DNA from: a virus
Strand: one strand, 5' to 3'
Virus record (IMG/VR): IMGVR_UViG_3300009085_000016
Span: 1-38,388 of that record
DNA length: 38,388 bases
This document shows positions 1 to 38,388 of the stretch, in pieces. Within the stretch, counting starts at the first letter, position 1. Each line of letters opens with the position of its first letter. The notes beneath the pieces are model-generated. The model worked only from the letters and a program-made list of their open reading frames with translations. It ran no database searches and was not told the DNA's origin. The translations under genes and the position numbers were made by a program.

Positions 1-123
1 ATTTTTTTTTTTTAGTTAACTACAAAAAGATTTTTTCACTTGCAAAGTAAATCTTTGCTCTATTCCCGCGAAATTAGCATCAAATACTTTTGAAACGTGG
101 CCTTTTTCGCTCAGAAACTTACC
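1..123. repeat. Terminal direct repeat (left copy), circle junction
   Basis: Bases 1-123 are repeated exactly at 38266-38388. The repeat holds a run of twelve T and the last codons of the gene ending at 16. Read across the join, gene order and minus-strand direction stay continuous (neck gene, then tube-like gene). This means either an assembly overlap of a circular or circularly permuted genome, or a short real terminal redundancy. Sequence alone cannot separate these. Confidence 0.9.
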
Positions 124-681
124 AAATTCTGCATGTTCTAAGTGTGAGAAATCGGTCATTAGTTCGCTTTCAAATCGGCTGTAATTTAGCAATTTTTCTT
201 CAATGTATCCGACAAGTTGGCGCATACGGTCAAGTACACCAGTATAACTGCCGTTGGTTGTCCATCGCGGGTCCATGTTGTCAAGATAAAACATTGCAAT
301 ATCGGCTTTTCGTCCGATACTACTATTCAGATCGCGGTTCACTTTGTCGTTGATAATTTCATAAAGATAAATCAGCGGGGCGGTGTCGCCCAACGTTCCG
401 AGTTCGCCGTTTATCTTTACTGGCGTTCCGTGGATAAATGTCGGCATTTGTATCACAACCATTGCAGGCGTGATTTTTTCCTTAACCGTAAATTTATACC
501 CATTTACCGCGATTACCTTATGGTCGTTGCCGTCAATTTTTACGGACATTGACGGGCGTAGATGGATAGTGTCATATACTTCTATCTCTGTGCCGGCAGG
601 CACGTCGGCGTAATTCAAAACGTTCTGTTCCAAATCGCACGAAGCAATAAATTCTTTGATTATTTCGCTGATCGACTGCAT
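16..681 (-). CDS. Putative neck / tail completion protein (hypothetical)
   Basis: A 221-residue protein I do not recognise by sequence. It sits after the connector genes and, across the circle junction, directly before the tube-like tail gene at 37357-38262. That is where head-closure or tail-terminator proteins are usually found. The N-terminal half (about residues 25-100) is beta-rich with short turns (YADVPAGTEIEVYD, KIDGNDHKVIAVNGYKF). The C-terminal half is charged and helical. No signal peptide or membrane segment is visible. The start at 681 overlaps the end of the small membrane gene by 22 bases. A role in neck or tail completion is inferred from position only. Confidence 0.6.
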   Translation of the reverse strand: MQSISEIIKEFIASCDLEQNVLNYADVPAGTEIEVYDTIHLRPSMSVKIDGNDHKVIAVNGYKFTVKEKITPAMVVIQMPTFIHGTPVKINGELGTLGDTAPLIYLYEIINDKVNRDLNSSIGRKADIAMFYLDNMDPRWTTNGSYTGVLDRMRQLVGYIEEKLLNYSRFESELMTDFSHLEHAEFGKFLSEKGHVSKVFDANFAGIEQRFTLQVKKSFCS

Positions 682-833
682 CGCTTCTTTATTTTATCGT
701 ATAACGCCCAAACGCCTATAATCACACCGAGTAACAGCGAAATGAATTGTAGGTAAATGTTTGCTGTTTCCATGAGTGATGATATATATCCGCCAAAGCT
801 CCCGATTAGTCCAAATGTTTGTAAATGTTTCAT
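660..833 (-). CDS. Small membrane protein, possible holin
   Basis: Starting at the ATG at 833, this encodes 57 residues. That ATG forms a TAATG overlap with the stop of the upstream gene, so I prefer it to a longer in-frame start at 908. There is one clear hydrophobic segment (IYLQFISLLLGVIIGVWALY, about residues 26-45), a weaker hydrophobic N-terminus rich in Gly, and a short basic tail (DKIKKRCSRSAK). Size and topology fit a small phage holin or another inner-membrane protein. However, it lies among neck genes rather than beside the hydrolases at 18-19 kb, so the lysis role is only a guess. Confidence 0.6.
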   Translation of the reverse strand: MKHLQTFGLIGSFGGYISSLMETANIYLQFISLLLGVIIGVWALYDKIKKRCSRSAK

Positions 834-1846
834 TATTCTGATGTTACGTGTCCGTGTACTACTATTCTGAATCTTGTTAGTCCGGTAAGATTGTCGCGTA
901 CTATACACTTTAGAGATTCCCCCGCGTTTCCGTCCAATCTTATTACAACTCCACGATTGTCCAATCCAGAGAAATGCACAGATGAGTTAAGGCCAAACGA
1001 TCCCGATCCTGATCTTGTTGTGTAATCAAGCGAATCACCCTGTATTCGCAAGTCTGAATTGTCCTTAATATTGAAAAGGTTCTGCGAACTCGCACCGTCT
1101 TCTTTTCGAAAATAACAGCCTTTTGTTAGCGCGTTAATACTGCCAAACTTAGAATCATCTCCAGCAGTAGACAATAGCATTATCACATTTAGCCGTGTTA
1201 TGTGCCACTGAGTGCCAGCTTTGGGCTTTATCATAAATGCAACAGGCGTAACAGAGCCGTTTTTTTGCATATCAACGTCTAACACACTGCATCCGCTTAC
1301 GGTAGTATAGGCATAATCGAGCGGTATTGATAGCCCCAAAGTGTAACTATCTACTCCGGTAGATGTTACAGTAAGTATCTCAGCTTGGTATATTTTGCGG
1401 TTTTCCTGTAAGCATAGATAGTTGCCAACCACAGGAACATATCCCACGCTTAATACTTTGACCGTCTCAGCATCCTTAATCGTGTTTTCTGTTACCGTTA
1501 TTACTGCCTTAATATTACCCAAGTGAAGATTTAGCGCGTCGGTTGCTTGATCTTGCACATACACATCCTGTGAGGCATTACCGCCGATCAAACCAGCAAT
1601 ATGCGCCTGTAGCGTGTCGGCCGTCCATGGCCCTGCCGGAACAGTTACCGCTGTTACATCAATCGGGTAACTGTTAGTAGTCGGGTTACGGTTGCTTATG
1701 CACTCTGACAGATAAATGATGTTTTCATTCGTCTTCGATGCGTAACAGCTGGCATTTTGCCCGCTTACTATCCCAACTATTGACCCGTCTGATTCTAAAA
1801 GAGCAATGTTCCCGCTTATTTCCTCTATTCTTGTAATTATACCCAT
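833..1846 (-). CDS. Putative virion structural protein (hypothetical)
   Basis: A 337-residue protein with the composition of a beta-rich virion protein: many Ser, Thr, Gly, Val and Asn, few Lys, no membrane segment. Two parts can be guessed. The N-terminal part (1-110) begins MGIITRIEEISGNIALLES; the C-terminal part (about 190-337) has alternating polar and hydrophobic strands and ends FRIVVHGHVTSE, as in a jelly-roll-like outer domain. It overlaps the connector gene upstream by 10 bases and couples to the small membrane gene by TAATG. A head fibre, decoration or neck-whisker role is plausible from position, but I recognise no family motif. Confidence 0.55.
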   Translation of the reverse strand: MGIITRIEEISGNIALLESDGSIVGIVSGQNASCYASKTNENIIYLSECISNRNPTTNSYPIDVTAVTVPAGPWTADTLQAHIAGLIGGNASQDVYVQDQATDALNLHLGNIKAVITVTENTIKDAETVKVLSVGYVPVVGNYLCLQENRKIYQAEILTVTSTGVDSYTLGLSIPLDYAYTTVSGCSVLDVDMQKNGSVTPVAFMIKPKAGTQWHITRLNVIMLLSTAGDDSKFGSINALTKGCYFRKEDGASSQNLFNIKDNSDLRIQGDSLDYTTRSGSGSFGLNSSVHFSGLDNRGVVIRLDGNAGESLKCIVRDNLTGLTRFRIVVHGHVTSE

Positions 1847-2346
1847 GATGTCTTATGTAAGCATTGTCCGTTGTATTCGGGATAAATGTCGGCATTTTCT
1901 CGGATAAACCACTGGATTGAATGGGCGTTGTTTACCGACTCATTGTACCGCAAGTAAAGCCCCGAGCCTATCCCGCTGGTTTGTACCGAGTTTTCATTTG
2001 TCGCCGTGGTGTTTCCAGTTTCGCGATTTTGGAATGGTTGGTATCGGACATACTCGAAATAGATCATAAGCATTAGCATCTGCTTTATGCCATCGCTTAC
2101 AACTAGCTCCTTTTCGTGATCTATTTCAAACGGCGCGAATATGTCGGCAAATCGTTGCTCTGAAAATCCTGTTAATGGATCGTAGTCAGCAGTCATAAGC
2201 TTTGATAGCTCCGCACCAAGTACTGCCGACATCATTGTGCGCTCTGTAGCATCAATCACGCCTTGCAAATATTGCTCGGACAAATTATTAAAAGCGACCC
2301 GTAGCGGGCCGCTCTTAAAATCATCAGTATTTACAAATGTCGCCAT
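1837..2346 (-). CDS. Head-tail connector (adaptor) protein
   Basis: 169 residues, mainly helical, directly downstream of the capsid genes, as expected for the gp6-like adaptor that docks on the portal. The C-terminal stretch (LYLRYNESVNNAHSIQWFIR, then DIYPEYNG) resembles Bacteroidota phage head-tail connectors of the DUF6712 kind, in which an Ile-Gln-Trp helix is followed by a Pro-Glu-Tyr/Phe-Asn-Gly turn. The start at 2346 shares one base with the stop of the preceding gene (TAATG), so the pair is translationally coupled. Family assignment is from pattern memory. Confidence 0.65.
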   Translation of the reverse strand: MATFVNTDDFKSGPLRVAFNNLSEQYLQGVIDATERTMMSAVLGAELSKLMTADYDPLTGFSEQRFADIFAPFEIDHEKELVVSDGIKQMLMLMIYFEYVRYQPFQNRETGNTTATNENSVQTSGIGSGLYLRYNESVNNAHSIQWFIRENADIYPEYNGQCLHKTSWV

Positions 2347-2876
2347 TATTCAGATTTTGACGGTCTCCCGCGTTTTGGTTTTTCTGGCTCAGTTTCTGGC
2401 TCAGTTTCTGGCTCAGTTTCTGGTTGCGGAAAAATATTGCTTGCCATTTCTGCAAGACATGCATCGTAACCAAGATTGTAGCCTTCCGCGTGTCCGACTG
2501 AATGACCTTTTTCGTATCCTTCTTTTTGGCCTTTCACATATCCATCTTCACTTCCCTGTTGGACACCAAGCTCGAAAAATTCTGATTTTATCGCTTCAAT
2601 GTCAGAAATCGCAGGATCGGCAACCGCGTCCGAGTTTTTTTTTTCTTGCTCTTCTTTTTCCTTTTCTAGGATATTATCTTCGATTCGCTGTTTCATGATT
2701 CGCGATCTTGCGTTTAGAATTTCATTTGCTTTTTCGCGGTATGTGATAAGCTGTTCGTTTGTTGCTTCAACTGCAAATCCTTCATTTATCAGTTTTATCG
2801 CTACATTTTGTGTAAAATCCTTTACTAATCCTGCCGATAGACCGCTTACATGGTCTTTAACTATCTCTACTATCAT
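2346..2876 (-). CDS. Coiled-coil, AT-hook-like protein of the head cluster
   Basis: A 176-residue protein of unknown function between the major capsid gene and the connector. Residues about 45-85 are highly charged and helical (ILEKEKEEQEKKNSD). Next comes a Gly-Tyr/His periodic segment (KGQKEGYEKGHSVGHAEGY) with a Gly every four residues. The C-terminus has a repeated Pro-Glu-Thr-Glu linker encoded by a 12-bp tandem DNA repeat, and a final KPKRGRPSK that matches the Arg-Gly-Arg-Pro core of an AT-hook. The gene is separated from the capsid gene by a hairpin terminator. It might bind DNA during packaging or be a minor head protein; neither is shown. Confidence 0.6.
   Translation of the reverse strand: MIVEIVKDHVSGLSAGLVKDFTQNVAIKLINEGFAVEATNEQLITYREKANEILNARSRIMKQRIEDNILEKEKEEQEKKNSDAVADPAISDIEAIKSEFFELGVQQGSEDGYVKGQKEGYEKGHSVGHAEGYNLGYDACLAEMASNIFPQPETEPETEPETEPEKPKRGRPSKSE
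2381..2422 (-). repeat. 12-bp tandem repeat encoding a PETE linker
   Basis: Three full copies and one partial copy of TTTCTGGCTCAG in tandem, inside the 3' end of the coiled-coil gene. Because the unit is 12 bp, changes in copy number keep the frame and only alter the length of the acidic Pro-Glu-Thr-Glu linker ahead of the AT-hook-like tail. Confidence 0.85.
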
Positions 2877-2887
2877 ACTTTTAAGGT

Positions 2888-2918
2888 ATAAAAAAGCCCC
2901 GCGTTTTGCGAGGCTTTA
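2888..2918 (-). terminator. Terminator after the major capsid gene
   Basis: Stem AGCCTCGC / GCGGGGCT (minus strand, one G-T pair) with an AAAAC loop, followed by TTTTTT. It lies between the capsid gene and the 176-residue gene. It could partly uncouple high capsid expression from the downstream connector genes. Confidence 0.8.
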
Positions 2919-2938
2919 AAATTAAGAAAATTATTTGA

Positions 2939-4399
2939 TTATGCTTTGGTGATTGCGGCAATCGCAACATCAATATCCGTGCATTTCATAAATGCATTAG
3001 CGTAATTTGATGGTACGATAAAATTCAATCGCTCTTTGGCCATGATTTTTGCTAAGCCAGACTGCCAATCTGTGCCGTCCATTGTCGAAATTTCAATTTC
3101 TAGCGTACGGCGGTCTAATATTTCTCCCTTTGTTGAATCAAAAACAACACATGTGCCAGATGGGCAGATACTAGTCATTACTACTAACATGCCTTTAATA
3201 AACACATTCCCGCCAGTGCTTACAATGTCCTTTGATAGATAATTGTCGTTTTTGTCCTTCAGGCTCTCTACGAGTCTAAACCAATCGTGACGGTTTACAA
3301 TTACCGTGTCTGGCATAAATGCTCCCTCTGACAAAACATCTATTTGCATATCCATCGCACCGATCAAGTCGATAAAATTAGCCGCCTGAATTGATGCCTC
3401 AACCGGAGCAGAAACGTTTGCTGCGGAGAACTCAGATGCTATCCCAAGGATTGAATCTGTTTTGATTACGGATGCAGAAACACCAAGCAACTGCTTGTCG
3501 ATTTCCAAAGCCATAGAGTCGGTAATCAATTTCTCAATTCTCGACTGCATGAATGGGTAATCGGCGATGAAATCACGGCAAAACGTAATGATGTCTTTTA
3601 TCACGACCGTTTGCTTTGATTGCACTGTCAAAGTCTCCTTTGTATTGCTTGTTACGGCAGAACATAGAGCCACGCCTTTAGCATCACGAACAACAGTTGT
3701 TTGCTCAGTGTACTTGTAGTACTCGGTAGAAAGCGGGATTGTTGAAAACAACTGTCTGATTCTAGTGCGGCGCACTGGTTTGTCAATAACGCCCGGGCGC
3801 ATTTGTGCGAAATCTGAACCGTCGGTTATGTCGCCATACGTCTGCGATGCTTTTGCGACAGTGAAAATTGATTGCCCTTGCTTCGTTCCGAGGTCATTGA
3901 TGTCTGATGCTTTTTCATCAAATGCCGCTTTCAATCTCTTTTCAAAAGTCTCTATAGTGATAGCACCCGTATTTTTGAGCTTTGCCAATTCAACACCTTG
4001 CGCCTTCATCGCGATAAGCATTGCAGGGATATTCTTATTCATCTCATCCAATTGTTCTTTGAGCTGTTTAATTATATCCTTATTGGCAGTGGCATCAACT
4101 TGTAATTTAGTTAGTTCCGCTTTTATTGCCGCCTCTTTTTCGTTATTGTGCTTTAATAGAGCGGCTTCATATTGGCTTTTTTGTTCGTCGTCCAAAGCCT
4201 CATATTCCTCTCCTGTGAGAGATTTGAAAGTTTTTTCCGCTCCTGTCATTACGAACCACGGGGCAATCACGGCGAGTGCAACCCCGTGCGATCCTGTTAT
4301 AAACTCACCGACAAACGGTAATTGTTCTGGAAATGTCGTTGCGAATGTCACCGCCACGATTGCGAGCAAGAAACCCGCGAGTAAAAGAATTTTTTTCAT
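2939..4399 (-). CDS. Major capsid protein, HK97 fold
   Basis: 486 residues in the order hydrophobic N-terminus, charged coiled coil, capsid fold. Residues about 60-130 (LTGEEYEALDDEQKSQYEAA and following) form a helical delta-domain as in HK97 gp5, normally removed by the prohead protease encoded just upstream. The remaining ~330 residues have the N-arm and E-loop order seen in the phage capsid family (RRTRIRQLFSTIPLSTEYYK, then VMTSICPSGTCVVFD near the P-domain, ending in the A-domain). Unusually, the first ~50 residues are signal-like (MKKILLLAGFLLAIVAVTFA). An internal Met at residue 51 (MTGAEKTF) would avoid that segment. It follows the protease with a 17-base gap. Confidence 0.85.
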   Translation of the reverse strand: MKKILLLAGFLLAIVAVTFATTFPEQLPFVGEFITGSHGVALAVIAPWFVMTGAEKTFKSLTGEEYEALDDEQKSQYEAALLKHNNEKEAAIKAELTKLQVDATANKDIIKQLKEQLDEMNKNIPAMLIAMKAQGVELAKLKNTGAITIETFEKRLKAAFDEKASDINDLGTKQGQSIFTVAKASQTYGDITDGSDFAQMRPGVIDKPVRRTRIRQLFSTIPLSTEYYKYTEQTTVVRDAKGVALCSAVTSNTKETLTVQSKQTVVIKDIITFCRDFIADYPFMQSRIEKLITDSMALEIDKQLLGVSASVIKTDSILGIASEFSAANVSAPVEASIQAANFIDLIGAMDMQIDVLSEGAFMPDTVIVNRHDWFRLVESLKDKNDNYLSKDIVSTGGNVFIKGMLVVMTSICPSGTCVVFDSTKGEILDRRTLEIEISTMDGTDWQSGLAKIMAKERLNFIVPSNYANAFMKCTDIDVAIAAITKA

Positions 4400-4416
4400 T
4401 GTTTCTGTTTTTTTGA

Positions 4417-5196
4417 TTAATGTGAATGCAAAAGTATGAAATTTTTTCGAGTGGCAAATTTTGCCGGCTCATCCGAGTGAAAAGCTTTCGGCTCGGTGAC
4501 TGATTGTGTTGGTGTAATATGGTTTGACCCACGGGGAACGGCCGACCCCTCAATAACTTTGGCTTCAAGCACAGGGAAAAAGTATTTATTACGAATGTCT
4601 GACTTATTCGCTACTAAATCTACGTATTTCTTCCAATTTTCATATTCTTCTTTGTATTCCTTGTTATCAATAGCAGTAAGCACCTTAACGTACTGCATAC
4701 CGACAGAGTGCTGATTAACTCGCCCCTTTGCGTATAACCCATGCATATATGCATTTACCGATACATCAACGTTTGAATCAAACATCAAAGCCTGAGTTTT
4801 CCCGGTATATCCGCTATTCAAAGCCTCAAATGTAGTGTTCTTAACGTATGCCTTCAAGTCTTCACCTTCCGAAATAACGTCAGCAAATCGCGAGCCGTGC
4901 TCTTGCAGGTGTTGTATAAATCGATTTTCTTTCAACGATTTTGTCCAAATACCGTCTATGTGTACGTCTCCGTGCGAGTCGTAAATATTTGTTGTGTTGA
5001 TTACTGCCTTTACTTGGATAATATCCGGCGGCGAATCCATAGCTGCAGCCTTTTGAACCGATACGGTTTCATATCCTGCGAATTTGTCGGCATGTTTAAT
5101 TGATGCGCGTTTGAGTGCAATCACCTTATCACCATGTTTGGCTAAATATGCGTGTATGGCCTTTGCCGAGGAAAATGCCGAGTCGTCAAATTTCAT
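4417..5196 (-). CDS. Prohead (capsid maturation) protease
   Basis: 259 residues resembling the HK97-type prohead protease (serine peptidase clan with herpesvirus assemblin). The N-terminal strand region VINTTNIYDSHGDVHIDGIW is typical. His in FIQHLQEHGS (about 96 or 100) and Ser in NQHSVGM (about 164) are the likely catalytic pair, and EGSAVPRGSN is the usual C-terminal turn. The enzyme cleaves the delta-domain of the capsid protein and itself during prohead maturation. The C-terminal ~50 residues are low complexity and may be scaffold-like. Its ATG overlaps the stop of the 22-codon microgene upstream (ATGA), and the capsid gene follows. Confidence 0.8.
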   Translation of the reverse strand: MKFDDSAFSSAKAIHAYLAKHGDKVIALKRASIKHADKFAGYETVSVQKAAAMDSPPDIIQVKAVINTTNIYDSHGDVHIDGIWTKSLKENRFIQHLQEHGSRFADVISEGEDLKAYVKNTTFEALNSGYTGKTQALMFDSNVDVSVNAYMHGLYAKGRVNQHSVGMQYVKVLTAIDNKEYKEEYENWKKYVDLVANKSDIRNKYFFPVLEAKVIEGSAVPRGSNHITPTQSVTEPKAFHSDEPAKFATRKNFILLHSH

Positions 5197-5261
5197 TTGT
5201 TCACCGTGTTACCAAGTTTCTTTTTGCGGATAGCTTCGATCTCTTTAATGTCTGGTTTCAT
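5193..5261 (-). CDS. 22-residue microprotein between portal and protease
   Basis: A tiny open reading frame, MKPDIKEIEAIRKKKLGNTVNK, fills the whole gap between portal and protease. Its ATG overlaps the portal stop as ATGA, and its own TGA overlaps the protease ATG as ATGA. Tight coupling on both sides is the same arrangement seen between the larger genes here, which argues that the frame is translated. It may be a real small head-assembly protein, or mainly a coupling device that carries ribosomes from portal to protease. The peptide is basic and helical with no recognised domain. Confidence 0.55.
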   Translation of the reverse strand: MKPDIKEIEAIRKKKLGNTVNK

Positions 5262-6589
5262 TTTAATCCAATTAATGCGCGTGATTCTTGCGTTGTTAAT
5301 TTTTCCATGATTTTAGTCGCAATTAGCGGAGAGAATGTTTTTAATGCCTCAGATTGCATGTTTTTTTCTCCGACATCAGTTATTTCAGTAGCCTTTTGCT
5401 CGGAGTACCCAAATTCGATTAATACGGCTTTTTTTGAATCTGTTGATATTTGCATTTTCATAATCATATCAAGTGTTTGCGCCTTTACATAGTCGGTATC
5501 CGCGCTTGCTTTGTCTGCTATTTTTATTTCTTCTATATTTTTTTCATCAAGTTCCATTCTAAACAGCGACCCTGTGCCGGCCAACCAAAATGAGTTGAAC
5601 TCTTTTATTACGTAGTCGTTGCATAATGGGATAAACACTTGCAGAAATGCTGCCTTGATTGCCTCGGCCATGTTTGAGTAGGTGCTGGCCGTAGGGTCTC
5701 CGAATATCTTAGAGTCAAGCCCGTACACGCCAGCGATCAATCTAAGCTTTGCCATCAATGACGGGTCTAGATTTAACTCAGACGGCGATCGCGTTATGTC
5801 AATTGCCTTTAGCTTAGCAGTAGTTATTCTTACAGACCCTGAATTTTCAACACCTGTATTTGTCGTGTCAAAATCATCTTGCGCCTCCTTTTTTTGATTT
5901 GGAGTCATTGGCAAATCGCTCTCATTTGTTAGCATCTTGACACCTCCACCCTTGATATACGTAAACGCCTCTGTTTCGAGATTGGCAGTACTTGAGGTGA
6001 TTGCCTCGCCCAAAACCGAAAGTTTTGATTTGTGTTCCCACGCACCGGCAACCGACGGCATCCGCAATTCGAGTACATTATCTAGTTCGTCACCAGATAT
6101 TACATACTTCACACCTTCAATGTATGTATCATACAGAACTACTTCTTTCCTGCTATTAACCTGCTTTGTGGTGCAAACAGTCGGCATTACATGAAACTCT
6201 GAAAATCCACCGAATCCGACCGACTTAACCCCATAAACATGGGTAATTCCGTGAATAAGAAGATCGGTAATCAGCTGATAAATGAAATCTTTGCGAGTCT
6301 GTAGCTTGTTTGGGTTTTCCCAAAGAATTTGCTCCGGCGTGTTTTCAACCTCTTCCCCTTTTTGGTTGATGAAACATTGATCTAATGAGCTGACAACAGA
6401 TGCCTGTTTGTCAATGACCATAAAAACAAGCGGGTTTGTGTCGTATGCTGAGTAATATTTCTGGTCGGTTTTGAACACGTAAGTACCCTTACCTATGCGA
6501 ACATTTCCCCACCACCAAGCCGACTGAGTGCCACCGCCGAACACATTTTGCAGATTGAATATATTGCTGAAAGTTTTCTTTATTCCCAT
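5258..6589 (-). CDS. Portal protein, HK97 type
   Basis: The dodecameric channel at the head vertex. Starting at the ATG at 6589 it has 443 residues. I chose this start because a TATATTTG promoter element sits four bases upstream; a longer frame starting at 6679 would read through that promoter and a dispersed repeat. Portal hallmarks are the N-terminal wing (PLVFMVIDKQASVVSSL), the helix NPNKLQTRKDFIYQLITDLL with the following GITHVYG strand, and the C-terminal crown and clip region (YGLDSKIFGD, TYSNMAEAIKAAF). It lies between the terminase and prohead protease genes, separated from terminase by a 227-base intergenic region holding the inverted copy of the dispersed repeat. Confidence 0.85.
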   Translation of the reverse strand: MGIKKTFSNIFNLQNVFGGGTQSAWWWGNVRIGKGTYVFKTDQKYYSAYDTNPLVFMVIDKQASVVSSLDQCFINQKGEEVENTPEQILWENPNKLQTRKDFIYQLITDLLIHGITHVYGVKSVGFGGFSEFHVMPTVCTTKQVNSRKEVVLYDTYIEGVKYVISGDELDNVLELRMPSVAGAWEHKSKLSVLGEAITSSTANLETEAFTYIKGGGVKMLTNESDLPMTPNQKKEAQDDFDTTNTGVENSGSVRITTAKLKAIDITRSPSELNLDPSLMAKLRLIAGVYGLDSKIFGDPTASTYSNMAEAIKAAFLQVFIPLCNDYVIKEFNSFWLAGTGSLFRMELDEKNIEEIKIADKASADTDYVKAQTLDMIMKMQISTDSKKAVLIEFGYSEQKATEITDVGEKNMQSEALKTFSPLIATKIMEKLTTQESRALIGLK

Positions 6590-6593
6590 GAGC

Positions 6594-6601
6594 CAAATAT
6601 A
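6594..6601 (-). promoter_or_regulatory. Portal promoter -7 element, near-leaderless
   Basis: TATATTTG on the minus strand, four bases before the portal ATG at 6589. With the Bacteroides rule that transcription starts about four bases after this element, the transcript would start one base ahead of the ATG. No TTG is visible at -33. Confidence 0.6.
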
Positions 6602-6632
6602 ATTATTTTTTCTGTCAATAAACACTGCAAAG

Positions 6633-6723
6633 TTATTTGATACATTGGTCGCACGTGTTGTATATATAATATTTAACAAGCATCACACATAAAACGGCAT
6701 GTATTGATATAAAGGTAGTTATG
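6633..6723 (-). repeat. ~95-bp dispersed repeat, copy A (inverted relative to B, C, D)
   Basis: On the minus strand it reads as the other copies do, with CAATACATGCCG followed after about 46 bases by ACAACACGTGCGACCAATG. It lies between terminase and portal, upstream of the portal promoter. The intergenic remainder (6724-6816) is AT-rich and I see no gene in it. Confidence 0.8.
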
Positions 6724-6816
6724 TAATTTCAGCCAGATAATGAATAATATTATACCGTGTGTGCCTACCTAAAAAAGCTTTGTTATTGTATGTTATTGAT
6801 TATTAACACGTTATAT

Positions 6817-8127
6817 TTAAATTATTCCTTGTGTTTCGAGATATTTTACCGCGTATCGAATACCGTCTATGTGGTGATTGAATTTATCTATCGGTTCATC
6901 AAAGAACTCTCCAGTAATAGGATTTGACCGCCACTTATAATTGCGCCGTTCGTTCGATATGTTTGGCGAATTAACGATATTGACCTTATATTTTTTGAGT
7001 CGCGAAATTCCGACCTTCACCGTGTCTTTACCAAGCCAATACACTTGCCAGTTTTTTAACCGCAACTCACACGCGCTCTTTTGTTCCGCTGCATCGCAGA
7101 TAATTATTTCGTCGTGGCCGACTCCGCATTCGGTTAGCCGTCCATCAATAGAGTAGATGCTTTTCTTGCCGTCCTTTTCATCTATTGATACATCTGAGCT
7201 GATAATATTCGTTAGGCCAGTTTCGTAAACGTCCTCCTTTATCCAAAGCTCGCCTTTGTAAAACCAAACCCCGCCTATCGCCGTAGGGTCATTTGAGAAT
7301 CCGAAATCAAGCCATCGGCAAAGAGGTTTCGTGTGCGCTATGTACGTCGGCAATTCATTCACGTCTTTCCAGTATGGGAAAATTGCACCTTTTGGCACGG
7401 CTCGCATACCTAGGTTATATACTTCGTAGTGCCACTGATCGGCAGTTCCGTTTTCTATGTTTTCCGGTGTCGGCTCATAACCCATTATTACTTTGCGCTG
7501 ACCGGCTGGCAAATATGCGTTATCGCGCCATGTCGAATGCAGATAGAAAATACACTCGGTTATCTCTCGCCCTAGTTGCTCATCAAATACTTTCGTGATT
7601 TTCTTTTTCCCGCGTCCGTGCGGTTGCATGTTGGCCAGTGTCTTTTTGAAAATCCAATGATCGTCTGTCGATGGGTTAAAATCCAAAAACCAAAGCTCAT
7701 TTGTCCGCATGTTGACCTGATTAAATGAAGGCTCTGCTAACTCAATAGCCTCGTTAAACCAAAATACATCTTGGCGCGGCCCGTGAAACTTTTGCGGATC
7801 GTCAGCGCCGATGAACCGAAATACATTGCCGTTGTTTTCGGCTTCGTATTTCGATTTATTGAACTTGAAATTTAGGTGATATGAAAGTGTTAGGTTTTGG
7901 AAGTCTGTCCAGATACTCGGTATTGTCCAAGTCATTTTCGACCGCCCGCATGTGATCTTCTTGCTTCTGTTGCTCTGCGAGTACAATTGCAGGAATTGGA
8001 TAATAGAGGTTGTTTTGGACGAACCAGAAGACCCCTCCAAAACAAACCCGATCTTGTCGAACTTCCCGTGGCATTCCCGGTAGTTAGTGTAGATGAACTC
8101 GAATACCTCAGTGGCTTGTAGCTTCAC
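6817..8127 (-). CDS. terL: Terminase large subunit
   Basis: About 436 residues; the ATP-driven packaging motor with a headful or site nuclease. ATPase domain: Walker A EGSSGSSKTTS (about residues 31-41), Walker B with catalytic Glu in DVFWFNEA (about 119-126), coupling motif WFLDFNPS (about 145). Nuclease domain: WLDFGFSNDPTAI (Asp near 273), IICDAAEQKS (Asp near 344), and HHIDGIRYAV (Asp near 420), which together form the RNase H-like metal site. The order and spacing resemble the PBSX-like Terminase_3 group. It overlaps the small subunit gene by 20 bases. All expected catalytic residues are present. Confidence 0.93.
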   Translation of the reverse strand: MKLQATEVFEFIYTNYRECHGKFDKIGFVLEGSSGSSKTTSIIQFLQLYSQSNRSKKITCGRSKMTWTIPSIWTDFQNLTLSYHLNFKFNKSKYEAENNGNVFRFIGADDPQKFHGPRQDVFWFNEAIELAEPSFNQVNMRTNELWFLDFNPSTDDHWIFKKTLANMQPHGRGKKKITKVFDEQLGREITECIFYLHSTWRDNAYLPAGQRKVIMGYEPTPENIENGTADQWHYEVYNLGMRAVPKGAIFPYWKDVNELPTYIAHTKPLCRWLDFGFSNDPTAIGGVWFYKGELWIKEDVYETGLTNIISSDVSIDEKDGKKSIYSIDGRLTECGVGHDEIIICDAAEQKSACELRLKNWQVYWLGKDTVKVGISRLKKYKVNIVNSPNISNERRNYKWRSNPITGEFFDEPIDKFNHHIDGIRYAVKYLETQGII

Positions 8128-8578
8128 TTGATTTCTTTATCTCTATTTCGTCAATTGTTGCAACGTCTTTTATCTCAATATTTTTTTCTGCAAGTCCGAG
8201 TTTGCGGGCAATAATGGCATGATTCAGCAAGTTTGCTGCCGCACCCTCAAACTGCATGTTTTCGATTTGTTGGCGTATGCGCGTTGGGACTCCTAAGAAA
8301 TCGCTCCTGTTTTCGTAATTCAAAAACGTTTGATGCACAATATCTGCGAAGTTGCAGAACCCTTCGATGGTGAACGGTCGCATCTTTGGTGCTGTCACCT
8401 GTTTTATTTCCTCAGTGTCTCTGGCTACTTTTACCTTGTGATTCTCACTACCAAGTAACGGATTTTCAATCACCCAATCTACGTACTCATTCCACTTGTT
8501 GAGTAGTTCTTCAGGGGTGTAGTCTGTTGGCCTTCCGTGTACCGTTCTGAGTTTATAGTATTGATTCCCTTCGTTCAT
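8108..8578 (-). CDS. terS: Terminase small subunit
   Basis: 156 residues; recognises phage DNA and feeds it to the large subunit. The N-terminus (VHGRPTDYTPEELLNKWNEY) and central helices (FTIEGFCNFADIVHQTFLNY) form a helix-turn-helix-like DNA-binding part. The C-terminal part ANLLNHAIIARKLGLAEKN is the typical oligomerisation helix and tail of small terminases in Bacteroidota phages. Charged tail residues follow. It lies directly before and overlaps terL. Upstream, a terminator at about 8600 separates it from the tRNA region. Confidence 0.85.
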   Translation of the reverse strand: MNEGNQYYKLRTVHGRPTDYTPEELLNKWNEYVDWVIENPLLGSENHKVKVARDTEEIKQVTAPKMRPFTIEGFCNFADIVHQTFLNYENRSDFLGVPTRIRQQIENMQFEGAAANLLNHAIIARKLGLAEKNIEIKDVATIDEIEIKKSSEATSH

Positions 8579-8594
8579 ATCATACTGTTTTAAG

Positions 8595-8620
8595 TAAAAA
8601 AAGCCGATGTTTCCACCGGC
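8595..8620 (-). terminator. Terminator after the tRNA / structured RNA region
   Basis: Minus-strand stem GCCGGTG / CATCGGC (one G-T pair) with a GAAA loop, followed by TTTTTTT. It would end a transcript started at the TATATTTG near 8961 before terminase. Confidence 0.8.
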
Positions 8621-8955
8621 TCAACCTCACTGCGTAAGTGAAGACCGCAACTTAAGGCATTGCGAACGGTCGATCTATGTCGTTGCCATTGCCTTCGCCA
8701 TTTTGGCGATGCGCGGAGAAAGAAGGAATCGAACCTTCGGACGTTTTACCGCCTACTGATTAGCAATCAGCTGCATTACCACTCTGCCATTTCTCCAGTT
8801 TGACGGCTTACCCGTCAGCATCAATTGCCAGTAACCAGTACGCACATTTGAAAAGTATTATGAGTCCCAGCGTATGAAAGCGGTTGTCTCCGCTTAGCCT
8901 ATGGATTTACAGGCCGTTCTTGCTTTACCTTGCTCAACCGAACCCGTCGGTAACT
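8621..8955 (-). ncRNA. Structured non-coding transcript around tRNA-Ser
   Basis: There is no credible coding frame between 8579 and 8970. The stretch has a TATATTTG promoter element at one end and an intrinsic terminator at the other. Apart from the tRNA it contains several good hairpins on the minus strand: AAGCGG/CCGCTT (about 8878-8895), TGACGG/CCGTCA (about 8802-8818), AAGGCA/TGCCTT (about 8653-8694) and CTTCACT/AGTGAGG (about 8624-8642). Loops resembling Tyr (CTGTAAA) and Met (CTCATAA) anticodon loops occur, but no cloverleaf closes around them. It may hold decayed tRNAs or an unknown small RNA. Confidence 0.4.
8714..8796 (-). tRNA. tRNA-Ser (anticodon GCU)
   Basis: The acceptor stem GGAGAAA pairs with TTTCTCC. 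The anticodon arm GCTGA-TTGCTAA-TCAGT gives anticodon GCT, reading AGC and AGT serine codons. The long variable arm expected of a serine tRNA is present, and the T arm is GAAGG-TTCGATT-CCTTC. CCA is not encoded. It lies on the same strand as terminase, in the only long intergenic stretch of the minus-strand block. Confidence 0.93.
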
Positions 8956-8960
8956 CTTTG

Positions 8961-8968
8961 CAAATATA
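8961..8968 (-). promoter_or_regulatory. Putative promoter -7 element for the tRNA region
   Basis: TATATTTG on the minus strand just after the stop of the 66-residue gene. No convincing TTG at -33. Confidence 0.5.
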
Positions 8969-8970
8969 CA

Positions 8971-9171
8971 CTAAATATACTTACGGTCAGCCTTTTGCTT
9001 GATGATTTTTGCAATTAATTCAGTGCTATCTTCTCGCGAATATGCTATTCCTGCGAGTGCAAGATTTGTTTTATTGTAGTTAGCAGATGAATGCAGGCTA
9101 TTTGGCCTTTCGCATGGGGTCAGTATAAAATAATACCGTCCTTTTCTTGATACCCTATAGTCGTTCTTCAT
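8971..9171 (-). CDS. Small basic hypothetical protein
   Basis: 66 residues, unrecognised. It has a short beta-like N-terminus (YRVSRKGRYYFIL) and a helical, basic C-terminus (TELIAKIIKQKADRKYI). Its start overlaps the end of the DUF4494 gene by 17 bases, in keeping with the compact operon, which is the main reason to accept it. It is the last coding gene before the tRNA region. Confidence 0.55.
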   Translation of the reverse strand: MKNDYRVSRKGRYYFILTPCERPNSLHSSANYNKTNLALAGIAYSREDSTELIAKIIKQKADRKYI

Positions 9172-9592
9172 CTGTCAGGAATATTTCTTTGATTTTTGTT
9201 TCTGAAATTGCTACTATTGCCCATGGCGCGATAACGTCCGACATCTTTTCTTTGATGTTTTTTATTGCCGACTCGGTATCTTTCGCGTTGGCCAAAACAG
9301 TATATTTCGCCTTTTTCTGCTTTCCGGTCTTTTCGTCTATTTCCAGAAATTCAACTTTGGCTTTATACCAAGTTTCTTCAGTTCCTTGGATGATCTCGGC
9401 AAGTTTCATTCTTTTGATTCCGCTTACATCGAAATCACCACTTATGAGCGGAATCATTTCTTCGTATATCCGTGTCTCCGCGTCAGTGAAGTTGATCGCA
9501 TCAAGTAGGTATTGTTCAGATACTACAATTTCTTTGCCTGTGCCTTGGTCTATTGATTGATACTTGACCGTTGCCGTGTAATAGTCTTTCAT
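9155..9592 (-). CDS. DUF4494 family protein
   Basis: 145 residues made of two similar halves, each beginning with a beta-strand and containing ..DxxTGKE/Q..: YQSIDQGTGKEIVV and VEFLEIDEKTGKQKKAKY. The C-terminal motif AISETKIKEIF is the usual end of DUF4494 proteins, which are common in Bacteroidales phages and conjugative elements; their function is unknown. The internal similarity suggests an ancient domain duplication. The ATG overlaps the upstream stop (TAATG). It lies in the replication and recombination operon. Confidence 0.75.
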   Translation of the reverse strand: MKDYYTATVKYQSIDQGTGKEIVVSEQYLLDAINFTDAETRIYEEMIPLISGDFDVSGIKRMKLAEIIQGTEETWYKAKVEFLEIDEKTGKQKKAKYTVLANAKDTESAIKNIKEKMSDVIAPWAIVAISETKIKEIFLTDEERL

Positions 9593-9834
9593 TACTTTGA
9601 GTTATAAATGGTTTGCTTTGAAATTCTTACTGGTTCACCTCGCTCATTAAGTGCGATAAATGCCTTGGCATGTGTATCGGCATCCAATTCTGGAAACGAT
9701 TCATCTATCAGCTTACGGCCGTTCCATTTCAGGATTGCCAGTCCTGTAGTTGCATAATTTTCAGACACTTTAACCAGACACCGAGTACCTTTTGCGACAT
9801 TAACCAAATGCCGTCGATCGTTATACATCTGCAT
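9592..9834 (-). CDS. Hypothetical protein
   Basis: 80 residues, not recognised. It begins MQMYNDRRHLVNVAKGTRCL and is a short beta-rich protein without membrane segments or Cys clusters. It is coupled on both sides: a 14-base overlap with the MazG-like gene upstream and TAATG with the DUF4494 gene downstream. Nothing in the sequence points to a function beyond membership of the early operon. Confidence 0.6.
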   Translation of the reverse strand: MQMYNDRRHLVNVAKGTRCLVKVSENYATTGLAILKWNGRKLIDESFPELDADTHAKAFIALNERGEPVRISKQTIYNSK

Positions 9835-10126
9835 TGATCAGTCTTTTTAGGTTTTCGATCTTTTTTTGACGCATTAAATCATAAATATCTTTTTTTATGA
9901 AACACTTCAATTGCGACATCATTATTTCAACATCTACAAATTCCTCAATTATATTATTTAATAAATATGTCATTTTCTGACTTGAGGCATCAATTTTTAA
10001 TACAGATGCAAAATCAAATCGAGCAAATGCAAGTTGTAATTCTGCAATTTCTTCACGTAGCTTTGTATCTACTATTTCATATCCATTTTTTTGAGCCATT
10101 AACTCAATTAGTTCTTTATCACTCAT
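9821..10126 (-). CDS. MazG-like nucleotide pyrophosphohydrolase
   Basis: 101 residues, all-helical. The paired acidic motifs of the MazG / dUTPase-like NTP pyrophosphatase fold are visible: LREEIAELQLA (EExxE, about residues 24-34) and NIIEEFVDVEIMMSQL (ExxxxxD, about 58-73). These would bind Mg2+ and hydrolyse non-canonical NTPs, dNTPs or alarmone-like nucleotides. Phage MazG proteins are thought to clean nucleotide pools or lower host stress signalling. It overlaps the DUF1367 gene by four bases (ATGA). The substrate cannot be told from the sequence. Confidence 0.65.
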   Translation of the reverse strand: MSDKELIELMAQKNGYEIVDTKLREEIAELQLAFARFDFASVLKIDASSQKMTYLLNNIIEEFVDVEIMMSQLKCFIKKDIYDLMRQKKIENLKRLINADV

Positions 10127-10536
10127 AAAAAGTTGCTTATTTCTTTAATTATTGATGCGTTATCTGTCTTTAAAAAGTTAGCCACGGCATTAACAGAGGC
10201 GTAATAAAATCTATTAAATTCAGTTTGATCCATCTCGCTGAATTTGATTGATTTTGGGATAATAAATGCGCCTTTGTCTGTCTCTACGATCTTGTAATAT
10301 CCTGCCTTGCAAGTCAAGTAATACCGTAAATCTTCGATATTTTCAAACTGCTCTTGGTTTTCAAGGCAAAGATTTAGCAGTGCGAAGTATTTTCGGTGGT
10401 GCATTACGTTCCGAGGCTGTTTAATCTCGACTTGATACGCCTCTCCGTCTTTAAGCCTACTTTCTGCCAATACTTCACCGTCAGAGTCGAACATCGGGAT
10501 TAAATGGCTTCCTTTTTTCCAGCAAAGAATTTTCAT
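10123..10536 (-). CDS. DUF1367 family protein (NinB-like position)
   Basis: 137 residues. The N-terminal HLIPMFDSDGEVLAESRLKDGEAYQV and the motif IKQPRNVMHHRKYFALLNL are hallmarks of the DUF1367 family of lambdoid and other phages, followed by the helical CKAGYYKIV and SIKFSEMDQTEFNRFY. It is encoded next to a NinG-like gene, where lambdoid phages place NinB, a single-strand DNA-binding recombination mediator. That makes a role in recombination or single-strand DNA handling likely by context. The ATG overlaps the NinG stop as ATGA. Confidence 0.75.
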   Translation of the reverse strand: MKILCWKKGSHLIPMFDSDGEVLAESRLKDGEAYQVEIKQPRNVMHHRKYFALLNLCLENQEQFENIEDLRYYLTCKAGYYKIVETDKGAFIIPKSIKFSEMDQTEFNRFYYASVNAVANFLKTDNASIIKEISNFL

Positions 10537-10916
10537 AGCTTCAATCCTTTTTGCTTAGCCAGTTCTTGCGCTTTAGCCTTGTAGGTTGTGGCGATAATTC
10601 CGAGCTCAAATTTACTGAGTTTGATTGTTTGGTGTTTTGCGGCCATAATTTTACTGATTGCTTCCTCTCCGTATTTTGTTTGCATAAACCGATAATATCC
10701 AGCGGCGTTTCCCTCATCAAACCTGTTGCAATAACGACATTGTGCGTGACAATTTTCTTCACAAAATCTTAGCGGTAAATTCCCGCGGTTGATAAAATGC
10801 CCGCAGTCGCTTTCTCTCCAAAGTACCGTTTTTCCGCACGAACAGCATCTAATTACACCGTCTTTCGAGTCTCTAAGTCGGATAAATAGGCTAAACCATT
10901 TATCAGCAGTTTTCAT
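10533..10916 (-). CDS. ninG: NinG/Rap-like recombination nuclease
   Basis: 127 residues. The Cys/His cluster CCSCGKTVLWRESDCGHFIN, with NLPLRFCEENCHAQCRYCNR following, is the HNH-like zinc-binding core of lambda NinG (Rap), which resolves branched recombination intermediates. FDEGNAAGYYRFMQTKYGEE is the conserved helix after it. Lambda NinG is longer; this shorter form, lacking the N-terminal extension, is usual in Bacteroidota phages. With the ERF annealing protein and exonuclease at 16-18 kb it would complete a phage recombination pathway. It overlaps the upstream gene by 14 bases. Confidence 0.82.
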   Translation of the reverse strand: MKTADKWFSLFIRLRDSKDGVIRCCSCGKTVLWRESDCGHFINRGNLPLRFCEENCHAQCRYCNRFDEGNAAGYYRFMQTKYGEEAISKIMAAKHQTIKLSKFELGIIATTYKAKAQELAKQKGLKL

Positions 10917-11121
10917 CTGGAAATGGTAGGGTTACTTCACCAACTTGTCGCACATACATTGAGTGGTATGTATCAATCCAATTTTGAAACTCTTCTATCG
11001 TTGGCTTTGATTTATAATTGCTATTTTGCAATTCTACATATTCGCTATTTTGACGAATAAGCGTACCACTTAATTTACCGTCTTTTGATACATAAACACG
11101 ACCTATTACCCCGCTATACAC
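10903..11121 (-). CDS. Hypothetical protein (GTG start likely)
   Basis: With GTG at 11121 this is 72 residues (VYSGVIGRVYVSKDGKLSG and on) and overlaps the upstream gene by eight bases, like its neighbours. An ATG at 11166 or 11211 in the same frame would add 15 or 30 residues but a much longer overlap. The C-terminal part is PTIEEFQNWIDTYHSMYVRQ, a helix with several aromatic residues. I do not recognise a family. The start is uncertain. Confidence 0.5.
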   Translation of the reverse strand: MYSGVIGRVYVSKDGKLSGTLIRQNSEYVELQNSNYKSKPTIEEFQNWIDTYHSMYVRQVGEVTLPFPDENC

Positions 11122-11422
11122 GCTCACACTCCTTTTCTGTTTGCTCGCAGTGTTCAACAACAGCATTGTATATTTCACACTCTGTGAGCCAGTTAACAAC
11201 AACACGATCAACCCAACCGCAAAGAAATGGCACTGTTGTAGCTATTTCCTCGGCTGTTATTCCATCGTTATGATTGATGCAGTCTTCGAGCAAGATTGGC
11301 AAATACCCGAGATCACGCTCTTTTTGCTTCAATTTTTCAATGTCTATAACATTTGCCTTACTTTGGTCGTGAGGTGTTACGATCAATGTTACCCGTTTTA
11401 ATACTCTTTGGATTCCTTCCAT
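11114..11422 (-). CDS. Hypothetical protein
   Basis: 102 residues from the ATG at 11422 (MEGIQRVLKRVTLIV). A longer frame starts at 11467, but a TATATTTG promoter element at 11465-11472 overlaps that ATG, so the inner start is preferred. The protein is mostly helical, with DIEKLKQKERDLGYL and a C-terminal ECEIYNAVVEHCEQTEKECE containing three Cys. No domain recognised. Confidence 0.5.
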   Translation of the reverse strand: MEGIQRVLKRVTLIVTPHDQSKANVIDIEKLKQKERDLGYLPILLEDCINHNDGITAEEIATTVPFLCGWVDRVVVNWLTECEIYNAVVEHCEQTEKECERV

Positions 11423-11464
11423 GGCCTTAATTGTTTTTCGTTTATCAAAGGTAATATAATTAAT

Positions 11465-11472
11465 CAAATATA
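11465..11472 (-). promoter_or_regulatory. Putative internal promoter -7 element
   Basis: TATATTTG (minus strand) between the genes at 11485 and 11422, about 40 bases ahead of the chosen ATG. No clear TTG at -33, so activity is uncertain. Confidence 0.4.
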
Positions 11473-11484
11473 CAATGCTTACGT

Positions 11485-11817
11485 TTAATTATTTTCTAAA
11501 TAATTTCGATCATATGGTTTGCCAATGCTTAATATCCCTTCTTTGCACATTTGATGCATCAATATTTTTGCATCTGCAATATCTGCAACGCCGAACGCAG
11601 TTTTACCAAAATCTGCTGTTTTCGGGTATATTTCACTGTAATATTCTTGCTTAACAGATGTTTTTTTGACATTTGGGCGGAACACTTCATACATTGTAAC
11701 AGTTTCGCTTTCAACTTGATATATATACGCGTCGAAATCTTGTGATGCTGAGTCTATTCTTGTGAATCTTTTCCCCGGTTGTTCGATTATCACCGATAGT
11801 CGTTTTATTTTTGCCAT
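11485..11817 (-). CDS. Hypothetical protein
   Basis: 110 residues, not recognised. The N-terminus (MAKIKRLSVIIEQPGKRFTR) and middle (DAYIYQVESETVTMYEVFRP) are beta-rich; the C-terminus is helical (AKILMHQMCKEGIL). It begins four bases after the stop of the DnaC-like ATPase and ends before a possible internal promoter. It probably belongs to the early replication operon. Confidence 0.55.
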   Translation of the reverse strand: MAKIKRLSVIIEQPGKRFTRIDSASQDFDAYIYQVESETVTMYEVFRPNVKKTSVKQEYYSEIYPKTADFGKTAFGVADIADAKILMHQMCKEGILSIGKPYDRNYLENN

Positions 11818-11821
11818 GGTT

Positions 11822-12457
11822 TTATTTTCTGAAGCTTTCGCCTGTTAATTCAATAAAGTGAAACATTTCTCTGAACCTGTCTGATATAATTGGATCGTTA
11901 AATATAGCGTCCAATTGCTCTAGTCTGTAGTTCGTTGTTATGTGTGTTTTTACCCCGTATTCTTGGTAAATGTCATAACGAACCTTCATAAACATGCGCA
12001 TAATGTCAAGATACGAAGTACCATAATTTGAGCCTTCATAGAGCCTCCCGAACTCATTTATCAGTATATTTCGAGGCTTCTTAACAGCACAACCGCGCTC
12101 ATTTTCTTGCAAATTGAATAACAATTTACTAGCCTGTAGGTCGGTTTGATTAAAGCGGATTATTTCCTCAGTTGACGTAATTACGTATGAATTGTTGGGC
12201 GCTGGATAAACGCTATTCAAAAATTTTGTGAAAACTGACATTATCGTACTTTTCCCAGTTCCTGATGACCCATTTAGAGCCACCATTTTTGCATTATCTA
12301 TCTCGCATGGTATTCCGCGTAGGAAATTAAACAATAATTCAAATACGGGGCGGTTCTGTGCGTTAAATTGATATTCCCCGCTTATTTCTTCGCAGCAAAG
12401 TTTTTTCAAATAGATTTTTAGGTGTTCTTCGCTTACACTACTATCAAGCCTGTACAT
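11822..12457 (-). CDS. DnaC/IstB-like AAA+ ATPase, probable helicase loader
   Basis: 211 residues from the ATG at 12457, which overlaps the initiator stop by 14 bases; longer in-frame starts at 12493 and 12520 are less economical. Walker A is ALNGSSGTGKSTIMSVF (about 60-76). ILINEFGRL (about 131-139) sits at the Walker B position but has Asn-Glu instead of the usual Asp pair. The sensor-1 region is THITTNYRLEQL, and DPIISDRFREMFHF supplies the arginine finger. This layout matches phage helicase loaders encoded next to an initiator. No replicative helicase was found here, so it would load the host DnaB. Confidence 0.78.
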   Translation of the reverse strand: MYRLDSSVSEEHLKIYLKKLCCEEISGEYQFNAQNRPVFELLFNFLRGIPCEIDNAKMVALNGSSGTGKSTIMSVFTKFLNSVYPAPNNSYVITSTEEIIRFNQTDLQASKLLFNLQENERGCAVKKPRNILINEFGRLYEGSNYGTSYLDIMRMFMKVRYDIYQEYGVKTHITTNYRLEQLDAIFNDPIISDRFREMFHFIELTGESFRK

Positions 12458-13331
12458 CTCTCGCTTCAGCGTTGTAGTCTGGAATTGGCACATTGAAGCG
12501 GTCTTTTCGTTTATCAGCATCGCGTTTTGCTTTTTCGGTTTGTTTTTCGATTTTTATTTTGAGCCAGTTTAGGAAGTGTTTCTTCAGCTCCTTGACTTCG
12601 CGCCGATGTTCATCATTCGCCCGGCGGTCGTTCTGAAATTCTTTGAGATATTTTGATAGTTCTCTGGCAGTGCATCCTTGCGCAAGCATTCTGTTCTGCC
12701 ATTCGAGATCGGTAAATAATGCCTCGGTATTGTCGGTCATTATTTCAGCAAACGATTTCAATTTTTCAGATTTGGGAAATGTTTCATTAACATTATCCTT
12801 TTCTATTATTTCGTTTTTTATCCTATCGTTTACTATACTATCGTTTATAGCATTGCGTTCGCATTGCGTTCGCATTGCGTTCGCATCATTATCGCATTGC
12901 GTTCGCATACTTTTTTCATGCGTTCGCAATGCGTTCGCATCATTATTTGATGCGTTCGCATTGCGTTCGCATTCGGATTGCATTGCGTTCGCATTATTCC
13001 AACGCTTGCTTGCTGATCGGCTTGCTGATTCTATTTTCTTATTTCTTTCTGCAAGTCTTTCGCTAATTGATTTTGAGTAAAATTTTCCGTTTTCTAACTC
13101 GAATAAGCCAGAATCAAATATTATCCATCTTACACAATCAGCATCTGCTCGAATGTCAAAGGCAATATTTTCAGCATCGGCAATCATCGAGTTGTCGCTT
13201 TGATACAGATCCTCGATTATCGACCAGAACGTGCCATATCCTGCCTGTCCATACTTTCGTAGTAATGCTTTTATTTTTTCGTCAGTTCTCGCATTATAAT
13301 CGTGCGAAAAATAAAACCTATCCTTTTTCAT
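12444..13331 (-). CDS. Replication initiation protein (DUF4373 / Lin1244-like)
   Basis: 295 residues from the ATG at 13331, which forms TGATG with the preceding stop. The N-terminal ~95 residues (FYFSHDYNARTDEKIKALLR, YGTFWSIIEDLYQSD) match the winged-helix-like DUF4373 domain of Gram-positive and Bacteroidota phage replication proteins. Residues about 110-165 are low complexity, rich in Asn, Ala, Arg and Cys, because they are encoded by an array of nine origin-like iterons. The C-terminal part is a charged helical segment that probably contacts the helicase loader encoded next. Carrying the origin inside the initiator gene recalls lambda O. Confidence 0.78.
   Translation of the reverse strand: MKKDRFYFSHDYNARTDEKIKALLRKYGQAGYGTFWSIIEDLYQSDNSMIADAENIAFDIRADADCVRWIIFDSGLFELENGKFYSKSISERLAERNKKIESASRSASKRWNNANAMQSECERNANASNNDANALRTHEKSMRTQCDNDANAMRTQCERNAINDSIVNDRIKNEIIEKDNVNETFPKSEKLKSFAEIMTDNTEALFTDLEWQNRMLAQGCTARELSKYLKEFQNDRRANDEHRREVKELKKHFLNWLKIKIEKQTEKAKRDADKRKDRFNVPIPDYNAEARDVQA
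12770..12993. other. Predicted replication origin: nine iterons plus AT-rich segment
   Basis: The 10-mer TGCGTTCGCA (arms TGCG and CGCA) occurs nine times, starting at 12854, 12865, 12876, 12898, 12919, 12930, 12951, 12962 and 12984. The spacings are 11, 11, 22, 21, 11, 21, 11 and 22 bases, i.e. always one or two helical turns. Directly beside the array (about 12770-12850) is a strongly AT-rich stretch with repeated CTATCGTTTA-like words, a candidate unwinding element. The arrangement inside an initiator gene matches the lambda-type origin. It is predicted, not shown. Confidence 0.75.
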
Positions 13332-13549
13332 CACTTTACCCTCCAAATACGAAAACCGTTTTCTACTTTTCTCGTAGAATATTTATGAAAAAGTCCCCTT
13401 CTTTTTGACTTAACAATCATTGCTCCTAAAGCACTCATGCGATGCTTTTCTTCACTAGATTCAACAAGAAATGAATCGCCTATCTTCATTTCTTCAGGTG
13501 AAGGATATTTACTTAAAATTGGCTTCGGTATTCCTTTTTCTATTTTCAT
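13331..13549 (-). CDS. Small conserved phage protein (DUF7303-like)
   Basis: 72 residues. The pattern YPSPEEMKIGDSFLVESSEE, a basic middle with MIVKSKRRG, and the final GFRIWRVK resemble the DUF7303-type small proteins common in phages. In these a Met/Val-Gly-Asp-Ser-Phe turn is followed by a helix and a final strand. Function unknown; the basic middle could bind nucleic acid. It is the first gene after its own promoter and is coupled to the initiator by TGATG. Confidence 0.6.
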   Translation of the reverse strand: MKIEKGIPKPILSKYPSPEEMKIGDSFLVESSEEKHRMSALGAMIVKSKRRGLFHKYSTRKVENGFRIWRVK

Positions 13550-13571
13550 ACTTTTATGTTTTTATATATTG

Positions 13572-13604
13572 CAAATATAACATTTATATATTTATAAACA
13601 GCAA
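13572..13604 (-). promoter_or_regulatory. Promoter of the replication operon
   Basis: Minus-strand TATATTTG at 13572-13579 with a TTG 22 bases upstream, about 25 bases before the ATG at 13549. It lies immediately downstream of a terminator, so it should drive the DUF7303-like, initiator and ATPase genes independently. Confidence 0.65.
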
Positions 13605-13673
13605 AAAGCCCCACATTTCTGCGGGGCTATGGCGTATAAAGCAATCACGGTGAATTTTTATCCAGTCTGCCAT
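13584..13673 (-). CDS. 29-residue frame coupled to the KilA-N gene (doubtful)
   Basis: The ATG at 13673 forms TAATG with the KilA-N stop and opens a frame of 29 residues (MADWIKIHRDCFIRHSPAEM, then WGFLLFINI). The words W-I-K-I-H-R recall the N-terminus of some phage replication proteins, so it could be the remnant of one. Against it, the terminator hairpin at 13603-13628 lies inside the frame. Kept as a low-confidence call because of the coupling. Confidence 0.25.
   Translation of the reverse strand: MADWIKIHRDCFIRHSPAEMWGFLLFINI
13603..13628 (-). terminator. Terminator after the KilA-N gene
   Basis: Stem AGCCCC / GGGGCT with a 10-base loop, then TTTTT on the minus strand. The same stem is used after SSB at 14357-14384. 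Confidence 0.8.
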
Positions 13674-14278
13674 TATTTTATACTTTCTTTTACACCTATC
13701 CTAACAGCTTGATCTGTATCGTTTAATACATTACAAAGCAACTTTATTGACTCATGTATTTTGTCGCGCTTCTTTAGCTGATTTTCAGTTGCTTTTTGCC
13801 AATCTTCAACACCTAATTCTGTTTTTATATACTGTGCAACCTTCTGTATGTAGTTTGGGTATTCCCTTTTATTTGGAAATCTACTGTATATTGCTGCGCT
13901 CATTTCTTTATAACTATCACCGCTATCATTTCGGAATTTTATCAGATTATCGAAAAGCCACTCATAAACCTCTATTTTTAATTTTGGATTTATCGCAAGT
14001 GCAATATCAATAAAAAGAAGCGGGTGAACCCATGTATTAGAATTGCGCCCACGTGCAGAGGTTATAATATTGCCGTATTTTCTCTCCAATTCAGCTGTAA
14101 ACTCTGCACATGATTTTGATTTCAGATATTGAGATAAATTGAATTCGTTAATTCCATTTTGCACCCTCCACTTATTGCCTGCATTTACCAATTCAGTAGC
14201 AGAAAAAAATTCAGTCTTACTTTGCTGGCTGATCTCACAACCAAACAACTCTCTTTTCATTATAACTTGCGTGTGCAT
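13673..14278 (-). CDS. KilA-N domain DNA-binding protein
   Basis: 201 residues (or 195 from the second Met). Residues about 8-105 form a KilA-N domain: FFSATELVNAGNKWRVQNG, a Leu-Ser-Gln-Tyr helix, then GRNSNTWVHPLLFIDIALAI and IEVYEWLFDNLIKF, the characteristic Trp-Val-His-Pro helix and end strand. KilA-N domains are found in phage antirepressors and regulators and bind DNA. The C-terminal ~90 residues are helical and charged and have no recognised domain. It has its own promoter and terminator, so it is expressed separately from SSB upstream and the replication operon downstream. A candidate regulator of the box family, by inference only. Confidence 0.78.
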   Translation of the reverse strand: MHTQVIMKRELFGCEISQQSKTEFFSATELVNAGNKWRVQNGINEFNLSQYLKSKSCAEFTAELERKYGNIITSARGRNSNTWVHPLLFIDIALAINPKLKIEVYEWLFDNLIKFRNDSGDSYKEMSAAIYSRFPNKREYPNYIQKVAQYIKTELGVEDWQKATENQLKKRDKIHESIKLLCNVLNDTDQAVRIGVKESIK

Positions 14279-14301
14279 ATTTAAAATATATTAGTTTAAT
14301 G

Positions 14302-14309
14302 CAAATATA
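14302..14309 (-). promoter_or_regulatory. KilA-N gene promoter -7 element
   Basis: Minus-strand TATATTTG about 23 bases ahead of the ATG at 14278, between the SSB terminator and the gene. The -33 region is AT-rich without a clear TTG. Confidence 0.5.
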
Positions 14310-14356
14310 AAACATTTTTATTAATATATTTTATTTGTGTGTAATTTTTTTACAAT

Positions 14357-14384
14357 AAAAAAAGCCCCACATAATTGCGGGGCT
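14357..14384 (-). terminator. Terminator after SSB
   Basis: Minus-strand stem AGCCCC / GGGGCT followed by TTTTTTT, immediately after the SSB stop. Confidence 0.82.
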
Positions 14385-14388
14385 TCGA

Positions 14389-14778
14389 TTAAAATGGTAG
14401 ATCGTCATTAGGTTCAGTGTATGGGTCTGGCTCTTTTGCTGGCTGGCTTTGATTGCCGTCTTTTCGAGACTCGCAGAACTCTATGCCTGATGCTACAATT
14501 TGCGTTGTGTAATGTGTAACACCGTCCTTTTCGTATTTTCCATTATCGATCTTTCCTTCGATAAGATACTTTGACCCTTTGAAGACGTATTGACTTGCGA
14601 ATTTGGCCAAACCGCCCCAGCACGTAATGTTGTGCCAAGTTGTGTTTGTCACGCGCTCTCCTGCTGCATTTTTGTAGCTCTCGGATGTAGCGAGCGTAAA
14701 CTTAACGACTTCTTTATCTCCGATTTGTTTATACTCTGGGTCATTGCCCACGTTTCCCATTAATGTTACTCTGTTCAT
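14389..14778 (-). CDS. ssb: Single-stranded DNA-binding protein
   Basis: 129 residues. OB-fold signature: MNRVTLMGNVGNDPEYKQ at the start, VVKFTLATSESYKN, TTWHNITCWGGLAKFASQYV and KGSKYLIEGKIDNGKYEKDG. These carry the aromatic residues that stack on bases. A short linker leads to an acidic tip ending DDLPF, the motif with which SSB recruits recombination and replication partners. It probably works with the ERF protein and the initiator. It is three bases downstream of the methyltransferase stop, in the same transcript, and is followed by a terminator. Confidence 0.95.
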   Translation of the reverse strand: MNRVTLMGNVGNDPEYKQIGDKEVVKFTLATSESYKNAAGERVTNTTWHNITCWGGLAKFASQYVFKGSKYLIEGKIDNGKYEKDGVTHYTTQIVASGIEFCESRKDGNQSQPAKEPDPYTEPNDDLPF

Positions 14779-14780
14779 TG

Positions 14781-15767
14781 TTAGATGTATTTTAAAAATT
14801 CAACAAAAATCTGCACGGTAAACCCATTCCCGATCCCGTGGTAGGCTGCGGAGTCCGACACTACGATCTTTACCCACTCTGGCCACGTTTGGGCGCGTGC
14901 GCATTCCCGGGGTGTCATTCTGCGGAGGCGCTTTTTATTTTCAATCACCAATTGCCCACAGCTCTCATCTTCACGGTTGCGGGCGCACATTGTGCCAGTT
15001 TTACCGTCTGTTTTGATTCGTAGCCCTTCGTCGGTGCGGAAATCACATCCAGTTACTTCATTTTCAATATTGGCATTTTCAAGCAATGCCAATATCTTAG
15101 GATTGGTTATGTAGTACTTCTCCGGCACATTTTCCTCAACAATATCTTTAAGAAAAATACAACGGTCGGCTGGTTGTGGAAATGCAGTGTAAACATCTCC
15201 GAACAATCCGCGTGATTCTGTTTTGATATTTGACCAATAAATTCGCGGGCGGTTTTGAGCTGAGACAAGTTTTGAATTGATGTGCACACCAAAAATACCA
15301 ACTGCCTCAGAAAATATACGCTCCCAGTACTTACCCATACGGACGTTTTCAAGGATAAATTTAACGTCAGGATTTATGGTAAGAATATCTGTATATATGC
15401 GTACAAACTCCCAAAATAGATATGATTCTCCCTCAAATTCAAATTTTTCGGCTTTTAATTGTAAATATTGTTCTAACGTTACAACATCTATATTTTCTAC
15501 GGTTGTCATCCCTGCGCGTGTGCCAGCGAACGAAAGATTTTTGCATGGACTCCCGCCGCATATTATGTCGACCTTTTCAAGCTCAAAAACATTTATGTTC
15601 CGAACGTCACCCAACTGTATAGTGTCTGGAAAATTAGCCATTGTCTGTTTTATAGCATTGGGCAACACTTCGCTTGCGTAATACTTTTTGGGCTTTATGC
15701 CGGCCTCTGCTAGTGCCATCTGAAAGCAACTCATGCCGTCGAATAGTGATAATACTACTGGTGTCAT
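14781..15767 (-). CDS. DNA (cytosine-5) methyltransferase, DNMT3-like
   Basis: 328 residues from the ATG at 15767. An in-frame ATG at 15803 lies upstream of the -7 element and cannot be in the mRNA. Motifs in order: I VVLSLFDGMSCFQMAL (AdoMet binding); GDVRNI; IV GGSPCKNLSFAG with catalytic Cys near 75; a Leu-Phe-Trp-Glu-Phe helix; VI FILENVR near 138-143; VIII SAQNRPRIYWSN; then RRMTPRECARAQTWPEW and GIGNGFTVQ (X). The SLFDG, GDVR and GGSPC motifs resemble DNMT3-type enzymes more than classic Dcm, as reported for some phage methyltransferases. No partner nuclease is present, so shielding phage DNA from restriction is likely. Confidence 0.92.
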   Translation of the reverse strand: MTPVVLSLFDGMSCFQMALAEAGIKPKKYYASEVLPNAIKQTMANFPDTIQLGDVRNINVFELEKVDIICGGSPCKNLSFAGTRAGMTTVENIDVVTLEQYLQLKAEKFEFEGESYLFWEFVRIYTDILTINPDVKFILENVRMGKYWERIFSEAVGIFGVHINSKLVSAQNRPRIYWSNIKTESRGLFGDVYTAFPQPADRCIFLKDIVEENVPEKYYITNPKILALLENANIENEVTGCDFRTDEGLRIKTDGKTGTMCARNREDESCGQLVIENKKRLRRMTPRECARAQTWPEWVKIVVSDSAAYHGIGNGFTVQIFVEFLKYI

Positions 15768-15789
15768 TCGTCTTGTTTTTAGTTCGATG

Positions 15790-15819
15790 CAAATATACAA
15801 CATTCTTTTATTAAATCAA
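15790..15819 (-). promoter_or_regulatory. Promoter of methyltransferase-ssb operon
   Basis: Minus strand TTG (15819-15817), 19 bases, TATATTTG (15797-15790): an exact match to the Bacteroides housekeeping consensus. The expected transcript starts near 15786 and has a leader of about 20 bases. Confidence 0.8.
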
Positions 15820-15843
15820 TCGTATATTTTTATTATTTGTGTA

Positions 15844-15872
15844 TTGTAATTAAATATTTATTCGTACATTTG
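15844..15872 (+). promoter_or_regulatory. Promoter of the recombination operon
   Basis: TTG (15844-15846), 18 bases, TACATTTG (15865-15872), about 21 bases ahead of the ATG at 15894. It is divergent from the methyltransferase promoter, so both could be controlled from one operator in the 127-base gap. Confidence 0.78.
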
Positions 15873-15893
15873 CAGTGTACTTAATACTTATTT

Positions 15894-16289
15894 ATGTCTA
15901 GACCAAAACATATATTAGAAGACTGGCACAAGCCAGTAAAAGAAACGCTCAACGAGCTAGGATTGAATCCTTTTAGATTCTCTAAAGATTCAGGGATACT
16001 TCAGCAGTCTATTTTTTCTAACATCAAAAACGAGTCTATCCCTTGTATTGAAACAATACTTCAATGTAAGTTGGTGCAATTATACATTGCTGGGCGCGAA
16101 AAATCGCGAGTAGAAAAAATACTCGAATCGAAAGAAATTACAGCCACTGTGACTGTTCAGAAGCTCCGCGATATTTACACTATTCGAATAGTTGCAAAAG
16201 ATTTTGAGCTATTCCGTGACGCGCTATCCGGGCGGTACATTACAGTCGCAAAGAAGCCTCATTTTTTAATTAACGATCTAAATCAGTAG
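15894..16289 (+). CDS. Putative HTH regulator or early protein
   Basis: 131 residues, first gene of the plus-strand recombination operon. Residues about 14-50 (LNELGLNPFRFSKDSGILQQ, SIFSNIKNESIPCIETIL) have the spacing of an XRE-like helix-turn-helix: a Phe-Ser-Lys helix, a turn, and a recognition helix preceding Ile-Pro-x-Ile-Glu-Thr-Ile. The C-terminal part is a mixed domain (ATVTVQKLRDIYTIRIVAKD). Position at the divergent promoter between the two early operons would suit a regulator. The HTH is weak enough that an unrelated early protein remains possible. Confidence 0.5.
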   Translation: MSRPKHILEDWHKPVKETLNELGLNPFRFSKDSGILQQSIFSNIKNESIPCIETILQCKLVQLYIAGREKSRVEKILESKEITATVTVQKLRDIYTIRIVAKDFELFRDALSGRYITVAKKPHFLINDLNQ

Positions 16290-16291
16290 TT

Positions 16292-16945
16292 ATGAATCTA
16301 CACGAAAAACTAATCGGAATTAGGGCAAGTATTGATGAATTAGTCAAAGACGGTTCAGGCTATCAATACAAGTATGTTACAGGCTCTCAGATACTCGGCA
16401 AGATGAAGGCTGCAATGGATAAGAACAAAGTTTTGTTGATACCGTCTATTGTGTCAGTGAATAATCCTATTTTGGATGAGTATATAACAATGAAGGGTAA
16501 TGTTCAAAAGCAAAACAGAGATTGGCAAATATCAGGTGTTATGAATTACACATGGGTCAATGCCGAAGACCCAACCGATACAATCGTAATACCTTGGTTT
16601 TTCATCGGACAACAGGATGATTCATCTAAAGCATTCGGGTCTGGCCTCACTTACGCTGAGAGATATTTTTTGTTGAAGTTTTTCGGGTTGCCTACTGATT
16701 GCGAAGACCCTGATGGTAAAGACGGTAAAGACTTTGCAGCTAAACAAAATCAGCAATCACCCCAAAAAAGCTCGCTTGTTTTTGGTGATGCAAAAAATGA
16801 AGCTCTACCATGGGTAACGAAAGAAAACATTGATGCAATGCTGACATACATCAAAGATGGGAAAAAAGAATCTGTGATTAAATCGCTCGTCAAATATCGC
16901 TGGTCTAAAGATAACCGTGAAACAATTCAAATCGCTCTGAAATGA
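16292..16945 (+). CDS. erf: ERF family single-strand annealing protein
   Basis: 217 residues. It contains ERF-superfamily hallmarks: the N-terminal YKYVTGSQILGKMKAAMDKN, the central beta-strands with VMNYTWVNAEDP, and the strongly diagnostic FGSGLTYAERYFLLKFFGL followed by CEDPDGKDG. ERF proteins form rings that anneal complementary single strands and promote genome circularisation and recombination. The C-terminal ~60 residues are a linker plus a small helical domain that probably contacts partners. The start lies two bases after the upstream stop. The exonuclease gene follows with a four-base overlap, making a two-component annealing pair. Confidence 0.9.
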   Translation: MNLHEKLIGIRASIDELVKDGSGYQYKYVTGSQILGKMKAAMDKNKVLLIPSIVSVNNPILDEYITMKGNVQKQNRDWQISGVMNYTWVNAEDPTDTIVIPWFFIGQQDDSSKAFGSGLTYAERYFLLKFFGLPTDCEDPDGKDGKDFAAKQNQQSPQKSSLVFGDAKNEALPWVTKENIDAMLTYIKDGKKESVIKSLVKYRWSKDNRETIQIALK

Positions 16946-17757
16946 AATATCTCGAAATAAAAAAACGCAAGCATGAAATAGATGCACTGATTGACTCGAT
17001 TATGTCGGGTCAATCGCATCTTTCTTTTTCATCTATAAAATCATTCGCCACTGGAGGGCCGCGAGGGTTTATCAACTATAAACTCGATAAGCAAAGCTCC
17101 GGTGCAATGGATAGCGGTAAAGCTTTTCATTGCGCGATTTTAGAGCCTGAACGGTATGCTTTAGAGTATTTTGTATTTGATGACTCTGCAAAATGCGCTG
17201 AGTTGATTGCAGGTGGCGCTAAGTCACCACGGGCAACCGCTGAGTATAAGGCTTGGAAGGCTCAGATATTGGCCGAAAATGCTGATAAAATTGAAGTTTC
17301 AGCTGAAGACAATGAGAACTTCATTAATATGTCGGCATACTTTCGCGAATGCGATCTAACGCGAAAAGTTTTCTCAGATATTTATGCCACTGAAAAACAG
17401 TACTTCTTTAACCGTGGAGGGTTTAAGATCAATGCAAAGGTCGATGCTCTTATACCTTGTTCGTCGATTGACATTAAGACTATCGCGCAGTGTAACGATA
17501 AAAAATGTCGCTGGGCTATCACTGACAATATGTATCAAATGCAGGGCGGTGTTTACTCGCTTGCAACCGGCATTCAAAAACATCAAATTATTTTTATTGA
17601 TAGTGATTGCAATGTCGGAAGGTATATCATGGGACCAGAAAAGATTTCGCAGGCAGTAGATCAGTTCGATTATTACCTTGCTATGTTCCGAGAGGCGGCC
17701 GAATGCGGAGACTGGACAATAGGCGCTGAATTTTTTAACGGAGAGGTTTTATTATGA
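16942..17757 (+). CDS. PD-(D/E)XK exonuclease (RecE/YqaJ-like)
   Basis: 271 residues. The N-terminal HLSFSSIKSFATGGPRGFIN and the following MDSGKAFHCAILEP (His near 63) are typical of the phage exonuclease family related to RecE and DUF3799. The active site is seen in FKINAKVDALIP (Asp near 168), SSIDIKTIAQ (Asp 177 and Lys 179) and the downstream YQMQGGVYSLA helix (Gln near 199). It should resect double-stranded ends 5' to 3' and hand single strands to the ERF protein encoded immediately upstream. Two small genes follow with ATGA overlaps. Confidence 0.85.
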   Translation: MKYLEIKKRKHEIDALIDSIMSGQSHLSFSSIKSFATGGPRGFINYKLDKQSSGAMDSGKAFHCAILEPERYALEYFVFDDSAKCAELIAGGAKSPRATAEYKAWKAQILAENADKIEVSAEDNENFINMSAYFRECDLTRKVFSDIYATEKQYFFNRGGFKINAKVDALIPCSSIDIKTIAQCNDKKCRWAITDNMYQMQGGVYSLATGIQKHQIIFIDSDCNVGRYIMGPEKISQAVDQFDYYLAMFREAAECGDWTIGAEFFNGEVLL

Positions 17758-17897
17758 TAGAGATCGCAGCGTTTATTTTTGTTTTCGTCGCAGTTTTTTT
17801 ATTGATTCGGTGGCACGAAAAGAAAAATTATTGCCCGTATTGCGGCAGTATAGTTATCGACAAAGTTTGTTCAGGTTGTTTTCGTAGACACAAATGA
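17754..17897 (+). CDS. Small membrane protein with zinc ribbon
   Basis: 47 residues, overlapping the exonuclease stop (ATGA) and the next gene's start (ATGA), which strongly supports translation. An N-terminal membrane helix (IAAFIFVFVAVFLLIRW) is followed by a treble-like zinc ribbon CPYCGS...CSGC with two CxxC pairs and a basic end (FRRHK). The architecture resembles small membrane-anchored zinc-ribbon proteins. In this operon it could tether a recombination or anti-host function at the membrane. I know of no defined role. Confidence 0.7.
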   Translation: MIEIAAFIFVFVAVFLLIRWHEKKNYCPYCGSIVIDKVCSGCFRRHK

Positions 17898-18097
17898 AAT
17901 TCAAAATAACATCCGGAGTAATGTATGAACTGAAAAGCTCGAAGATTGTTGGTAAGATTACTACCTACATCTTCGAGCCTTCGCCTGCATTTTATGTATT
18001 CAACGGCAGAGAGTTTCCCGAACCTTTGATTTATTCAGAAAGTCTTGACAAACATTATTTATTCAAGACTTTCGGAGCGATTGAGTTTTTTACTTGA
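17894..18097 (+). CDS. Small hypothetical protein
   Basis: 67 residues, beta-rich (MKFKITSGVMYELKSSKIVG, IYSESLDKHYLFKTFG), unrecognised. Coupled to the zinc-ribbon gene by ATGA. Its end overlaps by eight bases the end of the convergent papain-like gene on the other strand. There is no clear hairpin terminator between the two, so antisense read-through may occur here. Confidence 0.55.
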   Translation: MKFKITSGVMYELKSSKIVGKITTYIFEPSPAFYVFNGREFPEPLIYSESLDKHYLFKTFGAIEFFT

Positions 18098-18590
18098 ATT
18101 TATACTCCCATGGCTGAACCAGATCAAACAAATTATTAGGCGCATAGCTGGCAATCGGTTCGGTTATGCGCTTTTTTTCTATCCAGTTTGCTTTGAGAAA
18201 ATCTGCTGAATACTCCCCGCACATATATTTATCATCTGCCTTTTCGTCTTTTTTCTGTCCAACAAGCCAGCCGGTGAGTATTTTTAATGGCTGAATTACT
18301 AACGTATTGATGAAATCGTATTTCCATCCAACGCGCGATTTAAGCCACTTCAGAGCCTGTTTTTCGTCATCGACGTAGATTTGCTTCACCCATACGCCTG
18401 TTAGGTCTTGATCTTTCAACATTTCTGAAAAATCTTGTGTGATAACTGAGCGATATTTGCCGTCACCTCGCGCTTCGTAAACAGTATCTCCCGCAATTAT
18501 TCCGGTGTGAGATACTTTCGACCCTGTAGCCTTCGCGATGCAATTACTGATAAAAGCATCTCGTTTTGTGAAAAATATATAGAACATCAT
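18090..18590 (-). CDS. Permuted papain-like (NlpC/P60, YiiX type) hydrolase
   Basis: 166 residues. The circularly permuted papain order is visible: an N-terminal segment with SKVSHTGII (His 28) and a Glu in VYEARGDG, and a C-terminal KYMCGEYSADFLKA with the nucleophile Cys 124. In classical NlpC/P60 enzymes the Cys comes first. YiiX-like members hydrolyse amide or ester bonds in peptidoglycan peptides or lipids. Near a DUF5675 gene and after the tail-fibre genes, a lysis or entry role is plausible. There is no signal peptide. The first 32 codons occur again, as a fragment, at 32951-33046. Confidence 0.72.
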   Translation of the reverse strand: MMFYIFFTKRDAFISNCIAKATGSKVSHTGIIAGDTVYEARGDGKYRSVITQDFSEMLKDQDLTGVWVKQIYVDDEKQALKWLKSRVGWKYDFINTLVIQPLKILTGWLVGQKKDEKADDKYMCGEYSADFLKANWIEKKRITEPIASYAPNNLFDLVQPWEYKFK

Positions 18591-18782
18591 AACTGTAAGT
18601 TATTTATTATTAGTAAGTTATGTAACAATTGAAAGCGTTGGTTAATTTAGGCGCTATTATTTCGTTGTTATCTGAATGATATTACGTAACTATCTCATTA
18701 TCAATACATGTCGTTTTGAGTGTGATGCTTGTTAAATAGTATACATACAACACGTGCGACCAATGTGTCAAATATTGATTGT
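18495..18782. repeat. 288-bp duplicated segment, copy 1
   Basis: Aligns over its whole length, same orientation, with 32951-33238. It covers the first ~96 bases of the papain-like gene and the entire upstream intergenic region. The gene part differs at only about three positions, while the intergenic part is more diverged. Confidence 0.9.
18685..18782 (+). repeat. ~95-bp dispersed repeat, copy B
   Basis: CGTAACTATCTC... through CAATACATGTCG and ACAACACGTGCGACCAATG to TCAAATATTGATTG. It lies between the DUF5675 gene and the papain-like gene; its last 15 bases run into the 3' end of the DUF5675 gene. Confidence 0.82.
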
Positions 18783-19130
18783 ATTTATTTGAATTTTACC
18801 TCTAACAGGCAAGGCCAGCATAAATGCCTTTTCTTGCGCCGATGTACCTATTCCGATGCATCCCTTTACATGATCGGTTTTAGTTCCGGCGTGTATCTGT
18901 ATTTCTGAACGTCCTTCTATGCCTTTTAGTTCTATGACTATTCGGTCTTTGTTTGGGGAGTATTCTCGGACAAAATCATAAATGCCGTCAGGAATGCATG
19001 ACACACGTGGCTTATTGTCTATCCATGGTAGCTCTATTGTACCGTATGATTTTCCTTTTAGATCAAAAATCAAACCTTTTGTTCTATCCTCGAGATTGAC
19101 CCGGCACAATACCGCATTTATTTCGCTCAT
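18768..19130 (-). CDS. DUF5675 family protein, possible lysis-associated
   Basis: 120 residues. Recognisable pattern of DUF5675: an N-terminal strand with CRVNLEDRTKG, YGTIELPW, then CIPDGIYDFVREYSP, the core EIQIHAGTKTDHVKGCIGIG, and a final hydrophobic strand. The Ile-His-x-Gly and Gly-Cys-Ile-Gly motifs suggest a metal or catalytic site. The family occurs next to lysis and tail genes of Bacteroidota phages, and its biochemical activity is not established. Its ATG overlaps the upstream stop as ATGA. With the adjacent papain-like enzyme it forms the best lysis-module candidate here. Confidence 0.75.
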   Translation of the reverse strand: MSEINAVLCRVNLEDRTKGLIFDLKGKSYGTIELPWIDNKPRVSCIPDGIYDFVREYSPNKDRIVIELKGIEGRSEIQIHAGTKTDHVKGCIGIGTSAQEKAFMLALPVRGKIQINTINI

Positions 19131-19627
19131 TTTATTTTGTTGTTAAGAAATATTCTTTCAGCTCCAAATTTATCGAAAAATGGCCAGAAATCTTCCTCTG
19201 TTGGCTTTTTGTATCTCGAATAATATCCTAATTCATCGCTTTTTTGATTAAGGCAATAGCATGAATAGTAATCATGTCCGTCGATTACTTTTTTTTCAGC
19301 CATGTAATCGCGGAAATTTCGCCCGTGATTGTCAGGGAAACTTTCCGGAACTAATTCCTCTAGTTCTTCAAATTTTGGATTTTTCAACCACGCTATACAT
19401 TCTGAGCAGAATCCGAAACATCCCCTATTTTTTTCAATTACTCTGAATAGATCATCATCAATGTATCTAACTTGATAATGAATGTTTTCGCTATCTTCTA
19501 TTGATTCAGTATCTATTACGGGGCAATATCCTTTTTCGAGCAAGTAAATTGCTATCGATATACCTAATTGTGCATTTATGTCATCTAATCCAATTCTGCT
19601 TATTTTTAATCTCATCCAGTTATTCAT
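19127..19627 (-). CDS. Hypothetical protein with Cys pairs
   Basis: 166 residues, unrecognised. It has a helical N-terminus (DINAQLGISIAIYLLEKGY), a middle with GCFGFCSECIAWLKNP, and a Cys pair CYCLNQ near residue 130, which could bind a metal ion. The C-terminus ends in FDKFGAERIFLNNKIK. Coupled by ATGA overlaps to both neighbours. The upstream neighbour is also of unknown function, then the receptor-binding candidate, so a virion or lysis role are both possible. Confidence 0.55.
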   Translation of the reverse strand: MNNWMRLKISRIGLDDINAQLGISIAIYLLEKGYCPVIDTESIEDSENIHYQVRYIDDDLFRVIEKNRGCFGFCSECIAWLKNPKFEELEELVPESFPDNHGRNFRDYMAEKKVIDGHDYYSCYCLNQKSDELGYYSRYKKPTEEDFWPFFDKFGAERIFLNNKIK

Positions 19628-20202
19628 CTCTGTACAATTAAAGTTCCTGTTTCATTTGCGACTCGGTAGAGCATCGCGCCCATCAATTGTTGTATTTCGG
19701 CTTCGTCGGTTATCTCGTTATCTTGTATCACGTTCCTAGCCTCCGCGAATGCCTGCGTTGAGATGTAAGCGTTTGGGATGTTGATAATGTCGCCTCCAGC
19801 CATTCCGCCTGCTTGCTCAATGCTGTACTTCGCCAAAACTGGGATAAAAGGCAGGCGATACAATTGTCGTACCTCCAGAGCATCGGTGATGCGTAGCTCT
19901 GCCGTTTGGTCAAGCGGGCAAATTTGAAACGGTTCTACCTGCATTGCCATAATTGAGAGCCATCTGAGCGTGTGGCAGTCGCTTTCGAGCGGAGTAAATC
20001 CATCCTTGATGCACGGGTCGTCTATACCTAAGTCGATTAACTCTGCTTTGGTTTGCGGATCAACGTATATTGCAACATTTTGCGCACCAAACCTCTCTTT
20101 ATGTATAGGTAGCGATTGGCTCAGCTCTATCGCTAAATCCACAACCGACATTTGACCAGCCTTATCGCGGTCGTAATATTGTAACATTTTTCTCATGGCC
20201 AA
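19624..20202 (-). CDS. Hypothetical protein of the tail-fibre operon
   Basis: 192 residues, no recognised domain. Mixed alpha/beta, with SVVDLAIELSQSLPIHKERF and AIYVDPQTKAELIDLGIDD, a Thr-Leu-Arg-Trp segment, then a helical C-terminus (TDEAEIQQLMGAMLYRVANE). The N-terminus overlaps the end of the BspA-like gene by 10 bases. It might be a fibre chaperone or structural accessory protein, judged only from its place immediately downstream of the receptor-binding candidate. Confidence 0.55.
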   Translation of the reverse strand: MAMRKMLQYYDRDKAGQMSVVDLAIELSQSLPIHKERFGAQNVAIYVDPQTKAELIDLGIDDPCIKDGFTPLESDCHTLRWLSIMAMQVEPFQICPLDQTAELRITDALEVRQLYRLPFIPVLAKYSIEQAGGMAGGDIINIPNAYISTQAFAEARNVIQDNEITDEAEIQQLMGAMLYRVANETGTLIVQR

Positions 20203-21137
20203 TTAGCTCTAAGTATAGTATAGTTTGTTAATGCTGTGCAATTTAAAAATGCGGAGGATTTTCCAGTCGCTGTCTCAAACTCATAGTCCCAAATCGGTTG
20301 TAATGTACCAGTGTGGCTGTACGCTGTGGCTGTTACACGCATACAATTAGTCCATATTGTTACCTTATAAATGTTTGTAAGATCAAACATATCTAGTGTG
20401 ATAGCAAGGTTTCTTGTGACATAAAAAAACCCTTCAAGTGTCACTATTTTACTATTGTATTTCAGTGTTGGAACACTACCAGTAAGCGATGTACACCCCC
20501 TAAAAGACTCTCTAAAGTTAGCGCACAATGGCACGTCTGCAAACATCAGCAAAGGTAAAGGTGCTGATAACGATAGACATTGGTGGTAAAACTCATTCAG
20601 TGATAATATCTTAGGGCAACGTTTTAACATTTTTACAGGCACATAACCAACCCCTGATCCTTTGCAAAAACGATAAGCCGACCCCGCATTTGGTGCATTT
20701 GGTCCGTCGATTACTAATTGATTTGATACTGATCCGGCAAATTTTAGATTTATAGCCCCGTAAAACATAGCAGTCAAGTCTCCAATAATTACATCACCAA
20801 AACTAACTAGTTCAACGTATTTTTGTACATCACCCGTATTATTATCATACCAGCTACCAACCGAGCCTCGTATTTTTATATCATAAATTCCGTGACCATC
20901 AGGAAAATTTATTAGTGTTTCTGCTTGATTGTATGATGTTATTTGTACTAGTGGCCCGTCGTTTACTGAATAACTGAAATTGTAAGTATTTCCTACGCGT
21001 GTTGGAATTTTAAATGATGGAAATCCATTTCCTTTTGTTGTGTCTATTTTGAAGTGCATTGGCTTACGCGCATCTATCTTCATCACATTGCCTCTGACTG
21101 ATAGTAGATTCCCGTCTATGCTTAATAATTTTCCCAT
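20193..21137 (-). CDS. BspA-like leucine-rich repeat tail protein, receptor-binding candidate
   Basis: 314 residues. The N-terminal ~100 residues are a beta-rich adaptor (FKIPTRVGNTYNFSYSVNDG). From about residue 105 there are BspA/DUF285-like repeats, in which Met-Phe-x-Gly/Gly-Cys-x-x-Leu turns recur: LTAMFYGAINLKFAG, LNEFYHQCLSLSAPL, FRESFRGCTSLTGSVP, SSAFLNCTALTNY. Such repeats are typical of surface proteins that bind other proteins or polysaccharides and are also found in Bacteroidota phage tails. With the fibre gene just upstream, host-receptor binding is likely. No signal peptide. Confidence 0.7.
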   Translation of the reverse strand: MGKLLSIDGNLLSVRGNVMKIDARKPMHFKIDTTKGNGFPSFKIPTRVGNTYNFSYSVNDGPLVQITSYNQAETLINFPDGHGIYDIKIRGSVGSWYDNNTGDVQKYVELVSFGDVIIGDLTAMFYGAINLKFAGSVSNQLVIDGPNAPNAGSAYRFCKGSGVGYVPVKMLKRCPKILSLNEFYHQCLSLSAPLPLLMFADVPLCANFRESFRGCTSLTGSVPTLKYNSKIVTLEGFFYVTRNLAITLDMFDLTNIYKVTIWTNCMRVTATAYSHTGTLQPIWDYEFETATGKSSAFLNCTALTNYTILRANWP

Positions 21138-21144
21138 ATTCAGA

Positions 21145-22887
21145 CTATAATGTTTTCTTAATTACAGTATGAAATTCAAATGTAGATGTCGGCCAATAAC
21201 TAAGTGCATCTACTCTTATAATTTTTTGGCTTCCGCTTCTGTTTACATATTGATATGTTAGTTTGCTAAAAAAATAATCTTCCGCCGCTGCTGTATTTGT
21301 ATTAATCGAAAATCTTGTGACCTTATTTTGATCTTCTGCTACAGACACAGCTGTATGTAGTGCTGTATAATTTCCTGATTTATTTTCAAATTTAAAATGT
21401 AGATACGGGAAATCACCATTATTATCTAATCTTATTGCATCAATATATTCCAACTCCCAACCGTCAGGTATAATTGCTAAGTTATAATACAATTCAGGAT
21501 CACCTGTAAGCCTTGATACTGTTGTAACAATAGCCTTTCTTTCAAGCAATGATATTGTGCTTTGTATATCACCCATAGTTGCAAGCGTAACAAATCCAGT
21601 GTTTGCCCGAATCAAAACCTCGGTGTTTGCATCAATTCCGACTCCCAGATCATTTAATCCTTCGCCTGAAAAAGGTATGTACTCTGATAGAGGCAACCAA
21701 ACATCACTATTACCATAAACTACATTTGTCGGAATGATGTTTGCAATGCTGTTTTTGCTATTTACTGTAAGCGATGCTATTCCAGTACCGCCCCTGCTTA
21801 CATTTAGAGTTCTCGTAACATTGCTCAACACTGATTTAGCTCTGACTATTGCTGTATTTGATTGTCCGGTATCAGTGATCTTAATGTATGTATTTGTGGC
21901 GTTTAGAAAAATAGGAGATTCAAAATCTAGGTTAAATACCGGCAAATCTGACTTTAAAATCATAGTATTAGCATCCAATACTAATCTTGCGCCTGCAATT
22001 AACGTAACAGGAGAGGCCAGCACAAGTGGTGTTGCAGTTACAGACACATCATTAACCAGTATCACAACTCTCCTATCAGTAGGCGACGCGCACAATGCTA
22101 TTACCTCATCCCAAGATGTTGCCGTAATTGGATTTCCTGTATTTGGGTATTTTTGATTTACATAGGCCGCTATTGCCTCTGCCTCCCAAATTTTATTATA
22201 CGATATGTTTGATTCCTCGCGTGCGCCTGCTATTACGTCTCCATCCTGCAACATAAGATCAAGCTGTGCATCTGACTGGTCGAACACGTCGCGCACCGTT
22301 GTACCTGTTACGGTTACGCTATCATTAAGCACCTCCGAGGCGTAAAGATTTGTTTTAACGAAATTTTTTATCGCTGTCAGTGTTCGAGTGTAATATCCTG
22401 TTGCTGTCCTAAATACAACCTCGTTATTTCCGCTTAATGCTTCAGCGGTTGATGATTGCCACCTATCAATACTATGAGTTACTACTCCACTGTTAGATAC
22501 GTATATCTTAATTACATACGGTCTATTTGGATAAGTGACAAACGTCAATGGCATACTTTCGAGTGAGCTTCCGAAATTACTGCCTAATGTTATTGTCCGC
22601 TGGGTAGCGTCAGGGAATAGCAACAATTGATAAACACCGCCATTATCATACGTACCAAGAAATATATTTGCATCTCCTGTAATATTTATTGTAACAGTGG
22701 TTTCAAATTCAAAATCTACAACAATTTGAGGCTGTGCAAATGCGACAGACTTAGTTCTCGGTTTGAAAAAGTTTAGTGCGGAAACGCTCCTTGTCACTAA
22801 AACACCACCTTCTAAGACTGTTTTGTCTAGTAAGTCATTTGCTTTATTTATCGCAGTTTCTTCGTAATCTGATATTTTTCCTGCCAT
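21145..22887 (-). CDS. Tail fibre protein
   Basis: 580 residues. The N-terminus is a helical virion-attachment segment (ISDYEETAINKANDLLDKTV) followed by beta-rich, Thr/Asn/Val-rich repeats. A parallel beta-like middle follows (about 255-330, ATSWDEVIALCASPTDRRVV, then stacked short strands), along with the phrase VSRGGTGIASLTVNSKN seen in many tail-fibre shafts. The C-terminal ~130 residues (about 450-580, YLHFKFENKSGNY) look like a globular knob. No catalytic motif is obvious. It ends seven bases before the BspA-like gene. The long 184-base gap upstream holds dispersed repeat C. Confidence 0.72.
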   Translation of the reverse strand: MAGKISDYEETAINKANDLLDKTVLEGGVLVTRSVSALNFFKPRTKSVAFAQPQIVVDFEFETTVTINITGDANIFLGTYDNGGVYQLLLFPDATQRTITLGSNFGSSLESMPLTFVTYPNRPYVIKIYVSNSGVVTHSIDRWQSSTAEALSGNNEVVFRTATGYYTRTLTAIKNFVKTNLYASEVLNDSVTVTGTTVRDVFDQSDAQLDLMLQDGDVIAGAREESNISYNKIWEAEAIAAYVNQKYPNTGNPITATSWDEVIALCASPTDRRVVILVNDVSVTATPLVLASPVTLIAGARLVLDANTMILKSDLPVFNLDFESPIFLNATNTYIKITDTGQSNTAIVRAKSVLSNVTRTLNVSRGGTGIASLTVNSKNSIANIIPTNVVYGNSDVWLPLSEYIPFSGEGLNDLGVGIDANTEVLIRANTGFVTLATMGDIQSTISLLERKAIVTTVSRLTGDPELYYNLAIIPDGWELEYIDAIRLDNNGDFPYLHFKFENKSGNYTALHTAVSVAEDQNKVTRFSINTNTAAAEDYFFSKLTYQYVNRSGSQKIIRVDALSYWPTSTFEFHTVIKKTL

Positions 22888-22987
22888 TTTTGTATTTGTA
22901 TGTGCTTTAAAATCAACTTGTTATGCTTACTAGTAAAATGGCATTGATTTGATTTGTCTTTTAAGACTTTGAAAATACGTTAATTCA

Positions 22988-23075
22988 CGTAACTATCTCA
23001 ATATCAATACATGCCGTTTTGTGTGTGATGTTTGTTAATTTCTATATATACAACACGTGCGACCATTGATTCAAT
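22988..23075 (+). repeat. ~95-bp dispersed repeat, copy C
   Basis: CGTAACTATCTC, CAATACATGCCG (23005-23016) and ACAACACGTGCGACCATTG (23050-23068), with 46 bases between the two related cores. It lies between the fibre and the upstream tail gene, which are both on the minus strand. Confidence 0.82.
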
Positions 23076-23985
23076 AATTCGATTTAAAATTATTGTCTAT
23101 GCGGTCGCGGAACTTCCACGATTGTCGCATTTTGGTTTTATTAGTAACAGAGTCTAGTATGTCGGTAGGCAATACATCAATCCTATTGTAATTCTCATAA
23201 CTATTTATTTCATAGTTTGTTATGAGTATTTTATTTGCCAACATATCGCGGAAAAATAAAGCGTTTGCCACTTCAGATGTAAGATAATTGCTCGAAAGCG
23301 TGTACTCGCTCGAAATCTTATCTTGTATCTGGATAGTCGCGTAATTGTTATTTACGTAATTGTCCTGAGTCATTACAGGAGTGCGCTGGCCAAATGTTCC
23401 CTTGATGCGAAATTGATTAAGCCACCCGCCCGCGCGGATGCCGGCATAAATCAGATTCGATCCGACTATATCCCCTGTTTGAAAACTCTCTATTTTCACC
23501 GTTCCATTTGCGGCCAAATCTGAGTAAATAGACAGATCGAATGCGCGACTTAATATTTCCGAATCGCGCCCGCCGATGCGAAGTTTTGTTTTTACAAAGT
23601 AACGCCCTGACCCGTGGGCGGTAAATACTTTCTTCCATTCAATTTCTAATCCAACTTGTAACGGTGCCGCCGTGAAACCGTCCCAAACTTTCCCGTAATC
23701 ACCCGAAAGCAAATTATACTCATCTCTACCTTTTACAAGGACAATGGCCACTGTATCACCGCTTAATGATTTTGCGTAAAGAAATTGCGATTTGTCATTT
23801 TTGAGAGCGTCGCCGTCTGACGAACAGTAAACACGCTCCACCGGCTCACATCCGCTATTGCATCGGCACACGTCGGCCACTTGCGCTGGTATTGGCAATG
23901 AAAGTTTTGTAGCCGTGAAGAAACACGCCATACCTTCGCGGCCCGCAAAAGGGTTGTTGTCTGCAATCTGAATAAATAACGGCAT
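23071..23985 (-). CDS. Tail structural protein (tip/baseplate-like)
   Basis: 304 residues, beta-rich N-terminal two thirds. A Cys-containing loop CRCNSGC near residue 40 could bind metal. The C-terminal part contains SSNYLTSEVANALFFRDML and a Tyr-Glu-Ile-Asn-Ser-Tyr-Glu-Asn-Tyr stretch. This pattern recurs in Bacteroidota phage and prophage tail proteins, where a variable domain is followed by a conserved interface. Its start couples to the 812-residue protein by TAATG, so the two are probably partners at the tail tip. It ends within the edge of repeat C. Confidence 0.62.
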   Translation of the reverse strand: MPLFIQIADNNPFAGREGMACFFTATKLSLPIPAQVADVCRCNSGCEPVERVYCSSDGDALKNDKSQFLYAKSLSGDTVAIVLVKGRDEYNLLSGDYGKVWDGFTAAPLQVGLEIEWKKVFTAHGSGRYFVKTKLRIGGRDSEILSRAFDLSIYSDLAANGTVKIESFQTGDIVGSNLIYAGIRAGGWLNQFRIKGTFGQRTPVMTQDNYVNNNYATIQIQDKISSEYTLSSNYLTSEVANALFFRDMLANKILITNYEINSYENYNRIDVLPTDILDSVTNKTKMRQSWKFRDRIDNNFKSNY

Positions 23986-26423
23986 TATTCGAGAATTTTA
24001 AACGTTGTATCTTCCATGTGTTTAGGCGTTGTGTCTTCCATGCGCTTAACATTGAGCGGTACTAATAATTGCGATGTGCTTATTCTGCCTGACAAATTTA
24101 AACCATTATTCATATTTATTTTGCTTGGGACAATTAAGCATTCTGCAACTACTTTTCCGCTATCAACTCTCATATGTAGCTGACTTTCTCCATCAAGCGG
24201 TACAAGTGGGCTATTATCTGCTACCGGGGCGACCGTTGATAGTTCAAATTTTCCCATTCCACCTTGTCCAGATACTTCGATACGGTTAATGCAGTAGTAT
24301 CCTGTTTCGTCCAGTATAGGTTCTCCGATTTTTTCCCACGTAATGCAGTATAATGTAGGGCGGTCAATCATTACAGACTTATTGAGGCTTTCCATTGTTT
24401 CAGGATCGAATGTATCAATTGTGGCATTCCATCCTGTAGGCTGCATGTAATCCTGAACAATAATTGCTGGGCTTATGAAATTGTACTCGGTGATACCTTC
24501 GCGCCCTTGGTCGTCTATCCCTCCGAGTGCCATAGTATAGCACATGCATATACTAAAATCGTTTATTTCTGAATATCGGTTCGATCTACGATTAAAACCG
24601 TTGTTAGGCAATGTTTTGTCGAAAAATGAAGAATCAGCCTTAATTTTTTGCCAGCTTTGCCACGGCAATTTTTGCCCTGCCACAATTTCGTATTGCTGAA
24701 GGTCGCCCGTTTTTGCAAGTGTGCTAAATGTGAGTAGGTTAAAATTATCGGTAACAGCCAGCGGATAGCCTTTTGTTTTGTCAATTTCGAGCTGTTGCAC
24801 TCCGTTAACCTCAATCATACCGGCAAGTGAAATCAATGTTTTGTCAAGATCGAAAGATTTGAACGGATTGCCTGAATTGTAAGCAATCAGCTTTTGTGAA
24901 AGTGAAAGTATTTTGGCTTGCTTTGATAAATCCAAACTGAATTTAAAGCGGGTCAAAATCCCGTCTTCGATCCATCCGGCGAAGCTCGAAAATCCTACAT
25001 CTGCAAATGTTTTATCATGTTCCCATATTTCGATACCGTCTGACTGAGCCAGCCCTTCCAAAATCAGCTCATTTGAAAATGTGTTTACGTCGGCGAGTTC
25101 AATTACTTTATCACTAGACACAAGCGCGGTCGCCCCGGTGCACATTTGCAATCCGATTAAATAGTTCGGGCTATCTTTGTCGTAAAGTCTCAATTGCTGA
25201 GCAACCGACAATTCAACATCAAATGTCACGGTTAAATTAGAAGCGTCTTTAACCGCCTGCATTGAATAGATGTACCCATTCGTCGCCGTCGCCCCGCCGA
25301 TCGTGGCAAAGCAATTTTGATATATGAAATTTTCAACAAATCCCGTTTTTGTTCCGGTGTATTCGTCGGAAGTCGGAAGATAGGAAATGTAAATACCGAC
25401 CCTCTCTCCCGTGGTGAACGTGCCAACTTTCTTGCGCGCGTGAATCTTTACCTTGGTTCTCCCGACTGATTTTAGAGCTTGGAACGGTGCGAGTGTGTCA
25501 ACGTCAATGTATTCAATATCAACTACTTCATAGTTTGATTGAAACCCGTTGAATGTTTCCCCGAATGCGCCCGTGCTTCCGAGTGTGTAATCTATGGTCT
25601 TTTTCTTTGCGCCGGTCGGATTTGACTTAGTGGAAGTAAAAGAAAATCCGTTTACGTATTTCAGCGTTTTGTCGCCTTCGTATAGATCAATTGCCTGCCT
25701 GTTGGCCAATGTCTGATAATCGCCGTCTCGGAAATATGGTAATATTAATTCGTGAGAAATCTCATATCTCACGGTTTTTTCGTTGTTAGCCGTTGTGTTG
25801 CTGATGTATCTTACTTTTAGCGATCCATCAACAAATGATTCAACCAAACCTGCAGGTTTCATATCTACCCACGCACCTGCTGCGTCTATTATACCGTCAG
25901 CATACCATCGCTGATCTTCACCTGTTACCCTGCTTAAAAAATTGGCTGCTTCTGTGTTATCAACAAGACCTGATCGGTATTCGAGAAAATTATTATCTGT
26001 GTAATTTGCGACTTTAAAACTGTCGAATGATGTTCTTTGGATACTATATAATGGGTTTGATCCAAATAAAACAGTTTCACTAAGTGATGTTATTGTTGCT
26101 GTTATATCCGTTTGTACATTGTTTACAAAAAATATACAAGATATTTGATCACCAACGGCAAACCCTTCCGTAAACCAATTGCCAGATGTAAGCTCTAATG
26201 TTAGCTCTGAGTTTGGCGCGTCTGTTGATGTCATTGTTATTTTATTGCTCGCTGATGCAAGAAATGTTGTCTTGACATCAATCAACTGACGAACACGCAC
26301 TTTCTCGCCGCTTATGCCGATTAAATTTGGGGCATAATTAGTATCAGCATTTACGCTAAAATCATCACCGTTTAACAGCTGATCGTTTATCTTTTCGCTG
26401 ATTTTCTGAATTGAAACCGCCAT
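23985..26423 (-). CDS. Large tail tip / central tail protein
   Basis: 812 residues, the largest protein of the minus-strand tail block. Almost entirely beta-rich and Thr/Ser/Asn-rich, starting MAVSIQKISEKINDQLLNGD and ending with a short duplicated motif (MEDTTPKHMEDTTFK). No membrane segment, no protease or glycosidase motif visible. Size, position ahead of the fibre genes and TAATG coupling on both sides fit a tail-tip or upper fibre scaffold that carries the distal proteins. Family assignment is by context only. Confidence 0.62.
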   Translation of the reverse strand: MAVSIQKISEKINDQLLNGDDFSVNADTNYAPNLIGISGEKVRVRQLIDVKTTFLASASNKITMTSTDAPNSELTLELTSGNWFTEGFAVGDQISCIFFVNNVQTDITATITSLSETVLFGSNPLYSIQRTSFDSFKVANYTDNNFLEYRSGLVDNTEAANFLSRVTGEDQRWYADGIIDAAGAWVDMKPAGLVESFVDGSLKVRYISNTTANNEKTVRYEISHELILPYFRDGDYQTLANRQAIDLYEGDKTLKYVNGFSFTSTKSNPTGAKKKTIDYTLGSTGAFGETFNGFQSNYEVVDIEYIDVDTLAPFQALKSVGRTKVKIHARKKVGTFTTGERVGIYISYLPTSDEYTGTKTGFVENFIYQNCFATIGGATATNGYIYSMQAVKDASNLTVTFDVELSVAQQLRLYDKDSPNYLIGLQMCTGATALVSSDKVIELADVNTFSNELILEGLAQSDGIEIWEHDKTFADVGFSSFAGWIEDGILTRFKFSLDLSKQAKILSLSQKLIAYNSGNPFKSFDLDKTLISLAGMIEVNGVQQLEIDKTKGYPLAVTDNFNLLTFSTLAKTGDLQQYEIVAGQKLPWQSWQKIKADSSFFDKTLPNNGFNRRSNRYSEINDFSICMCYTMALGGIDDQGREGITEYNFISPAIIVQDYMQPTGWNATIDTFDPETMESLNKSVMIDRPTLYCITWEKIGEPILDETGYYCINRIEVSGQGGMGKFELSTVAPVADNSPLVPLDGESQLHMRVDSGKVVAECLIVPSKINMNNGLNLSGRISTSQLLVPLNVKRMEDTTPKHMEDTTFKILE

Positions 26424-26617
26424 TATTCGAACTTTTTAGCGTCATTTATGAATGATTCAGCACTGAAGTTGCCTTTTTGCGCTTGTGCCAATACGTCTGC
26501 AAAGTATGCCTTTTGCACTGGATTGCTAAGCTTTTCAATTTCTTCATGCGCGTTGGCCAATAATTGCTGTTTTGATTCTGCCAGTTGCTTAACTATGTTC
26601 TCAAATGCCTCTATCAT
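26423..26617 (-). CDS. Small helical protein, possible tail chaperone
   Basis: 64 residues from the ATG at 26617. A longer frame (from 26686) would run back through the terminator and the promoter, so it is rejected. All-helical (FENIVKQLAESKQQLLANAH, ADVLAQAQKGNFSAESF). Its stop overlaps the start of the 812-residue protein (TAATG). Small helical genes just before large tail proteins are often assembly chaperones, but I have no family evidence. Confidence 0.6.
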   Translation of the reverse strand: MIEAFENIVKQLAESKQQLLANAHEEIEKLSNPVQKAYFADVLAQAQKGNFSAESFINDAKKFE

Positions 26618-26632
26618 GGTATTTTGTTTGAG

Positions 26633-26640
26633 CAAATATA
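26633..26640 (-). promoter_or_regulatory. Promoter -7 element of the tail-tip/fibre operon
   Basis: Minus-strand TATATTTG directly after the terminator at 26643-26671 and 16 bases ahead of the ATG at 26617. There is no TTG at -33, so an activator may be needed. Confidence 0.6.
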
Positions 26641-26642
26641 AT

Positions 26643-26671
26643 AAAAAAAGCCCGTTGGCTAGACGGGCTTT
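26643..26671 (-). terminator. Terminator upstream of the tail-tip operon
   Basis: Minus-strand stem AAGCCCGT / ACGGGCTT with a 7-base loop, followed by TTTTTTT. It ends the small operon 27419-26718 and insulates the tail-tip promoter. Confidence 0.85.
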
Positions 26672-26717
26672 AAACTGAAAAAACAAACCGATTATGAAGT
26701 ATTAAGGCTTTACAAAA

Positions 26718-27134
26718 TTAGCCAAAAATTGCGATTAATGCAAATGTTGTCACAAAACAGATGGAAAATATCCAATATATCTGTTTCATTGATTGCTTTC
26801 TCAGTTCTGATTCTTTGAGTTCAATACGCTTTAAAAGATTTATTTCCTTGGTTGACACTGTTTTAATATAATTACGCTTAAACATACCAATTCGATCACG
26901 CAAAAATTTATTTGCATTCTTAAGAAGATTGTTTTTTCGCGTCAGTGTCGCGATCTCTGCCTTTTGCTCTTTGATTGTGACGTAATCGAGTAAAGTTTGC
27001 GACAACAAAGTCTTGTTCTTGTTCTCTAAATCAGTTATTGTTTGTGTCAATTCTTCGATCTGTTCTTCGCGCTGAACATCTTCGATTGAGTCGCCATCTC
27101 TTACGTCGATCAACATTTCGCCTGCTTTCCCCAT
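26718..27134 (-). CDS. Coiled-coil protein with C-terminal membrane anchor
   Basis: 138 residues. A long heptad-rich segment (about 18-115: EEQIEELTQTITDLENKNKT, EIATLTRKNNLLKNANKFL, then KEINLLKRIELKESEL) leads to a single C-terminal membrane helix (IYWIFSICFVTTFALIAIFG). Such tail-anchored coiled coils occur among spanin-like and other envelope-directed phage proteins, but the usual spanin has the membrane helix at the N-terminus, so this is at best an inverted form. It is the second gene of a small operon driven by the box E promoter and ends in a terminator. Confidence 0.6.
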   Translation of the reverse strand: MGKAGEMLIDVRDGDSIEDVQREEQIEELTQTITDLENKNKTLLSQTLLDYVTIKEQKAEIATLTRKNNLLKNANKFLRDRIGMFKRNYIKTVSTKEINLLKRIELKESELRKQSMKQIYWIFSICFVTTFALIAIFG

Positions 27135-27215
27135 TTTGTTTGTTTTAAAGTTAAGACGGCTTACCCGTCAGCACTTGCGCAGATATATTACCGATCACCG
27201 CGCAAGGGGTATTTT

Positions 27216-27419
27216 TCATTTTCCCGTAAAGAAAAACGGGAAAGCGTTGCCGCCTCGCTTAAGCGCTTCTTTTCTTTCGATTTTCCGTTGTCTGTGCGCG
27301 TGTAGTACGCCGCCACGTGTAGGCAATCTGTCGCCATATACTGCACCTTCTTGATCTACCGAAAACGATCTGTATTTTTTAGCCCTTGATATTTCGCTGT
27401 AACTAGTTGAAGTTTTCAT
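27216..27419 (-). CDS. Small basic hypothetical protein of leader cassette E
   Basis: 67 residues from the ATG at 27419 (MKTSTSYSEISRAKKYRSFS). Very basic (HRQRKIERKEALKRGG) and ending FPFFFTGK. The chosen start is the one that aligns with the starts of the other two genes carrying the same leader (31920 and 35449). The region upstream of this ATG, although open in this frame, is promoter and untranslated leader. No domain recognised; it might bind nucleic acid. Confidence 0.55.
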   Translation of the reverse strand: MKTSTSYSEISRAKKYRSFSVDQEGAVYGDRLPTRGGVLHAHRQRKIERKEALKRGGNAFPFFFTGK

Positions 27420-27500
27420 AATCTTTGTTTTCACCTCAGCATCATTGCTGATTTGCTTAGACAAATATACAACAGTTTTTAATATATACAATACGTGCGA
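27420..27500 (-). promoter_or_regulatory. Promoter-leader cassette E (box, -33, -7, hairpin leader)
   Basis: Minus strand: box TCGCACGTATTGTATATA (27500-27483), its TTG (27491-27489) at -33, 19 bases, TATATTTG (27469-27462). A leader with the hairpin CAGC-AATGAT-GCTG and AAAACAAAGATT precedes the ATG at 27419. It closely matches cassettes F and H. Confidence 0.78.
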
Positions 27501-27535
27501 TTAAAATAATGCAAAAACAGCGTTATTTTTTTGGC

Positions 27536-27549
27536 TATATTTGGGCATG
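27536..27549 (+). promoter_or_regulatory. Leaderless promoter of the tape-measure operon
   Basis: TATATTTG at 27536-27543, then GGC, then the ATG at 27547. The predicted start of transcription (four bases after the element) is the A of the ATG. The upstream word TTTTTGGCTA is shared with the promoter at 33246. Box E ends 35 bases upstream. Confidence 0.65.
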
Positions 27550-27993
27550 TTCGAGCCATTGCACAAGATATTTAACCAGATAGCCACACTAGACATTGAT
27601 AGTGTAATGTTTGACGTATGGGACGGCGAAGATGTGCAGGAAACAATAATTGAGCTTAACACAATAGATCAGCTATTTAACCAAGGAATTGATTCTGACG
27701 GGCAAAGCCTCGGTGATTACTCGCAATTTACAATAAAGCAAAAGCGAGCAGATGGCCTGCCATACGACCGCGTGACACTTCGCCAAGACGGGGAGTTTTA
27801 CGGCTCATTTAATATTATCCCCGAACAAGACGGGTTTACTATTGATGCCGACCCTATCAAGCCAAGCCAAGACCTAACAGAGACATACGGTGAGGCTATA
27901 ATTGGCCTCACGTCAGAAAGCAAGGAAAAATTAATCAAAGCCATAATTTTGACCGTAAAAAATGAAATATACCTCAGAATTACACGACGCTGA
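27547..27993 (+). CDS. Tail completion / virion morphogenesis-like protein
   Basis: 148 residues from the ATG at 27547; an in-frame TTG at 27541 overlaps the promoter and is rejected. The central part (QSLGDYSQFTIKQKRADGLP, then YDRVTLRQDGEFYGSF) and ETYGEAIIGLTSESKEKLIK resemble small tail proteins of Bacteroidota phages that come just before the tape measure. There a Tyr-Asp-Arg-Val-Thr-Leu strand and a Gly-Leu-Thr helix are conserved. It is likely a tail completion or tube-end protein. It overlaps the next gene by 32 bases. Confidence 0.62.
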   Translation: MFEPLHKIFNQIATLDIDSVMFDVWDGEDVQETIIELNTIDQLFNQGIDSDGQSLGDYSQFTIKQKRADGLPYDRVTLRQDGEFYGSFNIIPEQDGFTIDADPIKPSQDLTETYGEAIIGLTSESKEKLIKAIILTVKNEIYLRITRR

Positions 27994-28423
27994 TACATTG
28001 CCAATGTCGGCATACAGGCGCATATTAAAGACGGGTGACCTCGGAATATTGGGCGAAGCTACAATCGACGTATTAAAAGACCGTTGGGCTGAGATAAGCG
28101 ACTCGATCACGGCAATCATTGGCATAAACGATTCATATATTCAGCTTGTTGATCTCAGATGCCAGATAATTATATTAAAAGAGCAATTCAAAGAGACGGG
28201 CGACCGCTTCTTTCTCACCCAGATAGACATAGCGGAGCGTCAGGTGTCTGAATTGTCAAAAGTAAAGCCGTCAGGGTCATTTGAAGCTGAGTATATTAGC
28301 ATTTGCAAAAATTTAGGCTTTCAACTCGATTTGGACAAAACAACCGTAAAGCAATATTTTTCGGCTATCAAAATGCTTAACGAATCACACAATAAGTCAT
28401 TGCCAAAATCAACCGAATTATGA
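27962..28423 (+). CDS. Possible tail assembly chaperone (hypothetical)
   Basis: 153 residues, helical, with AYRRILKTGDLGILGEATID, a middle helix (RCQIIILKEQFKETGDRFFL) and KNLGFQLDLDKTTVKQYFSA. It lies directly before the tape measure gene and overlaps its start (ATGA). That is the position of the tail assembly chaperones, which coat the tape measure while the tube assembles. Classical chaperones use a programmed frameshift; I see no convincing slippery heptamer at the end of this gene. The role is inferred from position. Confidence 0.6.
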   Translation: MKYTSELHDADTLPMSAYRRILKTGDLGILGEATIDVLKDRWAEISDSITAIIGINDSYIQLVDLRCQIIILKEQFKETGDRFFLTQIDIAERQVSELSKVKPSGSFEAEYISICKNLGFQLDLDKTTVKQYFSAIKMLNESHNKSLPKSTEL

Positions 28424-31400
28424 CCAAGTTAAAAAATACCGATCTCATTGAAGAGGGGATTTTCGAAAAGTTCCAAAAAGACGCGAAACTTGCAGAGGCT
28501 TCACTACGATTGCTCGAATCGGCAATACAAGACACTCAGAAAGCCAGCGCGGCACTGGCCGAGGCAACCCCGTTGGAAGGATATAAAAACATCCAGATAA
28601 GAGTCAAGGCAGTTGATGATTATGCCGACGCAGAGAAAGCATTGGCCAAAGTACAGGCAGAACGCGCCGCATTGGAGCAAAAGCGCGCCGATGCCGAGGC
28701 AAAGGCAGAGCAAAAGCGCGCGAATGACGCAGCCAAAGAACAGGCGCGCGAAGCCAAAGCGGAGGCGACGCGGGCGAAGATGGCGGCCAAAGAAGCTGAG
28801 CGGCAATCCAAAGCCAAAAAAACGGTAAAAGAAATGTCGGATGCTGAGATAAAAGCCGACACTATCCAAAAAAAGCAGGATGCCGAAAGGATAAAGCGAT
28901 TGAAGGCAGAGGCGGTTCTTTTGGACGACCAAGCCGGTGCGCTGGAAAAACTTGCCGCCAAAAATAGGCTATTGGCTCAGGAGCGGGAAAGTATGCAAGA
29001 CATTTCTTCCGCTGAAGCCAAAGCGCGAATTACTGAGATAAACTCAGAGATAAACGCGAACAACGAGCTGATAGCGGCCAACTCCGACAAACTAAAACAG
29101 CAGAAAATGAACGTCGGTAATTACACCGACTCTATACTTGAGGCGTTGGGCGCTAATAAGGAGTTCGGCGGGGGAATCGCGGGAATGACAGGAGCATTCG
29201 AGGGGCTTTCTCCAGCTCTTAATGTAGTAACAAAAGGCTATCAAAAATTTACCACATGGTCGGCCAAAGCTGAAGAACAAGCGAAAGACACCAATGCAGA
29301 AGTTTCAAAGTCAAAAAAGATTTTCGCGGGGCTTGCAATCGGTGCTACGGCATTGGCTGGGGCGGCGCTGGGTGGATTAGCCACGGCATTCAACAACTCG
29401 CGCGCTGGTGGTGAGCAAATGGACATAGTAGGGCAAAAGATGTCTTCATCTATGGGCGTTTTAGCTTACAAATTGCTTTCTGTTACTGGACTGGCAAAAG
29501 ATTTCGGAAATGAAGCCGACAAGGCTGTCAGAAAGCAAAAAGAGCTTGAATCTGAACTAGCATCTATCCGCGATTTACAGAGCGACCCGATGCAGAGGCG
29601 AAGCGAGGCAGTAGATAAGCGGGCGAAGGCTACAGAACAAGCAATTATTGACGTCAAGAATCAAATAATTGAACTGGATAAGCAAGGGGTTAAACCGCTT
29701 ACCGAGTCAAGCGCGGGACTGTTTGAGCAATTAAACGACATTTGGACTGATAAATCGATAGACGCTTACATCAAATCGGTAAATCAGCTTAAAGTTGAGT
29801 TGGGGGCATACTCTATCGAACTTGCGCGCCTCAACGGATTGGCCGAGGCGAACGACGCGATAGAGGGAAACAACGCACGCTCACTGAATGACAGGATTAA
29901 GGCCATGAAAGAAGCGATAAAATATACCGATCTCGCCGCCAAAAAGCAAAAAGAACTCAACGAAAAACAGCTCGAAATAGCCAGCGCCGGACTTTTTCAG
30001 AAAAACAAAATTGACCTAGCAGGAATGTTTGAGCAATACGGAATCAATGCCGAAAATGCCAAAACGAAAATCACCGAGCTATATACGACAAATGAAAAGT
30101 TTGCCAAAGATTTGGACGCGACAGCCAATATCGAACAACTAAACCAGTTCCAAAACGCTATGGCCAACCTTGTAACAGCCGAATATCAACTAAAGGCCAA
30201 ACAGGAGCAGAACCAAGCGAAATTAGACATGGCCGTTCAAGATCAGGCAGAGATGGATTTGGACATGATGCAGGACACGTATGGCAAGAAACTGGCACTT
30301 ATCGAACAGGACATAGCAGATACTCGCAAATCAACAGCCGAAAAAATAGAACTCGGAAAGTTGGCTCAATCGGAACTCGAAAAAACATCTAAGCGGACGC
30401 GCGAAGTACTGACATCCGAGGGGTTGGCCGGATCGAAAAACCAAGAGGCGATTTTAAAGCTGTTTGAAATAGACGACTTAGACACCCTCAATAAAGCAAT
30501 TCGCCAGCTTGAAAAATCCGAAATGATCGAAAAGCGGGTGCAGCAGTATATCGAAGATTACAAGGAGTATTTGGTGCAAGTCAAGAATCTGAAAACAGCC
30601 ATAGCCGATGAGGATGCGCGTATATTGGCACTAGCAGGCCAAAGATTTGCAATCGAACAGAACACCAAAGAACTACAAGCCATACGCGACAAAAAAGGAA
30701 CTATTGAGGAAACAAACAAGGCTATTTCAGACCTTGAAAAAAAATCAAACGATGAGGCGCTGAACGCGGAGCTTGAAAATGTAAATATGAAATTGCGCGT
30801 ACTTACTGATGAAGGTGAGGAACGTGAGAATCTATTATTGAGGCAGGCCGAAATTGAAAACCAAATCGAAAAAAACAAAACGCAAGTATATCTTGACGAA
30901 CAGGCCAAGCGCGAGGAGGATGAAAAGGAATCAATTAAACGGCGCAACGAAATGGCACAAGCTGCAGCGTCTTTTATGGAAAACTTGCTCAAACAACAGG
31001 CGCAACGCCGTATTGATGCGGTCGATAGGCAGATAAGCGCAACCGATAAGCAGATCAGCGCACTAGAGGAAACAGCCCGCGCGGGGGTCGAATCAAGTAC
31101 CGAAAATCTCGCCTATGAAACCAAGAAAAGAGCCGAATTAGAAGCGGAGCGTGAAAAAGAAATCAAGCGCATGAAGCGCATGGAGCTGGCACTCGCTCTC
31201 ATAAAGGTTTACGCCGCGAAGGTCGCCGCAGGTGATAAAAATCCGCTGGCCAGTACCGCGATAGAAATGGTCGGAATGCAAGCTCTTGTTGAATCAATAC
31301 CGACATTTTTTGAAGGAACGAACGAAAAGACAGTTGGGGAAGTGTTGGGTAAGCCAGATATTGCTGGCCGTGATGGATATATTGTCCGAGTCGATCGCGA

Positions 31401-31644
31401 CGAAACAATCCTTAATGCCGAAAATACACGTCAATATCACGCGAGCCTAAAAGAACCAGACCTGCAACCGATTGAAAACACAGCCGTACTCCGCAAATTG
31501 GACGGGATAGCCGACGCGATAGCCTCAAAGCCTGTTTATTTAGGGCGTGACTATAACGCAACAGAGCGGGCGGTAATAGATACAGTAGAAACACGGTTAA
31601 AAATTACGCGAACGCACCGTAAGGGAGGGATATTTGGTAATTAA
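28420..31644 (+). CDS. Tape measure protein
   Basis: 1,074 residues. Long charged coiled coils, rich in Ala, Lys, Glu and Gln, run through most of the protein (about 60-240 and 330-960). A Gly/Ala hydrophobic stretch at about 300-325 (FAGLAIGATALAGAALGGLA) is a typical tape-measure membrane-interacting segment that may insert in the host envelope during DNA ejection. There is another weak one near the C-terminus. No lysozyme or peptidase domain is obvious. Length sets tail length; with roughly 1.5 angstroms per residue this predicts a tail of the order of 160 nm. A hairpin terminator follows. Confidence 0.9.
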   Translation: MTKLKNTDLIEEGIFEKFQKDAKLAEASLRLLESAIQDTQKASAALAEATPLEGYKNIQIRVKAVDDYADAEKALAKVQAERAALEQKRADAEAKAEQKRANDAAKEQAREAKAEATRAKMAAKEAERQSKAKKTVKEMSDAEIKADTIQKKQDAERIKRLKAEAVLLDDQAGALEKLAAKNRLLAQERESMQDISSAEAKARITEINSEINANNELIAANSDKLKQQKMNVGNYTDSILEALGANKEFGGGIAGMTGAFEGLSPALNVVTKGYQKFTTWSAKAEEQAKDTNAEVSKSKKIFAGLAIGATALAGAALGGLATAFNNSRAGGEQMDIVGQKMSSSMGVLAYKLLSVTGLAKDFGNEADKAVRKQKELESELASIRDLQSDPMQRRSEAVDKRAKATEQAIIDVKNQIIELDKQGVKPLTESSAGLFEQLNDIWTDKSIDAYIKSVNQLKVELGAYSIELARLNGLAEANDAIEGNNARSLNDRIKAMKEAIKYTDLAAKKQKELNEKQLEIASAGLFQKNKIDLAGMFEQYGINAENAKTKITELYTTNEKFAKDLDATANIEQLNQFQNAMANLVTAEYQLKAKQEQNQAKLDMAVQDQAEMDLDMMQDTYGKKLALIEQDIADTRKSTAEKIELGKLAQSELEKTSKRTREVLTSEGLAGSKNQEAILKLFEIDDLDTLNKAIRQLEKSEMIEKRVQQYIEDYKEYLVQVKNLKTAIADEDARILALAGQRFAIEQNTKELQAIRDKKGTIEETNKAISDLEKKSNDEALNAELENVNMKLRVLTDEGEERENLLLRQAEIENQIEKNKTQVYLDEQAKREEDEKESIKRRNEMAQAAASFMENLLKQQAQRRIDAVDRQISATDKQISALEETARAGVESSTENLAYETKKRAELEAEREKEIKRMKRMELALALIKVYAAKVAAGDKNPLASTAIEMVGMQALVESIPTFFEGTNEKTVGEVLGKPDIAGRDGYIVRVDRDETILNAENTRQYHASLKEPDLQPIENTAVLRKLDGIADAIASKPVYLGRDYNATERAVIDTVETRLKITRTHRKGGIFGN

Positions 31645-31650
31645 AAATAA

Positions 31651-31680
31651 GCCCACGTGTTTGATGCACGTGGCTTTTTT
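31651..31680 (+). terminator. Terminator of the tape-measure operon
   Basis: Stem CCACGTG / CACGTGG with a seven-base loop, followed by CTTTTTT, just after the tape measure stop. Confidence 0.8.
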
Positions 31681-31722
31681 CATAATATTTGCCAGTACCG
31701 ATGGCGCGGGTTAGGTTATTTA

Positions 31723-31920
31723 CTAAAAACCATTTTTATCGTAGAAAGCTCCTACTTCTGTATTTAAAACAAAATACATATTTAAAAGAATCCTCAAAGT
31801 TTCTTCACTTCTTTCTTTAATCATTTCTACTCCACCAAGAAAAATTAACATATCTGGCTGTAAATACGCTGCTGTAAGTATATCTGACTTTGTTGCGGTA
31901 TCAATATTTAAAACTTTCAT
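31723..31920 (-). CDS. Small hypothetical protein of leader cassette F
   Basis: 65 residues from the ATG at 31920 (MKVLNIDTATKSDILTAAYL). An upstream in-frame ATG at 31947, inside the leader hairpin, would add MSLMEKPKV. The first ten residues resemble those of the cassette H protein (MKTINVSATQ), while the rest differs (FLGGVEMIKERSEETLRILL). No family recognised. It is the last gene of the accessory islet. Confidence 0.55.
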   Translation of the reverse strand: MKVLNIDTATKSDILTAAYLQPDMLIFLGGVEMIKERSEETLRILLNMYFVLNTEVGAFYDKNGF

Positions 31921-32002
31921 AACCTTTGGTTTTTCCATCAGCGACATTGCTGATTTGCTTAGACAAATATACGACAGTTTTATATATATACAATACATGC
32001 GA
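31921..32002 (-). promoter_or_regulatory. Promoter-leader cassette F
   Basis: Minus strand: box TCGCATGTATTGTATATA (32002-31985), TTG (31993-31991), 19 bases, TATATTTG (31971-31964). A leader with hairpin CAGC-AATGTC-GCTG precedes the ATG at 31920. Nearly the same as cassette E from the box to the end of the hairpin. Confidence 0.78.
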
Positions 32003-32012
32003 TTAAAATAAA

Positions 32013-32405
32013 TCAACAATCGTAAATATTTTTTTCGGTTCTTGTTGGGTTGCCCCAAATAAATGACTCGCCAAAAGACTTTGTTTTTAAGCGAAAACCA
32101 ACTATTTCAAACCGATAATATTTCGTTTTCGTAGGTGAAAATTTACGTGCAAAACGATCTCTGCCAGTTACTCTTAATATCCCTGTTTCAATATTAAAAT
32201 CGAAAACATTATCTTTAAAATACCCTAGACCAAGGCTATCAGGTCTATTATATCCACTATGCAAGCATAATTCATTATGTTTATGCTTTGTATTAAATGT
32301 TAATATACTAGACACTTCTTTTCCCAAAAGAATATCTATATCACACTTAAACTTTGCATCGTTAAAATAACGACCTTCTTTGTTGATTTTAGTAAAAATA
32401 TCCAT
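32013..32405 (-). CDS. Unknown partner gene of the nucleotidyltransferase
   Basis: 130 residues, unrecognised. Beta-rich, with KFKCDIDILLGKEVSSIL, GYFKDNVFDFNIETGILRVT and a basic RFARKFSPTKTKYYRFEIVG. It starts 26 bases after the nucleotidyltransferase stop and has no promoter of its own that I can see, so the two form an operon. In AbiE-type systems the nucleotidyltransferase is the toxin and its partner is a winged-helix antitoxin. This protein does not look like a winged helix. It may still be a functional partner or target-specificity subunit. Confidence 0.6.
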   Translation of the reverse strand: MDIFTKINKEGRYFNDAKFKCDIDILLGKEVSSILTFNTKHKHNELCLHSGYNRPDSLGLGYFKDNVFDFNIETGILRVTGRDRFARKFSPTKTKYYRFEIVGFRLKTKSFGESFIWGNPTRTEKNIYDC

Positions 32406-32431
32406 GATATTATGCGAGTCACCCCGACTAA

Positions 32432-32842
32432 TTAAAGTTTAACTGAATCAATAATTCGTTGTACTTCAGATAGCTCACCAGCTGAAATATGTTTGTTGGC
32501 TAGTTTAACAGACTTTACGCCAAATGTGCGAACTAAAAATTTAATGTCGTATTCGCAAGCATCAGCCTTTTTGAAGTTGAAATTTTGGCAGTGTTGAACG
32601 AATGCGTATGCTTTAAGCTCTAAGAGAGATTGAGGTGATGCGATTGAATTGCCTTGCTCGATCTTGTAAACAGCAGCGAAAAGCTTATTTCCATTTGCAT
32701 TCAGCAAATCTTCTTTTTCAGAAGTCATAAATGCTTGCTTTGTACTTTTATCACATACAAGATAATCAACATCATCAGTATAGCGGTCTGATCCTAATTG
32801 TCTTAATGCCTGTCCTCCGATAAGTATTTTAGAAGTTATCAT
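32432..32842 (-). CDS. AbiEii/DUF6036-like nucleotidyltransferase
   Basis: 136 residues. The N-terminus ILIGGQALRQLGSDRYTDDVDYLV carries the nucleotidyltransferase signature Gly-Gly-x10+-Arg-x-Thr-x-Asp-x-Asp. The later ASPQSLLELKAYAFVQHCQN and KKADACEYDIKFLVRTFG correspond to the conserved Leu-Leu-x-x-Lys and Lys-x-x-Asp-x-x-Asp-Ile helices of AbiEii and related proteins. Such enzymes add nucleotides to tRNA or protein and act as toxins or in phage defence. The protein is shorter than usual AbiEii but no motif seems missing. It is expressed from the box G promoter. Confidence 0.7.
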   Translation of the reverse strand: MITSKILIGGQALRQLGSDRYTDDVDYLVCDKSTKQAFMTSEKEDLLNANGNKLFAAVYKIEQGNSIASPQSLLELKAYAFVQHCQNFNFKKADACEYDIKFLVRTFGVKSVKLANKHISAGELSEVQRIIDSVKL

Positions 32843-32866
32843 AGTGTGTATGTCTTAATTCGTTAC

Positions 32867-33046
32867 TCAAAGATACGAATGTTTTTGATATATACAATAC
32901 ATACGACTAAAAAATGATAAAATAATGTTATTTTTATTTATTAAACCTGTAATTATTCCGGTGTGAGATACTTTCGACCCTGTAGCCTTCGCGATGCAAT
33001 TACTGATAAAAGCATCTCGTTTTGTAAAAAATATGTAGAAAATCAT
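32867..33046 (-). pseudogene. Truncated duplicate of the papain-like hydrolase gene
   Basis: From the ATG at 33046 the first 32 codons match those of the gene at 18090-18590 with one change (Met 2 to Ile), ending just after the catalytic-His motif VSHTGII. The frame then continues into unrelated sequence (TGLINKNNIILSFFSR and on) and stops at 32867 inside the box G promoter. The Cys half is absent, so it cannot be an active hydrolase. It is a fragment carried by the 288-bp duplication. Confidence 0.8.
32868..32906 (-). promoter_or_regulatory. Box G promoter of the nucleotidyltransferase operon
   Basis: Minus strand: box TCGTATGTATTGTATATA (32906-32889), TTG (32897-32895), 19 bases, TATCTTTG (32875-32868), about 25 bases ahead of the ATG. 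Same promoter geometry as E, F and H, but without their hairpin leader. Confidence 0.75.
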
Positions 33047-33238
33047 AAATGTAAGTTGATGATTATTAGTAAGTTATATAATTACTGAAAACGTTGGTTA
33101 ATTTAGGCGCGATTATTTCGTTGGTATCTGAATTAAAAAACGTAACTATCTAATTATCAATACGTGCCGTTTTGTGTGTGTTTCTTGTTAATTAGTATAT
33201 ATACAAAACGTACGACCAATGTATCAAATATTGATTGT
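32951..33238. repeat. 288-bp duplicated segment, copy 2
   Basis: Copy of 18495-18782 in the same orientation. Here it fills most of the 414-base gap between the nucleotidyltransferase gene and the next plus-strand gene. It includes the broken hydrolase fragment and dispersed repeat D. The rest of the gap holds the box G promoter on one side and the leaderless promoter on the other. Confidence 0.9.
33141..33238 (+). repeat. ~95-bp dispersed repeat, copy D
   Basis: CGTAACTATCTA, CAATACGTGCCG, ACAAAACGTACGACCAATG (box 33198-33215) and TCAAATATTGATTG. Box D ends 30 bases before the -7 element of the leaderless promoter at 33246. Confidence 0.82.
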
Positions 33239-33245
33239 TTTTGGC

Positions 33246-33259
33246 TAAATTTGGACATG
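33246..33259 (+). promoter_or_regulatory. Leaderless promoter of the tail-hub operon
   Basis: TAAATTTG at 33246-33253, then GAC, then the ATG at 33257, with the predicted transcript start on the A of the ATG. It shares TTTTTGGCTA before and ATTTGG after with the promoter at 27536. Confidence 0.65.
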
Positions 33260-33619
33260 GAAACTGAAGTACATAAACTTATCACCGTGTTAGGAGCTGT
33301 CGGAATTACAGCCATGCTTCAGCGCGGAATGTCCGGCCGGATGCTGCTTTACAGATACCGATTGTATTTGCTCTACCTTAAATCAAAATGGCGGCATAAG
33401 TACACTTACAAGATACGGCGCGGGCAAATGGTCAAAGTGCAGAACTGGCACTACTCAGCGCGCCAAATATTGAAGCCTTTGGGATTATGTGTGTACTGCT
33501 ATGGATTTTGGATAGGAGTGCTTATTTATGCCTCAAAATGGGGAATTTATGGGATAGTTGAACACATAGGGATATACTGGATAATACTTGAATTATGGAT
33601 GCGGTCAAAAAGGGATTAA
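33257..33619 (+). CDS. Membrane protein of the tail module with CxxC motif
   Basis: 120 residues from the ATG at 33257, chosen because the -7 element lies three bases upstream; a longer frame from 33164 would cover the promoter. Two hydrophobic stretches (LITVLGAVGITAM near the N-terminus and WIGVLIYASKWGIYGIVEHI onward) flank a basic middle (KSKWRHKYTYKIRRGQ). A CVYCYGFW motif precedes the second stretch; similar Cys-x-x-Cys-x-x-Phe-Trp motifs occur in small membrane proteins next to tape-measure genes in Bacteroidota phages. It overlaps the hub gene by 25 bases. Function unknown, perhaps DNA entry. Confidence 0.62.
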   Translation: METEVHKLITVLGAVGITAMLQRGMSGRMLLYRYRLYLLYLKSKWRHKYTYKIRRGQMVKVQNWHYSARQILKPLGLCVYCYGFWIGVLIYASKWGIYGIVEHIGIYWIILELWMRSKRD

Positions 33620-35358
33620 TTGATTTTGAAATAAACGGCGGGGCGGTGTCTGTCCCGCTCGGTTGGCAAGATATATCTGTGCTGGCAACGTGGGACAACG
33701 GCAATACACAGGCTAACATAACCACGTCAGAGATAGAGCTAACATTAGATGCAGCGCGCTCTGTACGGCAACACGTGGCCGATGGAATGATTGGAGGCGT
33801 TGGAATATTTGAAGGCTTGCCGTGTAAGCTAAATGTGAGTAACGGTTACGGTCAGGCAGTGGCATTTGATGGATATGCAAATCTGACAAATAGTTACAGG
33901 GATGCAGAGCGAAGAAATCGCGTATTTGTCACGCTCGAAAAAAAGAACGGATTGAACTCACTAAATCAACGGCTCGAAGCTTTGAGCTACGGCTATCTCG
34001 AGAGTCTTGGTGTGTACTCAGACAGCGATTACGTAACAGTCCTTTATGTCGTCGAAAAAATGGACAATGGTACTGAATTAGTTGTCGCGGCTATTACTCT
34101 ATTTATCATGATACAAGAGTTGTATCGTACAACCAACGACACAATTAAGCAGATAATTGACGTAGCTGCACTATTTGCGATACTACCGTCAGGATCGGCA
34201 GGAGCTATAATTAAATCAGTTGGTATGGCAGCATTGCAGGTAGCATACAATGCACTAATATTGGCTGCTGTTATTAATTTGGCAAACAATGTTTTTGCGG
34301 CTATGATTTCTCCTGTGCGAAAACACAAGGGTATTAAGCTCGAAAAACTGTTATCAAAGGTATCTCAGTATCTAGGTTATGGATTTGAAACAGACATACA
34401 AGACTTATCGCAGATAGTGTATATACCATCAAATACACAGGTCGATAAATTTGGTAATGACGGATTTATAAGCATCCCCCGGGGGTCAAAAAAGGGTATC
34501 CCGTCAGAAAGTGATGAAGGGTATAGGTGTTTGGACATGTTTAACATACTTATGAAGGCATTCAATTCTCGTTTTGCAATAGTTGACGGCGTGATACAAT
34601 TCCGGCATGCCGAATCAGACTATTGGACACGTCAGGCTGATTTTACTATTCCTGCGGTTGATGAGATAGCAATCGGATACAACACCGAAGATTTATATGC
34701 AAACAGGTTGGTAGCATTTCTTACAGACCAAGCTGACGGCTACACTTTGGAAAATTACACCGGAACGGTATGCGAGACAATCACCGACGCGATAACAGTG
34801 GTTAATGCCGACGCTAAGTATCTTAAAGGGTTGGACGATGTACGATTGCCGTGGGCGCTAGGAACTGAAAAAACAAAGTTAAATGCATTGGAAACGCTGT
34901 TAAAATTGCTAGGATCAACAATTGACAATCTTACAGGAGTTCTCGGAGGCGGTACTAATTTTGCTGGGAAAATAGAGAATAGAATAGGCATGCTGAAGGT
35001 AACAAGTAACAATACAACTAAAGGTAAGTTACTATTGTGCGGAGCTGATGGGCGACTGATCAGAAACCACCGTGAAAAGCTTTCTGCTGTAACAATCGAA
35101 CAGAAATATCAATACTCTAAATCTTTTATTGTCAATGAGTTTCGCGCCCAAAAATTGAAGTTTGAGGGCGTAAGAATTCCATTCGGATTTAACGACTATT
35201 TGAAGCTTATAGAAAATTCAAACTGCTATGATTCGCAAGGTAGAGAGGCTATAATCACCAAATTAGAGTATAACATCAGCTCTGATACCGCCGTGATAGA
35301 TTACCAAGTTCGACAGCCGTACACCAACAATCTGAAAGAAACATTGATAATTCCGTAA
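33595..35358 (+). CDS. Tail hub / distal tail protein
   Basis: 587 residues. The N-terminus (FEINGGAVSVPLGWQDISVL) is a beta-barrel-like tail-ring region. Two hydrophobic helices follow in the middle (ELVVAAITLFIMIQELY near 160 and NALILAAVINLANNVFAAMI near 215-240), unusual for a hub protein. The C-terminal half (about 280-587) is a mixed domain with FNSRFAIVDGVIQFRHAESD and a final ITKLEYNISSDTAVIDYQVR, typical of hub or baseplate proteins that close the tube. The gene follows the tape measure and a membrane protein, which fits distal tail components. The middle helices could insert in the host membrane. Confidence 0.68.
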   Translation: MDAVKKGLIDFEINGGAVSVPLGWQDISVLATWDNGNTQANITTSEIELTLDAARSVRQHVADGMIGGVGIFEGLPCKLNVSNGYGQAVAFDGYANLTNSYRDAERRNRVFVTLEKKNGLNSLNQRLEALSYGYLESLGVYSDSDYVTVLYVVEKMDNGTELVVAAITLFIMIQELYRTTNDTIKQIIDVAALFAILPSGSAGAIIKSVGMAALQVAYNALILAAVINLANNVFAAMISPVRKHKGIKLEKLLSKVSQYLGYGFETDIQDLSQIVYIPSNTQVDKFGNDGFISIPRGSKKGIPSESDEGYRCLDMFNILMKAFNSRFAIVDGVIQFRHAESDYWTRQADFTIPAVDEIAIGYNTEDLYANRLVAFLTDQADGYTLENYTGTVCETITDAITVVNADAKYLKGLDDVRLPWALGTEKTKLNALETLLKLLGSTIDNLTGVLGGGTNFAGKIENRIGMLKVTSNNTTKGKLLLCGADGRLIRNHREKLSAVTIEQKYQYSKSFIVNEFRAQKLKFEGVRIPFGFNDYLKLIENSNCYDSQGREAIITKLEYNISSDTAVIDYQVRQPYTNNLKETLIIP

Positions 35359-35367
35359 TTATTTTAA

Positions 35368-35448
35368 TCGCATGTATTGTATATGTCTTGAATGGTTGTA
35401 TATTTGTAGAGCAAATCAGCAATGACGCTGATGGAAAAACAAAAGGCT
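35368..35448 (+). promoter_or_regulatory. Promoter-leader cassette H
   Basis: Box TCGCATGTATTGTATATG (35368-35385) with TTG at 35377-35379, 19 bases, TATATTTG at 35399-35406. A leader with hairpin ATCAGC-AATGAC-GCTGAT precedes the ATG at 35449. Same architecture as E and F but on the plus strand. Confidence 0.78.
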
Positions 35449-35718
35449 ATGAAAACTATTAATGTATCAGCAACTCAAGATCAAAACGAAAACGAGGAAG
35501 TAGTTTATGCTATCAACGGACAGTTCGGAATTGAAACAACTTCGCACGAAGATGAGGCATGTTATTTTCCTGAACGCATAAAATGTGTTGTGTCAGTTGG
35601 GCAAATGTTTGCAGGAACGCACCAAGATTGGCAGAAATATATTGACGAGTGCGTAATTGATGAGTTGACAAAACAAGGACTAACATACGAAAATTCATAC
35701 GGAGTATTCATTAAATAA
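35449..35718 (+). CDS. Small acidic hypothetical protein of leader cassette H
   Basis: 89 residues from the ATG at 35449; an in-frame ATG at 35422 inside the leader hairpin would add MTLMEKQKA. Acidic (QNENEEVVYAING, THQDWQKYIDECVIDELTKQ), mixed alpha/beta, no recognised family. The N-terminal MKTINVSAT resembles the cassette F protein, suggesting that the duplication included the first codons. Followed by a GC-rich hairpin. Confidence 0.6.
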   Translation: MKTINVSATQDQNENEEVVYAINGQFGIETTSHEDEACYFPERIKCVVSVGQMFAGTHQDWQKYIDECVIDELTKQGLTYENSYGVFIK

Positions 35719-35724
35719 TAAAAT

Positions 35725-35752
35725 AGCCCGCCATTAACCGTGGCGGGCTTAA
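35725..35752 (+). terminator. Hairpin terminator after the cassette H gene
   Basis: Stem AGCCCGCCA / TGGCGGGCT with a seven-base loop. The T-tract is short (TT AACT), so termination may be partial and the three following genes may be reached by read-through. Confidence 0.65.
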
Positions 35753-35782
35753 CTAACAGCATCGGCTTAACGGGCAAGAAAA

Positions 35783-36118
35783 ATGAACGCAAAAGAAAAG
35801 GCAGAGCAATATGCTCATGAATTATACGGAGATTCTGATATATATAAGGATGAAATAGAATGTTCAGCAAAAGACTACATCGCAGGCCACAATGAAGCAA
35901 AGCGGTGGATTCCTATTAGTGAACATACACCTCCAGAATATGAGCCTATTTTATTATTTAATAATAAATGGGTGCAGCCTTTTAATGAAAAAGGAGTAAG
36001 AATAGGATTTTACATAGATGGTGTTTATAATTCATCAAAAAGATTTTTTGATATTTACGAACACAGAAAAAGCACTAATTCAATTGAAGATACACCAACC
36101 CACTGGAGGGAAATATGA
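35783..36118 (+). CDS. DUF551-like protein
   Basis: 111 residues. After a helical N-terminal part (KEKAEQYAHELYGDSDIY) comes the DUF551-like core: RWIPISEHTPPEYEPILLFN, Gly-Phe-Tyr-Ile-Asp-Gly, and the end DTPTHWREI with the conserved Pro-Thr-His-Trp. These small domains are frequent in phages and have no assigned function. Its stop overlaps the next start as ATGA. Confidence 0.68.
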   Translation: MNAKEKAEQYAHELYGDSDIYKDEIECSAKDYIAGHNEAKRWIPISEHTPPEYEPILLFNNKWVQPFNEKGVRIGFYIDGVYNSSKRFFDIYEHRKSTNSIEDTPTHWREI

Positions 36119-36414
36119 AAAACAGTAAAGATTATAAATTTGCGAAATACAAAGCAATGCAGCATCAAGGTGCAAACGAATCTACAGACAAAGCTTTCGA
36201 GGCAGGCTACGACTTCGCCATGAGCCAACCAAAGCACATATTTGACGGAGTAGCGCAAGTAGGTGAGGTCAGACGGTTTGAAGGTGGATTGGTTTCTGCT
36301 GTTGAAAATAATAAGCAATGTACTGGCTGTATATTAGATAGTACTGAATATAGTCTTGATTGCCTCTATCTAACAGGATGCGATACTCATAATGTTAAAT
36401 ACGTAAAGAAATGA
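36115..36414 (+). CDS. Hypothetical protein with C-terminal Cys cluster
   Basis: 99 residues. A helical N-terminal part (YKFAKYKAMQHQGANESTDK, FEAGYDFAMSQPK) is followed by a compact C-terminal region with CTGC...CLYLTGC, which could form a small zinc site. The N-terminal half resembles the helical segment found at the start of several phage DUF551-type proteins. A GGAGGG lies five bases before the ATG but is also part of the upstream coding sequence (Trp-Arg-Glu). Coupled on both sides by ATGA. Confidence 0.58.
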   Translation: MKNSKDYKFAKYKAMQHQGANESTDKAFEAGYDFAMSQPKHIFDGVAQVGEVRRFEGGLVSAVENNKQCTGCILDSTEYSLDCLYLTGCDTHNVKYVKK

Positions 36415-37193
36415 ATAGACAGCACATACCGCTCACAGAAGCGCAGATAATAGCCGCCGAAAAAGGCGAGCTACAGTTAGAAACACGGTGCGAAATAAAG
36501 GTTGTCCAGTTAGTTTGGTTAAAGCCTCCGTTTGAACAAGACCGCTGTGATGTTTTATTGGCAGTTCTTGACGATGGAGTTAATAAGACTTACTGTATAG
36601 GTGGCTGTTTTTGGTCAGGAGGACGAATTAGCGAATACGACCTTTTCGTCTCTGAGCCAAAACAGGAGGCATTCGACATAGAAACATACACCCCAAAAGG
36701 CGACATTGAAGGCTTTCCAATCGAGGTCGTAAAATGGATGCTAAGAGAGCAATTTGCTCAAGGCAATAAAGAAGATGTTACGGTATTTGAAAACGACAGA
36801 ACGGCAAAAAAAGATGAAAAAGGGTTCGATTGGGATAAAGCCAAAGAGTTTGATAAAAGAACGTGCTATCGCATAATAGATGATAGAATATTTAACGTAT
36901 TTTTTGAAAAATGTGCAGATGCTGATTCGAGTGACATCGTAACCGGTGCAAAAGCCGAACCGAAACCGATTTACGAAGTTGGAGAGATAATTGAAACTAA
37001 TTGCTTCGATGGTATATTTCAAGACATTGAATATATTGGAAGAAAATTTGATTTGGTCGCAATGTACAGGAATGGATTAATTACTTCTTGCAATATTAGA
37101 TATACACGCAAAAAGAGAGGCAAACTTACCGTTACTATTGATGGTAGTGTAATGTTGGTTTCGGATGCAATAAATTTTCTCTCTAATTTATAA
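36411..37193 (+). CDS. Multi-segment hypothetical protein
   Basis: 260 residues with at least three parts. The first ~85 form a beta-rich unit (CEIKVVQLVWLKPPFEQDRC, CIGGCFWSGGRISEYDLF). Residues about 90-150 contain GFPIEVVKWMLREQFAQGNK, EDVTVFEN and GFDWDKAKE, a helix-strand module that recurs in small Bacteroidota phage proteins. The last ~70 form another beta unit (YEVGEIIETNCFDGIFQDIE). No catalytic motif recognised. It ends on the edge of the bidirectional terminator, facing the tail-tube operon. Confidence 0.55.
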   Translation: MNRQHIPLTEAQIIAAEKGELQLETRCEIKVVQLVWLKPPFEQDRCDVLLAVLDDGVNKTYCIGGCFWSGGRISEYDLFVSEPKQEAFDIETYTPKGDIEGFPIEVVKWMLREQFAQGNKEDVTVFENDRTAKKDEKGFDWDKAKEFDKRTCYRIIDDRIFNVFFEKCADADSSDIVTGAKAEPKPIYEVGEIIETNCFDGIFQDIEYIGRKFDLVAMYRNGLITSCNIRYTRKKRGKLTVTIDGSVMLVSDAINFLSNL

Positions 37194-37227
37194 AAAAAGG
37201 CGGGGAATGATTCCCCGCCTTTTTTTT
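37191..37227. terminator. Bidirectional terminator between convergent operons
   Basis: Stem GGCGGGGAAT / ATTCCCCGCC flanked by a run of seven A on the left and eight T on the right. It terminates both the plus-strand operon ending at 37193 and the long minus-strand structural operon ending at 37226. Confidence 0.9.
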
Positions 37228-37357
37228 ATTCCTTAATTTTCCCGCCATTTGCCAGAAAAACCGCTTTAGCATCCAAATTTTTGAGCAAAGGGGCGCACCG
37301 CTCGGTGAACTCCTTTAAGGTCAATTTCTCGACCTCTTTTTTATTAAACTGTAGCAT
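37226..37357 (-). CDS. 43-residue protein after the tail tube gene
   Basis: MLQFNKKEVEKLTLKEFTER and 23 more residues, ending GGKIKE. The ATG overlaps the stop of the tail-tube-like gene (TAATG), and the frame fills the space up to the terminator, so translation is likely. Basic and helical, with a small hydrophobic middle. In many siphoviruses the gene after the tube protein is a tail assembly chaperone, but this is far shorter than usual. It is the last gene of the minus-strand structural operon. Confidence 0.65.
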   Translation of the reverse strand: MLQFNKKEVEKLTLKEFTERCAPLLKNLDAKAVFLANGGKIKE

Positions 37358-38262
37358 TATAGAGTAAATGTGTGGTTTAACTCCAGGCCGTCCTTTGTGT
37401 CAGTCAGGCGCAACGTATTGCCCAACGTTTGGGCCGCGAAAACGAAAGTGTATAGGCCATCAACCTCTCCCGCCCCTGTTAGAACAACTGGCATACCTGT
37501 AGTCATGTTTTGCAGTGCGAAGTCTGCCAAAACAAGGCCTTTTACCAATGAAGGATTGTTAGCCGTACCATATTGATTTGTCAAGAGAGCTTTGAAGCTA
37601 GTAGCGATCTTATCGGAAATTTCGGCTTGTACGTCGATTAACCCACCTTTTGCGGCCAGAGTTGCGATGTTGGCTGTTGCTTGATACACGTCAATGTTTT
37701 CGTCTTTCTCAAGCATCGAATAATTAAACGATATTGTCACCTTTTGCACCGCGCCTACCGTCGGCTTGGTTAGTCCGACGTAAAAAGTACCTTCCTCAAT
37801 TATGTGAGGGTAGAACATTTCGATTAACCCAGTCTCATCGTATGAAACAGAACCAGTGAGGCGGTTTGAATCGTCAACGTTGAATATTGCTAATTGGCCG
37901 CACTGGCCTGACTTCAATTTTGCCATATATACCGCCGATGCCTGCGGACACATTGCGGTAAATCGTCTCGGTGATTCACCTGTGATGTAAGCGATACCGT
38001 CAATGTCCTCGGTGGTCGGTTCTGGTCGTTCGTCGGTTACTCCAGATAGCTTTAGAGTCGGATACCAGCGTTTAGTCGGGTCAGCTTCGTTGATTTTTGC
38101 CGTGATATAGGCATTATCAACAACATCACCTACTTCGATGCCATTTCTGACACCGTCCGAGTTGATAAGATTCATCAGGAAGGCATACTTCGTGATGTCC
38201 AAAAGAGCAACACAGCCCGGACGTCCGGTGTTGCCTAATGTAATGGGGCATGTACAATTCAT
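37357..38262 (-). CDS. Major tail tube-like protein
   Basis: 301 residues, beta-rich. The N-terminal MNCTCPITLGNTGRPGC has three Cys in a short segment, followed by a region predicted as strands with AYITAKINEADPTKRWYPTL. The middle (KVTISFNYSMLEKDENIDVY) and a C-terminal ~90-residue Ig-like unit (about 210-301, LVLADFALQNMTTGMPVVLT) are typical of tail tube or tube-decoration proteins of Bacteroidota siphoviruses. Across the circle junction it follows the neck gene with only five bases outside the repeat. The tape measure is on the other strand, an odd arrangement. Confidence 0.68.
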   Translation of the reverse strand: MNCTCPITLGNTGRPGCVALLDITKYAFLMNLINSDGVRNGIEVGDVVDNAYITAKINEADPTKRWYPTLKLSGVTDERPEPTTEDIDGIAYITGESPRRFTAMCPQASAVYMAKLKSGQCGQLAIFNVDDSNRLTGSVSYDETGLIEMFYPHIIEEGTFYVGLTKPTVGAVQKVTISFNYSMLEKDENIDVYQATANIATLAAKGGLIDVQAEISDKIATSFKALLTNQYGTANNPSLVKGLVLADFALQNMTTGMPVVLTGAGEVDGLYTFVFAAQTLGNTLRLTDTKDGLELNHTFTL

Positions 38263-38265
38263 TGT

Positions 38266-38388
38266 ATTTTTTTTTTTTAGTTAACTACAAAAAGATTTTT
38301 TCACTTGCAAAGTAAATCTTTGCTCTATTCCCGCGAAATTAGCATCAAATACTTTTGAAACGTGGCCTTTTTCGCTCAGAAACTTACC
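38266..38388. repeat. Terminal direct repeat (right copy)
   Basis: Exact second copy of bases 1-123. The gene fragment inside it is the 3' end of the neck gene that is complete at the left end, so it should not be annotated again. Confidence 0.9.

Follow-up and report, generated by a model that had tools for sequence, protein, structure and literature searches.

What is a run of nine identical 10-mers doing inside the gene of a phage replication initiator? We examined this in the window (the whole stretch of viral DNA that was analysed, 38,388 bases). An exact search placed the nine copies of TGCGTTCGCA on the + strand at 12854-12993, starting at 12854, 12865, 12876, 12898, 12919, 12930, 12951, 12962 and 12984 and thus spaced by 11, 11, 22, 21, 11, 21, 11 and 22 bases; in the gene sense the repeat reads TGCGAACGCA. 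No exact copy was found elsewhere in the window, for which base composition predicts about 0.05 copies over both strands. The array and its members, numbered in the gene direction, are as follows.

12854-12993, - strand: array of nine exact TGCGAACGCA iterons, pitch 11/21/22 bp, coding for linker aa ~113-160
12984-12993, - strand: iteron 1, TGCGAACGCA, exact match
12962-12971, - strand: iteron 2, exact match
12951-12960, - strand: iteron 3, exact match
12930-12939, - strand: iteron 4, exact match
12919-12928, - strand: iteron 5, exact match
12898-12907, - strand: iteron 6, exact match
12876-12885, - strand: iteron 7, exact match
12865-12874, - strand: iteron 8, exact match
12854-12863, - strand: iteron 9, exact match

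The initial annotation, made from the sequence alone, had the count and all eight spacings right. It had also noted inverted arms, and TGCGAACGCA is indeed a near-palindrome, TGCG-AA-CGCA, with 4-bp arms flanking a central AA. It had drawn the array from 12770 to 12993, of which the end holds; the array begins at 12854, and the earlier start takes in the flanking AT-rich stretch. That all copies face one side of the helix is approximately and not strictly true: the phase vector is 0.77 at 10.5 bp per turn, where the ends of the array drift about one third of a turn apart, and reaches its best value, 0.99, at 10.8. The nine iterons use all three reading frames (2, 3 and 4 copies), so no single peptide accounts for the array.

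The gene that contains the array, its predicted DNA-binding domain and the gene that follows are these.

12444-13331, - strand: replication initiator gene, 295 aa from the ATG at 13331 (Pfam and PHROGs)
13002-13307, - strand: predicted DNA-binding (winged-helix) domain, aa 9-110 (AlphaFold2)
11822-12520, - strand: DnaC-like helicase loader, overlapping the 3′ end of the initiator ORF (phrog_3277, 3.1e-8; phrog_50, 2.1e-6)

The protein matches Lin1244_N in Pfam (PF14297, E=1.8e-11, 45.1 bits against a gathering cut-off of 25) and phrog_2562, 'replication initiation protein' (3.2e-19), with DUF7833 (PF25200, 27.3 bits) as its C-terminal domain; the order is thus N-terminal winged-helix Lin1244_N, disordered linker, C-terminal DUF7833. 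An AlphaFold2 model built with 97 sequences has pLDDT mostly of 94-98 over aa 21-120, with helices at 18-44, 53-60 and 64-73 and strands at 78-80 and 83-85. Confidence is low over about aa 140-200, a part for which the array (aa ~113-160) and the adjoining AT-rich stretch largely code, and the array-coded linker is predicted to be disordered. Foldseek comparison of the model with the PDB gave weak matches (E>0.1), many of winged-helix type, and a sequence search of solved structures gave no convincing match. The initiator has no match to a plasmid Rep domain (RepA/Rep_3) in Pfam. The genes upstream encode SSB and ERF. Used as bait in a viral-contig search, the helicase loader returned no relatives. 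Rfam had no matches in the region, and a promoter scan gave fewer sites than shuffled sequences.

The array is followed, in the gene sense, by an AT-rich stretch at about 12760-12853.

12760-12847, - strand: candidate DNA-unwinding element (DUE), A-rich coding strand, with 15-bp repeats (3 x 5 bp) at 12811-12847 (TRF, stability)
12848-12854, - strand: AATGCTA, junction of array and AT-rich stretch (window sequence; same word in relatives)

The repeats here are AATGCTATAAACGATAGTATAGTAAACGATAGG, in tandem with a period of 15 bp (TRF). AT content is 77% in the block 30-60 nt after the array and 73% in the block 60-90 nt after it. The least stable 60 bp of the candidate DUE, 12782-12841, fall within the 0.8% least stable 60-bp windows by nearest-neighbour energy over the whole window, in which about 15 other stretches melt more easily. 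The AT-rich flank and the helicase-loader gene after the array, both claimed in the initial annotation, are therefore present. It had also suggested looking for a GC-skew switch at 12.8 kb; none was found, the skew being negative from 1 to about 16 kb and apparently tracking gene strand, and skew is uninformative here.

We searched viral contigs for an exact 21-mer formed by two 10-mers at 11-bp pitch, in two sets according to the spacer base. The first base gave at least 120 viral contigs, 80 loci were examined for the other, and 3 loci were common to both sets. Among the matches listed over both sets this pair occurs in 200 viral contigs, and in 192 of them it lies in an initiator gene. For the first spacer base, 118 of the 120 among the matches listed are in initiator genes (111 HMM matches, four fragments at contig edges and three divergent relatives) and 2 are outside genes; for the other base, 74 of 80 are in initiators (72 ORFs and two cut at a contig edge) and six outside. 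The motif is in the gene sense in all 72 tested of the latter set. The genes that carry it belong to two families, a Lin1244_N type and a DUF1376/YdaU type (21/21 aligned domains of the latter match PF07120), whose motif-bearing domains share a median identity of 22% and at most 29% among the pairs tested. The next gene encodes a primase/helicase, DnaB or a DnaC loader in many cases, and in EF62phi and a Porphyromonas phage the initiator is followed by the loader. In Vibrio phage 1.052.A the exact 10-mer occurs three times in the gene, 158, 331 and 342 nt from its start.

A second sample was collected by protein, with profiles of the N-domain alone, in three sets of 63, 74 and 80 unique genes. 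The exact 10-mer is present in 48/63, 38/74 (DUF1376/YdaU relatives) and 11/80, raw fractions that are inflated by profiles built partly from motif-bearing genes, by the choice of the best-scoring loci and by the non-independence of relatives. When the genes are clustered at 70% identity, 18 of the 65 Lin1244-type clusters, with pairwise identities as low as 31%, contain the motif, as do 6 of the 13 DUF1376-type clusters. For two of the sets, control ORFs from these loci contained 2 copies in 236 kb and none in 478 kb; those of the DUF1376 set had 32 copies in 381 kb, many of them probably in ORFs that overlap the same gene in another frame or strand.

The surroundings of the array are conserved as well. 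AATGCTA is found in the linkers of 50/63, 51/74 and 14/80 relatives, against 1/172, 4/264 and 3/361 control ORFs. A-rich, strand-asymmetric repeats follow the array, with a period of 5 bp in the Lin1244 type and 7 bp in the DUF1376 type, neither a multiple of three; these number 4.67 and 4.33 per gene, against 0.18 and 0.25 in controls. Many relatives have a further motif copy about 150-180 nt upstream, inside the code of the DNA-binding domain, in a frame or orientation that differs by lineage; this upstream copy is absent from the window.

Codon choice shows at what level the repeats are kept. Within the peptides [ND]A[ND]AM and A[MLI]RT[HQ] of the protein-sampled genes, GCA is used at 33/33 positions (background 0.34), AAC at 30/31 (0.36), CGA at 19/20 (0.14), ACG at 20/20 (0.19) and GCG at 25/33 (0.17), figures that are descriptive since related genes are not independent. 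The codon test, the use of different frames and the existence of non-coding copies show that the repeats are selected as DNA rather than as protein. The proposal that the array dictates the protein segment is thus borne out by linker codons fixed to the motif, by three frames and by copies outside genes, together with the predicted disorder.

Other lineages have other letters at the same pitch. In members without the 10-mer, exact 7-mer repeats at lags of 11, 22 and 33 bp number 1.81, 1.26 and 3.61 per gene, against 0.17, 0.10 and 0.46 in controls. By a per-gene codon shuffle of linkers (p<0.05), phased repeats were detected in 50/60, 46/76 and 33/71 genes of three samples (83%, 61% and 46%), and among genes without the motif in 8/14, 38/66 and 13/30; control ORF stretches gave 6/150, 15/150 and 8/150 (4-10%). 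Visible variant iterons include TGCAAACGCA, TGCAACCGCA, TACGAACGTA, TTCAACCACAG and ATAGCAATGCTAT, and in TACGAACGTA both arms have changed together. EF62phi, LBR48, Bordetella IFTN2 and Moraxella Mcat25 have repeats other than the 10-mer. The initial annotation had asked whether related phages keep the spacing while the sequence and the encoded residues vary, and they do. It had named as a refuting case the same initiator with no phased repeats; this has a divided outcome, with detection in the majority of two samples and just under half of the third, and about 17-54% of relatives, by sample, in which the codon-shuffle test did not detect them statistically.

In eight contigs among the matches listed (2 + 6 over both sets), all of them short or without a recognised initiator, the array lies outside initiator genes. 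At L108:880-1180 a non-coding module has a pair and, about 150 bp on, further copies, then ATGCTA and repeats of the TTTCT type, and at L114:5020-5080, also non-coding, three copies stand beside A-rich AAAGA-type repeats. The L108 module adjoins a probable prohead-protease-type gene. The others are TGCGAACGCATTGCGAACGCA arrays with no recognised initiator gene there (L399:9662, L400:2520, L412:595, L438:4160-4201, L442:3894-3936 and L462:393), and the first five of these contigs are apparently related, GC-rich and have surrounding sequence in common.

The elements of an origin of this class are found together at the locus: a short sequence repeated in the initiator gene, an adjoining AT-rich region and an adjoining helicase loader or helicase gene. 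Identical repeats, or others with a similar spacing, recur there in hundreds of related viruses, so the initiator gene very probably carries the replication start. We regard it as highly probable, judging from sequence, that the array is an iteron-type phage origin that sits in the gene of its own initiator and works as lambda ori does. This is supported by the array itself and its conservation as DNA across the family, by the repeats downstream and the neighbouring genes, and by the disorder predicted for the linker. The initial annotation had proposed just such an origin, shaping the protein linker, and those comparative tests that could be run favour it, GC skew excepted.

We infer that the initiator binds the array, the strands open, the loader is recruited and the site acts as an origin, along the following lines. 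The N-terminal winged-helix domain would bind each 10-bp near-palindrome TGCG-AA-CGCA, and up to nine sites, about one or two helical turns apart, would allow initiators to stack on one flank of the DNA. The A-rich repeats that come directly after the array in the gene would melt as the DNA is bound and bent. Onto the strand thus opened the initiator would bring the helicase loader of the next gene (in relatives, the primase/helicase or DnaB encoded alongside), and the loader would deliver the helicase to the opened AT-rich stretch. An origin within a coding region would be sited where the protein tolerates any sequence, here the disordered linker between the DNA-binding and C-terminal domains. 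The lambda origin is activated by transcription, and since the array lies inside a transcribed gene a similar coupling may operate here.

Other roles for the array have to be weighed against this. It could serve regulation or partition (autoregulation, a parC-like centromere, silencing) as a binding site for the initiator or for some other protein of phage or host: direct-repeat arrays of about 11 bp occur at some plasmid centromeres, and a few of the present arrays lie in non-coding DNA near structural genes. No partition gene or protein was recognised among the eight neighbouring products scanned with Pfam and PHROGs, however, the array is well within the gene and away from a promoter position, and across relatives A-rich repeats and a helicase loader or helicase gene come next; we consider such a role unlikely. 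The array might instead be a recombination junction, a shared linker that lets unrelated N- and C-terminal halves of initiators swap between phages, as the same words in very divergent genes at a two-domain border would suggest. Such a junction needs neither multiple phased copies nor other sequences at the same pitch in other lineages, and neither conserved downstream repeats nor a second copy about 180 nt upstream in the DNA-binding domain, which makes this reading very unlikely.

The two remaining explanations deny the DNA repeat a function of its own, and we find both extremely improbable. That a functional NANAMRTQCERNANA peptide is what matters, the DNA repeats being its by-product, draws on the peptide NANAMRT(H/Q), common among relatives; it is contradicted by the codon test, in which choice is nearly fixed to the DNA word with infrequent codons included, by copies in different frames that give different peptides, by arrays outside genes and by the predicted disorder of the segment. 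Growth of a functionless tandem repeat by slippage could well have contributed to this particular array: its uneven 11/21/22 spacing and its partial longer periods of 32 and 54 bp suggest expansion, and its nine copies, against at most five in the relatives examined, make the window the extreme case. As a full account, slippage is contradicted by conservation, since the same 10-mer is kept in 18 initiator clusters whose pairwise identity falls to 31%, and also in a second family.

The preferred reading, an origin in the initiator gene, follows a known principle (lambda O, TP901-1, SPP1). Lambda ori has repeated initiator sites in the middle of gene O, then an A+T-rich opening region and then the helicase loader gene (PMC5043065), and the window has the same succession of sites within the initiator gene, AT-rich region and loader gene. 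Lambda differs in having four near-perfect 19-bp inverted-repeat iterons bound by O dimers, where the window has 10-mers at about 11-bp pitch, up to nine in number, so that the earlier remark on a shared logic with unrelated repeats was apt. The initiators differ too, the window protein matching Lin1244_N and giving no match to the lambda O family in the Pfam and PHROGs scans. According to the sections of PMC8965321 considered here, the replisome organizers of the lactococcal phages TP901-1 (ORF13) and Tuc2009 (Rep2009) bind direct repeats in their own genes, which are the origins; by that description they resemble the window, and those sections report no common 10-mer. SPP1 has direct repeats and an AT-rich DUE inside gene 38 (oriL) and a free-standing oriR among late genes (PMC6316719). 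Its oriL resembles the in-gene array of the window, with an initiator (gp38) and repeats that are unlike; its oriR is comparable to the L108 and L114 non-coding arrays, which by this analogy are possible free-standing second origins. The plasmid iteron origins of P1, F and RK2 likewise have helically phased direct repeats beside an A+T-rich region (PMC5043065), but plasmid iterons bind monomeric Rep, whereas the window has no plasmid Rep match in Pfam and its array lies within the initiator gene.

The Rac prophage of E. coli, whose origin is named oriJ (PMC3945230), has in ydaU-ydaV (DUF1376 and a putative ATP-binding protein) an initiator of a related family. We rejected ydaU as a carrier of the same 10-mer; it has other near-palindromes. 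In the K-12 gene (L139:6012-6077, linker) TGTTCAAACA occurs twice, 33 bp apart, together with TGTTTGAACA, phased and at the same position in the gene as the window's iterons, from which they differ in their letters. These repeats are a candidate for the Rac origin.

In the open-licence literature searched we did not find the 10-mer, its layout, or its occurrence in two initiator families that are about 22% identical. Exact motif strings gave unrelated matches there, mostly primer and reporter-gene papers, and DUF4373 was not found together with 'replication initiation'. We lean towards regarding these loci as a distinct and widespread class of phage origin, in which TGCGAACGCA is kept by Lin1244_N and DUF1376 initiators with about 22% identity between their DNA-binding domains, in phages of different bacterial phyla. 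Its layout would be a copy or pair about 180 nt upstream in the code of the DNA-binding domain, a phased linker array, AATGCTA, and 5- or 7-bp strand-asymmetric repeats; other lineages would have changed the word and kept the pitch, and a few phages would have the whole module in non-coding DNA.

A specific, testable role and a specific predicted DNA target are thereby proposed for two large phage protein families, one of which Pfam lists as of 'unknown function'. The 10-mer and its pitch offer a sequence handle on origins in hundreds of uncultured phages, and in prophages, including the Rac candidate of E. coli K-12, and the iteron variants paired with their initiators form a data set on the co-evolution of initiator and origin specificity. 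The array further illustrates clearly how a DNA signal can dictate a protein segment in three frames.

Some other features of the window were noted. Two nearly alike GC-rich, terminator-like hairpins (GCCCCGCA...TGTGGGGC and a T run) lie at 13607-13628 and 14361-14386, each after one of two neighbouring - strand genes. The product of 13673-14278 is a KilA-N domain protein by Pfam (PF04383) and an 'amidase' by PHROGs (phrog_6095), annotations that conflict. A perfect 12-bp tandem repeat, TTTCTGGCTCAG, is present in 3.6 copies at 2381-2423.
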